Shown piece by piece: positions 1-49,958 of a DNA stretch of 49,958 nt. Source of the stretch: an uncultured Acidobacteriota bacterium (GTDB taxonomy: Bacteria > Acidobacteriota > Thermoanaerobaculia > Gp7-AA8); NCBI GenBank assembly GCA_937870635.1, contig CALMZP010000026.1, positions 1 through 49,958 on the forward strand, in the 5' to 3' direction. Each line of letters begins with the position of its first letter. Positions within the stretch are counted from its first letter, which is position 1. The position numbers were made by a program, and so were the translations under genes. Under the pieces are notes generated by a model. That model was not told the DNA's origin. It saw only the letters and a list, made by a program, of their open reading frames with translations, and searched no databases.

Positions 1-351
1 GCAAATACGAACAAGCGGGCGCGCGCAGGCGCAAGAGCCGCGCGCACCACACCCGTCCGCGCCAAAGCAGAAGAGGTCGTCGCGACACCCGCCCTGGTGA
101 CGACCGATGTCTCGTCGTGGAACAGCGCCAATGATGACCAGGGAGGCGGCGACGAGGGGCGCGAGCGTGTGATGCTCGACCCGATTGTCGATTTCGATCC
201 ATCGCTGCTCGACCAGCTCAACGCCTTCGATGCGGCGGATGCCGACGACCTGTTCGACCTCGACCGCATCGCCGAGATGGCGAAGGATGTGGGCGCGGGA
301 AATCTCGTCAGTGGTGATGATGCGTTCCGACGAGGCTTCGTGAGCGAATGA
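1..351 (+). CDS. C-terminal part of an unknown protein (5' end outside window)
   Basis: The frame is open from base 1, so this is the last 116 codons of a longer gene; the ATG-like start at 97 need not be real. The visible protein begins with a basic Ala/Arg/Thr-rich stretch and ends in a very acidic part rich in Asp, Phe and Leu (for example DADDLFDLDRIAEM). No family was recognised. Its TGA stop overlaps the ATG of the kinase fragment (ATGA at 348-351), which suggests translational coupling with a signalling gene. It belongs to the first ~560 bases, which may not be contiguous with the rest of the window in the source genome. Confidence 0.5.
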   Translation, partial: ANTNKRARAGARAARTTPVRAKAEEVVATPALVTTDVSSWNSANDDQGGGDEGRERVMLDPIVDFDPSLLDQLNAFDAADADDLFDLDRIAEMAKDVGAGNLVSGDDAFRRGFVSE

Positions 352-569
352 CACAGACGCATGAAGACCGCCTGCTGGGGATGCAGTTTGGCTCCTACCG
401 CTTGCAGCGTTTGATCGCAGCGGGGGGGATGGCGCGCATCTATGAAGCGGAAGATGTCGTCCTCAACCGCGCGGTGGCGGTCAAGGTGCTTAATCTCGAA
501 GGCAACCCCGATACCACGATGGCGGTGCGCTTCCAGCGCGAGGCGAAGGCGGTCGCCAAACTCGACCAT
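348..569 (+). pseudogene. N-terminal fragment of a Hanks-type Ser/Thr protein kinase, cut at a junction
   Basis: The first ~74 residues match the N-lobe of bacterial Ser/Thr kinases: a glycine-rich loop (LIAAGGMARIYEAED), the VAVKVL strand with the ATP-binding Lys, and the helix-C segment FQREAKAVAKLDH, where PN(I/V) would normally follow. At 567-570 homology stops abruptly and the frame runs on for about 30 unrelated residues to a stop at 662. Those residues are antisense to the methyltransferase gene. The catalytic loop (HRD), DFG and everything later are missing, so no active kinase can be made. The cut coincides with the switch into methyltransferase sequence on the opposite strand. Confidence 0.75.
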
Positions 570-1643
570 GATCCAGCGACGGCGCATCTTGTGAGCCACG
601 GCACCAGAAGTACCCGATCCAGCGAAGGAATCAAGAACAAGATCACCTGTAACCGTTGCTAGTCGAAAAACCCGTTCCAACAGACGCTCCGGCTTAGGCG
701 TTTCAAAAACGTCATTCGCATTCAACGCTTTCGCTTCAAGTTTCGCTTCATGATTGTGACCAACCTCTTCTTCGAGCCAGAGTGTAGGCGCTGGCCGCTG
801 GGGATCATCGGCCAGAAACTGTTTCACATAAATCTCCCATCTACCGTCGCGTCTGACGAAGTCGAGCTCACCGAGTCTTGAGAGCGATTCACTCTGCTTC
901 CAACGCCAGCGACCCTCCGTACCGTCAGGTTTCAACGGCCATACTTCCGAAGCATCCGGCGCCGGTATCGGATACCACATCGACGGCCGATCTTCCCGAA
1001 GTGATTCAGACCCTTCTTTCCTCAGTGACCGGCGCCGGTAATATTTACCAACGCGATCATCGAAGTAACCAAATTGCGCACGGTTTTGAGAGGCGTTCAG
1101 ACGGTTCAGCGCGAACGCTGCGTCTTTCCGATAAACCAAAATGTGATCGTGACTCACGCTGAACCCGCTGGCATCCATGCGCTCGCTGTACACCTTCTGC
1201 CAGATGCAATTGGCGACGAAGTTGTCGCGTCCGAATACTTCGTCTGCAATGACTTTGAGGTAATGAGCTTCGTTATCGTCGATTGTGATCCAAAGCGATC
1301 CGTCAATCGCCAGCAAGCGACGTAAAGCTTCAAGCCGTTCTCGCATCATCGAGAGCCACAGCGAGTGTTCAAGTCCGTCGGGATACTGCGCAAACGCTGA
1401 TCCCGTGTTGTATGGCGGGTCGATGAAAACGCACTTGACCTTCCCGGCAAACTCCTGCTCGAGCGCCTTGAGCGCCAGCAGGTTGTCGCCGAAGATCAAC
1501 CGGTTGTCGAAGATGTCGTTCGGGCCGCGGCGGGCGGCGTGATGGGAGAGCGATGGGTCCTCGAGCAGGATTCGCGGCTCGAGGCGCGCGCGCTCATCCT
1601 TGCCGATCCATGTCAGCTCCAGCCTGGTTCGTCTCGTCGTCAT
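560..1643 (-). CDS. Site-specific DNA methyltransferase (adenine-type, Mod-like), C-terminus lost at junction
   Basis: Translating the minus strand from the ATG at 1643 gives an uninterrupted frame that stays open to the left edge of the window. The early region has IFGDNLLALKALEQEF, then catalytic motif IV as DPPYNTGS near residue 76. The SAM-binding motif I comes late, as LDSFAGSGTSGAVAHKM near residue 335, followed by RRRWIMVE. This DPPY-before-FxGxGT order and the DPPYNTG form are typical of N6-adenine or N4-cytosine methyltransferases related to type III Mod. From about base 560 leftward the frame is antisense to a kinase gene, so the natural C-terminus is missing. The start codon overlaps the stop of the ATPase gene (ATGA, 1640-1643). 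Residues between the motifs, encoded by AT-richer DNA, probably form the target-recognition part. It likely marks self DNA for the neighbouring helicase and ATPase. Confidence 0.85.
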
Positions 1644-4006
1644 CGGACCATTGAAGGCGGCGACCCAGAGAGAGCGGCGCGGAAGGATTTGTAGTGCTTC
1701 CAGAACGTCTCCAATTCGCCGATGGAGACCTTCAGCTTGCCGTTGGTGCCGGCATGTCGCGGCCAGTTCAGGATGGCATGACCCCGCAGGATCGCATACG
1801 AAGGATGGGCCTTTGCGGATTCGTCGAAATCCTCCTGCGCGGCGGACCACAACTGCCCGATCGTCGCCGGCGCGACCGATCCATCTTTCTTGATCTTGAG
1901 TTTGACCGCGCCGCCTCCGTCGCAGAGACGTTCGCAGAGCCAGCGTTCCGCGGTGCTCATCATCAATTGCGCAACGACTTCCGCCGGCTCGCCGTCGCGG
2001 AGGCGGCGCTCGATATCCTCGTCCGGTGGGACGTCGTCCTGGAATCGCACTCCCGTCTCCAGCATCCACGGCTTCAGCCTCAGGAAATGCCAGTTACCGT
2101 TCGATGCCAGAGCAGCTTTCATCTCCGAGAAGAATACTTCGTCATGGGTCGTGACGATGACCTGGTGACTCTGAAGATACTGATCGATCACATGCACGAG
2201 GTTCAGACGGTGGGAGGCGTCGTAGGACGACATGATGTCATCCAGCACCACGAACGGAAAACCTGCGTTGAAGCGGCGGACGGCCGCGAGATAGATCGCC
2301 AACCCGAGCGAATTGAGCTGGGAATCGCTCAGGTATCCGGAGGGGGGAACTCCTTCGACCCCGAAGAGCGAGACTGTCACGCTCATCGACTTCTTGTCGT
2401 CCGAGACATCGACGTCGACGACCGGGACGTGTTCGTCGTTTCCGCGAAGCGCTGCATAAATGGCCCGAACATCGCTCTCCAGCTGTTCGATGATCGCCTT
2501 GACATGCGCGCGGACCTCGGCGCGAATGGCGGCAGCCACCATCTTGTACTGCTCGGCCACCCGTTCGAGCTGACGCTCCTCGGCATCTGCCTTCGTCCAC
2601 TCATCGCGCACGTCGATCAGCTTGCTGACGCTGACCAGAAGGGCCGCATAGGGCGAACCAGCTTCCTTTCGAAGGCGCTCCGCCTGCGTCGACGCATGCT
2701 TGACGGCGGGCTTGACTATGAGTCCCATCTGGTCGATGGCTGAGCGAAGGCTCCGATCGAACTCCGATGGACCGGCCTTCGACTGCGACGCCGCGGCCTT
2801 CACGTCTGACAACGCGTCACGGAGGGCGCTTAACGTTGGATCGTCCAGGTTTTCCAGCGCGCGCGTGACCATCGCGATCGCACCATTCATCGCGGCGCGA
2901 TCCTGAGTCAGTCTGGCGACCGAGGCCTTCAGCCGGTCTTCGGCCTCCGATAGAGCCTGAAGGCCGGCAAGAGACTTCTCCAGTCTGGTCAGGACTGACT
3001 TCCGCGAGACCGCGGCGTCGAAGGGGCGGCTGCAGACAGGGCAGTGATCGTCATGAGCGGCCGTCAGATGGTCGCGCGCCTCTGACCAGAGCGCGAGCAG
3101 CCCGGAATTGCTGCTCGCTTCTTTCAATCTCTCAACGTCAGCATGCGCCGCCGCGCGATGTGCGGACTGCCGAGTCATGGCGGCGAACGGCGACTCATCG
3201 GAGGAGAGCGATCGCAGCGCTTCGACGACCGTTTCGTATTGAGCCAGCAGCGAGCGCGTCGCCTCGCTCGATTGGGCGGCTTCGATCTCGGCTTCGACAC
3301 GCTCGAGCTCCGAGAGCTTGGCGAGCGTTTTGATCCGGCCGGCAGTGACGGACGTGATTTCACCGTTGATCCATTTCACGAGTGCAGGAGCGCTCCAGCT
3401 CTGAAGCTTGCGGTTCGTCAGGGTTTCGATGCTCCGGTCATGAACGGCTTTGGCTTCAGTTGGCCTTCTCCAGTCATCCTTTCTGATCTTCCCTTCGATC
3501 TTCGTGAGCGCGTCCTGTAACTCCGTAAGCCGGGACAATCCGACCCAGCGGGCCAGGATCGTGTAGCGGTCGGCGCCCTTGACGTCGGCCACGAAGGTCT
3601 TCATCTCCCACGATCGCATCAGCATCGGCACCGGCGAGGTCTCGAGGATCCGAATCGACTCGTTCGGAAGTTCCGAGGCGGTGCCGGATCCATTCGCCGT
3701 CCGGCGAACGACACTTCCGTCAGCCAGCTCGAATTCGACCTCGGTTCTCACCTTGCGGCTGGCCGCTCTGGCGTGGACGAGAGCCGATGCGCCGGCGAAG
3801 TTTTCGTTCTGCTTCTTCTTGAGGCGGCCGATCAGACCGTCCGCCGCGAAGAAAAACTCGATGGCGTCGGCGATGCTGCTCTTGCCGCTTCCGTTGTCGC
3901 CGAAGACGCAGACGCTGACCGGCCGCTTGCCGGCCGACATCGCGATTTCCCGCCGCTCGAGGAATCCCCGGCACGCCTGGAGCGAGATCTTCCGGATGGC
4001 GGTCAT
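1640..4006 (-). CDS. SMC/Rad50-like AAA ATPase of a defence-type operon
   Basis: The 788-residue protein has an ABC-type split ATPase. Walker A is GDNGSGKSS at residues 36-44; the long middle is rich in Glu, Lys, Ala and Arg and fits coiled coil. In the middle lies a CPVC pair near residue 320, like the zinc hook of Rad50. The C-terminal half carries a signature-like LSDSQLNSLG near 558, Walker B VVLDDIMSSYD near 585, and a His switch VIVTTHDEVFF. About 150 further residues follow (WERL/WPRHAG region) that I do not recognise. Proteins of this type bind and bridge DNA and often work with nucleases or helicases in phage defence. The gene overlaps the 64-residue gene upstream and the methyltransferase downstream by 4 bases each, so the products are probably made together. 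No nuclease motif is evident in the chain. Confidence 0.8.
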   Translation of the reverse strand: MTAIRKISLQACRGFLERREIAMSAGKRPVSVCVFGDNGSGKSSIADAIEFFFAADGLIGRLKKKQNENFAGASALVHARAASRKVRTEVEFELADGSVVRRTANGSGTASELPNESIRILETSPVPMLMRSWEMKTFVADVKGADRYTILARWVGLSRLTELQDALTKIEGKIRKDDWRRPTEAKAVHDRSIETLTNRKLQSWSAPALVKWINGEITSVTAGRIKTLAKLSELERVEAEIEAAQSSEATRSLLAQYETVVEALRSLSSDESPFAAMTRQSAHRAAAHADVERLKEASSNSGLLALWSEARDHLTAAHDDHCPVCSRPFDAAVSRKSVLTRLEKSLAGLQALSEAEDRLKASVARLTQDRAAMNGAIAMVTRALENLDDPTLSALRDALSDVKAAASQSKAGPSEFDRSLRSAIDQMGLIVKPAVKHASTQAERLRKEAGSPYAALLVSVSKLIDVRDEWTKADAEERQLERVAEQYKMVAAAIRAEVRAHVKAIIEQLESDVRAIYAALRGNDEHVPVVDVDVSDDKKSMSVTVSLFGVEGVPPSGYLSDSQLNSLGLAIYLAAVRRFNAGFPFVVLDDIMSSYDASHRLNLVHVIDQYLQSHQVIVTTHDEVFFSEMKAALASNGNWHFLRLKPWMLETGVRFQDDVPPDEDIERRLRDGEPAEVVAQLMMSTAERWLCERLCDGGGAVKLKIKKDGSVAPATIGQLWSAAQEDFDESAKAHPSYAILRGHAILNWPRHAGTNGKLKVSIGELETFWKHYKSFRAALSGSPPSMVR

Positions 4007-4197
4007 TTGCCACCGGCCCGGCGCATGGCCAGCTTGTAGAGAGAAAGCTCCAGACTTTCGACCCGTTCGAGAGGATCGGGGTCGTTCAACAGAAGCTCGA
4101 TGACCTGTTCGGTCACCTCCCCATCAAGATCCTTCCGAACTTTCAATTTTGCCGCGACCCCTTCGAGAAACTCCTCTCCGTTCATACGATCTCCCAT
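4003..4197 (-). CDS. Small protein of the helicase-ATPase-methyltransferase operon
   Basis: This is a 64-residue protein with no recognised domain: soluble, charged, predicted mostly helical (EEFLEGVAAKLKVRK, then EQVIELLLNDPDPLERVE). It overlaps the end of the helicase gene by 16 bases and the start of the ATPase gene by 4 (ATGA at 4003-4006). Such double overlap strongly suggests it is a true gene and a stoichiometric partner. It may be an adaptor between helicase and ATPase; that is inference from position only. Confidence 0.65.
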   Translation of the reverse strand: MGDRMNGEEFLEGVAAKLKVRKDLDGEVTEQVIELLLNDPDPLERVESLELSLYKLAMRRAGGK

Positions 4198-7055
4198 CGG
4201 ATGACGAACAGCCGTTCACTTTTCACTTCGTGCCTGAGACGCGCCTCGACCGCGCTGATCAGCGACTCCTTCTCGCGCTCGATCTGATCCTCCGCCTCGA
4301 ACAGCTCCCGGCGCTTCCGCGAAACGTGGCTCTCGATCTCTTTCGCTTTCCGCTGCAGCGCCACCTTCGCATCCAGCGTGGACTCGAGGCGCGACTGTTT
4401 CTTCAACGCCGCGATCTCGGCCTTGAGTGTTTTCAATTCCGCTTCGAGAGCCTTCTTGCGATCGTCGGCCCAGCGATCCAGCTTTTCGATCTCTTCCTCG
4501 AAATACGTCGTGTTACGCTCACTGATCGCAGCCAGCAGGCGAGAACGGCTGGCGGCCGAAATTTCGGTGATCCGCTCCACGGCGCCGGCCGGACTCACAG
4601 ACTCCGCGATCACGTCTCCCGGCACATCCAGCATCTTCTCGAACGCTTCCTGGCTGACTTCATCACCGTTCGATACGAAGCCGGAGAGGAGAATGTGATC
4701 TTCCTGCTGCTGGTGCGAATCGAGCGTTACGACATCGGCGGCCAACCAGCCTGATTCGCCTCGCAACTGCTCGACGAGCGAGACCTTCCCCGTCACCTTC
4801 CCATAGTCGAAGCGGACGTGGGCGACAGGCAACTCCCGCGCCTTGATCGTCTTGATGATTGACTCCGCAAGCGGATCGCCGAGGCGGTAGGGGTGATAGC
4901 CGTCCGCGGCACGATCGCGCAGGTGCAGCCGGTACGTTCCAGTCGCTGCCTCCGGGCAGCCCGCGATACGATTCGGAACGAAAAACCGCAGCGACTCCTC
5001 GTCGAAGCGGGCCAGACCCTCGAGCTCCTTCCGGGTGACTCTCCAAAGCCAGCGCTCCAGGCGGCCGAGGCGCTCACCTGTTTTGTCGTGAGTGAGCTTG
5101 AGCCGCTGATGAACCTCTTCATCGAAGTTCTCCAGCAGTGTTGCTCGCGTGGCGGTCATCCGGCTCTCGATCTCTTCACCCAATTCCGCCTGGAGCCGGT
5201 TGAATGCAGCGTCGATCTCTGCCGGCGTCCGGCACGACTGATAGATTGAGGCGATCCGTCGCTCGAAATCGACGCCTGACTCCAGCGCACCCAGGACTTC
5301 GTCGGAAGCGCCGAAGACTCCACTGAAGAGACGGAACTTCTCGGACAGGAGATCGAAGACTCTCTGGTCCGCGGCGTTTCCGCGGTTGACGAAGTTGATC
5401 ACGACGACGTCGTGCTTCTGACCGTAGCGGTGACAGCGCCCGATCCGCTGCTCGATCCGTTGCGGGTTCCACGGCAGGTCGTAGTTGACGACAAGCGAAC
5501 AGAACTGCAGATTGACACCCTCGGCGGCCGCTTCCGTGGCGATCATGATCGCCGCGTCGGTGCGGAAGTGTTCGATGAGCGCCGCGCGCATGTCGACGTC
5601 TTTGCGACCGGTAACGATGTCCTTCCCTTCATGTCGTAGTTTCCACGCCTTGTAGATCTCAGCCGAAGCGGCATCGGTGTTCGTGCCGTTGAACGTCATC
5701 ACGCGTCCGCTGTGACCGTTCGCCTGAAGCAATTCGATCAGGTACTGCTGGGTGCGCCGCGATTCGGTGAAGATGACCGCCTTTTCGAACGCGCCGAGCT
5801 CGCGGAGCTTTTCGAAGCCGGCGCGCAGCGCCTGAAGAAGGGCCTGTCCCTTGGCATTTTCCGTGATTGAGGAGGCCAGATCACGAAACCGAGCCAGATC
5901 ACGCATCTCCGCCTCGACCGCGGCGGCGTCGACGGGTGTGATCTCCCCGGGGGCAGGCTCTCCATCCTCGCTCCATTCCTCTGCGGTTTCGTCCAGCGAT
6001 TCGAAGTCTCTTCCCACCTCCTCGGTCGAGGAGGGAGGAAGGCCGTCGCGCAGCGCCTCGACGCGAGCACGAAGCGACTCGAGCGTTCCCGCGATGGCGA
6101 ACGACGAAGATGCGAGCAGTTTGCGAAGGATCAGGATGATCAGCGCGCGCTGGCTCCTGCGCAGCGCGAAGATCTCATCGCGGCGGAGATACTCGCTGAC
6201 CTCTTCGTAGAGCTTCTGTTCAGCGGCGCTGGGAGTGAAGTCGTACGTCATCGGCACGCGTGCGGTGTACCGGACGTACTCCTGCACCTGCCGGCGCAGT
6301 GTCCGCTGACAGACGGGGCGGATGCGCTGGCGAAGCTCCTGGAACTCCCGCGGCCCGAGGGCTCCTCGCAAGTACTGCTGCCGGAAGGAATCGAGGCCGC
6401 CGAAGAGGTGCTCGTCGAGGAAGCTGGTCAAGGCGTAGAGCTCGAGGAGAGTGTTCTGGAGCGGCGTTGCAGTGAGCAGCACCTTCCCTCTCGCATCGCG
6501 AATGGCCTCTTTGATGGCGACGGCGATCTTGTTGCCGCTCTTGAGGACGTTCCGCAGACGGTGGGCCTCGTCGATGACCACCAGATCCCAGGGGACGGCT
6601 GCGATCATCGCCTGGGCCGTTCGCGCGAAATGATAGGACGCGATGACGATTTTTCCGGTGGAGTGCAGAGGGTTGGCCTCACCTCCCCTCAGCGCCGCGT
6701 TGAACCGCCTCGAATCGAAGATCTCGGACTCGAGGAAGAACTTCTCGGCGAGCTCCTGAGCCCATTGTTTCCTGAGGGTCGTGGGAACGATGACCAGAAT
6801 TCGCCGGCGCCCTTCAGCCCAAAGCTGACTGATGATCAGTCCCGCTTCGATCGTCTTTCCCAGTCCTACCTCATCCGCGAGAAGGGCGCCGCGAGAAAGC
6901 GGCGAACGAAACGCGAACAGGGCCGCGTCGATCTGGTGCGGGTTGAGATCGACCGTAGCGTTGAGAAGCGAAGCGCTGAGCTTGTCGGGATCGTCGGAGG
7001 GCCGGCGCCGCGAGAGGGCATGGGCGTAGTACTTCGTGTGGAAATCGGTGTACAT
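4182..7055 (-). CDS. SNF2-family DEAH helicase/translocase, first gene of the defence-type operon
   Basis: The 957-residue protein has a full superfamily 2 core of the SNF2/RapA sort: NPHQIDAALFA (Q-motif-like), Walker A DEVGLGKT at residues 61-68, DEAH at about 159-162, LLTATPLQN (motif III), and in the second RecA lobe ATEAAAEGVNLQ and IEQRIGRCHRYGQ (motifs V and VI, near 535). A C-terminal coiled-coil stretch rich in Glu and Lys ends in ERLFVIRWEIV. It probably translocates on duplex DNA using ATP. The SNF2 helicase plus adenine methyltransferase pairing recalls the DrmD and DrmMI parts of class 1 DISARM, but the DISARM core genes drmA, drmB and drmC are not in the window. An SMC-like ATPase is present instead, so I do not assign it to DISARM. 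A promoter lies just upstream at 7092-7120. Confidence 0.85.
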   Translation of the reverse strand: MYTDFHTKYYAHALSRRRPSDDPDKLSASLLNATVDLNPHQIDAALFAFRSPLSRGALLADEVGLGKTIEAGLIISQLWAEGRRRILVIVPTTLRKQWAQELAEKFFLESEIFDSRRFNAALRGGEANPLHSTGKIVIASYHFARTAQAMIAAVPWDLVVIDEAHRLRNVLKSGNKIAVAIKEAIRDARGKVLLTATPLQNTLLELYALTSFLDEHLFGGLDSFRQQYLRGALGPREFQELRQRIRPVCQRTLRRQVQEYVRYTARVPMTYDFTPSAAEQKLYEEVSEYLRRDEIFALRRSQRALIILILRKLLASSSFAIAGTLESLRARVEALRDGLPPSSTEEVGRDFESLDETAEEWSEDGEPAPGEITPVDAAAVEAEMRDLARFRDLASSITENAKGQALLQALRAGFEKLRELGAFEKAVIFTESRRTQQYLIELLQANGHSGRVMTFNGTNTDAASAEIYKAWKLRHEGKDIVTGRKDVDMRAALIEHFRTDAAIMIATEAAAEGVNLQFCSLVVNYDLPWNPQRIEQRIGRCHRYGQKHDVVVINFVNRGNAADQRVFDLLSEKFRLFSGVFGASDEVLGALESGVDFERRIASIYQSCRTPAEIDAAFNRLQAELGEEIESRMTATRATLLENFDEEVHQRLKLTHDKTGERLGRLERWLWRVTRKELEGLARFDEESLRFFVPNRIAGCPEAATGTYRLHLRDRAADGYHPYRLGDPLAESIIKTIKARELPVAHVRFDYGKVTGKVSLVEQLRGESGWLAADVVTLDSHQQQEDHILLSGFVSNGDEVSQEAFEKMLDVPGDVIAESVSPAGAVERITEISAASRSRLLAAISERNTTYFEEEIEKLDRWADDRKKALEAELKTLKAEIAALKKQSRLESTLDAKVALQRKAKEIESHVSRKRRELFEAEDQIEREKESLISAVEARLRHEVKSERLFVIRWEIV

Positions 7056-7091
7056 GGGACACGTGTGCCGGATCGACGGACGGGTGGCCCT

Positions 7092-7120
7092 AGATTATGA
7101 CTGACGAATTTGGAAAACAA
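7092..7120 (-). promoter_or_regulatory. Sigma70-type promoter of the helicase operon
   Basis: On the minus strand, TTGTTT (7115-7120) and TAATCT (7092-7097) are separated by exactly 17 bases. Transcription would begin near 7085, about 30 bases before the ATG at 7055. It is the only clear promoter in front of the four overlapping genes, which supports a single transcript. No good Shine-Dalgarno sequence is visible before the ATG. Confidence 0.6.
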
Positions 7121-7140
7121 CACGGAAACTGGACGCGGGA

Positions 7141-7173
7141 GGGATGGGTGGTGCCCAGGGCACGGAATTGAAC
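7141..7173 (-). repeat. Partial duplicate of the tRNA-Phe 3' end (probable attachment-site remnant)
   Basis: These 33 bases repeat 8281-8312 with one substitution and one inserted C. The copied part spans from the T-loop region of tRNA-Phe through the encoded CCA and about eight bases beyond. Only the 3' end is present; the sequence to the right (7174 on) does not continue as tRNA. Direct copies of a tRNA 3' end are the classic footprint of site-specific integration. No integrase gene is in the window. Confidence 0.8.
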
Positions 7174-7351
7174 TTTGCTCGTAACACACTAATACTCAGT
7201 AGTTTATGATCTGAACAACCTTTTCATACCCCAGGGCGTACCCCCACGCACGACAGGGTCGGCGGACCCGGGAACTTCGCTGGCACGTTCCGTGGTTCAA
7301 TATTGCGTAGGCACAGCGGCCGGAATAGGATTTCCGCGCCGGAGGCACAGC

Positions 7352-7621
7352 ATGCTGGACAAGGAGCGGGAGTATTTCGCTCAGCATCAAACTGAATTGC
7401 AACGAGAGCATCCCGACAAGTTCGTGGTGATCGTAGGCGACCGCCTTGCCGGTGCTTTTCCAACTCAAGAAGAGGCAATCGCGTTTGGCGCTCGTGAGTT
7501 CGGTTTGACTCCGTTTTTAGTTCGAAACGTGAACCAGCCGGCCAACGTCGAAGTACGAGTGCCAGCCCTCGTGTTGGGAATCCTGCGCGGTGCCAATCCT
7601 ACATACACAATACGAAGCTGA
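7352..7621 (+). CDS. Small DUF5678-like protein, partner of the aspartic protease
   Basis: The 89-residue protein starts at the ATG at 7352, chosen because GGAGG lies six bases upstream (7341-7345); the frame is open further left. The middle reads DKFVVIVGDRLAGAF followed by PTQEEAIAFGAREFG. That beta-hairpin plus helix pattern resembles the short DUF5678 family (PGKWVAI-type proteins). No membrane segment or signal peptide is seen. Its last 32 bases overlap the start of the protease gene, so the two are probably co-translated. The pair is the only coding content between the two tRNA-Phe 3'-end copies. Function is unknown. Confidence 0.7.
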   Translation: MLDKEREYFAQHQTELQREHPDKFVVIVGDRLAGAFPTQEEAIAFGAREFGLTPFLVRNVNQPANVEVRVPALVLGILRGANPTYTIRS

Positions 7622-8075
7622 AGCTCAGCAGCCAGACGGGACCAAGGTCAAGGTTGATCCAAAGGTCGCCTTGCAGATGCAGGGGCCTGTAGTTCAGGTC
7701 ATCTTCGGCTTGGCGTCCTCTTTCGCGCAGCAACTGATTCAACAAGGGCAGGCTGTTCCGAACCCCATCTCTGGATTAGCTTTGATAGATACAGGGGCTT
7801 CCGCGACATGCATCGACGACTCAGCCGCGAAGGGCATGGGCCTTCCCGTGATCGACGTCGTGGAAATGATGTCCGCATCTCACGCAGCTGTGCCAGCTAA
7901 CGTTTATCCGATCCAGCTTCAGTTGATTGGGACTCCGATTCGGGTTGAGATTCCACGGGCGTTGGGCGCGGAATTGAAAACCCAAGGCATTATTGCGCTG
8001 ATCGGACGTGACTTCCTTCAGAACTGCACCCTTCACTACAACGGATTCACGGGCTCCCTTACCCTATCGATCTAA
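7590..8075 (+). CDS. Retropepsin-like aspartic protease
   Basis: The 161-residue protein has the catalytic ALIDTGASAT motif (DTGA, near residue 67) of single-domain retroviral-type aspartic proteases, and a later hydrophobic-hydrophobic-Gly element IALIGRDFL that matches the conserved ILG strand. One DTG per chain implies an active homodimer. No signal peptide is seen, so it is probably cytoplasmic. The start at 7590 lies inside the end of the preceding small gene in another frame. Substrate is unknown; co-occurrence with the 89-residue protein suggests that one regulates or is cut by the other, which is inference. Confidence 0.75.
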   Translation: MPILHTQYEAEAQQPDGTKVKVDPKVALQMQGPVVQVIFGLASSFAQQLIQQGQAVPNPISGLALIDTGASATCIDDSAAKGMGLPVIDVVEMMSASHAAVPANVYPIQLQLIGTPIRVEIPRALGAELKTQGIIALIGRDFLQNCTLHYNGFTGSLTLSI

Positions 8076-8288
8076 CAGAGATCGTCCTTACTGCTATCCG
8101 GTACAGGAGCTTTGCTTTTCTGCCGTCCCTCCAAACCTCGCGAGCGAGTCCGACAGCTACGATGAACTTGTAGAAGTCCTTTACGTCGGGGTGTATGTCG
8201 CGGACCTCGGCCCGAGTGAGTTCGGTACGGTTTGAACAGATTACGGGCAAGGATCGGACTTTGGTGAACGTTGCTGGAAGGGGATTGG

Positions 8289-8364
<76 letters not shown>

Positions 8365-8389
8365 TTACAGGCGGGCAAAAACGGCGCGC

Positions 8390-8418
8390 ACCATAGCACG
8401 CGCTGGCTCGGGTGTAAA
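8390..8418 (-). promoter_or_regulatory. Promoter of tRNA-Phe
   Basis: On the minus strand, TTTACA (8413-8418) and TATGGT (8390-8395) lie 17 bases apart, about 25 bases upstream of the mature tRNA 5' end. Confidence 0.6.
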
Positions 8419-8466
8419 TGCAGGCAGGGTGCATTTTCATTCCGGTCTGACGTTTGGCCTGGTCGG

Positions 8467-8552
8467 GGGCTTCGAGAGTGATTCGACCCTCGACCTTCGG
8501 GGTTCCAGTGCGCGGTGAGACCAAAGGTCGAAGGTCGAATCGTCCCGAAGCC
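8467..8552. repeat. Inverted repeat built on CGACCTT heptamers
   Basis: Left arm 8467-8500 and right arm 8523-8552 are near-complementary over about 30 bases, with a 22-base loop. The inner parts of the arms are tandem 7-base units (CGACCCT CGACCTT on the left, AAGGTCG on the right). It lies between the tRNA-Phe promoter and the 3' end of the prenyl synthase gene. Confidence 0.75.
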
Positions 8553-8592
8553 AGCACCCGTGAGACGTACGACCGGTCGAAACGAACGCCAG

Positions 8593-9465
8593 CTACCGCG
8601 TCCGGTCCCGCACCATCACCGCCAGCTCCCGCAGGGGGTCGGCCGCGGCTCGCATCGAGGCGATGGCGGCCAGCGAGGTCTCGACCAGCTCGCCGGCGAG
8701 CTGCCTCGCCCCTTCCACTCCGGCCAGCTTCACGAACGTCAGCTTCTCTTCGTCCTTGCCCACGTCCTTGCCGAGCTGCTCGGCCGTGCCGGTGACGTCG
8801 AGCACGTCGTCGGTGATCTGGAAGGCAAGGCCGAGGTTCTTCGCGTAGATCTCGATGCGGCGGACGGTGGAGACATCGGCGTTCGCGAGCATCGCTCCCA
8901 GCGCCGCGGCGGCGACGAACAGAGCGCCGGTCTTTCTCGAGTGAATGAACTCGAGCGTGTCGAAATCGAGCGGCGACTGCTCGCTGTGAAGATCGACCGC
9001 CTCGCCCGCAATGGTCCCGTCCCATCCGACGGCTTCGACCACGCGCTGCATCGCATCCGCTGCGCTCCATCGCCGCGGCGACAGGGCCGCGTGATTGCGC
9101 GAGACGAGTCCGTACGCATGATTCAGCAGAGCGACGGACGCGAGGATGGCGAGGTCCTCGCCGTGCGCGCGGTGCAGTGCCGGCCGGCCGCGGCGCATCA
9201 CCGCGTCGTCCATCGCTGGAAGATCATCGAGGATGAGCGACGAGGCGTGGATCATCTCCATCGCGGCGGCAGCATCGAGCAGTTTGTCCGCCCGTGATCC
9301 GAGCGCCTCCCCGACGGCGATGGCCAGAAGCCCGCGCACGCGTTTGCCCGGCGAGACCAGCGCGTCACGAATCGGTGCGAGGAGCGGCCCCGGCGCGGGA
9401 ACGTTCGCCGCCAGCTCGGCGAGATGAGCGTCGATCAGGGCGCGGCGCTGGTCGAAGTAGGTCAC
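8593..9465 (-). CDS. ispA: Short-chain polyprenyl diphosphate synthase (farnesyl/geranylgeranyl type)
   Basis: The 290-residue length is normal for IspA-like trans-prenyltransferases, which extend DMAPP with IPP in the cytoplasm. The first Asp-rich motif is [11 protein letters not shown] (Asp residues at 80, 81 and 86; bacterial DDx4D type) and the second is [12 protein letters not shown] near 217-223. Both bind the Mg-diphosphate. The GKRVRG motif near residue 40 binds IPP. The residues before the first motif (HASSL) lack large aromatics, so product length is unclear between C15 and C20. The gene is divergent from the chemoreceptor fusion, with only 41 bases between starts. ispH, the last MEP-pathway enzyme, lies 7.6 kb away. 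Confidence 0.9.
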
Positions 9466-9506
9466 GGCAGAGGCGGCGTCGATGCTACCATCCCCGCCGG
9501 AAGGTC

Positions 9507-12500
9507 ATGGCGAGCAAAAGGTTAGGGCGGCGGCAGCAGACGTGGATCCTCGCAGCGCTCTTTGTCGTGCTCCTCGGAGTCGCCACCGCGCTCCTGTCCG
9601 AAATGACCGCCACCCTCTGGTGGCAGGTCATCGGCCTGGGGGCCTTCTGCGCCTCGGTCTGCATCATCATCTTCGAGGTCTGGATCCGCAGCGACCTCCT
9701 CCGCCGCGAATCGTCCGCCCAGCTCCTGAACCGGATCACCGCCGGCGACCTCGCGCTCACCGGCCGTGAGATCGAGAACGCCGTCACCTCGCAGCGCACG
9801 GCCACCGCCCTGCGCGCCCTGGTCACGAATCTCGAGCGGACGATCCGCCGCTTCGGCCAGCTCTCCACCGATGTCGCCCGCGTCAGCGATCAGATGAGCG
9901 GCCGCTCGCGCGTTCTGGCGCGCAGCGCGAACGAACAGCTTTCCTCCACCGAAGCCACCTCCACGTCGGTCACCCAGATCGATCAGTCGATCAACGCCGT
10001 GCGCAAGAGCATGGAAGGCCTCTCCAACAACGCCGAGGAGACGTCGACGTCGGTACTGGAGATGTCGGCGAGCATCGAAGAAGTGTCGCGCATCGCCGAC
10101 ACGCTCGCGGAGTTCGTCGAGCAGACGGCTTCCGCGTTCGAGCAGATGTCCGCGTCGATCAGCCAGGTGGCGACGAACACGGAAAACTTCTCCTCGTTCG
10201 CGACGCAGACCGCGAGCTCGATCGTGGAGATGAACGCAACCACCGGCGAGATCGGGCGCTCCGCGAAGGAGTCGTCGGAGCTGGCCCGTTACGTCACCGA
10301 CGCGGCAACCGAGGGGCGGACGGCGGTCGAGGGGACGGTGGAGGGGATGAAGAAGATCCAGTTCGCCGTCGAAGAAGCGAAAGTGGCCCTCGGCGAGCTC
10401 TCCGAACGATCGGCCGAGATCGGAGACATCATCCGCGTCATCGACGAGATTGCCGGGCAGACGAACCTGCTCGCGCTCAACGCGGCCATCATCGCCGCGC
10501 AGGCCGGCGAGCGGGGCAAAGGCTTTGCCGTCGTCGCCGACGAGATCCGCGATCTCTCGGAGCGCACCTCGACCTCGACCGAGGAGATCCGGACGCTCAT
10601 TCAGAATGTTCAGAGGAGTGTCGAGCGCGCATCCGATCAGATGACGATCAGCGCCGATCGCGTTGCCGATGGCGTCGGGCTCACCGCTCGCGCGTCCCAG
10701 GTCCTCGACAAAATCCTCGAGCTCACCGACCGATCCACGAGCTCGATCTCCGAGATCGCGCGCGCCACGGAAGAGCAGGCTCGCGGAAGCGCGGCCGCAA
10801 CGCAGGCCATCGAGGAAGTCACGAAGATGGTGCAGCAGACCGCGTCGGCAACGCAGCAGCAGTCGCAGACCGCGCGCAAGGTCGGCGAACAGACGTCGAT
10901 GGTGCGCGATTACACCAAGCATCTCAAGCGGGCGATGGTCGAACAGGAACATGGCAGCCGGGCCATCACCACCTCGATGCAGAACATCTCCGGGCTTGTC
11001 CAGCAGGTGCTCGAAGCGACGTCGGTTCTCGCCTCGGAAAGCTCGGCGATCGTGAAGGCGATGGATGTCATCCAGCGCGGCTCGCGCGAGAGCAGCTTCG
11101 GGGTCGGCGATCTGAACCAGATGGCGTCGGCGCTGAGCCACGAATCGTCGCTGCTGAACCAGGAGCTCGCCCGTTTCTCGCTCCCGACCCCGAAAGAAGG
11201 CGGATCGCTGACGACGTCCACGATCCTCTGGCAGCAGCTGACGTTCGATCCAATCTACACGTCGGCGGCCGCTCTCGGATTCATGGCCAAGGCGGTCCAC
11301 GCCAAACTCGTCACGTATGGTGAAGGCGCCGAGCTGCGTCCCGAGCTCGCCGAGCGGTGGGACGTGCTCGAAGGCGGCCGCATCTACCGTTTCTATCTGC
11401 GCCGCGACGTGAAGTTCCACAACGGCCGTCCCTTCGAAGCGAAGGACGTGTACGAGAGTTTTCTGCGGTTGCTTCTTCCGCAGAACAAGTCGGCGGCGAG
11501 CTGGATCATGCGTTACGTCGTCGGAGCGGAGGACGTCATGTCCGGCCGCAGCAAGTCGCTCCCGGGAATCATCGTCCGCGACCCGCACACCGTCGAGATC
11601 CAGCTCGAGGAGCCGCTGGCCTTCTTCGTGGCGCTTCTCTCGATGCACGAATGCGGCATCGTGCCGGTCGAAGAAACCCGCGATCCGGAGACGTTCCGCC
11701 TTCGCGCAGCGGGTGCGGGGCCGTACCGGATCGAGGAAGCGGTCGAAGGACAGCGCGTGCGGCTGCGGAAGCACCGCGAGCATTTCGTTGCCGGACAGCC
11801 GCTGCTCGACGAGCTGGTGTTCCGCCTCGATCTCCGCAGCACGCGCGAGGTGTCCGACGCATTCCTGCGCGGAGAGCTCGACATCGCGCACGGCATTCCC
11901 CTGCCGGTCGTCAAGGAGATCAGAAACGACCCGCGCTTCGCCCCTTACCTGCTCCAGACGATCCAGCTGCACACGTCGTATTTCGGATATGACTCCTCGA
12001 CCGCGCCCTTCGATAAGACCGAGGTGCGGCAGGCCGTGGCATATGCGATCGATCGCGACCGGATCAACGACCGCGTCTTCGCGGGTCTCGGCGTTACGGC
12101 CCGAGGTCTCCTGCCGCCGGGACTCCTCGGATACGACGCCAATCTTCGCGGACAGCTCCATGATCCCGACCGGGCGCGCTCGCTCATGCGCAAGGGTGGG
12201 TATCCGGCCGGGTTCACCGTCGAGTACAGGACGTGGGAGACGGACGAGTTCAACAACTCGGGCATGGTGCCGCTGATCATCGAAGACCTCGAAAAGATCG
12301 GGATCCGCGTCAACGTCACCCGTCACTCGACCGCGGAAGCGCGCAAGCCGCTGCAATCGCCGGGACACGGAAACGTGTTCTGCGGCAACTGGTACGCCGA
12401 CTTCCCCGACTCCGACAACTTCTTTTTCATTTTCTTCCACAGCCACTCGAACGCCGTCCCCGGCCTCAATTACCACCGCACGGACGTCGACCAGCAGATC

Positions 12501-12707
12501 GAGGAGGCGCGGCGGACCAACGACGTCGAAGACCGGGCCACGATCTACCGCGGCCTCAATGAGCTGGTGCTGCGCGAAGCGCCGATCGTCCCGCTCTTCC
12601 ACGAGCGGTTCTTCGTGCTGCACAAGCCGCATGTCCGCGGGGTGCGCACGTCGCTGGTGACCCCGCCGGTGCGCTACCACGACGTGTGGCTGGAAGGCGG
12701 CGAGTAG
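9507..12707 (+). CDS. Fusion of a methyl-accepting chemotaxis signalling domain and an ABC-type solute-binding protein (SBP_bac_5)
   Basis: The ATG at 9507 follows GGAAGG and gives 1066 residues. Two close TM segments (about 13-31 and 38-60) leave almost no periplasmic loop. Residues ~80-540 are a long MCP coiled coil; its hairpin tip near 312 reads [16 protein letters not shown], followed by [16 protein letters not shown]. At the tip the usual EAARAGE is IAAQAGE, so the conserved Glu and Arg are replaced by Ile and Gln. From about 561 ([12 protein letters not shown]) to the end is a complete family 5 peptide/nickel-type binding protein ([55 protein letters not shown]). With two N-terminal TM helices the binding domain should be cytoplasmic, opposite to normal solute-binding proteins. 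No chemotaxis or ABC permease genes are nearby. Confidence 0.85.
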
Positions 12708-12902
12708 CCGTTAACCGTTAACCGTTAACCGTTAACCGTTAACCGTTAACCGAGAAGAGTTTAAACTCCACGTCATCCTGAGGCGCGAAGACGCCGAAGG
12801 ATCTCAGGCTGCGCATCTTGAGGCCCTTCGCCGTCTTCGCGGCTTCAGGGTGACGTGCTTGCGAAGGTCGCCGTTAGCGGTGAACGGTTAACGGTTAACG
12901 GT
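12708..12902. repeat. Nested inverted repeats: CCGTTAA heptamer arms around an inner hairpin
   Basis: Six perfect CCGTTAA units run from 12708 to 12749. Their complement, TTAACGG with one variant unit, occupies 12881-12901. Between them a second imperfect palindrome has arms at about 12769-12810 and 12824-12857 (CACGTCATCCTGAGG against the GTGACGTG side). The outer array begins directly at the stop codon of the chemoreceptor fusion and ends 36 bases before the sigma factor start. Confidence 0.85.
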
Positions 12903-12937
12903 GTAAACACCGGGTACCCTTATCCCGTCCAAGAGAA

Positions 12938-13549
12938 GTGAACGTGGCCGTTTTTCGCCTGACTGACGCGACGGAGCCCCCTACGGAGAGGGAGCTGATC
13001 GAGCGGACGCTCGGCGGCGACGGGAACGCCTTCGCCGTTCTGATGGAGCGGTTCCAGCGCAAGATCTTCCGCATCGCCTTCTCCATCACCCGCGATGAGA
13101 CCGAGGCGGATCACGTGACGCAGGACACGTTCGTCCAGGCGTACACCCACCTCGCCCGCTTTCAGGGGCATTCACGGTTCGATACCTGGCTGACACGGAT
13201 CGCCATCAATCGCTCGCGCGATTTCCTCCGGCGCCGGCGCTTCGTGAGCCTCTTCGTCGTCGACGAGGAAGGCGAGGAGCAGCCGGTGATCGAGCCGGTG
13301 GACGAACGTCCGGACGGCGAGCGTGCCGTCATGGCCTCGCAATTGCGGGCGGCGATCCGCCGCGCGGAGCGGACGCTGTCCGCGCAGCAGAAGGTGATCT
13401 TCCGCCTGCGTCACTACGAAGAGCTCTCCTCCGAAGAGATCGCCGACCACCTCGGCCTGCAGGCGTCGACGGTGCGCGCACATCTTTTCCGGGCATTGCA
13501 GAAGATCAGAAAAGAACTCGCCGAGTGGCGAAACGAGACCGGACGATGA
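12938..13549 (+). CDS. ECF-family RNA polymerase sigma factor
   Basis: The 203-residue protein has only regions 2 and 4, as in extracytoplasmic-function sigma factors. Region 2 spans about residues 30-95 (FAVLMERFQRKIFRIAFSIT, DETEADHVTQDTFVQAY, FDTWLTRIAINRSRDFLRRR). Region 4 spans about 140-195 (LSAQQKVIFRLRHYEELSSE, IADHLGLQASTVRAHLFRAL). The start is GTG at 12938 after a weak AAGAGA; GTG at 12944 is an alternative. Its stop overlaps the start of the anti-sigma gene (ATGA at 13546), so both are co-translated and the sigma factor is probably held inactive by its neighbour until an envelope signal arrives. Confidence 0.92.
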   Translation: MNVAVFRLTDATEPPTERELIERTLGGDGNAFAVLMERFQRKIFRIAFSITRDETEADHVTQDTFVQAYTHLARFQGHSRFDTWLTRIAINRSRDFLRRRRFVSLFVVDEEGEEQPVIEPVDERPDGERAVMASQLRAAIRRAERTLSAQQKVIFRLRHYEELSSEEIADHLGLQASTVRAHLFRALQKIRKELAEWRNETGR

Positions 13550-14019
13550 AAGAACATTACACGGAAGCAGATCTGCTCGAGACGTACTACACGCGGCCCG
13601 GCGAGTCGATGCCGGTGATGATGCACCTCGCCGGATGCACGGATTGCGCGACGCGGTACGAGCGGCTGAACAGGAAGATCCGCGAAGCCGCGGTGTGCCA
13701 CGGCGAGAAGGACGAGGGGTTCTGGGCGTCGCAGCGCGCCCAGGTGATGGCGCGCGTGCGCGGCTCGAGCGCGGCGCGGAGCCGGTTCGCTCCCGCCCTG
13801 CGCGTTGCCGCGGCGGCGCTGCTCGCGGTGGTCATCGGCGGCCTGGTTCTGTACGAGCCGCGAAAAGCGCCGGTCGCCGTCCCGGTGCAGCAGACGACCC
13901 AGACCATTCCGACCGACGAGGTGGTTCCGGCCGACCCGTGGCAGTCCGACGAGCTCGAAGAATTCGGCTCGGTCGTGCAGTGGGAGACCTGGATCGAAAA
14001 CGGAGAACAATCGCTATGA
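13546..14019 (+). CDS. Membrane-anchored zinc-binding anti-sigma factor
   Basis: From the ATG at 13546 the protein has 157 residues. The N-terminal cytoplasmic part holds HLAGCTDC (HxxxCxxC), the zinc-binding anti-sigma motif, near residue 27. A single TM segment (LRVAAAALLAVVIGGLVLY) sits near residues 85-105, followed by a short Pro/Thr/Glu-rich periplasmic tail. It is expected to bind and silence the ECF sigma factor. It overlaps by 4 bases with both the sigma factor and the next gene. Confidence 0.85.
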   Translation: MKEHYTEADLLETYYTRPGESMPVMMHLAGCTDCATRYERLNRKIREAAVCHGEKDEGFWASQRAQVMARVRGSSAARSRFAPALRVAAAALLAVVIGGLVLYEPRKAPVAVPVQQTTQTIPTDEVVPADPWQSDELEEFGSVVQWETWIENGEQSL

Positions 14020-14441
14020 AAAGACTCGTGATGATTTCGATGCTGGCGGCACTCGCCGTCGCAACGGCCGCGCAGGGCGAGCTTCCGCCCGGCAAATGGT
14101 GGAAGAACCCGCAGATCGCGCAGCGCCTGGCGCTGGAGCCGGAGCAGCAGGCACGCCTCGATGCAATCTTTCGTGAGACGGCCAATGACCTGATCGACCG
14201 CCGCGCTGAGGTGGAGAAACTGCAACTGGCGGTGCGGAGCGAGCTCGATCAGGCGCAGCTCAATCGCCAGAACCTGCAGCGACTCGCCGGGCAGCTGACG
14301 CAGGCGCGCGGGAAGCTCTTCGAGCGCGAACTGATGATGCTCGTCGACATGCGCGGAGTGCTGAACAACGAACAGTGGGACAAGCTCCGCGCGCATATCG
14401 ATCGGAGACCACAGCAGCCGCGGCCGCGCAGACGGCCGTAA
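14016..14441 (+). CDS. Periplasmic Spy/CpxP-like protein of the sigma operon
   Basis: The 141-residue secreted protein has a clear signal peptide (MKRLVMISMLAALAVATAAQ). The mature chain is helical: GKWWKNPQIAQRLALEPEQQ, then ARLDAIFRETANDLIDRR, then two long helices, ending in an Arg/Pro tail. This matches the Spy/CpxP/CnrX group (periplasmic chaperones or metal sensors; LTxxQ-like turn at LALEPEQQ). The ATG overlaps the stop of the anti-sigma gene (ATGA). The role is probably as sensor or effector in an envelope-stress or metal circuit; the signal is unknown. Confidence 0.75.
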   Translation: MKRLVMISMLAALAVATAAQGELPPGKWWKNPQIAQRLALEPEQQARLDAIFRETANDLIDRRAEVEKLQLAVRSELDQAQLNRQNLQRLAGQLTQARGKLFERELMMLVDMRGVLNNEQWDKLRAHIDRRPQQPRPRRRP

Positions 14442-14460
14442 AAGCAACGGAGGTTCGAGG

Positions 14461-14555
14461 GAAAGAGGTTCTGAGGAGCCGGGAATGCTGAATGGTGAAT
14501 GGTGAATGGGCTCACTTCACCATTCACCATTCCCGTTCCCCGAACCTCTTTTCTC
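14461..14555. repeat. Inverted repeat built on GAATGGT heptamers
   Basis: Left arm about 14461-14510, right arm 14516-14555. The inner part is GAATGGT GAATGGT GAATGGG against CACTTCACCATTCACCATTC; the outer part pairs GAAAGAGGTTC with GAACCTCTTTT. It lies between the Spy-like gene and the ABC ATPase gene, ending 25 bases before the TTG start. Confidence 0.8.
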
Positions 14556-14579
14556 AACTCGCCTTAGAATCGCTCTACC

Positions 14580-15674
14580 TTGCTCGATGTCTCCCTCCAC
14601 TCCCTGTCGTTCACGTACCGCGATTCGCCGTTTGCCATTCGATCGATCGACCTGATCTGCGGGAAGAGCCTTCACACGGCGATCACGGGGCCGGCGGGAT
14701 GCGGGTCGACGACGCTGCTGCAGCTCATCGCGGGCGATCTGCGGCCCGATGCCGGCGAGGTCCGGATCGGCAATCGCACGGTCAACCGCGTTTCGCGGTC
14801 ACGGCGGCCGCTGCTGTTCGCGACCGACGAGCTCCCTTTCTCGGGATGGTGGTCGGTGCGACACGCACTCGTCGCCGCGGTCCGGCAGCGGACGCTGGAC
14901 CGGATCGATCGCCAGCGTGAGTTCGATCTCGCGCTGAAGAAGTGGCATCTCACGGAGGTCGCCGGCCGGCGGATCTCGAAGCTCTCCCACAGCGAGCGGA
15001 CGCTCGTCCACCTGGCGTCGATCGAGTTGCTCCGTCCGGGGATTCTCGTTGCGGACCGGCTCCTCGCCGGAATCAGTCCGGCGCTCGCGCGCTGGGCGGG
15101 GGACGAATTCTATCGAACGCTGCGTGTCATGGGAGCGACCGTGATCAGTGCTCCCGCCTCGATCGCCGAGCTGGGATGGGCCGACCACGTTGCGATCCTC
15201 GATCGAGGTGTCCTCGTGCAGGCCGGGCGACCGGCCCAGGTGTTTGCGGCGCCGCTCGATGACGCCGTGGCGGTTGCAACGGGCGACGTCAACGTGATTC
15301 CCATCGCCATTCGCGGCACCTCCGTCGACTCGCTCATCGGGTCGTGGGAGGTCGATCCCGCTCCGTTTCACGGCGCCGGCGTGGCGCTGGCGCGGCCGGA
15401 CGAGTTCACGGTCGCTGCGAAAGGCGAAGAGTCCGATCTGATCTTCGGCGTCGAAGAGGCGATGTTCGACGGCGGCGTCTGGAGGGCGGTCGGCATCCTC
15501 ACCGGCGGGTTTCTCCTGCGGGTGGACCTCCCCCGTCAGGTTGCGGTCGAGAAGGGGAAGCTTCTCGCACTTCGATACGATCCGGCGCGCTTCTCGCTGA
15601 TTCCGCGGGAGATGGAACCGCTGCGGCTCTCGCCCCCGACCGACGTCGTTCCTCCGCGGAGTGAGACGCGGTGA
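14580..15674 (+). CDS. Degenerate ABC-type ATP-binding protein with TOBE-like C-terminus
   Basis: The 364-residue chain has the layout of MalK/PotA-type subunits: ABC domain about 1-225, then a TOBE-like regulatory part (GDVNVIPIAIRGTSVDSL, GVALARPDEFTVAA, LLRVDLPRQVAVEKGKLLAL). Key residues are missing. Walker A is GPAGCGSTT (37-45), with Ser in place of the invariant Lys. The signature is LSHSE instead of LSGGQ. Walker B is ILVADR, lacking the D-E pair, and the H-loop His is replaced in VISAPAS. It may bind nucleotide weakly or act as a scaffold, but hydrolysis is unlikely. No permease or binding-protein gene is adjacent. The start is TTG at 14580, with no strong Shine-Dalgarno. Confidence 0.75.
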   Translation: MLDVSLHSLSFTYRDSPFAIRSIDLICGKSLHTAITGPAGCGSTTLLQLIAGDLRPDAGEVRIGNRTVNRVSRSRRPLLFATDELPFSGWWSVRHALVAAVRQRTLDRIDRQREFDLALKKWHLTEVAGRRISKLSHSERTLVHLASIELLRPGILVADRLLAGISPALARWAGDEFYRTLRVMGATVISAPASIAELGWADHVAILDRGVLVQAGRPAQVFAAPLDDAVAVATGDVNVIPIAIRGTSVDSLIGSWEVDPAPFHGAGVALARPDEFTVAAKGEESDLIFGVEEAMFDGGVWRAVGILTGGFLLRVDLPRQVAVEKGKLLALRYDPARFSLIPREMEPLRLSPPTDVVPPRSETR

Positions 15675-15754
15675 CCTCATTCGGGGTATAACGTTTGCAG
15701 CAGCTTCCTCAGTTACACCGCCACCAACGCCGGCCATCAACGGGAGCGCCTGAC

Positions 15755-16171
15755 TTGAGTATTCGAGCCCGCAGAACACCATTCAAGCTACGCAAGCTGC
15801 TGGTGATCGACGACGACGCCCGCCTTCTTGCGTCGTATCGCGATCTCCTCAGCCCCTACGGGTTCGAAGTCCTGACCGCCAACGACGGCGAGCAGGCAAT
15901 TCCGATCGTGGAGAAGAACCCCGACATCCTCCTGGTCATCCTCGACCTCGCCATGCCTCGCATGGACGGACGCGAGTGGCTGCGCTGGTTCCGCGACATG
16001 AGGAAGGATTCGCCGGTAATCATCATCTCGGCGTACAAGCTCGACGCGGGGGACGCTGAGCTCAAGCCGGCGGTGATTCTCGAGAAGCCCTTCCACGTCG
16101 CCGAGCTCCTCGACCTCGTCGGCCTCTTCTGCGGCCTCGGCACCCCGATGGCGCCGGCCAGAACGACGTAG
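15755..16171 (+). CDS. Single-domain response regulator (CheY-like receiver)
   Basis: The TTG at 15755 is preferred because GGGAG lies seven bases upstream; the same frame is open to a TTG at 15695. The 138-residue product is one receiver domain. It has the acidic pair in LLVIDDD, the phospho-acceptor Asp in VILDLAMPRMDG, the switch Ser in IIIISAY and the conserved Lys in LEKPF. No output domain is present, so it acts by protein contact or phosphate transfer. No histidine kinase is nearby. Its TAG stop is part of the palindrome at 16168-16201. Confidence 0.85.
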   Translation: MSIRARRTPFKLRKLLVIDDDARLLASYRDLLSPYGFEVLTANDGEQAIPIVEKNPDILLVILDLAMPRMDGREWLRWFRDMRKDSPVIIISAYKLDAGDAELKPAVILEKPFHVAELLDLVGLFCGLGTPMAPARTT

Positions 16172-16201
16172 TTTTGAGGGTCACGTGACCCTCAAAACTA
16201 C
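16168..16201. terminator. Perfect 34-base palindrome carrying the stop codons of two convergent genes
   Basis: Two 17-base arms meet at CACGTG with no loop. The TAG at 16169-16171 ends the response regulator on the plus strand; the symmetric TAG on the minus strand (16198-16200) ends the DUF3108-like gene. The AAAAC/GTTTT ends could help termination in both directions, although no long U-tract follows. Confidence 0.7.
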
Positions 16202-16998
16202 CGCGATGCCTGCATGAAACCGCACGCCTCGATCGACTTCAGGTCGAGCTGTAACGCGGCGAACGAGCGCGTGATGTCGATGCGGAACGGGATGCGGCGC
16301 GCGTCGTCGGAGATGTAGACCTTCACTTCTCCCGGCCATTTCTTGCCGCCCGGCGCGTCGACGATCTCGAACGCTCTCGCGTTCACGCGACGCCCCTCGA
16401 TCTTGAACGACGCCGTGCCGGCCGGCCGGAAGATGACCGGGTACTCCTTCCCATCCGAGTAGATCTCGGTGAGCATCGGCGCGGAGATGCGGTGCGCGTT
16501 CTGGCGCAGGAAGTAGATCGCGGTCAGGACGTCGCGCAGATGCGCGTCGGGAAGCTGGCGAGTCTTGTTCTCCACCTTCTCCGTCGTTTCTTTCCGCACC
16601 CTCGAGGTGCCCTTCGCGTAATCGAACGTGGCGCGCTCCTCGCGCGCTTTGTTGCCCCACGCGTAGGCGCTCATCGACATCAGCGTCTTGTCACCCCTGC
16701 CGTCCATCTCGGACTCGTAGTGGAAAAAACCCTCCGATTTGCCCTTGGGTGACGTGATGAGCAGCTCGCTGCTGATGTGGGCGGAATCGGTTGCCGGAAA
16801 CACGGTCCGAAGATGCCCGGACCCTGACGTCGGGACCAGTAGCCCCGCGATCCAGCTCAGCCCGCCGCGAAGGCGCCACGAGTAACGGAACTCTTCGACG
16901 TTCCCCGCCGCTCCCTTGCAGTTGAGGTCGGTTGCCCATCCAGGCGTACCCGCCACCATCAGTGCGAGGGCAACAGCGGCGATTCGGATCTTTGACAT
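16198..16998 (-). CDS. Secreted DUF3108-like protein
   Basis: The 266-residue protein has a signal peptide (KIRIAAVALALMVAGTPGWA). The mature part reads EEFRYSWRLRGGLSWIAGLL, HYESEMDGRGDKTLMSM, DVLTAIYFLRQ, SDGKEYPVIFR and KVYISDDARRIPFRID. This order matches DUF3108 periplasmic proteins, which have a lipocalin-like beta structure (inference). Function is unknown. The gene is convergent with the response regulator, with stops inside one palindrome, and is followed on its upstream side by ispH, also on the minus strand. Confidence 0.75.
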   Translation of the reverse strand: MSKIRIAAVALALMVAGTPGWATDLNCKGAAGNVEEFRYSWRLRGGLSWIAGLLVPTSGSGHLRTVFPATDSAHISSELLITSPKGKSEGFFHYESEMDGRGDKTLMSMSAYAWGNKAREERATFDYAKGTSRVRKETTEKVENKTRQLPDAHLRDVLTAIYFLRQNAHRISAPMLTEIYSDGKEYPVIFRPAGTASFKIEGRRVNARAFEIVDAPGGKKWPGEVKVYISDDARRIPFRIDITRSFAALQLDLKSIEACGFMQASR

Positions 16999-17032
16999 GT
17001 TGCGTGCTGAACGTTCTGCGGACAGCAGTTAT

Positions 17033-17875
17033 TCACAGCGTGCTGAGCCGTTGCTCCACTTCATCGATCACGTAATCGGGCGTCGACGAGCCCGCGGTGA
17101 GACCCACGACCGACACCCCGTCGAACCACTTCGGGTCGAGGTCGTCGCTCCCCTGCACCAGATACGACGGCTTGGCTTCCCTGCAGATCTCCCACAGGTG
17201 TTTCGTGTTCGCGCTCTTCTTGCCGCCGATGACGATGATCGCGTCGACCTCCGGATCGGAAGCGAGCGCGCGCGCCGCGTCCTGGTTCTCTTTGGTCGCG
17301 TAACAGATCGTGTCGCCGCGCTGGACCTTCTCCGCCCGCCGCTCGATCGTCCTCACCACATCCTCGAAATCCTCGGCGTTGAGCGTGGTCTGGTAGAAGA
17401 TCTTGATCCCGTTGTACTTCGACCAGTCGATCTTCTCCGCTTCCTGGACCGTGGAGACAATGTGGTACATCGCCGGGTCGAGGTCGTGCGTGTATCCGAT
17501 CACCTCACGATGCTTCGGATCTCCGATGAACACCAGATGAAACCCGTCGGTCAGCGCATTCTTCGACTCGCGGTGGATGTCGTAGACGAACTTGCAGGTC
17601 GTATCGAGGACCTGCAGCCCGGACGCCTTTGCGTTCTCGTGGAATGACGGGGGGACGCCGTGCGCGGAGAAGACGATCGTCGGCTCCTGCACCGCGGTGA
17701 TCTCGTCGACCGTGCGGACGCCGAGGCGCTCCATCTCTTCGACCACTCTCTCATTGTGAACAACCTGGCCGAGGATGGCGCCGCGGCCGCCGGCGGCAGC
17801 GAAGCGCTTGACCTTGAGGTCCGCGATCCGCACCCCGGAACAGAACCCGTATTTCGCGGCTCGTTTGACTTTCAT
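17033..17875 (-). CDS. ispH: 4-hydroxy-3-methylbut-2-enyl diphosphate reductase
   Basis: IspH is the last enzyme of the MEP pathway; it reduces HMBPP to IPP and DMAPP with a [4Fe-4S] cluster. The start at 17875 (MKVKRAAKYGFCSGV) is chosen because the frame further upstream encodes only repeat DNA. Cluster cysteines appear in YGFCSGV (Cys12), DTTCKFV and DTICYATKENQ; substrate-binding histidines lie in VVHNERVV and FSAHGVPP, and the catalytic loop includes SANTKHL and AGSSTPDYVI. At 280 residues it is of normal length. Together with the prenyl synthase at 8.6-9.5 kb, two isoprenoid genes lie in this window. Confidence 0.95.
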   Translation of the reverse strand: MKVKRAAKYGFCSGVRIADLKVKRFAAAGGRGAILGQVVHNERVVEEMERLGVRTVDEITAVQEPTIVFSAHGVPPSFHENAKASGLQVLDTTCKFVYDIHRESKNALTDGFHLVFIGDPKHREVIGYTHDLDPAMYHIVSTVQEAEKIDWSKYNGIKIFYQTTLNAEDFEDVVRTIERRAEKVQRGDTICYATKENQDAARALASDPEVDAIIVIGGKKSANTKHLWEICREAKPSYLVQGSDDLDPKWFDGVSVVGLTAGSSTPDYVIDEVEQRLSTL

Positions 17876-17915
17876 TCGGGTGGGGGAAACGCGCGGGCGC
17901 GGGGAAAGATTCTGT

Positions 17916-18010
17916 TTGGACCTTGGACCTTGGACTTGGACCTTGAGAGGCCACCACCCCACCCCGTGCGGCTACCGCTCCCAAGGTCCAAGGTCAAAGG
18001 TCCAAGGTCC
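17916..18010. repeat. Inverted repeat built on GGACCTT heptamers
   Basis: Left arm 17916-17944 (TTGGACC units, one shortened by a base) and right arm 17981-18010 (CCAAGGT, CCAAGGT, CAAAGGT, CCAAGGT type), with a 36-base GC-rich loop. It fills most of the 152 bases between the divergent starts of ispH (17875) and the MFS gene (18028). That position excludes a terminator role for this copy. Confidence 0.85.
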
Positions 18011-18027
18011 ACTACAATCCGCGCCCG

Positions 18028-19224
18028 ATGTCGTCCGAACCCCTCTTTACGCGGCGATTTTTCGGCCTGTGGGCCTTTGCCTTCGTCACGTTCTTCTCGG
18101 CTTTTCAGCTCCTCCCGGCCATCCCGTTCCGGATCATGGAGCTTGGCGGCTCGAAGGCCACCGCCGGCTGGTTTCTGACCGTTTACACGTTCGCCAGCGC
18201 CTTTGCGGCGCCCGTGATGGGTACCATCGCCGATCACGTCGGCCGCAAGCGGCTGCTCATGGTCGCATCGGCGCTGTTCATCGTCTTCTCCCTCCTCTAC
18301 GGGTTCGTCACGTCGATCCCGTTCCTGCTCCTGATCGGCGTCGTGCACGGATCTCTCTGGTCGGCGCTGCTGTCGTCCGCGTCGGCGATCATGAGCGACT
18401 ACATCCCCATCTCCAGGCGGACCGAGGGCCTCGCCTACTGGGGCCTCGCCGGAAACGCGGCCATCGCCGCGGCACCGCTCGTGGGGCTGCTGCTGCTCGA
18501 ACGAGGCTGGATCGTGCTGTGCCTCGAGCTCTCCATGCTCTCCCTGGTCATGCTCGTGTGGTCGTCAAGGCTCACGGTGATCCAGAGTGAGCGGCCGGAG
18601 GGTCTCCCTTCGCTGCACGATGCCTGGGACTGGCGCGTCATCCGCGCCGCCGTGTCCATGGCCGTGATCGCGTTCGGCTACGGAGGAGTGACGAGCTTCG
18701 TAGCGATCCTGTCCGAGGAGCGGAACATCCATCCGAAGTCGCTCTTCTTCACGGTGCTGGCGATCTCGGTGGTGGTGGTGCGGATCTTCACGTCGCGGCT
18801 GGGCGACATCTACGGCCCCCAAGCCCTCCTCTATCCCTCGTACGCCGCCATGCCGGTCTCGTTCTTTCTCCTGGCGTCCGCCCAGACCCGCTGGGAGCTC
18901 GTCGTCTCCGGCGCCCTTCTCGGCATCGGTTTTGGCGGTGCGTGGCCGGCGTTCTCGAGCTTCGTCCTGTCTCACACCGATCCCGAACGAAGGGCGCGGA
19001 CGTTCGGCAGCATCGTCCTGGCGTTCGACATCGGAATCGGGTCGGGCTCGCTCGTCACGGGACTCATCGCCGAGCACTCGACGCTGCGCGTGGCGTTCAC
19101 CGTCGCCGCCGCGCTGAGCCTGCTGGCCATCCCGATCTTCGTCGTAGCGACGCGGTCCATGCGTGCCGGAAACGGTCCCGGCCGCCATGGCATCGACGTT
19201 GCTCCCACCGACGAGCATGGCTGA
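18028..19224 (+). CDS. Major facilitator superfamily transporter
   Basis: The 398-residue protein has about 12 hydrophobic segments. The MFS loop 2-3 motif is visible as GTIADHVGRKRLLM near residue 65, and a second copy, SRLGDIYGPQALLY, appears in the C-terminal half, as expected of two related six-helix bundles. A drug or metabolite exporter of the DHA1 sort is the likeliest class, but the substrate cannot be told. The last 8 bases overlap a 50-residue single-TM protein gene. Confidence 0.85.
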   Translation: MSSEPLFTRRFFGLWAFAFVTFFSAFQLLPAIPFRIMELGGSKATAGWFLTVYTFASAFAAPVMGTIADHVGRKRLLMVASALFIVFSLLYGFVTSIPFLLLIGVVHGSLWSALLSSASAIMSDYIPISRRTEGLAYWGLAGNAAIAAAPLVGLLLLERGWIVLCLELSMLSLVMLVWSSRLTVIQSERPEGLPSLHDAWDWRVIRAAVSMAVIAFGYGGVTSFVAILSEERNIHPKSLFFTVLAISVVVVRIFTSRLGDIYGPQALLYPSYAAMPVSFFLLASAQTRWELVVSGALLGIGFGGAWPAFSSFVLSHTDPERRARTFGSIVLAFDIGIGSGSLVTGLIAEHSTLRVAFTVAAALSLLAIPIFVVATRSMRAGNGPGRHGIDVAPTDEHG

Positions 19225-19369
19225 CGAAGACAACAAGGACGAGGTCTCGCGGAAGGTCGTTTACGAGCACGTGAGCTCGACGTCCACGGGCACCAGCGCC
19301 ACGGCGTGGATCATCATCGGCGTCCTCGCGCTCGCGCTCATCATCTACATCCTGACGCGGATCCTGTAA
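19217..19369 (+). CDS. Small single-TM protein overlapping the MFS gene
   Basis: The 50-residue product has a charged N-terminus (MADEDNKDEVSRKVVYEHV), a Ser/Thr linker and one C-terminal TM segment (AWIIIGVLALALIIYILTRI). The ATG sits 8 bases inside the end of the MFS gene, so it is probably translated by re-initiation. It may accompany the transporter; no family was recognised. It ends 3 bases from the converging M16 gene. Confidence 0.6.
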   Translation: MADEDNKDEVSRKVVYEHVSSTSTGTSATAWIIIGVLALALIIYILTRIL

Positions 19370-19372
19370 GCC

Positions 19373-20833
19373 TCAGAAAAAGGCCGCTTTTTTCACCTTC
19401 CGCAGCGCCGAGGTGTCGAGATCGAGCTCCTCGACCGGGATCACGTCCACCGTCCCGAACCGCTTCCGCAATGCCTCGATGAAGGCCGACGCGTTCCCGA
19501 CGATGACGATGTTCGCGCTGGCGCCCTGCAGCTGCGACGCGGCAAACTTGCGCACCGCTTCCCCGGTCACGCCCTGGACTCCTGGGATGTACGCGCCGAT
19601 CTCGCTCAGCGGCAGGTCATGCAGCGCCAGGGATGCGACACGCTCGACGATTCCCGCGGTCGTCTCGAGAGCGCGGCCGAATCCACCCACGAGCACCGCC
19701 TTGCGTGGCGTGAGCTCCGTCTCGGCAAGCTCCCCGGCGCCGAGGCGATCGAGCTCGTCGATGATGATGCCGGCGACTTCGGCCGCCGATTCATTCTTCG
19801 TCTGCGCATACGCGGAGAACGGCCCGGCGTCGCGGCGCAGCTCGAACGTGCTGGTCGCGCCGTAACTCAACCCGCGTTTGATCCGGATCTCCTGGTTCAG
19901 GCGCGCCGAGTAACCGCCGCCGAGCACGGAGTTGGCGACCAGCGACGGGTAGTACCGCGGATCGACCCGCCGAAGGCCTCGGCGCGTCACGAGGACCGCG
20001 GCCTGCCCCGCATCGGGCATGTCGACCACGATCACGCGCGGCTTCGAGTCCGTCACCTTCGCGTCACCTTCAGACCTTGTGACCTTCACCGGCGCGCTCT
20101 TCCACTTTCCGAAAAGCTTCTCCGCCGCTGCGAACGCCACTTCCGGCTTCACATCGCCGGCGAGAATCAGCACGGCGTTGTTCGGGCGGTAGTGGCGCTT
20201 GTGGAAAGCTACGATCTGTTCACGGGTGATCTGCGCCAGAGAATCGGGGGTACCGGTCGTCGCGTGACCGTACGGACGATCTTCGAAGACCACGCGCGCG
20301 GCGACGTAACGTGCGATCGACAGCGGATCCTGTAACGCGACGCGGACCGCGTCGATGGACTGCTCGCGCAGTCGCTCCACTTCATCCGTCTTGAAGACAG
20401 GGTTCCGCGCCACGTCCGCGACGAAGCTCAGGGCCTGTTCCAGGCGCGACGACATCACGCTGACGTTCACATATGAGGTGTCCCAGGCCGCGTTGGAGTT
20501 GAGCGTCGCGCCGAGGGCTTCGATGCCGCGTGCGATCTGTTCGGCGCCGCGTGTCGTCGTGCCCTGCGTCAGAAGATTGGCGGTGATGCCGGCCAGCCCG
20601 GCGAGATTCGCCGGATCCGCCTCGCTGCCCGTCCGCACCATGAGCCGCGCCGAGACCAGAGGGATGTCGTGCTTCGGAACTACGATCACCCGCATCCCGT
20701 TGCCGAGTGTCTTCTCCGCCGGACTGGGAAGGTTCGCGGCGCGTGGAGGCGCCGGAGGTGGAGGCGTCGCCTGCTGCGCAACCGCCATGTTCGCCATGAG
20801 GAGAATCCCGCCCATCACCGCCGCGCGGCGCAT
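19373..20833 (-). CDS. M16-family peptidase homologue without the zinc site
   Basis: The 486-residue protein has a signal peptide (MRRAAVMGGILLMANMAVAQ) and then the M16 fold (LGNGMRVIVVPKHDIPLVS, FHKRHYRPNNAVLILAGDV, GGYSARLNQEIRIKRGLSYG). Where active family members have HxxEH, this one has LAGITANLLTQGT, so it cannot bind zinc. In M16B enzymes an active and an inactive subunit commonly pair in a closed chamber, and the active partner is directly upstream (TGATG junction). A GTG at 20836 is an alternative start. The site is periplasmic. Confidence 0.88.
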   Translation of the reverse strand: MRRAAVMGGILLMANMAVAQQATPPPPAPPRAANLPSPAEKTLGNGMRVIVVPKHDIPLVSARLMVRTGSEADPANLAGLAGITANLLTQGTTTRGAEQIARGIEALGATLNSNAAWDTSYVNVSVMSSRLEQALSFVADVARNPVFKTDEVERLREQSIDAVRVALQDPLSIARYVAARVVFEDRPYGHATTGTPDSLAQITREQIVAFHKRHYRPNNAVLILAGDVKPEVAFAAAEKLFGKWKSAPVKVTRSEGDAKVTDSKPRVIVVDMPDAGQAAVLVTRRGLRRVDPRYYPSLVANSVLGGGYSARLNQEIRIKRGLSYGATSTFELRRDAGPFSAYAQTKNESAAEVAGIIIDELDRLGAGELAETELTPRKAVLVGGFGRALETTAGIVERVASLALHDLPLSEIGAYIPGVQGVTGEAVRKFAASQLQGASANIVIVGNASAFIEALRKRFGTVDVIPVEELDLDTSALRKVKKAAFF

Positions 20834-22167
20834 CACTCGCCTCCCTCTTTCTTCTCATCAGCAGCAACGTACGAGAGCACTACGGGTTTCTGATCGCGCG
20901 TGTACGTGCGCGCCACGCGCTGAACGTCCGCCGCGGTCACACCCTGCAGCCTGGCCAGGCCGCGATTCACTTCAGCCGGGCCGCCGCCGAGGATGATGGC
21001 TTCGCCGAGAGCGAAGGCTTTGCCGCTGTTGGTCTCGCGTTCGCGAAGAGCGTCGGTGACGAGGAGATTCTTCGCCTTCTCCAGCTCCGCCGCCGGCACG
21101 GGCGCGTCCTGCAGCTTCTTCAACTCGGCCCGGAGAGCCTTCTCTCCCTGCTCGGGTGTGTTGCCGCTGCCCATGATGCTGAGCACCGCGAAGAATCCGA
21201 GGTCCTGCATGAGCTCGGCGGACGCGTCGATCTCCTGCGCGATCGCATCTTTGTAAACGAGCGCCTGATAGAGGCGCGACGACTCGCCTCGCCCCAGAAT
21301 CGCAGCGAGGATCTGCAGCGCCGGTGCATCGGCGTGCGAGGCCGCCGGCGCCAGCCACGTCATCGCCACCGCCGGTAGCGGGACGTTGGGAACCTTCTCC
21401 ACGGCGCGCCGCTCCCCTTTCCGGACCGGCTCCTCGACATTGACGCGGGGGATCTTCGTCTCCGGCTTCGCAATCTTCGCGAAATACTGGTCGACCCATT
21501 TCGTGAGCTGCGCCTGCTCGAAATCGCCTACGACGATGAGCACAGCGTTGTCGGGGCGGTAGAAAGTCGAATGAAACCGGCGCACGTCGTCGATCGTCGA
21601 CGCATCGAGATCCTCGAGTGACCCGATACCGGGCCGGCGGTAGGGATGCTTCTCGAACGAGTTCCGCACGATCGCGTAGAAGAGTCGCCCATACGGGGGC
21701 GTGAGAACACTCGATCGGAACTCTTCCTTGACCACGTCGCGTTCGGATTTGAAATTCGTGTCGTCGACATTGAGCGACCCCATCCGTTCCGCTTCTGCCC
21801 ACAGCAGGGTCTCGAGATAGTTCGACGGAACGACCTCGTAGTAGGGCGTCGAGTCATCGAACGTCGTCGCGTTGTTCCATCCGCCCACATCTTCGGTCAG
21901 GCGGTCGAGCATCTCCGAAGGCATGTTCTTCGTGCTCTTGAACATCATGTGCTCGAAGAGATGCGCGAACCCGCTGCGACCTTCGGGATCGTCCTTCGAT
22001 CCGACGCGATACCAGACCTGAATCGCCACCGTCGGCGTCGCATGATCCTCGACGCTGTAGACCTCGAGCCCGTTCGGCAGCACGCGATGTTTGTAGTCAA
22101 TGGTCGGAAACGTCGCCCCGGAGAGCGCCGTGGCGAGGAATACCGGAAGAAGCGCGAGAAGTCGCAT
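20833..22167 (-). CDS. M16B zinc metallopeptidase (active subunit)
   Basis: The start at 22167 (MRLLALLPVFLATALSG) gives a signal peptide; the open frame further upstream is hairpin DNA. The inverted zinc motif HLFEH is in GRSGFAHLFEHMMFK near residue 67, with the expected downstream Glu region (RDVVKEEFRSSV). The C-terminal half reads AILGRGESSRLYQALVYKD. It is 444 residues, typical of M16B. It most likely works as a heterodimer with the next gene on peptides or small proteins in the periplasm. Upstream on the same strand are a MacB-type permease and three membrane-fusion proteins, suggesting export and processing of a peptide; that link is inference. Confidence 0.9.
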   Translation of the reverse strand: MRLLALLPVFLATALSGATFPTIDYKHRVLPNGLEVYSVEDHATPTVAIQVWYRVGSKDDPEGRSGFAHLFEHMMFKSTKNMPSEMLDRLTEDVGGWNNATTFDDSTPYYEVVPSNYLETLLWAEAERMGSLNVDDTNFKSERDVVKEEFRSSVLTPPYGRLFYAIVRNSFEKHPYRRPGIGSLEDLDASTIDDVRRFHSTFYRPDNAVLIVVGDFEQAQLTKWVDQYFAKIAKPETKIPRVNVEEPVRKGERRAVEKVPNVPLPAVAMTWLAPAASHADAPALQILAAILGRGESSRLYQALVYKDAIAQEIDASAELMQDLGFFAVLSIMGSGNTPEQGEKALRAELKKLQDAPVPAAELEKAKNLLVTDALRERETNSGKAFALGEAIILGGGPAEVNRGLARLQGVTAADVQRVARTYTRDQKPVVLSYVAADEKKEGGE

Positions 22168-22228
22168 GGAGGGAAGGATAAGGGAGGACTGGAGTTTTTG
22201 ACGGACCCTCACCGAGAGTTTGCCATTC

Positions 22229-22278
22229 GGATTTTGGATTTTGGATTGAAGAAATCCAAAATCCAAAATCCAAAATCT
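22229..22278. repeat. Inverted repeat built on GGATTTT heptamers
   Basis: Left arm 22229-22247 and right arm 22253-22278 with a 5-base loop. It consists of three GGATTTT-type units and more than three complementary AAAATCC units. It sits between the permease stop and the M16 start on the same strand, so it could attenuate the transcript. The same heptamer recurs at 28417-28478. Confidence 0.85.
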
Positions 22279-22291
22279 CCCCCGCCCGCCC

Positions 22292-23506
22292 CTACTCGTA
22301 CCTCAGCGCCTCGATCGGGTTCAGCTCCGAGGCTCGGTTCGCGGGGTAAATGCCCGAGACCAGGCCGACGGTCATCGCTACGCCCGTGGAGAGCACGAGG
22401 GACGAGATCGTGATCACCGTCGGCCAGCCGGCGTATGCGGCCACGAGCCGCGCCAGGACGATGCCGATGATGATCCCTGCCAGTCCGCCGATCGAGCTGA
22501 TCGCGAACGACTCGATCACGAACTGCGCGCGGATGTCGCCGCGGCGCGCACCGATGGCGCGGCGGACGCCGATCTCGCGCGTCCGCTCGAGGACCGAGGC
22601 GAGCATGATGTTCATGATGCCGATGCCGCCGACCAGCAGCGAGATGCCGGCGATCGAGCCCATGACGATGTTGAAGATCCGCTGCGTCTGCCGCTGCTGC
22701 TCGAGCAGGGCTTCGGGCACGACCACTTCGTAATCGTCGGCGCTCCCGTGCAGGCGGTCGATGAGCGGCTTGATCACCTCGGCCGCGGCCCCGGGCGACA
22801 CACCTTCCCTGACCGTGACCATGAGCTCGTCGATCGGTGCGTCGAGCGGATCGCGATCGAACTTCCTCATCGCCGTCGACGCCGGAATCCAGATCTCCTC
22901 GGCCGAGGTATCGCTGCCGGCCATCGGCTCCGTCGCCAGAATGCCGATCACTTCGAGCCACACGTCGTTGACCTTGAGCTGCCTGCCCATCGCGTCGCCG
23001 TAGCCGAAGAGGTTCCGGCGGATCTCCTGGCCGATCACCGCGACCTGCGCGTGCTCGCGCTCGTCGCGGGCATCGAAGAAGCGCCCTTCCGCGAGCTTCA
23101 CGGTGGCGACGTCACGGTACTGCGACGAGACACCGAAGACCTTTCCCTTCGTCTTGCCGCTGGTGGACATGATCTTGTACGGCTTCACTTCGACCTTTGG
23201 CAGCACGCGCTCGACATTGGGGACGGCTTCGCGGATCGCCTCGGCGTCGCGGAGCGAAACGCCGAGCGACTTCTTGCGCAGCTCGGCGCGCTCTTCGGGC
23301 TTGACCTGTTTTGCCTTCACGATCACGTTGCGGAGGCCGAGGCGGCCGATGTTCTCCAGAGCCTTCTCCTCGCCTCCGGCACCGATCGACAGCATGGCGA
23401 TCACCGCGCCGACGCCGAAGATCATGCCGAGCATGGTCAGGGCGGTGCGCATCTTGTGCTTGCCGAGGTTGCGGAGGGCGCCGGTGAGCGATTCGACGTC
23501 AACCAT
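22292..23506 (-). CDS. MacB/FtsX-type ABC transporter permease
   Basis: The start at 23506 (MVDVESLTGALRNLGKHKMR) gives 404 residues. TM1 follows KMRTALTMLGMIFGVGAVIAML. A large periplasmic domain (about residues 60-270) follows, and three C-terminal TM segments include the coupling-helix sequence VLERTREIGVRRAIGARR, a hallmark of the MacB/LolE superfamily. The ATPase domain fused in classical MacB is absent, and no ABC ATPase gene is in the operon. The gene overlaps the adaptor gene by 8 bases. It probably acts as a mechanotransmission exporter with the adaptors. Confidence 0.88.
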   Translation of the reverse strand: MVDVESLTGALRNLGKHKMRTALTMLGMIFGVGAVIAMLSIGAGGEEKALENIGRLGLRNVIVKAKQVKPEERAELRKKSLGVSLRDAEAIREAVPNVERVLPKVEVKPYKIMSTSGKTKGKVFGVSSQYRDVATVKLAEGRFFDARDEREHAQVAVIGQEIRRNLFGYGDAMGRQLKVNDVWLEVIGILATEPMAGSDTSAEEIWIPASTAMRKFDRDPLDAPIDELMVTVREGVSPGAAAEVIKPLIDRLHGSADDYEVVVPEALLEQQRQTQRIFNIVMGSIAGISLLVGGIGIMNIMLASVLERTREIGVRRAIGARRGDIRAQFVIESFAISSIGGLAGIIIGIVLARLVAAYAGWPTVITISSLVLSTGVAMTVGLVSGIYPANRASELNPIEALRYE

Positions 23507-24746
23507 CGGCCTTCTCCTCTTCCGCTGCTTCCTCATCTTTCGTCGGGTCCTGCAGGGCGAGCTCGTCGCCGCTGATCAGGCCCCTGGTCACCACCACGCG
23601 TCCGGCGGACGAGCTGGAGATTGCGACTTCGACAGGCTCAAAGCGCCCGTTGTTCTTCCGATACACGAGCCTTTTGCCGTCTTTTTCGAAGAGCGCCTGC
23701 CGCGGAATCGCGAACGCACTCTTCAGATTCTCGAGCTCGAGCACGGCGCGTACGCGCGCGCCGGGCTTCATCTTCCCCACGTCGGTGCGGTCGAGCGAAA
23801 CGGTCACCCCGAAGTACTGCACCGGCACTCCGCGGGTGCGGGGCCGCGCGAGCTTGTCGAGGGACGTGATCCTCCCCGCGTACTTCACGCCGGCGTCGGA
23901 TTCCAGCCACACGGTCGCTTTCTGATCGACCCCCAGCCCCGCGGCGTCGGCCTCGAGGACGAAGACCTCCGCCTTCATCTCCGCGAGCTCGGGGATCTCC
24001 GCGAGCGGGCTTCCCGGCCACTGCGTCGAGCCGGCGCGCGGGATCTCTCCGCGCCAGTCGCGCTGAAGGACGAGGATGCCGTCGTAGGGAGCGATGATCT
24101 CGAGCGACTTGAGACCGTTCTCGGCGTTTCGAATGCGGAGACCGGCCTTGCGGTCTTCGATGGCGATGAGGTCGAGATCCGTGCGCGAGAGCGTGTCGCG
24201 GACCTTCAGCACCTCTTCGGCGTACCGCTTCCGGTCACCGGCCAGATCGGCGTCGACTTCCGACTCGATCCGCTGATACCGCGAGAAAATCTCCGCGTCG
24301 TCGAACTTGAACCGCTGCGCCGACTCGAGCTCGTTCTCCGCCTGCCGCGCATCCCGCTTCAGATTCGTCCTCGTCGTCGAGGAGTCGGTGTTCGTCTTGG
24401 TGAGGCGGTTCGAGGCGGTGGCCCGCTCTTCGTTGCCGACCAGGAGCTCGTTCTCGAACTCGGTCGGATCGAAGCGGACGATGACGTCGCCCTTGCTGAC
24501 CACGGCGCCGTCGGTCTCGATCCAGGCGATCTTGAGCGGCCGATTGGCCTGGTTCGGCGTGGACACGGGGGTGGCCTTCACGGCCTTGAGGGTTCCTTCC
24601 GCGGTGACCTGGCGCCGGAACGCCGACGACTCGACACGGAACGTCGGGACTTCCGACCGCGCCGGATGCCGCAGCGCCGCGGTGACGCCGATCGCGGTGA
24701 CGAGAAGGAGAACCGCGGCGATGCTCAAAGCGATCTTGCGCTTCAC
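23499..24746 (-). CDS. HlyD/MacA-type membrane-fusion protein (third of three)
   Basis: The 415-residue protein has an N-terminal TM or uncleaved signal (IALSIAAVLLLVTAIGVTAA), then the lipoyl halves (VTAEGTLKAVKATPVSTP and LEIIAPYDGILVLQRDW) around a long alpha-hairpin, a beta-barrel (GVDQKATVWLESDAG) and a membrane-proximal domain. It links an inner-membrane permease to the outer membrane. Start and stop overlap neighbours by 4 and 8 bases. The acidic tail (EEAAEEEKADG) is unusual for the family. Confidence 0.85.
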   Translation of the reverse strand: MKRKIALSIAAVLLLVTAIGVTAALRHPARSEVPTFRVESSAFRRQVTAEGTLKAVKATPVSTPNQANRPLKIAWIETDGAVVSKGDVIVRFDPTEFENELLVGNEERATASNRLTKTNTDSSTTRTNLKRDARQAENELESAQRFKFDDAEIFSRYQRIESEVDADLAGDRKRYAEEVLKVRDTLSRTDLDLIAIEDRKAGLRIRNAENGLKSLEIIAPYDGILVLQRDWRGEIPRAGSTQWPGSPLAEIPELAEMKAEVFVLEADAAGLGVDQKATVWLESDAGVKYAGRITSLDKLARPRTRGVPVQYFGVTVSLDRTDVGKMKPGARVRAVLELENLKSAFAIPRQALFEKDGKRLVYRKNNGRFEPVEVAISSSSAGRVVVTRGLISGDELALQDPTKDEEAAEEEKADG

Positions 24747-25990
24747 GATTTCTCCTGCTCCTCTTCCTGTTCTTTCGCGAGCAGAATCCGGTCGCGCGGG
24801 GAGAGACCCTCGATCACCTGCACCGATTCCTCATTCTCCTTGCCCAGCTTCACCGGCACGGTCTCCACCGAGAAGGCGCCTCGTCGATAAACCACCGGCC
24901 CCTCTTCGGAGATCAAGACCGCGCGGCGCGGAATCGTCAGCGCGTTCCTGATGCGCTGCAGCTCGATCGTTCCCTTGAATCGCATGCCGGGGCGCATCTT
25001 CGCCGGGTCGGTCTTGTCGAGCTTGACGTCGACCTGCAGCACCTTGAGCGGGTCGCGCGTGTTCTTCTTCTGCTGCACGGTGGTGCCGGCGCTGGTGATC
25101 GTGCCGTAGAAGACGTCGTCGGGATGCGCATCGAGGCGGAACGACACCCGCTGGCCGACTGCAACGCGGCCGGCGTCCACTTCGTCGACTTCACCCTTGC
25201 CGAGCATGCGGGTCAGATCGGGGATCTCCATGACGCGCTCCATGCGCCAGCATGTGTCCCCTACCTTCTTCTTCTCGCCGTTGCGCGGGTTCAGGACGTA
25301 GATGACCGTTCCGTCGCGGGGGGCCAGCGTGGTCATGGCCCGGATGGAAGCCTGCGAGGTCTCGACGGCGCTCGCCGCCTCCCTCTGCCTGCTCTCCAGC
25401 AGCCGGATCTCCGCCTCCGCTGCGCGCTCGAGTGAGCCGAGGCGGGAGCGGATGGCGGCGGTCTCGCGTTTGGCGAGCTCGTAGTCGAGCTCCACCTGCT
25501 GCCGTTCCTTCACTCCGACGATGTCCGTCGGAGCGTCGAGCTTCAGCGCGGTCTTGCGCATCCGCGCTTCCGCCTCGGCCAGCTTGAGGCGCTCGTCCTT
25601 CGTGCGCAGTGCGAGGTCAGCGCGCTTCTTCTCGATCAGTTTCTGCGCTTCGTCGCGCTCGGCGGTTTTCTCATCGAGGCGCCGCCGGAGCTCCGACGTG
25701 TCGAACGACAGCACCGGCTGCCCCTTCTTCACCTCGGCACCTTCCGGCGCCATCATCGCGATCTTGAAGTCCCAGACGTCAGTGAGCTGCGGGGGGCCGA
25801 AGCGGTCGGACTCGAATGCTTCCAGGCTGCCAATCACTTCGACACCGCTGACGAGGTCGCCGCGAGCCGGGAGAACCCATTCGCCCTGGCGGTCGGCCGC
25901 GAGCTTGTGACGGAACGTCAGGGCCGCGCCGAAAAAGACGATGCCGGCAACGAGAGGAATCAGGACCCGCCACCGCATGAGCCTAGCCAT
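24743..25990 (-). CDS. HlyD/MacA-type membrane-fusion protein (second of three)
   Basis: The ATG at 25990 (MARLMRWRVLIPLVAGIVFF) is chosen for its 8-base overlap with the previous gene and the GGTGGGA-like sequence upstream; ATG 25978 is an alternative. The chain is 415 residues: one TM anchor, lipoyl motif SGVEVIGSLEAFESDRFGPP, a coiled-coil hairpin of about 100 residues (RRLDEKTAERDEAQKLIEKK), second lipoyl half MTTLAPRDGTVIYVLNPRNG, and beta-barrel. It ends Glu/Gln-rich. It is paralogous to its two neighbours but clearly diverged. Confidence 0.85.
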   Translation of the reverse strand: MARLMRWRVLIPLVAGIVFFGAALTFRHKLAADRQGEWVLPARGDLVSGVEVIGSLEAFESDRFGPPQLTDVWDFKIAMMAPEGAEVKKGQPVLSFDTSELRRRLDEKTAERDEAQKLIEKKRADLALRTKDERLKLAEAEARMRKTALKLDAPTDIVGVKERQQVELDYELAKRETAAIRSRLGSLERAAEAEIRLLESRQREAASAVETSQASIRAMTTLAPRDGTVIYVLNPRNGEKKKVGDTCWRMERVMEIPDLTRMLGKGEVDEVDAGRVAVGQRVSFRLDAHPDDVFYGTITSAGTTVQQKKNTRDPLKVLQVDVKLDKTDPAKMRPGMRFKGTIELQRIRNALTIPRRAVLISEEGPVVYRRGAFSVETVPVKLGKENEESVQVIEGLSPRDRILLAKEQEEEQEKS

Positions 25991-27170
25991 CCGTCCCACC
26001 GTCGAAGCGCGCGAGCACCTCTCCCTCTTCGACACCGCTGGTCACGACGCACTCCTGCGCGTTGCAGGAGCCGATGCCGATCTTCACTTTCTTTCCCGAC
26101 GCCAGCGCGGCGAGAGGTTCCCTGCCCGAGATGTCGAGCGCCGCGCGCGGAGCGATGAGGCTCCCCGGCCGCGATTCGCGATGCACCAGCACGCGCGCGG
26201 AAAGACCCGGCCTCATCCGCGTGGAATCGATCGAGTCGAGATTCACGATGACTTTGAACGCCCGGCGCAGCGATTGCCGCGCGCTCTCCTGCGCCACCGC
26301 GGAGATGGCGGTGACCTTCCCCCTGAATTCGGATCCGGGATAACCGTCGAGGGTCACCGTGGCCGGCATCCCGACGGCGATGGTGCCGTCGTCGACATCG
26401 GGCAGGGCGACCGAGACCTGCAGTGAATCGAGCTCCGGGATCAGCGCCAGCGGGAACCCCACCCACACCGTGTCCCCCGCCTGGAGCTTGCGGCTTTCCC
26501 ACGGGAGCTCTCGCACGACGACGATGCCCGCGCGAGGCGCGCGCAGGACGAGGTCCTCGATGGCCCGCTCGGAACGGCGGATCTCACGCTGCGCTTTGCC
26601 GAGGCGGATCTCGAGGTTCTTGCGGTCGGAGGCGACGGCAAGGCGCTGCGCCGCGAGGACGTCCCGCGCCTTCTCGAACTCCACCATCGCCCGCTGCAGC
26701 TCCATCTGACGGTCCGCGTATTCGCGCGCGGAGAGGATGTCCTTCGGGACGTCGGCGTTGATCTTCGCCTTGTCGAGCTCCGACTTCCGCTTCTCGAACT
26801 CGAGGGCCTTCTGCTTGAGATCAGCGGCCCACTCCTCGCTCTTCTGCTGCAGCTCCTGCAGAGCCTGCAGCTCGGCCTGACGTTTGGAATCGAGGTTCGC
26901 CGTGAACGAGGAGTTGTCGAGCTCCACGACGCGCTCTCCTTCGCGGACGGTCGAGCCGTCCGCGGCCATCCACTTGATCGACGTCTGCCAGTCGGGGAGC
27001 GTCGGCACGGTGATCGCGGCGCCACGCGCGGCTTCGAGCTCACCGGTGAGGACGACGTCCTTCGTGAAGGTCCCTTTGCGGACCTTCATCGTCTCATCGT
27101 GCTTTTCGCGGTAGCCGGAGAAGCACGATGCCAGCAGTAGCGCAGCGAAGGCGCAGACCGAAGCTCGCAT
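25983..27170 (-). CDS. HlyD/MacA-type membrane-fusion lipoprotein (first of three)
   Basis: The 395-residue protein begins with a lipoprotein signal (FAALLLASC, Cys16 acylated). It then has lipoyl half VVLTGELEAARGAAITVP, an alpha-hairpin (residues ~95-200), VLRAPRAGIVVVRELPW, and a beta-barrel (VGMPATVTLDGYPGSEFRG). Near the end it has IGSCNAQECVVTSG, with two close Cys. It is the first gene of a minus-strand operon of three adaptors and one permease. Three adaptors for one permease is unusual; mixed trimers or hexamers are possible. Confidence 0.85.
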   Translation of the reverse strand: MRASVCAFAALLLASCFSGYREKHDETMKVRKGTFTKDVVLTGELEAARGAAITVPTLPDWQTSIKWMAADGSTVREGERVVELDNSSFTANLDSKRQAELQALQELQQKSEEWAADLKQKALEFEKRKSELDKAKINADVPKDILSAREYADRQMELQRAMVEFEKARDVLAAQRLAVASDRKNLEIRLGKAQREIRRSERAIEDLVLRAPRAGIVVVRELPWESRKLQAGDTVWVGFPLALIPELDSLQVSVALPDVDDGTIAVGMPATVTLDGYPGSEFRGKVTAISAVAQESARQSLRRAFKVIVNLDSIDSTRMRPGLSARVLVHRESRPGSLIAPRAALDISGREPLAALASGKKVKIGIGSCNAQECVVTSGVEEGEVLARFDGGTDG

Positions 27171-27282
27171 GATCAGCGTGTATACGAAATCTTACGTCGT
27201 AGGTTAGACGCCGGTGGAACGGAGTGGTTACGTCATGAATTTCGGGCCCTCTGGGTGCGCCGGCGAGCGCTCTAAGTGAGGA

Positions 27283-27377
27283 GAGGCGAAATGTTCAATG
27301 TTGAATGTTCAATGTTCAATGTTGAAGGGGTTCTTTCAACATTCAACATTCAACATTGAACATTCAACATTGCCTCT
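27283..27377. repeat. Inverted repeat built on AATGTTC/AATGTTG heptamers
   Basis: Left arm 27283-27326 holds six 7-base units alternating AATGTTC and AATGTTG; right arm 27334-27377 is the complement. The outermost bases (AGAGGC / GCCTCT) also pair, giving about 43 base pairs with a 7-base loop. It lies between the divergent adaptor operon (start 27170) and egtD (start 27437). The rest of this gap holds no gene. Confidence 0.88.
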
Positions 27378-27436
27378 CCAAGCCCCTTCAAGCCACGGTG
27401 CAGCCCCCTAGGAGGGTCAGACATACAATCCCTTCC

Positions 27437-28411
27437 ATGGACGACCGCTTTTCCCTCCGCCGCGAGGTCGACCGCGGGCCACGCTTCGCGGCGGCGGTCC
27501 AGAGCGGGCTGGGCGCCGTGCGGAAGACGATCCCCCCTCAGTATTTCTATGACGAGCTCGGGTCGTCTCTCTTCGGGGCCATCTGCAACCTGCCCGAGTA
27601 TTACCTCACCAGGTCGGAGGAGGAGATCCTCATCAAACGGGGCGACGAGATCGCCGCCGCCCTCGGACCCGTCGACCGTCTCGTCGAGCTCGGGAGCGGC
27701 AGCGCGCGCAAGACACGGCATCTGCTCGACCGGCTGGCGCCGGGCGGCCTCGAGTACGTCCCGATCGACGTCGATGTCGCCCTCCTGCAGCAGGTCGGCC
27801 GCGATCTCCTCCATGAATACCGGAAGTTGTCGGTTGCCGCGGCGGTCTGCGATTTCCGGCGGCCGTCGAGAGTGCTCCGCGACATCGTCGAAAAGGGGTC
27901 ACGGACGGCCGTCCTGTTTCTCGGCTCCACGATCGGCAACCTCGACCGCGGGGAAACGGTAGCGATGCTCCGTGACCTCCGCTCGGTCCTGGCCGCGGGA
28001 GACCCTCTCCTGGTGGGCGCGGACCTCCGGAAATCAAAAGCGATCCTCGAGCCGGCCTACAACGACATCCTCGGCGTCACCGCCGCGTTCAACCTCAACC
28101 TGCTCCAGAGGATCAACCGGGAGCTGGGCGGCCATTTCGACCTGCGGGCGTTTGCCCACCGCGCCTTCTACGACGAGGAGGCCGGCCGGATCGAGATGCA
28201 CCTGGTCAGCCTCCGGGACCAGAGCGTCCGGATCGACGATCTGGCCACCGCCATCGACTTCCACGAGGGCGAGACCATCCACACCGAGAACTCGTGGAAG
28301 TACGGCGACGACGACATCGAAGCCATGGGACGGGAGAGCGGATTCGACCTGGTGCGCCGCTGGACCGACGCGGCGGGCTGGTTCGGGGAGTTTCTGTTAG
28401 TTGCGCAGTGA
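27437..28411 (+). CDS. egtD: L-histidine N-alpha-methyltransferase, EgtD family
   Basis: The 324-residue protein from ATG 27437 matches the EgtD/DUF2260 family that trimethylates histidine to hercynine, the first step of ergothioneine synthesis. Visible landmarks are PPQYFYDELGSSLFGAICNL, LPEYYLTRSEEEIL, the SAM loop VELGSGSARKTRHLL near residue 85, LGSTIGNLDRGE, and the C-terminal TENSWKY. Both the substrate-site PEYYLTR and the FLGSTIGN signature are intact. No egtB (sulfoxide synthase) is in the window, so hercynine or another histidine betaine may be the end product. The frame upstream of 27437 is hairpin DNA. Confidence 0.88.
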   Translation: MDDRFSLRREVDRGPRFAAAVQSGLGAVRKTIPPQYFYDELGSSLFGAICNLPEYYLTRSEEEILIKRGDEIAAALGPVDRLVELGSGSARKTRHLLDRLAPGGLEYVPIDVDVALLQQVGRDLLHEYRKLSVAAAVCDFRRPSRVLRDIVEKGSRTAVLFLGSTIGNLDRGETVAMLRDLRSVLAAGDPLLVGADLRKSKAILEPAYNDILGVTAAFNLNLLQRINRELGGHFDLRAFAHRAFYDEEAGRIEMHLVSLRDQSVRIDDLATAIDFHEGETIHTENSWKYGDDDIEAMGRESGFDLVRRWTDAAGWFGEFLLVAQ

Positions 28412-28416
28412 CACAA

Positions 28417-28478
28417 TTTTGGATTTTGGATTTTGGATTTTTATCAATCTAAAATCTAAAATCCAAAATCCAAAATCC
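28417..28478. repeat. Inverted repeat built on GGATTTT heptamers (second copy)
   Basis: Left arm 28417-28442 and right arm about 28449-28478; three GGATTTT units against AAAATCT and AAAATCC units. It starts 5 bases after the egtD stop and could end that transcript. It shares its heptamer with 22229-22278, on either side of the intervening 6 kb. Confidence 0.85.
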
Positions 28479-28517
28479 ACAGTGCGGGCGCCCGAAATGC
28501 AATCCTCCCTTTCCGGG

Positions 28518-28546
28518 TTCTCTCCCTCGCCTTCCGCGTGTATCAT
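28518..28546 (+). promoter_or_regulatory. Possible promoter of tRNA-His
   Basis: TATCAT at 28541-28546 lies 11 bases before the tRNA 5' end. The matching -35 position (28518-28523, TTCTCT) is poor, so this is a weak call supported mainly by position. Confidence 0.35.
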
Positions 28547-28557
28547 TCGCGACCTGT

Positions 28558-28634
28558 GCCGGGGTAGCTCAGTTGGTTAGAGCACCAGATTGTGGATCTG
28601 GGGGTCGTGGGTTCGAGCCCCACCCCTGGTACCA
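28558..28634 (+). tRNA. tRNA-His (anticodon GTG)
   Basis: The cloverleaf has acceptor GCCGGGG paired with CCCTGGT (two G-U pairs), D-arm AGCTCAGTTGGTTAGAGC, anticodon arm CCAGA-TTGTGGA-TCTGG giving GTG, and T-arm GTGGG-TTCGAGC-CCCAC. CCA is encoded. The base before G1 is T and the discriminator is A, not the usual G-1:C73 identity pair of bacterial tRNA-His; bases 5' of G1 can extend the acceptor pairing. It stands directly before hisS. Confidence 0.9.
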
Positions 28635-28646
28635 AACGCCTTACGG

Positions 28647-28729
28647 CGAATGTCGAATGCGCAATGTTGAATGGTGAATGTTGAATGGTTTCAACATTTA
28701 CCATTCAACATTCACCATTCAACATTCCC
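28647..28729. repeat. Inverted repeat of mixed GAATGTT/GAATGGT heptamers
   Basis: Left arm 28647-28690, right arm 28693-28729; units GAATGTC, GAATGCG, CAATGTT, GAATGGT, GAATGTT, GAATGGT against the complement. It occupies the gap between tRNA-His and the hisS ATG (28744), so any transcript from the tRNA promoter into hisS passes through it. Confidence 0.85.
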
Positions 28730-28743
28730 GTTCCCCCTCGCAA

Positions 28744-30171
28744 ATGACCAACGTTGAACCCCGCCTCTCCAGGGGCCTGCGCGACCTGCTCCCCGACCAG
28801 ATGCTGGCGCGGCAGCAGATGATCGACACCATCCGCGGCGTTTACGAGCTCTACGGGTTCGTGCCACTGAACACGCCGGCCATCGAGTTCCTCGACGTCC
28901 TCTCCGGAAGCGCCGGCCAGGAGGCGCAGCAATCGATTTTCCGTGTCTCCAACCCCGAAAACGAGGCCCTCGGACTGCGATTCGACCTGACCGTGCCGCT
29001 CGCGCGCGTCATCGCGCAGTATCGCGAGCTCCCGCGGCCGTTCCGCCGCTACCAGGTCTCCCCGGTGTGGCGCGCCGACAAGCCGGACAAGGGCCGCTTC
29101 CGCGAATTCACCCAGTTCGACCTCGACTCCGTCGGAACGGAGTCCGAGATCGCCGATACCGAGATCATCGCCGGCATGTGCGACACGCTCACCGCGTTGA
29201 AGGTCGGCCCGCACCTGGTCCGCTTCTCCAGCCGTTCGATTCTCAACCTTCTGCTGAAGTTTGCGGGGATCGACGAACAGCAGAGCGTCGACGTCTTCCG
29301 CGTCCTCGACAAGCTCGACAAGGCCGGCATCGAGAAAGTTCGTCTCGAGCTGATGCAGGGCTACAAGGACGAATCGGGCGACACCATCCGCGGGCTCGGC
29401 CTCTCGCAGGAGCAGGTCACCCGGATCGAGCGTTTCCTCAACGTGAAGGCGGACAGCCGCCGCGACGTCGTCACGCGGGTGCGCGATCTCTTCAGCTCCG
29501 TCGAGGGATCGAAGGACCTGATCGACGTCGTCGAGCGGATCTCCAATCACCTCTACGCCCTCGGCTATGGCGACGATCGCGTGTCGCTCGATCTCTCCAT
29601 CGCGCGCGGCCTTGCCTACTACACCGGTCCGGTCTTCGAGGCGATCCTCCTCGACGCGCCGCAGTTCGGATCGGTCTTCGGCGGCGGCCGCTACGACAAC
29701 CTGGTGATGCGCTTCCTCGGCGAGGCGATCCCGGCGGTCGGCGCCTCGATCGGCGTCGATCGTCTCCTCGCCGCGCTCACCCACCTCGGCAAGACCGGCC
29801 AGCAGAGGTCGACCGCGCGGGTGCTCGTCACGAACATGGATCCTGCGCTGGCCGAGGATTACCTGGCGATGACGTGGGAGTTGAGGCGGGCGGGGATTCC
29901 GACCGAGTTCTACATCGGAACGGCGAAGGGGCCGGGCAAGCAGCTGAAGTATGCCGATCAGTACGAGATTCCGATCGCCCTGCTTTATGGATCGAACGAG
30001 AAGACGCGGGGCATCGTCACCGTCAAGGACATGACCGTCGGGCGCGAGAAGGCGAAGGCGGTGGGCGACCGCAAGGAATGGCTCGCCGCGCGGCCCGGAC
30101 AGATCGCCGTCCCGCGGGGTGAGCTCGTGCCGGCGATTCAGAGACTGCTCGGCGAGATCGAGAAAGTATGA
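28744..30171 (+). CDS. hisS: Histidyl-tRNA synthetase
   Basis: The start at ATG 28744 (MTNVEPRLSRGLRDLLPDQM) gives 475 residues. Class II motifs are present: motif 1 near TPAIEFLDVL, motif 2 FRRYQVSPVWRADKPDKGRF with REFTQFDLDSVG, and motif 3 GGGRYDNLVMRFLGEAIPAV with GASIGVDRLL. The His-specific loop reads ARGLAYYTGPVFEAI; most bacterial enzymes have D-Y-Y where this has A-Y-Y. The C-terminal anticodon-binding domain begins near residue 360 (ARVLVTNMDPALAEDY). The gene follows tRNA-His by 109 bases and precedes hutH, so three or four histidine-using genes are consecutive. Confidence 0.95.
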   Translation: MTNVEPRLSRGLRDLLPDQMLARQQMIDTIRGVYELYGFVPLNTPAIEFLDVLSGSAGQEAQQSIFRVSNPENEALGLRFDLTVPLARVIAQYRELPRPFRRYQVSPVWRADKPDKGRFREFTQFDLDSVGTESEIADTEIIAGMCDTLTALKVGPHLVRFSSRSILNLLLKFAGIDEQQSVDVFRVLDKLDKAGIEKVRLELMQGYKDESGDTIRGLGLSQEQVTRIERFLNVKADSRRDVVTRVRDLFSSVEGSKDLIDVVERISNHLYALGYGDDRVSLDLSIARGLAYYTGPVFEAILLDAPQFGSVFGGGRYDNLVMRFLGEAIPAVGASIGVDRLLAALTHLGKTGQQRSTARVLVTNMDPALAEDYLAMTWELRRAGIPTEFYIGTAKGPGKQLKYADQYEIPIALLYGSNEKTRGIVTVKDMTVGREKAKAVGDRKEWLAARPGQIAVPRGELVPAIQRLLGEIEKV

Positions 30172-30223
30172 CGGGTCGAACCGTTCACCGCTCCGCGGTG
30201 TTCCCCCCGTCGGGGCGGGCGGC

Positions 30224-31939
30224 ATGATCACCCTCGACGGCGAGTCGCTGACGATCGAGCAGCTGGTGGCGATCGCGCGCGACGGCGCGCAGGTTCAGCA
30301 GGACCCATCCACAAAGCAGCGCGTCGCGAAGAGTGAAGAGCTCATCGCCCGTGTCGCGAAGAACTATCGCGACGCGTGGGAAAAAGGGACAGCGGCTCCC
30401 AGTGAGTACGGCGTCACCACCGGCTTCGGCGAGTTCAAGGACAAGCCGATCGCGCCGGACGATCTCGAACAGCTGCAGCGCAACCTCCTGCTCAGCCACT
30501 CCGTCGGCGTTGGCGACAACAGCGATCCGGACGATCTCTCGAATTACTTCCCCGCCGACGTCGTGCGGGCCGCGCTCGCCACGCGCATGAACGCGTTTCT
30601 CAAGGGACATTCCGGCGTGCGGCGGAAGCTGATCGACATCGTCGAGGCGATGCTCAATCGCAAAGTCGTGCCGCTCGTGCCGTTGCGGGGATCGGTGGGA
30701 GCGAGCGGCGACCTCTGTCCCCTCTCCCATCTCTTCGTCGTCCTGCTCGGTGTCGGCCGTTTCGCGATCGGCAAAGAAATCCGTCCCGCCACCGACCTCC
30801 CCTCCATCCTCGGCTTTTCCGCGGAAGAGATGAAGCCGACGTTCAAGGAGGGCCTCGCGCTCGTCAACGGCGCGAATTTTTCGGCGGCGATGCTGGCCCT
30901 TGCCGTTCATGACGCCACGGCGCTCGTGGAGACCGCGGACGCGGGCGCGGCGCTGTCGATGGAAGCGCTCTGCGGATGCACCCGCGCCCTCGACGCCAAG
31001 GTGCACGAAGAGCGCGGCCACGCGGGGCAGATCGAGAGTGCCGAGCGCATGCGGATGCAGCTCGAGGAGAGCAGGCTCGTCGAGCGCGCCGGCGCGGTCC
31101 AGGATGCCTACTCGGTGCGTTGCGCGCCGCAGGTGCACGGGGCGACGCGCGACACGATCCGGTTCGTCCGCACGATCGCCGGGCACGAGATCAACGCCGC
31201 CACCGACAATCCGCTCTTCTTTCCCGAGGATGGCGATCCCTTCGATCTGCAGTTTCGCGCGAACTGGCCGGAGTGGTACCACGGCGAGAAACGCCTCGCG
31301 TATTCGGCCGGCAACTTCCATGGCCAGCCGCTCGCGCTCGCCGCGGACTTTCTGACCATTGCCGTCGCGGAGCTGGGCAACATTTCGGAGCGGCGCACGG
31401 CGATGCTCCTCGACGGCAATCACAACCGTGGATTGCCGCAGAATCTGACGACGAGGCCGGGGGTGAACTCGGGGCTGATGATCGCGCAGTACACCGCGGC
31501 GAGCCTCGTCTCCGAGAACAAGGTCCTCTCGCATCCGGCCTCGGTCGATTCGATTCCGACGGGCGCGAACAGCGAAGACCACGTGTCGATGTCGACGCAC
31601 GCCGCGCGCAAGCTGCGCGATGTCATCGCCAATGTCGAGGCAGTGCTGGCGATCGAGCTGATGTGCGCGGCGCAGGCGGTGGAGTGGCGCGTCGCCTTCG
31701 CGTTCGATCCCAATCAGCGCGCGCCGCGGCTCCTCGGCCTCGAGGAAGCGGAGGAGCAGGCCAGGGCCTTCGAGTCGCGCGTGAGCGGGCGGGCGGCGGA
31801 GATCGCGCAGTCGCTGGGACGAGGATCGCGCGAGCTGTACCTGCGCATCCGCAAAGTGGCGAGCCCGGTCTTCCGCGACCGGCCGCTGTCGGACGACATC
31901 CGATTGCTCCGTGGAGTGGTCTCCAGCACCGTGCGCTGA
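30224..31939 (+). CDS. hutH: Histidine ammonia-lyase
   Basis: The 571-residue enzyme of the aromatic amino-acid lyase family eliminates ammonia from histidine to give urocanate. The MIO cofactor is formed from the ASG triad in GSVGASGDLCPLSHL. The catalytic Tyr loop is YGVTTGFGEFKD. The selectivity pair is Ser-His in NLLLSHSVGVGD, as in histidase and not as in Phe or Tyr lyases. Other landmarks are NGANFSAAMLAL, QDAYSVRCAPQVHGA and TDNPLFFPED. It is about 60 residues longer than typical HutH. ATG 30224 is preferred. No other hut genes are adjacent. Confidence 0.9.
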   Translation: MITLDGESLTIEQLVAIARDGAQVQQDPSTKQRVAKSEELIARVAKNYRDAWEKGTAAPSEYGVTTGFGEFKDKPIAPDDLEQLQRNLLLSHSVGVGDNSDPDDLSNYFPADVVRAALATRMNAFLKGHSGVRRKLIDIVEAMLNRKVVPLVPLRGSVGASGDLCPLSHLFVVLLGVGRFAIGKEIRPATDLPSILGFSAEEMKPTFKEGLALVNGANFSAAMLALAVHDATALVETADAGAALSMEALCGCTRALDAKVHEERGHAGQIESAERMRMQLEESRLVERAGAVQDAYSVRCAPQVHGATRDTIRFVRTIAGHEINAATDNPLFFPEDGDPFDLQFRANWPEWYHGEKRLAYSAGNFHGQPLALAADFLTIAVAELGNISERRTAMLLDGNHNRGLPQNLTTRPGVNSGLMIAQYTAASLVSENKVLSHPASVDSIPTGANSEDHVSMSTHAARKLRDVIANVEAVLAIELMCAAQAVEWRVAFAFDPNQRAPRLLGLEEAEEQARAFESRVSGRAAEIAQSLGRGSRELYLRIRKVASPVFRDRPLSDDIRLLRGVVSSTVR

Positions 31940-32683
31940 ACAAAATCCGGCCGGACCTTCGACCGCTCCAGCGGCCAGCCAAAAATACCGAGCAATGACC
32001 GCGGCACGATTCGGCTCTCTCGACGGATGACGGTGCGACGCGCGGCATTCGTGCGCAACACGTGCAACCGGGCGGCGGGAAGCCGTGCCGCCAGCGCGGG
32101 GGCCTGGGTGGTGGAAGCGCCGGGCGAGCGGCGCGCGCACGACTGAGCGAGCGCGGTGGGCGCGCGAGCGAAGTGGTGTGCGCGCCGCTCGCTTCGCGGC
32201 CGCCGGGGGGGCGGCGAGCCGCGACGGCATGGCATGGGTGGAACGCGCCGATCGGATCACCGCTGCAGATTCACGACGAACCATGTGAAGCGCGGCCGGG
32301 TGGTGGAACGAACGATCAACGATGATTCACGCCGGCCTAATACTCGCGTCATCGCGCGCGGCACCGCACGCGCTGCTCTCGACCTCACGATGACTTCGAC
32401 GCGGTGCCGTGTCCCGTGCTCGCGCGCATTAGGCCGCGTTTTGCACGACGCACTCGCCGCCACGCGGTCGGGCGGTGGAACGAACAAGTTACGACACGCT
32501 GACAATCGCGCCGGGCGGGAGCCGCCGGCGTGGTCGTTGCCCGCACGCACTGTCAGGTACCTTTTCGCGGGCGATGCAACGAACACGACGGCGGCGAGGG
32601 CGGGTGGGAGGGCGGCGGGAGTCAGCCCAACATTGAAGTCGCTCATCACGCCAGACGCCTGTCCAGATGACGACCGATCCACC
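31940..32683. other. Non-coding, palindrome-rich stretch between hutH and the two-TM gene
   Basis: No convincing protein is encoded in 744 bases; overlapping frames are Arg/Ala-rich artefacts of GC bias. An imperfect ~104-base inverted repeat (32333-32436) has a 9-base outer stem (CGGCCTAAT / ATTAGGCCG) and a 9-base inner stem (32359-32367 with 32401-32409). A short motif, GTGGAACGAAC or close, recurs near 32303 and 32471, with a weaker form near 32567. This resembles the two-stem layout of integron attC sites, but the invariant GTT/AAC core is ATT/AAT here, so I do not call it attC. Confidence 0.6.
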
Positions 32684-33157
32684 CTATTCACGATGTGAGA
32701 CGGGCACTGGAGATTTGGAATGGCGTGACCGCACGTTCAGCAAAACCATTATCACGACTCCAACGAACAGCCACTGGAGTGAGGACACGAGAACGTACAC
32801 ACGGGCGCGTCGCCATGAACTGCTTCCCGCGCTTGATTCGACAGACGCTGCCGCAGCCAACGCCGGACGATTTAGAAACCCGACTGTCCGTATCCAAGCG
32901 GGCTCCTCGGCGTGCCACGAAGAATCGAGGTTCAACGCACGGTTGGCGATGACTAGCGCCGCTGCTGAACTCCCGGACAGCCGAACTTCGTCGCGAACTG
33001 CGGGTACAGATTCGTCCGCGTGTCTAATGGGCGGCCGTGTGGCGACAAACGCACCACACGCGATCAGGTTCAGCAAGAACGGTACAAATGCTGTAAACGT
33101 CCAACCGCTGAAGGCTCTACTTCGGGTGCGGGTTGTTCCGGTGTACCCAGTCGTCAT
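32684..33157 (-). CDS. Two-TM membrane protein, candidate immunity protein for the RHS gene
   Basis: From the ATG at 33157 the product has 157 residues with two strong hydrophobic segments: FTAFVPFLLNLIACGAFVAT near residues 20-40 and VYVLVSSLQWLFVGVVIMVL near 119-138. About 75 polar residues lie between them, probably on the periplasmic side. The start lies 41 bases inside the end of the RHS-core gene in another frame, a typical arrangement for toxin and immunity genes. No family was recognised. Small membrane proteins often protect against toxins acting in the periplasm or membrane, but that role here is inferred from position alone. Confidence 0.6.
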   Translation of the reverse strand: MTTGYTGTTRTRSRAFSGWTFTAFVPFLLNLIACGAFVATRPPIRHADESVPAVRDEVRLSGSSAAALVIANRALNLDSSWHAEEPAWIRTVGFLNRPALAAAASVESSAGSSSWRRARVYVLVSSLQWLFVGVVIMVLLNVRSRHSKSPVPVSHRE

Positions 33158-35219
33158 TGAAATCCTCTTCTGTCGACGCAACCATTCCCTTGCAGGCCTC
33201 GTTGCATTCCCACCAGTATTTGAAGGCTCTAGCTTCAAGTCTCTCGGCCCTCTGGATCGCCCACTTAAACATCACCTTCCAATACCGGACGTGCTTTTCC
33301 TCCTCGTACAGAATCTTCGCTAGCGGGATCGTCGGGTGATCGTCGCGAGCCCAAACGTTGAGCTTCAGAGATAGCGAAACCGAAGCTTTGAAGCTGCCGC
33401 CGCTGCACCTACAACTGCACCGCATTTTCAAGTCATAGACCGTACAACCACGCGCTGTCCAAACACCAAAGCAATTTCGAGTGACGGTGTCCCAGTCCGC
33501 CGCGTGATATTCCGTCGGTGCGAGACTCCATGAGACGAGTCCTAGCGGATCGGCGTTCATCACCGGGTTGTCGAGTGCGTAGGAATACAGATTGATTCCC
33601 CCTCCCAATCCTATGGGGTCAGCCGTTGTATAGCGGCCCCAAGATGGCCTGTACCAACGGTGCACGTTGTAGCGTCGATCAGATGCCGGGTCATATTCCT
33701 GCCCGGGAAGATCGAGCGGCTGATGCCGCTCGGCACCGACGCGCGTCGCGTAACGCTCGCCGTACGGATCGCGTTCCACACGCCAGACGACGGCGCCAGT
33801 GGTATCGGTCTGGAGGATGGGCGCGCCGAGGTGGTCGTTGAAGTAGTATGCGATCTCCCCGCTCGGCACGTTGACCTGCGCCACCGGCTCGCCGTTGAAC
33901 CACACATACTCGTGCGCGATCCACGGAGTCATGGCCGAGGTGTTCGTTTCGGCCAGCAACTGCAGCTCCGGCGAATAGAACGCATGACGCCGCATCGTCA
34001 GCGTCGCGTTCGTTTCCGTGTAACGCGCGGTCACTCCCAGGCTCACCGGTGCTCCTTCCACGGCTTCCGGGCCATTCGAGCCTTCCGAGCCTTCGTCCTC
34101 CTCGCCGCGCGGCACTTCCTCACTCACCGCGGGCGCGAGCATCGATCCTCCCGTCGCCGCGGCCTTCCCGCTCCGGTCCCACCACACCTTTCCATCGTAC
34201 GCGAGGAACTCCATCCCCACGATTGACCGCCCTTCTACCCCGATCACCGCCGCCGGCACTTCCAGCCTCACCCATTCCCCACCCTTCGGCAGCTCGCCGA
34301 TCCGCACCTGACCCGGCGCGCCGAAAAGGTTCTCACCCCAGTAGACATACGACCACTTCCCCGTGCTGTCGTTGAACGCGAGCATCAGCTCCCGCGGCGG
34401 ATCACACGGATTGATCAGAACGTACGTGATCAGTTTCTCACCCGCCCCCACCGGCATCGGCGTCGCACACTGAAAATACCGGTCCTGCCGCCCCAGGCTG
34501 GCCGGCTGCGTATGCGACTGCGTCCCGCTCGCCTTCTGCGCCGGATCCCATTCCCACGGACCCCACGGGCATGATCCCGCCGGCAGCGCGTCGTCGAACC
34601 ACACCGTCTCCCCCGCCGGAAGCGCCGGAGCCGGAGCGACCGGCATCACGCACGCGTCCATCCCCGACCGGTCGAACCACAGCCGTCCGTCGAGCACGTT
34701 GAAGGCCATCCCCCACACCGGCGTGTTGTTGAGTCCCACCTTGCGCGCCGGCACTTCCAGCCGGGTCCACTTACCCGCCGGCGGCAGAGGGCCCATGTTC
34801 CGGCAGGCCGGACTCTCGATCCCGCAATCGAACGGCTTCTCTCCCCAGTACGCCCCGTGCGTCCAGGCCGCGTTGGAATCAACCTCGCGCCACCGCACCA
34901 TGAACCCCCGCGGAGGATTGCAGGGATCGATCAGCACATACTGCGTGAGCAGATCCGGCGTCCCCAGATACACGTTCGACATGTCGAACCGCCACTGCCG
35001 GTTCCCCGTGCCCGGCACCACGGTGCTGCTCTCCGTTCCCGACACTTTCTGATTCGGGTCCCACAACCACGTGTCGAAGTACTGCAACGACGCGTCATTG
35101 TCGTCGAGCCAGACCGTCTCGCTGCTGCTGAACCCGTCGGCGTCCGCCACCCAGCTCGCGCAGGGAGAGACGGTCATCCCGGCGCTGCGCGTCGTTCCGT
35201 AGGTCGCGGTGATCGTCAC
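33117..35219 (-). CDS. RHS-core protein with variable C-terminal domain (5'-truncated, candidate polymorphic toxin)
   Basis: The frame begins at GTG 35219, with an in-frame stop 18 bases upstream and no signal peptide. Residues ~31-183 and ~202-350 are two copies of one module (ETVWLDD/ETVWFDD, WDPxQKxSGT, YVLIDPCNPPRG/YVLINPCDPPRE, RLEVPA, DG.(L/V)W.DRSG). Residues ~385-560 are an RHS-repeat core: YYFNDHLGAPILQTD, VVWRVERDPYGERYA, PGQEYDPASDRRYNVHRWY, GRYTTADPIGLGGGINLYSY. It ends at NADPLGL, the usual boundary before a variable tail. The last ~140 residues are Cys- and Trp-rich (CSCRCSGG, ILYEEEKHVRYWK, WWECNEACK) and I do not recognise them. Full RHS proteins are much longer, so the repeat shell and export region are mostly lost. 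Confidence 0.8.
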   Translation of the reverse strand: MTITATYGTTRSAGMTVSPCASWVADADGFSSSETVWLDDNDASLQYFDTWLWDPNQKVSGTESSTVVPGTGNRQWRFDMSNVYLGTPDLLTQYVLIDPCNPPRGFMVRWREVDSNAAWTHGAYWGEKPFDCGIESPACRNMGPLPPAGKWTRLEVPARKVGLNNTPVWGMAFNVLDGRLWFDRSGMDACVMPVAPAPALPAGETVWFDDALPAGSCPWGPWEWDPAQKASGTQSHTQPASLGRQDRYFQCATPMPVGAGEKLITYVLINPCDPPRELMLAFNDSTGKWSYVYWGENLFGAPGQVRIGELPKGGEWVRLEVPAAVIGVEGRSIVGMEFLAYDGKVWWDRSGKAAATGGSMLAPAVSEEVPRGEEDEGSEGSNGPEAVEGAPVSLGVTARYTETNATLTMRRHAFYSPELQLLAETNTSAMTPWIAHEYVWFNGEPVAQVNVPSGEIAYYFNDHLGAPILQTDTTGAVVWRVERDPYGERYATRVGAERHQPLDLPGQEYDPASDRRYNVHRWYRPSWGRYTTADPIGLGGGINLYSYALDNPVMNADPLGLVSWSLAPTEYHAADWDTVTRNCFGVWTARGCTVYDLKMRCSCRCSGGSFKASVSLSLKLNVWARDDHPTIPLAKILYEEEKHVRYWKVMFKWAIQRAERLEARAFKYWWECNEACKGMVASTEEDFNDDWVHRNNPHPK

Positions 35220-35522
35220 AGGCGTGACTGCTGGACGTCAATATAGCACCGCTCCAAGATGCAGCACAAATAGTTAAGGCACACCGCCCGCTCGCCTACT
35301 GCACGCCCTGCCTGACCACCGGCTCGCCGTTGACGACCTTGAGCGTGAACGCGACGTCGAAGAACGATTTGAGGCGTTTGCGATCGACCATCACGCGGAG
35401 TTCAGTAAACGGTGAGCGCCGAGGCGCAGGGAGCGCATCAGACCAAGTGGAGACGCGGGCGATCTCGCCCGCCAGGGAGAAAGACCGAACCGAGGCGCGG
35501 GGATCGCCCGCGGCTCCACTCC
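35220..35522. other. Gap between RHS and DUF5916 genes: possible RHS promoter, palindromes, doubtful 76-codon frame
   Basis: On the minus strand TTGTGC and TATATT are separated by 18 bases just upstream of the RHS GTG (-10 at about 35236-35241), a modest promoter candidate. A minus-strand frame (35296-35526) could encode 76 residues ending FFDVAFTLKVVNGEPVVRQG; its first half is repeat DNA, so only the last ~35 codons could be gene remnant. Two members of the GCGGGCGA palindrome family lie at 35447-35519. Confidence 0.45.
35447..35519. repeat. Two GCGGGCGA-NN-TCGCCCGC palindromes
   Basis: Copy 1 at about 35447-35473 is GTGGAGA-CGCGGGCGATCTCGCCCGC. Copy 2 at about 35497-35519 is a partly degenerate form ending CGCCCGCGGCTCCAC. 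The GTGGAG and CTCCAC flanks face outward, so the pair forms a larger inverted repeat. Confidence 0.8.
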
Positions 35523-37931
35523 TCACATCGGCAGCCAGTACGACACCTTCACCAGGAAGACGTCGTGGGAGGGGGCGCCGGGGATGGCGCGCAGGTCGCG
35601 CCCCAGGCGGAAGTCGCCGATGGGCTCTTCGGTGGCGCGGTTCTCGTTCCAGGCGAGGTACAGGGCCGAGCCGGGACGGAACTCCCAGCGCACGACCGCG
35701 CTTCCGCGCACGCTGCGGAAGTTGAAGTCGCGCGATTCGCTGTACGTGGACGGCACGTAGTCGTGCGAACGGGGAGCGGCCAGCTCATGGAAGTCGTGGT
35801 AGTCGCCCGCGGAGATGAACGGCTGGATGTAGACCTGCAATGAGAGCGCAGGCGTAAGCGTCCAGTCCGCACGGGCACCGATCTCGAAGGATCTCTGCTC
35901 GAGCTCCGCGAAGACATAGCGGTCGCCGACGCGCGCGACGTACTGCGAGTATTCGTGCACGCGGCTGAACTCCGGCTCGATCTCGAGCCGGAGATTGGAC
36001 GAAGGTCTGGCCGAGATCTCCAGTTCGAAGTTCCTCTCATACGAACCGTCGCGGCTCTTCGAGAATCGAGCCCCCAGCTCGTAGACGACCTTCTTCCTCT
36101 CGTCGGTCTCGAAGCCGGCCTCCGACTGCCAAGCGGCCCGGCGCCGGACGACGGGGCCGCCGCGGGTGAGGCGATCGTCGAACGATGCCGGCAGAACGAA
36201 CAGCGCGGCGCGCGGACGGAGATAGTTGCTGGTGATCACGAACCAGTCGGCGAATACCCCCTTCTCGACCGTGTCGCCGTCGAAATTGCGGTTCTGCCAC
36301 GTCCCGAACCGCACGTTGCGCTCACGTGTGCGTCTGGTCGGAGTCTGATCGCTGTACCTCATCACCGCGCTTCCCGAGATGATGTCGGTGCGCTGCATGA
36401 ATCCGATGTCGTTGGTCTCGAACCCGGGCGAATAGGCCTGAACCTGCACGATCGGCCGCCAGACGCCGGTCGCCTTCGAGATCTGCGCTCGCCCTCCCCA
36501 TCCGCTGAGCGAAGTCCGCGATGGATCGAATTCCACGTGCGAGGCGTCGGGCCGAGCGTAGTAGCGCGCCGGAGAGAGCTGCGCGGCCGTGATCTGGTCT
36601 TCGTCGCCGCTGATCCGCGATCCGGTGAGCGAACCCTCGAGAATCCACGACTTCTCGCGGAAGCTCACATAGCCGTCGACACCCGCCGTGGCGGCCGATC
36701 GCCGCTCCCGGCTGTTGACCGACGTCGCCATGAACCCGACGCGCGCGCCGTCACCGATCTCCTTCGTGCCGCGCGACACGAAGTAGTTCGTTCCGTCTGA
36801 TGCGTCGGTGAGCGCATCGAGCACCCCGATCGACCACCCTCCCGGAAGCTTGCCGGTCAGCTTCGACGCGGCGTAGATCCGGGCGTCGCCCCCGCCGGCG
36901 TCACGGCCGATCCGTCGTGAATAGAAGTTGTCCGGCGCGCGGATGAAGCCGAAGCGGGCCGGCGCGGGCGTGTCCCCGAAGCGGAAGTTGCTCACGCCTT
37001 CCGTGAAAAACGGCCGCTTCTCGGGATAGAACGTTTCGAACTGGCCGAGGTTGACGACGGCGGGATCGACTTCGACCTGGCCGAAGTCGGGGTTGATCGT
37101 GCCGGTCAGCGTGATGGTCGGCGTCAGCGCATACTTCAGATCGAGTCCGCCTTCGGCACGCGTTTCGGAACGGTCGACCGGTCCGTCGAATCCGGAGCGG
37201 AAGTCCGACCGCGCCACCGTATACGGCACCAGCTCCAGCGGCCGTCCCCGCCGGATCCCTTCGATGCCGACGATGTCGGCGAAGTGCGACACGAACCCGG
37301 TCTGCCCTTTCGGCGTGTTGACGATGCGCACGATCTCGTTCTTGCGGACGATGCGGCGGGTGATGTTGACGCCCCATACGTGGACATCTTTGTCGGGAAA
37401 GCGGAGCTGCGAATACGGAACGCGCACCTCGGCGGCCCAGCCGTCCGGAACGATGCGCGCGGCTGACTGCCATACGCCATCCCAGCTGTCCTCCTCCCCG
37501 ATGTCGTTGTAGAGAACCGTATCCACCTGGACGTTGACCGGATTGACGATGAAACAGTTGCCGGAAAGGCGATCGAGCTGCGGATCGATGTTGATCGCCA
37601 GAAAGTCGCTCTGCGTGAAGCTGTCGCGCCGCGCCAGCTGGGCTGCCGGCGGCTGCGTGTCGGCCATCTTCGCGCCGAAGTAGATGGCCTCGTCGTCGTA
37701 GACGATACGAACGCTCGTGAGGAGCGTGCCGGGCATCGTGTCTTCGGGGTCCTGCTGCGTGAAGTCGGTGAACTCCGGCGCGTTCTGCCACGCTGGGTCC
37801 GAGAGATCACCGTCCACAGCGGGCGGTGTGACGGCGCGGACGGCACGCAGGGTCGGCCGCTCCGGCCAGTTCGCGGCGTGCAGAGCGGGAGGGAGGAGGA
37901 AGACTGCGATGAGCAGGGCGCGTAACCGCAT
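35523..37931 (-). CDS. DUF5916 protein with N-terminal CBM9-like domain (probable outer-membrane beta-barrel)
   Basis: The 802-residue protein has a signal peptide (LRALLIAVFLLPPALHAA). Residues ~25-215 resemble a family 9 carbohydrate-binding-like domain (PAVDGDLSDPAWQNAPEFTD, VRIVYDDEAIYFGAKM, WAAEVRVPYSQLRFPD). The rest is the DUF5916 segment (LTGTINPDFGQVEVDPAVVN, NLGQFETFYPEKRPFF, TEGVSNFRFGD) followed by many amphipathic strands ending in FLVKVSYWLPM, with a C-terminal aromatic-hydrophobic strand like that of outer-membrane barrels. Such proteins are common in Acidobacteriota and Bacteroidota; the function is unknown and the carbohydrate link is from fold similarity only. Confidence 0.82.
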   Translation of the reverse strand: MRLRALLIAVFLLPPALHAANWPERPTLRAVRAVTPPAVDGDLSDPAWQNAPEFTDFTQQDPEDTMPGTLLTSVRIVYDDEAIYFGAKMADTQPPAAQLARRDSFTQSDFLAINIDPQLDRLSGNCFIVNPVNVQVDTVLYNDIGEEDSWDGVWQSAARIVPDGWAAEVRVPYSQLRFPDKDVHVWGVNITRRIVRKNEIVRIVNTPKGQTGFVSHFADIVGIEGIRRGRPLELVPYTVARSDFRSGFDGPVDRSETRAEGGLDLKYALTPTITLTGTINPDFGQVEVDPAVVNLGQFETFYPEKRPFFTEGVSNFRFGDTPAPARFGFIRAPDNFYSRRIGRDAGGGDARIYAASKLTGKLPGGWSIGVLDALTDASDGTNYFVSRGTKEIGDGARVGFMATSVNSRERRSAATAGVDGYVSFREKSWILEGSLTGSRISGDEDQITAAQLSPARYYARPDASHVEFDPSRTSLSGWGGRAQISKATGVWRPIVQVQAYSPGFETNDIGFMQRTDIISGSAVMRYSDQTPTRRTRERNVRFGTWQNRNFDGDTVEKGVFADWFVITSNYLRPRAALFVLPASFDDRLTRGGPVVRRRAAWQSEAGFETDERKKVVYELGARFSKSRDGSYERNFELEISARPSSNLRLEIEPEFSRVHEYSQYVARVGDRYVFAELEQRSFEIGARADWTLTPALSLQVYIQPFISAGDYHDFHELAAPRSHDYVPSTYSESRDFNFRSVRGSAVVRWEFRPGSALYLAWNENRATEEPIGDFRLGRDLRAIPGAPSHDVFLVKVSYWLPM

Positions 37932-37977
37932 GATGAGCGGCGAATGGTCGCATGATTTCGGGCGAATCGGGAGGCGT

Positions 37978-38074
37978 TCACCGCGGAGACATAGAGAACG
38001 CGGACGGACGCAGAGCGTTTTAGCCCTGTCGTTCTCTCCGCGTCCCTCTGCGTTCTCCGCGCCTCCGCGGTGAA
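37978..38074. repeat. Inverted repeat of CTCTGCGT/CTCCGCG-type units
   Basis: Left arm 37978-38016 (TTCACCGCGGAG then GAGAACGCGGACGGACGCAG) and right arm 38031-38074 (TCTCCGCGTCCCTCTGCG then CCTCCGCGGTGAA), with a 14-base loop. It lies in the 237-base gap between the DUF5916 gene and the NTF2-like gene, both on the minus strand. The rest of that gap holds no gene. Confidence 0.8.
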
Positions 38075-38168
38075 AGGTCGCCCCTCACGCCCAGGTCGGC
38101 ATCCTGCCGCGCAGCCCTTCGCTCTTTCGGCGCTCGGATCTCAGCCGCACGATCCGGACGCTCCCCCA

Positions 38169-38651
38169 CTACTTCCAGGCGCCCGTGACCCGCGCAAACT
38201 GTGCCGTGTCCGCGTATTGCTGAAACCGGACGATCTTGCCGTCGCGCAAGCGCCACACGTGTACGAACTGAGCGTCGAGAGGTTGTTTTGTGGTCTTGTT
38301 AACTGCGCTGTACCGCCCCAGAGCCACGACCGTGTCGCCGCCGTCGACGATCTCCTGGACATTGACCCGGAACTCCTGCCAGTCCTGACCGATCCTCATG
38401 AACACACCTTCCAGGACGGCCTGAGGACCACGATACGGATTCCGGTCGGCGTAATTGATGTTCTCGGCTTCCATCCAGACGATCTCCGGATCAAAGCTCC
38501 CGAGCACGGCCGGAACGTCGCCACGTGCGAACGCATCGTAGAGTGACCGGACCTGCCGGCTCCCGGCGCCAGGTTCACTGACGCTCTGAACCGCGGTCGT
38601 ACAACTCATCAACAGAAGCAAGGCAAGCAACAGCTGAGCACGCGTCCGCAT
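38169..38651 (-). CDS. NTF2/SnoaL-like lipoprotein
   Basis: The 160-residue protein begins with a lipoprotein signal (LLALLLLMSC, lipidation at Cys17). The mature part is one SnoaL-like alpha+beta cone: VRSLYDAFARGDVPAVLGSF, DPEIVWMEAENINYADRNPY, VNVQEIVDGGDTVVALGRYS, QFVHVWRLRDGKIVRFQQY. Members bind small molecules or catalyse varied reactions, so no specific role can be given. Both neighbours on the strand are secreted proteins. Confidence 0.85.
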   Translation of the reverse strand: MRTRAQLLLALLLLMSCTTAVQSVSEPGAGSRQVRSLYDAFARGDVPAVLGSFDPEIVWMEAENINYADRNPYRGPQAVLEGVFMRIGQDWQEFRVNVQEIVDGGDTVVALGRYSAVNKTTKQPLDAQFVHVWRLRDGKIVRFQQYADTAQFARVTGAWK

Positions 38652-38713
38652 GAATTCGATCCTCCAGCTCTATTTTGGGTGAACGATACCATCGGGCGGG
38701 GCGCCGCGGGCGG

Positions 38714-40843
38714 TTACTTGCCGGCGGCGCGGCGGCGGACCGGATCGGATGCGACGGTTCGCACCGTGCCGCGACCGCCGGTGGCTTTGGTGAACGCCTC
38801 TTCGAAGCGGAGCCTGTACCGCGGGTCGAGCTGTTCAGCCGACAGGGACTCGCCCTCACGCTCGAGCACCACGAAGAGCGCGCGGAAGTTCTTCTGGCTC
38901 GTTTCGAACGACGGGTTACGGTGACCCATCGCGTTGATCACCTGTTCGATTCCCACTTCGACGCGCGACCCGGTCACGGTGAAGTTCGGCGGCGGGTAGT
39001 ACTCGAGCCCCAGCGCCGGGTTCGTATCGCGGATGTACCACCACCCCGGCACTTCCTCCGCCTTCGCGAGACCCATCAGGTAGAGCTCGTGCCATGCGAA
39101 GCTCGACGACCAGTCGCCGGGCATCGGCGAACGGTAGGTCCCATTCCTCAGATCCGTGAACGTCGCGCCACCCATGACCGAGGAATCGGTGCCGGTGCGC
39201 AGGTTGAACGCGGCGGGCGTGTGGACGAACTGCGCGGGATGGTTGCCGAGCGGATTCAGGCTGCGGCGCTTCTGACCCGCTTCGAGAATGTCGAAGTAGT
39301 AAAGCCAGCGATGCCCGAATTCGTGCAGCAGGATCTGGGTATCGAAGTTTCCGAACGACCCCAGGCGGTTCATGTTGACCAGCGTCGGCGTCCGCGGCTG
39401 GCTCTTCGATGAATGCGCCGACACGCCATCGGCGCCTGGATTCGCGTACAGCGCGAACGCGCCATACTGCTGATAGATGAGGTCACTGAGGAACGGCGTG
39501 TAGACGAAGACCGCGTCAACGCTGTCGTCGGTATAGCCGCGATCTTTCTTCAGCCTCTCCCACACTCCCACCACGTTCACCCTGGGCACTCTGAATCCCT
39601 CGACGAAAGGCGCCGAGGTCTCGCGGACGGTCAACTCGGAAAAATCGGTCTCGGCACTTCGTACGCTCGCGCCAAGTTCGAGATCGATCTCGACCGAGTC
39701 CGCCTGAACGTTCGATCCGGTGTGCAACCAGACCTTTGGCGTGCGTGAGGTGAGCGCCAGCAGGTCTTCGTCGACGAGGAACGTGATGGTCGCGCCGCTT
39801 ACTGAAGTGCCGGTGTTCTCCAGGTCTCCGACGCGCGGCACGCGATAGATGACGCGTTCCGGATGCAGATAAAGATCGAAACGATTGATGGAGTCTTCGA
39901 TCGTGAGGCTGTAAAGCTCACCGTTGGCAACGGCCCGGTTGATCTCCGACGCCAGCTCTACTTTCACCTCGAGCATCGTAGTGCTGCCGAGGCGGGAGAT
40001 GTCGACGCGCTTCACATCGAGGATGCCGCGCGCTCCGCCGGCGATCTCCGGTACGTCACCCACCGGATCGTCCTTGCTCGAGAGCGGCGTCCGCGACATC
40101 GCGTCGAGATTGCCGCTCCTGAGGACGACCGCGCCCCAGGCCACGCGTTGCAGTTTCCTGTATGAGTAGCGGATGTCTCCGTTGCTGAAGAGCACCGCCT
40201 GCATGTCGTAATCGACCGTGCCCGGTGACTGCATGCGCCAGGTGATCGTCACCGCCGACGCGCTTTGCTTGACGTAGACGTCGGGCTGCCCCGTCGGCGA
40301 ATGGACATGATCGAACAGCGGCGAGATCAGCGGCTCAGTCGCCGTCAGCATCTCGAATGCAGTGAACGGGTGAACGGGCAGCGTGGGGCGATCGGTAAAA
40401 TGGATTCCGCGCGAGCGCGAGAGCATCAACTCCGAATGACGGCTCGTCCCGAACGGAAATTCGAAACCAGTCAGATCGAGCGTCTTCGTCGATTCACCGC
40501 GGCCGAACGAGTGGAAGAGAGTGCCGATCGCCGTGTCGTACACGAGATCCTCGTGACGGACGGCGAAGGCGGTGTCGCTCTTCCTCGAGAACAGAAAGGA
40601 CGTTCCCTGCAGGTCCGCGGGATCGTCGAACGGGGCCGTGATGCCATCCGCGGGCACGACGAGAAAATCATTGACCACACGCGTGGAGTGGCTGCTCAAT
40701 GCGCGGACCGGCCCTCTCGCCTCGACGAAGCGCGCCAGCTCACGCGCCGCGCGGTCGTTCTCGATCGTCGTCCCACACGTCACCTCGTCCGCGGCAGCGG
40801 CCGCGGCGAAGAGCAGGGTAACGACGAAAACTGCCGATCTCAT
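38714..40843 (-). CDS. Large secreted protein with HExxH zinc-peptidase-like motif
   Basis: From ATG 40843 the protein has 709 residues with a signal peptide (MRSAVFVVTLLFAAAAAADE). The N-terminal half is beta-rich (SFLFSRKSDTAFAVRH, FEFPFGTSRHSELMLSRS). Around residue 490 is ILLHEFGHRWLYY, a HExxH zincin motif preceded by hydrophobics; beyond it come DSSVMGGATFTDL and FAWHELYLMGLA, which could hold the third ligand and a Met-turn-like element. I know no named family. It is probably an exported metalloprotease or a relative that has lost activity; the active-site Glu is intact. Confidence 0.7.
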   Translation of the reverse strand: MRSAVFVVTLLFAAAAAADEVTCGTTIENDRAARELARFVEARGPVRALSSHSTRVVNDFLVVPADGITAPFDDPADLQGTSFLFSRKSDTAFAVRHEDLVYDTAIGTLFHSFGRGESTKTLDLTGFEFPFGTSRHSELMLSRSRGIHFTDRPTLPVHPFTAFEMLTATEPLISPLFDHVHSPTGQPDVYVKQSASAVTITWRMQSPGTVDYDMQAVLFSNGDIRYSYRKLQRVAWGAVVLRSGNLDAMSRTPLSSKDDPVGDVPEIAGGARGILDVKRVDISRLGSTTMLEVKVELASEINRAVANGELYSLTIEDSINRFDLYLHPERVIYRVPRVGDLENTGTSVSGATITFLVDEDLLALTSRTPKVWLHTGSNVQADSVEIDLELGASVRSAETDFSELTVRETSAPFVEGFRVPRVNVVGVWERLKKDRGYTDDSVDAVFVYTPFLSDLIYQQYGAFALYANPGADGVSAHSSKSQPRTPTLVNMNRLGSFGNFDTQILLHEFGHRWLYYFDILEAGQKRRSLNPLGNHPAQFVHTPAAFNLRTGTDSSVMGGATFTDLRNGTYRSPMPGDWSSSFAWHELYLMGLAKAEEVPGWWYIRDTNPALGLEYYPPPNFTVTGSRVEVGIEQVINAMGHRNPSFETSQKNFRALFVVLEREGESLSAEQLDPRYRLRFEEAFTKATGGRGTVRTVASDPVRRRAAGK

Positions 40844-40913
40844 GACCAGCGCCAATGCGGAGCAAAACCCTTTCCATTCCCGTGGAGCCTGACAGGGGAG
40901 CTCGTCCGCGTGA

Positions 40914-41030
40914 AGGCGGGCGGGATCGCCCGCCGGTCCTGGGCTTCACCCCGGATCTGACGGCGGGCGGGATCGCCCGCTTCTCCACTTTTTCCCCGAC
41001 CCGACGCGGGCGAGGTCGCCCGCGCTCCAC
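40914..41030. repeat. Three GCGGGCGN-NN-NCGCCCGC palindromes in a 190-base gap
   Basis: Copies at about 40915-40934, 40961-40980 and 41005-41030; the cores are GGCGGGATCGCC twice and GGCGAGGTCGCC once, with TCTCCAC/GCTCCAC followed by T-runs. The last copy ends 4 bases from the stop of the aminotransferase gene and its TTTTT could act in termination. Confidence 0.85.
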
Positions 41031-41033
41031 TTT

Positions 41034-42179
41034 TTACTCCAAGCGGGCGAAGGCCTGTGTGACCCGCTTCACATCGGCGTCATCGTTATAGAAATGTGGC
41101 GAAAAACGGAGCATCCCCTCTCTGGGGGAGCAGATGATCCCCAGCTCCTCCAGATGACGGTGAACCTTCAGTAACGTAAGGGTTTCCGTCCGCCGCGGGA
41201 TCGCGCCGACGATGCCGCTGCGGATGGGCCTCGGCGAGCCGATGGCCAGACCCGCCCCTTCCAGCTCCTCCGCCAGCACCCCTGCGATCCGTATCACCTC
41301 GGCCGCTATGGTCTCGATTCCGATCTCGAGGACGAGATCCAGCGCCGCGCGGAGCCCATAGATTCCGTTCGTGTTCAGCGAGCCCGCTTCAAAGCGCCGC
41401 GCATCGGGGAGCAGGTCCGTGGAGGCATCGAGAAACTTCCCCCGCCGCTCGATGTTCGTCCAGCCATATTCGATGACGCGCAGTTTCTGGCGATGCTCGT
41501 GTGCGACATAGAAGATCGCGGCGCCTTCCGGTGCGCACAGCCACTTGTGGCCGTCCGCGGCGAGGAACGAGATGCGCGCGCGGCGGACGTCGATCGGGAT
41601 CGCGCCGACGCTCTGGATCGCATCGACGCAAAAGAGGATGCCCCGGCGGTCGCAGATCTCGCCGATGGCCTCCAGATCGGGAGCAAAGCCGTTGTGAAAG
41701 GCGACGGAGGAGACGGCCACGACGCGCGTCCGGGAGTCGAGGAGGCGCTCGACGTCGGACGGTTCGTAGGCTCCGTTGCGGCTCTCCACGACGCGGCACT
41801 CCACTCCCCGGCGTTCCAGATTCTTCCAGGGCGTGTAGTTCGACGGGAACTCGAGATCCGTCGTCACCACGTTGTCGCCCCGCTCCCACTCCAGCCCCTC
41901 GGCCACGAAGGAGATGCCTTCGGAGGTGTTCTTGAGGATCGCGATCTCGTCGGGAGCGGCGCCGATGAGGCGTCCGGCGGCCGCGCGGAGCAGCTCGTAC
42001 TCGGCGTACCAGTCTTTCCAGTGCGTGGCGCCGAATTCGCGCTGGTCCACGGCGTGCCGCCGCATGGCGTCGAACGCGCGCGTGGAGAGCGGGCCCACGG
42101 CGGCGTGGTTGAGATATGTGATGTTCTTCGTGACCGGGAACAGCTCGCGCCAGGTGGCCTTAGTAGTTTCGGAGATCAT
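41034..42179 (-). CDS. Class V PLP-dependent aminotransferase (cysteine desulfurase/selenocysteine-lyase-like)
   Basis: The 381-residue protein shows class V landmarks: ITYLNHAAVGPLSTRAFDAM, ILKNTSEGISFVAEGL (PLP phosphate site), LEFPSNYTPWKNL, VSSVAFHNGFAPDLEAIGEI, the PLP Asp in FCVDAIQSVGAI, and the Schiff-base Lys in AADGHKWLCAPEG. The C-terminal part reads RRFEAGSLNTNGIYGLRAAL and ICSPREGMLRFSPHFYND. Related enzymes include isopenicillin-N epimerases and SufS-like lyases; the substrate is not predictable. It overlaps the end of aroC by 20 bases, so the two are co-transcribed. Confidence 0.88.
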   Translation of the reverse strand: MISETTKATWRELFPVTKNITYLNHAAVGPLSTRAFDAMRRHAVDQREFGATHWKDWYAEYELLRAAAGRLIGAAPDEIAILKNTSEGISFVAEGLEWERGDNVVTTDLEFPSNYTPWKNLERRGVECRVVESRNGAYEPSDVERLLDSRTRVVAVSSVAFHNGFAPDLEAIGEICDRRGILFCVDAIQSVGAIPIDVRRARISFLAADGHKWLCAPEGAAIFYVAHEHRQKLRVIEYGWTNIERRGKFLDASTDLLPDARRFEAGSLNTNGIYGLRAALDLVLEIGIETIAAEVIRIAGVLAEELEGAGLAIGSPRPIRSGIVGAIPRRTETLTLLKVHRHLEELGIICSPREGMLRFSPHFYNDDADVKRVTQAFARLE

Positions 42180-43314
42180 CGAGATAGGCCTGAAAGGATC
42201 GCTTCATCTCGGCGAGAGAGTCGCCGCCGAACTTCTTCCGCATCGCTCCGGCGAGCACGATGGCCAGCATCGCTTCACACACGACGCCGCAAGCGGGAAC
42301 GGCGGTGACGTCGCTCCGTTCCCATTGCGAACGGTGCGGCTCTCGCGTTTCGATGTCGACCGAGGGGATTCCCTTGCGGGTCGTGCTGATCGGCTTCATG
42401 AAGGCGCGAACGACAACATGTTGACCATTCGTCACGCCGCCTTCCAGCCCGCCGGCGCGGTTCGTGTCGCGGCGGTATCCATCCTGGAAGCGGATCGCGT
42501 CGTGGACTTCGGATCCGGATTTCCTCGCCGCGGCGATCCCGTCGCCGATGGACACCGCCTTCACCGCGTGAACGGACAGGATGGCCTGGCCGATCTGGCC
42601 GTCGAGCTTCTCGTTCCACTGCACGTACGAACCGAGGCCGACGGGAACATTCGAAGCGGCGATCACGATCGCGCCACCGAGCGTCTCGCCGGCCTCTTTC
42701 GCCGCATCGATCGCGGCGAGCATCGCCGCTTCGTCGGTCTTGCGGATGGCGCGGACCGGTGAGTCGTCCGGGATGTCCAGCTCATCCCAGCCGGGCGTGT
42801 ACTCCGCATCGCCGGCTGCACCGATCGAGAGTACGCCGGATCGGATCTCGATCCCGAACTGGAGCAGCAGCTCTTTGGCGATGGCGCCCGCGGCCACACG
42901 GCTCGCGGTCTCGCGCGCCGAGGCGCGCTCGAGGACGTCGCGGAGATCGCGGCGCCCGTACTTCATCCCGCCGGCGAGATCGACGTGCCCCGGCCGCGGC
43001 GCATGGACCCTCCGCTTCTTCGCGTCAGCCTCTTCGATCTCCCACGGATCCATCGCACCGCGCCAGTTGTCGAAGTCGGCATTGCGGATGGTGATGGCGA
43101 TCGGCGATCCGAGCGTCTCTCCCCCTCTGATGCCAGCCGTGATCTCCGCCTCGTCGCGCTCGATCTTCATCCGCCCGCCACGGCCATAGCCATGCTGGCG
43201 CCTCATCAGGTCGCGATCGATGTTCGTTCTGTCGAGGCGTACCCCCGCCGGCATGCCGGTGACGATGACAGTGAGCTGCGGACCGTGAGATTCGCCGGCG
43301 GTGAGGAAATTCAT
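42160..43314 (-). CDS. aroC: Chorismate synthase
   Basis: AroC converts EPSP to chorismate, the last shared step of aromatic biosynthesis, using reduced FMN. The 384-residue protein carries the family signatures: GESHGPQLTVIVTGMPAG, RRQHGYGRGGRMKIERDEA, RPGHVDLAGGMKYGRRDLRD, ERASARETASRVAAGA (with the expected Arg/Ser), GGLEGGVTNGQHVVVRAF and RSDVTAVPACGVV. Length and motif order are normal. It is followed on the strand by the class V aminotransferase and preceded by repeat DNA. Confidence 0.96.
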   Translation of the reverse strand: MNFLTAGESHGPQLTVIVTGMPAGVRLDRTNIDRDLMRRQHGYGRGGRMKIERDEAEITAGIRGGETLGSPIAITIRNADFDNWRGAMDPWEIEEADAKKRRVHAPRPGHVDLAGGMKYGRRDLRDVLERASARETASRVAAGAIAKELLLQFGIEIRSGVLSIGAAGDAEYTPGWDELDIPDDSPVRAIRKTDEAAMLAAIDAAKEAGETLGGAIVIAASNVPVGLGSYVQWNEKLDGQIGQAILSVHAVKAVSIGDGIAAARKSGSEVHDAIRFQDGYRRDTNRAGGLEGGVTNGQHVVVRAFMKPISTTRKGIPSVDIETREPHRSQWERSDVTAVPACGVVCEAMLAIVLAGAMRKKFGGDSLAEMKRSFQAYLDDLRNY

Positions 43315-43348
43315 TGGGAACGCATCTCGATCAGTTGACGGTCGCCTC

Positions 43349-43525
43349 GATGAATCCCGAGCGAAGCTTCAGCTTCATGAATCCCGAGCGAAGCGAGGGA
43401 TCTCCGGTACCAACTCGGCAGGATGTGGCCCAGAGAGCCCCGCACATAGGCCACTTCTCCGCGGTGCTTCCGGAGATCCCTCGCTACGCTCGGGATGCAG
43501 CTTGGGCTTCGCTCGGGATGCTGCT
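43349..43525. repeat. Long inverted repeat of the GATCCCTCGC family (left of the GIY-YIG gene)
   Basis: Left arm 43349-43411 has two ATCCCGAGCGAAGC copies followed by GAGGGATCTCCGG. Right arm 43464-43525 is the complement: CCGGAGATCCCTCGCTACGC, TCGGGATGCAGCTTGGGC, TTCGCTCGGGATGC. The ~55-base loop contains unrelated sequence. It ends 7 bases from the GIY-YIG stop codon. Confidence 0.88.
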
Positions 43526-43531
43526 TGCGCA

Positions 43532-43831
43532 CTAACGCACCTCCAGAAATCCGATGAACTTCCGGCTGAGATCATCCCAGTTCGGATTGATCGATTGAAT
43601 GAGCGCTACCTTCTTTGGTCGCGACCACGCTTTGATCTGCCGCTCCCGTTTCATCGCTACGGACATGTTGGACGCGACTTCGTACCATACCAGACGCGTG
43701 AATCGGTATCGGTGCGTAAAGGCGGAGTGGCGGTTCTTGTGTTGAAGGACGCGCTGCATGATCTCGTTCGTTGCCCCCACGTATAGCGTGTGGCTCTTGT
43801 TGCTCATGATGTAAACGAACGCGCCTCGCAC
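43532..43831 (-). CDS. GIY-YIG single-domain nuclease
   Basis: The start is GTG at 43831 and the product is 99 residues. The family core is FVYIMSNKSHTLYVGATNEI (the GIY...YIG strands), with the catalytic Arg in MQRVLQHK, the conserved Tyr-Glu in LVWYEVASN, and KRERQIKAWSRPKKVALIQS followed by NPNWDDL. This is the compact YhbQ/URI-type domain with all expected catalytic residues. It has no DNA-binding extension. Both flanks carry copies of one palindromic repeat (43349-43525 and 43879-43914). Confidence 0.92.
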   Translation of the reverse strand: MRGAFVYIMSNKSHTLYVGATNEIMQRVLQHKNRHSAFTHRYRFTRLVWYEVASNMSVAMKRERQIKAWSRPKKVALIQSINPNWDDLSRKFIGFLEVR

Positions 43832-43864
43832 CGGGGTACTTTATCTGCGCCGCCGGTCGCTGGG

Positions 43865-44707
43865 CTACCTCCGCTCGGTGGTACCGGAGATCCCTCGCTG
43901 CGCTCGGGATGCTGGTTGTGGTGCTGCCACGCCTCTGGTTGTTGAGAGGAGCACTGCTCCGACCAGCACCAACAAGCCCGATATCAACTGCGCCACCGTG
44001 AACGCCCCCAGGAACCGGTCGTCCTTTGCCCGGACGATCTCGACCAGGAACCGTTCGATGCCCAGCAGGATCAGGAACAGGCCGAAGACGCGGCCCTTCG
44101 CGTGCGCGCGAGCGTTCATCCGCGACAGCACGAAGAACATCACCAGCGCGGCGAATGTCTCGTACAGCTGGGTGGGATGCACGCGCAGGACCGCGTCGCC
44201 CGGGATCGACGGATCGACGTTCACGCCGAAGTCGCGCAGCGAGCGTGCGGTCGTCGGCGGCGCCCCTTTGGGGAAGGCGATGCCGAACCAGGCATCGGTG
44301 GGACGGCCGTAGTCGTCGCCGACGAGGAAGCAACCGATCCGTCCCAGGGCGTAGCCGATGGACAGGCCCGGCGCGACGCAGTCGGCGGCGACCCAGAAAT
44401 CGACCTTGCGGCGATACAGCACCCAGGACACGGCGGCCGCGCCGCCGATCAGACCGCCGTACCAGACCAGTCCTGCCCGATCGAAGAGCAGACGCCAGTC
44501 CTGAAAGAGAATCGCGTAATAGATCTTTGCGCCGAGGATGCCCCCGAGGGCGCCGGCGACGACGACGGATGACGCGACGTCGTCGTCGATCCCGTAACGC
44601 CGCAGCTCGCGGGCGAGCACCCACCCGCCGACGATGAAGGCCAGAAACATCATCACACCGAATGTGGTGATCTCGAACGCGCCGATTTTGATGAGAGTCG
44701 GATACAT
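43865..44707 (-). CDS. lgt: Prolipoprotein diacylglyceryl transferase with repeat-encoded tail
   Basis: Lgt transfers diacylglycerol from phosphatidylglycerol to the lipobox Cys of prelipoproteins in the inner membrane. The 280-residue protein has about seven TM segments, the HPTQLYE motif, and the signature YALGRIGCFLVGDDYGRP (a variant of GRxGNFxNxE). The last ~18 residues (PASRAQRGISGTTERR end) are not Lgt-like: they are translated from the palindromic repeat at 43879-43914. Lgt substrates in this window include the adaptor lipoprotein and the NTF2-like lipoprotein. Confidence 0.93.
   Translation of the reverse strand: MYPTLIKIGAFEITTFGVMMFLAFIVGGWVLARELRRYGIDDDVASSVVVAGALGGILGAKIYYAILFQDWRLLFDRAGLVWYGGLIGGAAAVSWVLYRRKVDFWVAADCVAPGLSIGYALGRIGCFLVGDDYGRPTDAWFGIAFPKGAPPTTARSLRDFGVNVDPSIPGDAVLRVHPTQLYETFAALVMFFVLSRMNARAHAKGRVFGLFLILLGIERFLVEIVRAKDDRFLGAFTVAQLISGLLVLVGAVLLSTTRGVAAPQPASRAQRGISGTTERR
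43879..43914. repeat. GATCCCTCGC-family repeat inside the 3' end of lgt
   Basis: GGTACCGGAGATCCCTCGC followed by TGCGCTCGGGATGC is the same unit as the right arm at 43464-43500. It lies in the coding frame of lgt and replaces its natural C-terminus. Confidence 0.85.
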
Positions 44708-44728
44708 GCGGGGCGGAGGATACCCCGA

Positions 44729-45865
44729 TCAGACCGGCCGCGCTTCGAGGCTGGCCTTCTGGTCCGAAATGAACTGGAAGACGTCCACCTTGCCGCGCGA
44801 GTCGAGGTGCTGGCTGACCTCGAAAAGCTGCACCGAGAGCAGCGTGTTGAGCCCTTCGTCGAGGACCGACTTCCGTTTCTCGAACGGCAGCTCCGAGATG
44901 TTGGCGATGAGCATGTTCTCGTCGAACCGTCCGAACTGGTCGAAGAAGACACCGGCCCAGAGCGAGTGCTCATCAGTCTCGGCGTTCTGCAGCACGGTCA
45001 TGAAGATGTCGCGGGCGCTCTCCTCGCCAACGGAAGTCTGCAGGGCGTCGAAGAGGCGTCCGAACATGTCGTTGTACGTCGAGATGACCTTGAGCAGTTC
45101 CGGCGAATCTTCGACGTCGAGGAACACGGGCCGCGGTCCTTCGTCGGCCTTCTCGATGTCGACGAGTCGCGCGGAGAGCAGCTGAAAGAGGATGCGCGTG
45201 ACCTCGAACTCGGTGAGGTCGGACTTGCCGATCAGCTCTCGCACCGTCAGGGTCCCGGTGATGTTGTTGTAAACCTCGATCTCCGGCTCGCTCATGTCGA
45301 GCTCGGCGAAGTCCGGCTGTACGCCGGGGAGGCGGCTGACGATCATCTCCAGCGAGGGAATGCGCTCCTGGATCCGCGCCGACTCGTCGAGGCGGCGGAT
45401 CCCTTCCATGATCACGCTCGAGGTGTTGAGCTGGAGGACGATGCGCTCGCCGATGGTGTCGTCTTCGCGCTCGTAAAAGGCGAACGACCCTTCTTTCCAG
45501 GCGAAGAGCGAGTAGATGATCTCGAGGACCTGGTTCTTGACGCCCCACCAGAGGTCCTTCGGCGAGATCGCGCCCATCTGGACGAGGATCTTGCCGTGTC
45601 GGGTGGTGGGGGTGACCTTGCGGCGCGATTCGTCGTACTGCTCGGGGGTGATCTTGCCGTTGCGCAGCAGGAACTTGCCGAGGGTGTGGTCGATGGAGTT
45701 GGAATGGGCGAAGACGATGTCGCCTTCCTTCCACAGAAGGGAGCGCTCCATGTCGCCCTTCTGGATGGCGAGCCTCCCCGACCGGCGGATCATAGAGACG
45801 AAGCTCAGCACATCCGGAAGCTGGATGCGCGAGAGATCGCCCTGCAGGATGGGAGTCTCAGCCAT
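44729..45865 (-). CDS. DUF4388 (PatA-like) domain protein
   Basis: The start at ATG 45865 (MAETPILQGDLSRIQLPDVL) gives 378 residues. Residues 1-100 are a DUF4388/PatA N-terminal-type domain: SFVSMIRRSGRLAIQKGDME and SLLWKEGDIVFAHSN. A helical part follows (LGKFLLRNGKITPEQYDES, GVKNQVLEIIYSLFAWKEG), then a winged-helix-like segment (GTLTVRELIGKSDLTEFEVT RIL) near 230 and an alpha-helical C-terminus. Such proteins are linked to two-component or gliding-type signalling in Acidobacteriota and Myxococcota; the exact role is unknown. lgt follows 21 bases downstream. Confidence 0.85.
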   Translation of the reverse strand: MAETPILQGDLSRIQLPDVLSFVSMIRRSGRLAIQKGDMERSLLWKEGDIVFAHSNSIDHTLGKFLLRNGKITPEQYDESRRKVTPTTRHGKILVQMGAISPKDLWWGVKNQVLEIIYSLFAWKEGSFAFYEREDDTIGERIVLQLNTSSVIMEGIRRLDESARIQERIPSLEMIVSRLPGVQPDFAELDMSEPEIEVYNNITGTLTVRELIGKSDLTEFEVTRILFQLLSARLVDIEKADEGPRPVFLDVEDSPELLKVISTYNDMFGRLFDALQTSVGEESARDIFMTVLQNAETDEHSLWAGVFFDQFGRFDENMLIANISELPFEKRKSVLDEGLNTLLSVQLFEVSQHLDSRGKVDVFQFISDQKASLEARPV

Positions 45866-45965
45866 TGGAACCGCCCGAATGGTACTAGAGGTTGCCATTG
45901 GACGGCAGGTGGCGGAGAACACGCGTCAGCGGTGCGTGAGGGATTCGCAAAAAAGTTGGGGGCAG

Positions 45966-46125
45966 TGGAGCCGCGGGCGATCTCGCCCGCCGGATCGGCC
46001 CTCGCGGGCGAGGTCGCCCGCGCTCCTCCAGGCGTCGCTCGAACATGCACCCCGCGGGCGGGATCGCCCGCGGCTCCACGCGATTCGTCCAAACGGTTAA
46101 CGGTTAACGGTCAACGGTCAACGAA
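45966..46125. repeat. Three GCGGGCGA palindromes plus a CGGTTAA heptamer array
   Basis: Palindrome copies at about 45966-45991, 46002-46028 and 46052-46079 have the same core and TGGAGC/GCTCCA flanks as those at 35.4 and 40.9 kb. At 46093-46123 follow four 7-base units, ACGGTTA ACGGTTA ACGGTCA ACGGTCA, the same heptamer as at 12708-12902 but with only one arm. The array overlaps the stop of the cysteine desulfurase. The rest of the 45866-46117 gap holds no gene. Confidence 0.85.
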
Positions 46126-47242
46126 CCGCGCAGCGAGGCACGACTTCCTTCAATACCTCGATCGCGGACGTGATCTCCGGAGCGGTCGTGAACCTCGACA
46201 GCGAGAACCGCACGGTGCTCTTCGCCTCCTCCGGCGTGAGGCCCATGGCCAGGAGGATGGGGCTCGGCTCGACCCTTCCCGACGAACAGGCGGAACCCGT
46301 CGACACGGCCACACCCTTGAGGTCGAGGGCGATGACCAGACCTTCCCCGTCGATTCCGCGAAAAGTGATGTTCGACGTATTCGGGAGCCGGGGGACGTCC
46401 GCGCCATTGACGGTGATCTCGATGAGATTCGCCATCTCCGATTCGAGGCGGTCGCGCAACGCTGCCGCGCCGTCGCGCCAGGAGCCGTCGGCCGCGAGCT
46501 TCGCCGCCACGCCGAAGGCCGCCGCGAGCGGAACGTTTTCCGTTCCGGGGCGGCGCCGCCGCTCCTGCGCTCCGCCGAACATGTGCGTCGACATCGCCAC
46601 CCCGCGCCGGACATACAGCGCGCCGATGCCTTTCGGGGCGTGCATCTTGTGCGCGGAGAGCGATAGCGTGTCGCAGCCCAGCGATTCAACGGAGAACGCG
46701 ACCTTCCCCGCCGCCTGCACGGCGTCGCAATGCAAATGAATCCCCCGCTCCCGGCACACCCTCCCCACCTCGGCCACCGGCTGCAGGACCCCGGTCTCGT
46801 TGTTCGCGAGCATCATCGCGACGAGCCTCGTGTCAGGCCGCAGCGCTTCCACAATTCTGCCGGCGTCCACGCGGCCGCTGCGGGCGGCCGCGACACGAAC
46901 GACCTCGTGTCCCAGCCGCTCGAGCTCGGCGACCGGCTCCGCGACGGACGGATGCTCGATCTGCGTTGTGACAATGTGATGACGACCGGCCGCGGCAACC
47001 GCCCCGAAAATGGCAGCGTTGTTAGACTCGGTCCCGCCGCTGGTAAAGACGATGTCCCGCGAGGCAGCGCCAATGAGGCGCCCGACGCTCTCGCGTGCGT
47101 CCTCGATCAACCGCCGGGCGGTCTGGCCTTCCTGATGAATGCTCGAGGCGTTGCCGAAGACATCGCGGAAGTTGACCTCCAGAGATCGAAGGACCTCCGG
47201 ATGAAGCGGGGTGGTGGCATTGTTGTCGAGATAGATCCGCAT
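46118..47242 (-). CDS. Cysteine desulfurase (NifS/IscS type)
   Basis: The 374-residue protein is translated from ATG 47242 (MRIYLDNNATTPLHPEVLRS). It removes sulfur from cysteine for Fe-S or thio-cofactor assembly. Landmarks are SSIHQEGQTARRLIEDAR, FTSGGTESNNAAIFG, EHPSVAEPV, LANNETGVLQPVAEVG, the PLP Asp/Gln in HCDAVQAAGKV, the Lys in SLSAHKMHAPKGIGALYVRR, and the persulfide Cys in STGSACSSGRVEPSPIL. The short SACSSG loop and the rest fit class I (NifS/IscS). No iscU or mnmA is adjacent. Its start is only 9 bases from that of the divergent VWFA gene. Confidence 0.93.
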   Translation of the reverse strand: MRIYLDNNATTPLHPEVLRSLEVNFRDVFGNASSIHQEGQTARRLIEDARESVGRLIGAASRDIVFTSGGTESNNAAIFGAVAAAGRHHIVTTQIEHPSVAEPVAELERLGHEVVRVAAARSGRVDAGRIVEALRPDTRLVAMMLANNETGVLQPVAEVGRVCRERGIHLHCDAVQAAGKVAFSVESLGCDTLSLSAHKMHAPKGIGALYVRRGVAMSTHMFGGAQERRRRPGTENVPLAAAFGVAAKLAADGSWRDGAAALRDRLESEMANLIEITVNGADVPRLPNTSNITFRGIDGEGLVIALDLKGVAVSTGSACSSGRVEPSPILLAMGLTPEEAKSTVRFSLSRFTTAPEITSAIEVLKEVVPRCAVR

Positions 47243-47251
47243 GGAGCCAAG

Positions 47252-49882
47252 ATGAAAAGAACGCTGTCGGTAGCCGCGGCGGTCCTCTTCGCCGGAAGCA
47301 TACTCGCGCAACAGCCTGCCGCGGCGCCTCCCGCCGAGCCGCGGGCCAGCACCAAGGCGGCTCCTCCCGATCCCGGCGTACGCAAACTCTCGCGCCGGGA
47401 GCGCAAAGACCGGATCGCAAAGCTCCCCGAGCAGCACCGGCAATTCCTCGAGGACGTCGAGCCGATCCTCCAGGACACCGAGCGCGACACCTTCCTGCTT
47501 CTCGAGACGGACGCGCAGCGCGACGTCTACATCGCCGAATTCTGGCGCCGCCGGGACGCCATGCGCGGCATCACCAACTCGGCCTTCAAGGACGCGTACT
47601 ACGCGCGCCTCGAAGAAGCCAAAGACCGCTACAAGCAGGCCTCCTCCGATCGCGCCCGCATGTACCTGATTCACGGCGAGCCGATGGGCCTGATCAAAGA
47701 GGACTGCAGCCGCCTTCTCCAGCCGCTGGAGATCTGGATCTACAACCACATCCCCGGCCTGGGAAGCCGCGTGCGCTTCCTCTTCTACATGCCTCGCCAC
47801 GGGTCGGACTACAGACTGTGGCGCCCGATGGGCGATGCGAAGACCGACCTCGCCGAGCTGATCTCGCAGGAGGCGATGGGTGGCGCCGTCACGTCGGATG
47901 ACGCGGTGCGCCGCGCGTTCTTCGAAAGCGCGGGACGCACCGGCGGCACCTTCCTCAGCAAGATCGAATGGGAGTGCACCAACGGCGACGAGATCCTCCG
48001 CGCGATCCATGCGCAGCAGCAGAACCGCATCGAGCTGCAGGCCGTGTTCGATCCGCCGAAGGTCGACGAAGAGGATGTGCGCAGCATCCTCCGTTCGCTC
48101 GTCCTCGCCAATCCGAACGCGCCGAAGCTCGCAGCCGAGTTCAGCGCGCGGTTCCCGGCGAAACAGGGCAGCCGTACCGACGCCGAGCTGACGGTGCTCG
48201 TTCCCCGGGCCCAGCTCGGAACGAAGGACGTCGGAGGGGTAGCAATGTACAGCCTCGACGTCACCGGCGAAGTCCTTCGTGACGAGACGCTGTGGGAAAA
48301 CTATCGCTACCGCTTCGACTTCCCCGCCGAAATCAAGGACGAGAAGCTGCCGCTCATCATCGACCGCTTCCTTCGTCCTGGCGAATACAAGTCGCGCATC
48401 AAGATCACCGACGTGAACAGCGGCGCCGAGACGATCCTCGAGCAGGACCTCCTCGTGCCGGAGATCTTCGACACGCCCGAACAGCGCGCCGCCAAAGAAG
48501 CGGGCGCGGAAGCGGTCAGCCAGCTCAAGGGCGTGATCGAGTCCGGTGCCACGATGCTTCGGATCGTCCCTCTCAAGGACGAGCTTCTCAGCGGTCTGCA
48601 GAAAATCGAGACGATCGCCGTCGGAGAGAAGATCAAGGCGGTCGAGTTCTGGCTCGACGGCAAGAAGATCGCCATCAGACGGCAGCCTCCCTTCACGCTC
48701 GACTTCGATTTCGGCGAAGTGCCTCGGCTGCGGCGGATCAAGGCGCTCGCACTCGACGAGAAAGGCAACGTCCTCACCGGGGACGACATCGTCGCCAACA
48801 CGGGAAACGATCCCTTCCGCGTGCGCATCGTCTCCCCGCGCCAGGGCACGGTGAAGGGACGCACCCGCGTCGAGATGACGGTGAAGGTCCCCGAAGGGAA
48901 GGAAGTAGCCGAGGTGCAGCTGTTCCTCAACGAGACGAAGCTGGCCACGCTCTACAACTCCCCGTACGTCCAGACCATCGACGTGCCCGAGACGCCGGGT
49001 GTCGGGTACCTGCGTGCCGTTGCGCTTCTGAAAGATGACCCGTCGCCTCCCATCGAAGACGTCGTCATGATCAACACGCCGGCACACATGGAGACGGTCG
49101 ACGTGCATCTCGTCGAGCTGCCCACCACGGTGCTCATGAACGGCAAGCCGACATCACACCTCACGGAATCGTCGTTCAAGGTCCTCGACGAAGGAAAGCC
49201 GGTCAAGATCGCGAAGTTCGAGTACGTGAAGAACCTTCCCCTCTCGATCGGCATGGCCATCGACACGTCGGGATCGATGCAGCCGCGCATGAACGAAGCG
49301 CAGAAGGCGGCCGCGCAGTTCTTCCAGAACGTGATGAAGGCCGGCGACAAGGCATTTCTCGTCGGCTTCGACTCACAACCATCGCTGGTGCAGAAGTGGT
49401 CGCGCAAAGTTAGCGACGTGCACGCCAGCCTCGCCAAGCTGCGCGCCGAGGAGTACACCGCCCTCTACGACGCCGTCGTCTACTCCCTCTACAACTTCCT
49501 CGGCGTCAAGGGACAGCGGGCCCTGGTGGTGCTCACCGACGGACGCGACACGGCCTCGAAGTTCTCGTATGACCAGACCATCGAATACGCGCGGCGCGCC
49601 GCCGTGCCGATCTACGTGATCGCGCTCGGGATCCGCACGTCGGAAGTCGACGTGCGATTCAAGATCGGCAGGCTCGCGAGCGAGACCGGCGGCAGCGTCT
49701 ACTACATCGAGAAGGCCGAGGATCTCCACCGCATCTACGACGACATCCAGAACGAGCTCCGCTCCCAGTACGTCCTCGGCTTCTATCCCCCCGAAGGTGT
49801 GAAGTCGGGCAGCAAGTGGCGCGAAGTGACCGTGCAGGTCAGCGAAGGAAAAGCAAAGACGATCCGCGGCTATTACCCGTAG
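47252..49882 (+). CDS. Secreted GWxTD-like plus VWFA domain protein (Acidobacterial type)
   Basis: The ATG at 47252 is set by GGAG five bases upstream. The 876-residue protein has a signal peptide (KRTLSVAAAVLFAGSILAQQ). Residues ~60-230 match the GWxTD region of acidobacterial proteins (FLLLETDAQRDVYIAEFWRR, RMYLIHGEPMGLIKED, EIWIYNHIPGLGSRVRFLFY). Beta-rich repeats follow (VEFWLDGKKIAIRRQPPFTL, GTVKGRTRVEMTVKVPEGKE). From ~660 comes a VWFA domain with an intact MIDAS site (MAIDTSGSMQPRMN, ALYDAVVYSLYNFL, VVLTDGRDTASKFS), ending YVLGFYPPEG. It probably mediates metal-dependent adhesion or protein contacts outside the cytoplasm; no partner is known. Confidence 0.88.
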   Translation: MKRTLSVAAAVLFAGSILAQQPAAAPPAEPRASTKAAPPDPGVRKLSRRERKDRIAKLPEQHRQFLEDVEPILQDTERDTFLLLETDAQRDVYIAEFWRRRDAMRGITNSAFKDAYYARLEEAKDRYKQASSDRARMYLIHGEPMGLIKEDCSRLLQPLEIWIYNHIPGLGSRVRFLFYMPRHGSDYRLWRPMGDAKTDLAELISQEAMGGAVTSDDAVRRAFFESAGRTGGTFLSKIEWECTNGDEILRAIHAQQQNRIELQAVFDPPKVDEEDVRSILRSLVLANPNAPKLAAEFSARFPAKQGSRTDAELTVLVPRAQLGTKDVGGVAMYSLDVTGEVLRDETLWENYRYRFDFPAEIKDEKLPLIIDRFLRPGEYKSRIKITDVNSGAETILEQDLLVPEIFDTPEQRAAKEAGAEAVSQLKGVIESGATMLRIVPLKDELLSGLQKIETIAVGEKIKAVEFWLDGKKIAIRRQPPFTLDFDFGEVPRLRRIKALALDEKGNVLTGDDIVANTGNDPFRVRIVSPRQGTVKGRTRVEMTVKVPEGKEVAEVQLFLNETKLATLYNSPYVQTIDVPETPGVGYLRAVALLKDDPSPPIEDVVMINTPAHMETVDVHLVELPTTVLMNGKPTSHLTESSFKVLDEGKPVKIAKFEYVKNLPLSIGMAIDTSGSMQPRMNEAQKAAAQFFQNVMKAGDKAFLVGFDSQPSLVQKWSRKVSDVHASLAKLRAEEYTALYDAVVYSLYNFLGVKGQRALVVLTDGRDTASKFSYDQTIEYARRAAVPIYVIALGIRTSEVDVRFKIGRLASETGGSVYYIEKAEDLHRIYDDIQNELRSQYVLGFYPPEGVKSGSKWREVTVQVSEGKAKTIRGYYP

Positions 49883-49918
49883 GTGTCATGGGGTCAGGTC
49901 TGCAAAAACAACTTTTCT

Positions 49919-49958
49919 TACAAAATTGGGTGTGCCGCGCGGCACACCCAATTTTGTA
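49919..49958. repeat. Perfect 40-base palindrome at the window end
   Basis: Two exact 20-base arms (TACAAAATTGGGTGTGCCGC and its complement) meet without a loop. It lies 36 bases after the VWFA stop. The segment before it contains GGGGTCAGGTCTGCA, close to a GGGGTCAGGTCT sequence I associate with REP/RAYT-type elements (from memory). It could terminate the VWFA transcript or be the edge of a repeat element cut by the window. Confidence 0.75.

Follow-up and report, generated by a model that had tools for sequence, protein, structure and literature searches.

Four overlapping genes at the edge of an assembly contig, a helicase, a very small protein, a hook-bearing ATPase and a methyltransferase, raise the question of whether they form a defence system that works without a nuclease and has no name. 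They lie on the minus strand near the start of the window, the 49,958-nucleotide stretch of Acidobacteriota DNA that was analysed, and the coordinates are collected in Table 1. The preliminary description had listed these genes as a single overlapping unit, and the ORFs, their Pfam-type domains (SNF2 and Helicase_C, SMC_N, N6_N4_Mtase) and the successive junction overlaps of 16, 4 and 4 bases were confirmed. Their grouping into one operon also stands, since the gene order is conserved in other genomes and a chance arrangement is therefore implausible. The good promoter said to precede them was not recovered: a minus-strand scan upstream of the helicase gave no sigma-70-like promoter, such a scan being weak evidence. 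A defence role is still the best reading of the operon, and the locus is best explained, with a probability of roughly 0.78, as a type III restriction-modification (R-M) core with an extra SNF2/DrmD-like helicase and an inserted accessory module made of the ATPase and the small protein.

The apparent lack of a nuclease is an artefact of an assembly break. Base 1 of the window is the first base of contig C26, in a genome of 4.5 Mb and 171 contigs, and the contig opens with a chimeric join, so that the impression of "no nuclease, no known system" is a product of the assembly. The methyltransferase gene had been given an end at 560, which does not hold, as homology to Mod stops at about 545, at MVEFGD, inside the 18-base word GTCGCCAAACTCGACCAT, while the frame stays open, without a stop, through to base 1. 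On the plus strand, the N-terminus of a Ser/Thr kinase runs from 348 to about 575, with similarity ending at the same word; a domain search for the missing part of this kinase found no contig end obviously completing the gene. When the window's own genome was searched with the complete Mod and Res of a relative, the start of contig C47 was found to carry the Mod C-terminus (2-589), followed by a DUF433 gene, a DUF5615 gene and Res (1267-3906). Because about 18 Mod residues are absent between C26 and C47, the join of the two contigs is a deduction and not a sequenced junction, and the adjacency of Res to the window's half of Mod is presumed across that gap. The order of genes in relatives supports the join. 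In a genome of the same family (G230), a single contig carries a prenyl synthase gene, tRNA-Phe and rnc, all pointing the same way, within about 1.5 kb. Two further genomes also have prenyl synthase and rnc co-oriented on one contig, with a spacing of about 19 kb in G029 and about 34 kb in G286. In the window's genome, C26 carries prenyl synthase and tRNA-Phe, and C47 carries rnc; the orientations fit a reversed C26 running into C47, and this synteny favours joining both contigs.

Table 1. Features of the locus, in window positions
Feature	Position	Strand	Evidence
Chimeric contig end	1..562 (about)	.	Kinase N-terminus and upstream gene fused to Mod via 18-base word
Type III Mod, N-terminal ~2/3, DPPY and FAGSG motifs	545..1643	-	MTase_III PDLC03636, 418 bits
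Rad50/SMC-like ABC ATPase, 788 aa	1640..4006	-	SMC_N, 61 bits
ATPase C-terminal domain, HEPN-like fold in relatives	1643..2143	-	L037 domain model and motif comparison
CPVC zinc-hook motif, residues 322-325	3032..3043	-	Alignment of 10 homologues
64-aa ATPase partner protein, no known family	4003..4197	-	Small homologous ORF beside other ATPases
SNF2-family helicase/translocase, DrmD-like, 957 aa, first gene	4182..7055	-	Pfam SNF2-rel_dom, 118 bits
Partial repeat of tRNA-Phe 3' end, attachment-like, GGTGGTGCCCAGGG(C)ACGGAATTGAAC	7147..7175	+	Sequence comparison; one inserted base
tRNA-Phe(GAA), likely island integration site	8289..8364	-	ARAGORN

With both contigs considered, the restriction core can be described as follows. 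The DPPY and SAM motifs of Mod are present, with the N part in the window and the C part on C47. The label "adenine-type" given earlier to this methyltransferase is not established, as a beta-class enzyme with DPPY may produce either m6A or m4C. The gene on C47, which disposes of the idea of an operon without a nuclease, encodes a Res with Walker A, DESH and an intact PD-(D/E)xK motif (PDF..EPK); it scores 732 bits against the type III profile REase_III PDLC03648 and 72.5 bits against Pfam ResIII, and reaches 21.6 bits against RE_endonuc, just under the cut-off of 23.4. A search for a nuclease downstream of the methyltransferase, which had been proposed for complete homologous loci, found Res there as well.

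The ATPase has the hallmarks of the Rad50/SMC class. Residues C322, P323 and C325 of the hook are invariant in 10 homologues, and the Walker A, signature-like, DD Walker B and TTH motifs are essentially invariant in the same 10, the zinc hook profile itself scoring 22.7 bits, just under its cut-off of 24.3. A full-length model of the window protein is poor (pLDDT 57) and was used solely to confirm the class; it resembles Rad50, SMC and LmuB structures, LmuAB and LmuACB among them. Directly 5' of the ATPase gene, a small homologous ORF is found in all 12 of the other genome loci that cover the ATPase start. The 64-aa protein matched nothing in three profile libraries. Window-type ATPases with a small ORF, a 75-aa partner, are also found on Bradyrhizobium plasmids, where this helicase is not in the vicinity, and by these gene neighbourhoods the 64-aa protein and the ATPase are a predicted separable module. 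Contrary to the suggestion that the small protein may be a marker of the system, it marks the ATPase module and not the whole system, accompanying every ATPase whose start is covered, plasmid copies included. Among viral contigs, a search with a single ATPase protein found no match, and a search with the ATPase alignment found one marginal match.

What the module might do is indicated by its C-terminal domain. Sequence profiles gave no PDB or Pfam match for this domain, nor did Foldseek by itself return a significant one; the HEPN assignment comes from a second structure alignment together with a motif. For a model of the domain from a relative (L037; pLDDT 74), the top aligned PDB entries are mostly HEPN proteins (HepT, Csm6, AbiA, AbiV and others), with Z of 4.6-7.5, values up to 7.5 being modest for a helical domain. 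In nine relatives R126, G130 and H132 are invariant, within an RN-x4-H context that reads RD instead of RN in one of them. HEPN RNases carry an Rx4-6H motif, and the ABC-HEPN protein PrrC, encoded within an R-M operon, serves as a second defensive layer (PMC3710099), and therefore the same mechanism is proposed for the relatives of the ATPase, in most of which the motif and the modelled fold suggest a back-up suicide RNase of the PrrC/RloC kind. The window copy reads LNWPRH, with the motif arginine replaced and N and H kept, as is likewise the case in the plasmid relatives; because the catalytic arginine is missing, the domain may be inactive in the window and its RNase activity is doubtful. 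The same replacement would suit a Lamassu-like module, in which the ATPase (as LmuB) and the small protein (as a reduced LmuC) activate another effector, such as Res, with no RNase of their own. The top PADLOC match of the ATPase, LmuB at 107 bits, the zinc hook, and the LmuAB and LmuACB structures among the model's matches agree with such a module, but no LmuA was seen adjoining, at least among the 25 profile families listed for neighbours, and most relatives keep RN-x4-H in the HEPN-like domain, so that this alternative is rather improbable. Lamassu was considered and not adopted, and neither was MADS, the ATPase scoring 66 bits against PADLOC mad3.

The place of the module within the locus can be judged from other genomes. 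When genome contigs were scanned with the helicase alignment, at least 553 relatives matched, and the analysis covered the best 80; because these 80 are the loci closest to the query helicases, fractions among them are not a census. Mod and Res are present in 42 of the 50 loci among these 80 that extend at least 9.5 kb downstream, and complete homologues are ordered helicase, cargo where present, Mod and Res. The four-gene co-occurrence in conserved order that the preliminary description had proposed to check was confirmed, for instance in a complete locus from the same phylum (G025), which reads helicase, small protein, ATPase, Mod and Res, and another genome of that phylum (G339) has two small genes between ATPase and Mod, its Mod being read in two frames. 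The ATPase occurs in 10 of the best 80 helicase loci; in an eleventh locus, L057, the small protein lies at the edge of the contig. In two loci (L016 and L024) with the helicase and the ATPase module, neither Mod nor Res appears in about 10 kb of downstream sequence, and these loci would fit an autonomous defence system of helicase, 64-aa protein and ATPase, with Mod and Res as mere neighbours, as would the overlap and constant co-occurrence of the small protein and the ATPase. That arrangement is nevertheless unlikely in view of how rarely the ATPase accompanies this helicase compared with Mod and Res in the long loci, and of the plasmid pairs lacking the helicase.

Under the preferred reading, a restriction core with an inserted module, the ATPase is one cargo among several. 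In other loci its slot is filled by AIPR, DUF2130, IrrE-like peptidase or OLD-TOPRIM genes, and further occupants are Schlafen AlbA_2, SIR2, DUF1016/YhcG and Bro-N. The gap between helicase and mod exceeds 200 bases in 42 of the 52 loci whose Mod is of this type, and three ATPase loci by PADLOC counts (one by Pfam) have DUF1016/YhcG-type genes separating Mod from Res. Gene content, gene order, the missing half of the locus and the exchange of cargo are read directly from these sequences. A tentative generalisation, for which the odds are a little below even, is that helicase-bearing type III operons keep a dedicated slot for cargo on either side of mod, one facing the helicase gene and the other facing res, and that interchangeable back-up effectors would be swapped there, including the Rad50-hook ABC-HEPN ATPase with its dedicated micro-protein. 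A literature search, which covered few subscription papers, found none describing cargo in type III loci.

The helicase connects the locus to a published group. Eco86II and BspHIV exemplify type III m4C R-M systems in which an extra gene for a helicase-like ATPase lies 5' of mod, and the helicase-bearing group was reported in more than 500 genomes, including that of E. coli NCTC86 with Eco86II, where the extra ATPase is dispensable for methylation and was undetected in the DNA-cutting enzyme preparation (PMC8259958). The NCTC86 chromosome carries a helicase-Mod-Res trio, presumably Eco86II by the paper's description, which states no locus tag. Across 970 aligned columns, the window helicase shares 45% identity with the NCTC86 SNF2 protein and, on this sequence similarity, is a homologue of the extra ATPase of Eco86II-type systems. 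The statement that the operon fits no nameable defence system is accordingly superseded, helicase, Mod and Res being the genes of this published type III group (PMC8259958). The exclusion of DISARM, on the other hand, was upheld, and that of BREX is probably right. A class 1 DISARM variant combining DrmD and a methyltransferase is highly improbable even though the helicase's top PADLOC (DrmD, 718 bits) and NCBIfam (DrmD_b) matches point to it, as the DrmD_b score of 726 bits falls short of the curated cut-off of 950, no match to DUF1998/MZB, the domain of DrmB, was found in the window's genome or in G025, and Res is of type III. BREX was considered and not adopted: the genes of the locus itself matched the families SNF2, SMC, Mod and Res and not PglZ or BrxC/PglY, and the scan took in a portion of the neighbours.

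The operon is situated 3' of tRNA-Phe, and its earlier assignment to a tRNA-associated island is borne out by that gene, by a partial repeat of the tRNA end and by the genome of the same family (G230), in which rnc follows tRNA-Phe directly and no island is present. A distal attachment copy was searched for on C47 and none was found, and the interval from tRNA-Phe to the operon showed no recognisable recombinase. An E. coli relative also adjoins tRNA-Phe, with a tyrosine recombinase.

From this arrangement we infer how sensing, suicide action and the helicase would fit together. In type III systems generally, a single strand of the asymmetric site is methylated and two inverted sites are needed for cleavage. 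Here Mod would mark an asymmetric DNA site, and Mod2Res, with the Res from C47, would cut unmarked invading DNA after ATP-driven sliding, probably helped by the SNF2/DrmD-like helicase clearing the target or moving along it. The accessory module of Rad50-hook ABC ATPase and small partner, placed between helicase and Mod, probably senses DNA ends or damage, or a failed restriction core, and its active forms probably cleave RNA to shut down the infected cell, in the manner of PrrC and RloC; the add-on may in this way provide a second line of defence. What looked like a new four-gene system is explained by an assembly break, and the locus is tied to a known type III group that has an additional helicase and is poorly understood. 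If the cargo-slot reading is true, the PrrC principle of a suicide guard over a restriction enzyme reaches type III systems as a modular platform, the loci offer a ready-made catalogue of the back-up effectors associated with one restriction core, and their comparison could reveal the roles of the helicase and the small protein.

Compared with known systems, the window locus shares features with several. Like LmuB of Lamassu, its ATPase is a short Rad50-like protein with a zinc hook, but neither an LmuA effector nor an LmuC-sized partner was seen at these loci. With PrrC and RloC it shares the layout of an ABC ATPase with a C-terminal domain, HEPN-like by the model from a relative; the PrrC gene, too, lies inside an R-M operon, and a zinc hook is present in RloC as well. 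The differences are that the window ATPase scores 33.2 bits against AAA_13, below the cut-off of 36, lacks the motif arginine, has a separate small partner, and accompanies a type III and not a type I core. The Eco86II/BspHIV group shares the gene order helicase, Mod, Res, and in NCTC86 the helicase gene is directly 5' of mod with no cargo between them; the Mod (1040 aa) and Res (1126 aa) of that strain belong to PDLC03646 and PDLC03654, whereas those of the window system belong to PDLC03636 and PDLC03648. Another counterpart is an island of E. coli NCTC9082 (L106), with SNF2, AAA ATPase, S8 peptidase, Mod and Res genes at tRNA-Phe: its Mod is 53% and its Res 45% identical to those of the window system, it also carries cargo between helicase and Mod and has tRNA-Phe nearby, but this cargo is an AAA ATPase with a subtilisin-like peptidase instead of a small protein with a Rad50-like ATPase. 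The helicase-Mod-Res core of the locus is thus known, and the less usual part is the inserted Rad50-like ATPase with its tiny partner.

The two genes that separate the type III methyltransferase (Mod) from the restriction nuclease (Res) in the window's own genome, in the locus at the start of contig C47 (L098), match the DUF433 and DUF5615 profiles at 74.1 and 72.8 bits, respectively, and are toxin-antitoxin-like. In two helicase loci (L016 and L024), the helicase occurs with the small protein and the ATPase, and neither Mod nor Res was found in the approximately 10 kb covered downstream.

Coordinates of the genes and frames discussed
Feature	Location	Strand	Basis
DUF433 and DUF5615 genes, between Mod and Res	L098 666-1270		profile matches
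First of two small genes between tRNA-Phe repeat and tRNA-Phe	window 7292-7621	+	
Second small gene, retropepsin-like aspartyl protease	window 7590-8075	+	Asp_protease_2 match (27.3 bits, cut-off 24.3; profile search)
1137-aa frame beyond tRNA-Phe	window 9294-12707	+	domain order read from sequence

In the large frame, a putative chemotaxis-type signalling domain appears to precede one that resembles a solute-binding protein. Two genomes of the same family (L125 and L126) have comparably sized genes close to the one for prenyl synthase. A similar stretch is common to L098 (~4440-4650) and a further locus, L121 (~1650-1830), and it looks like a candidate ydaO/yuaA-type riboswitch.
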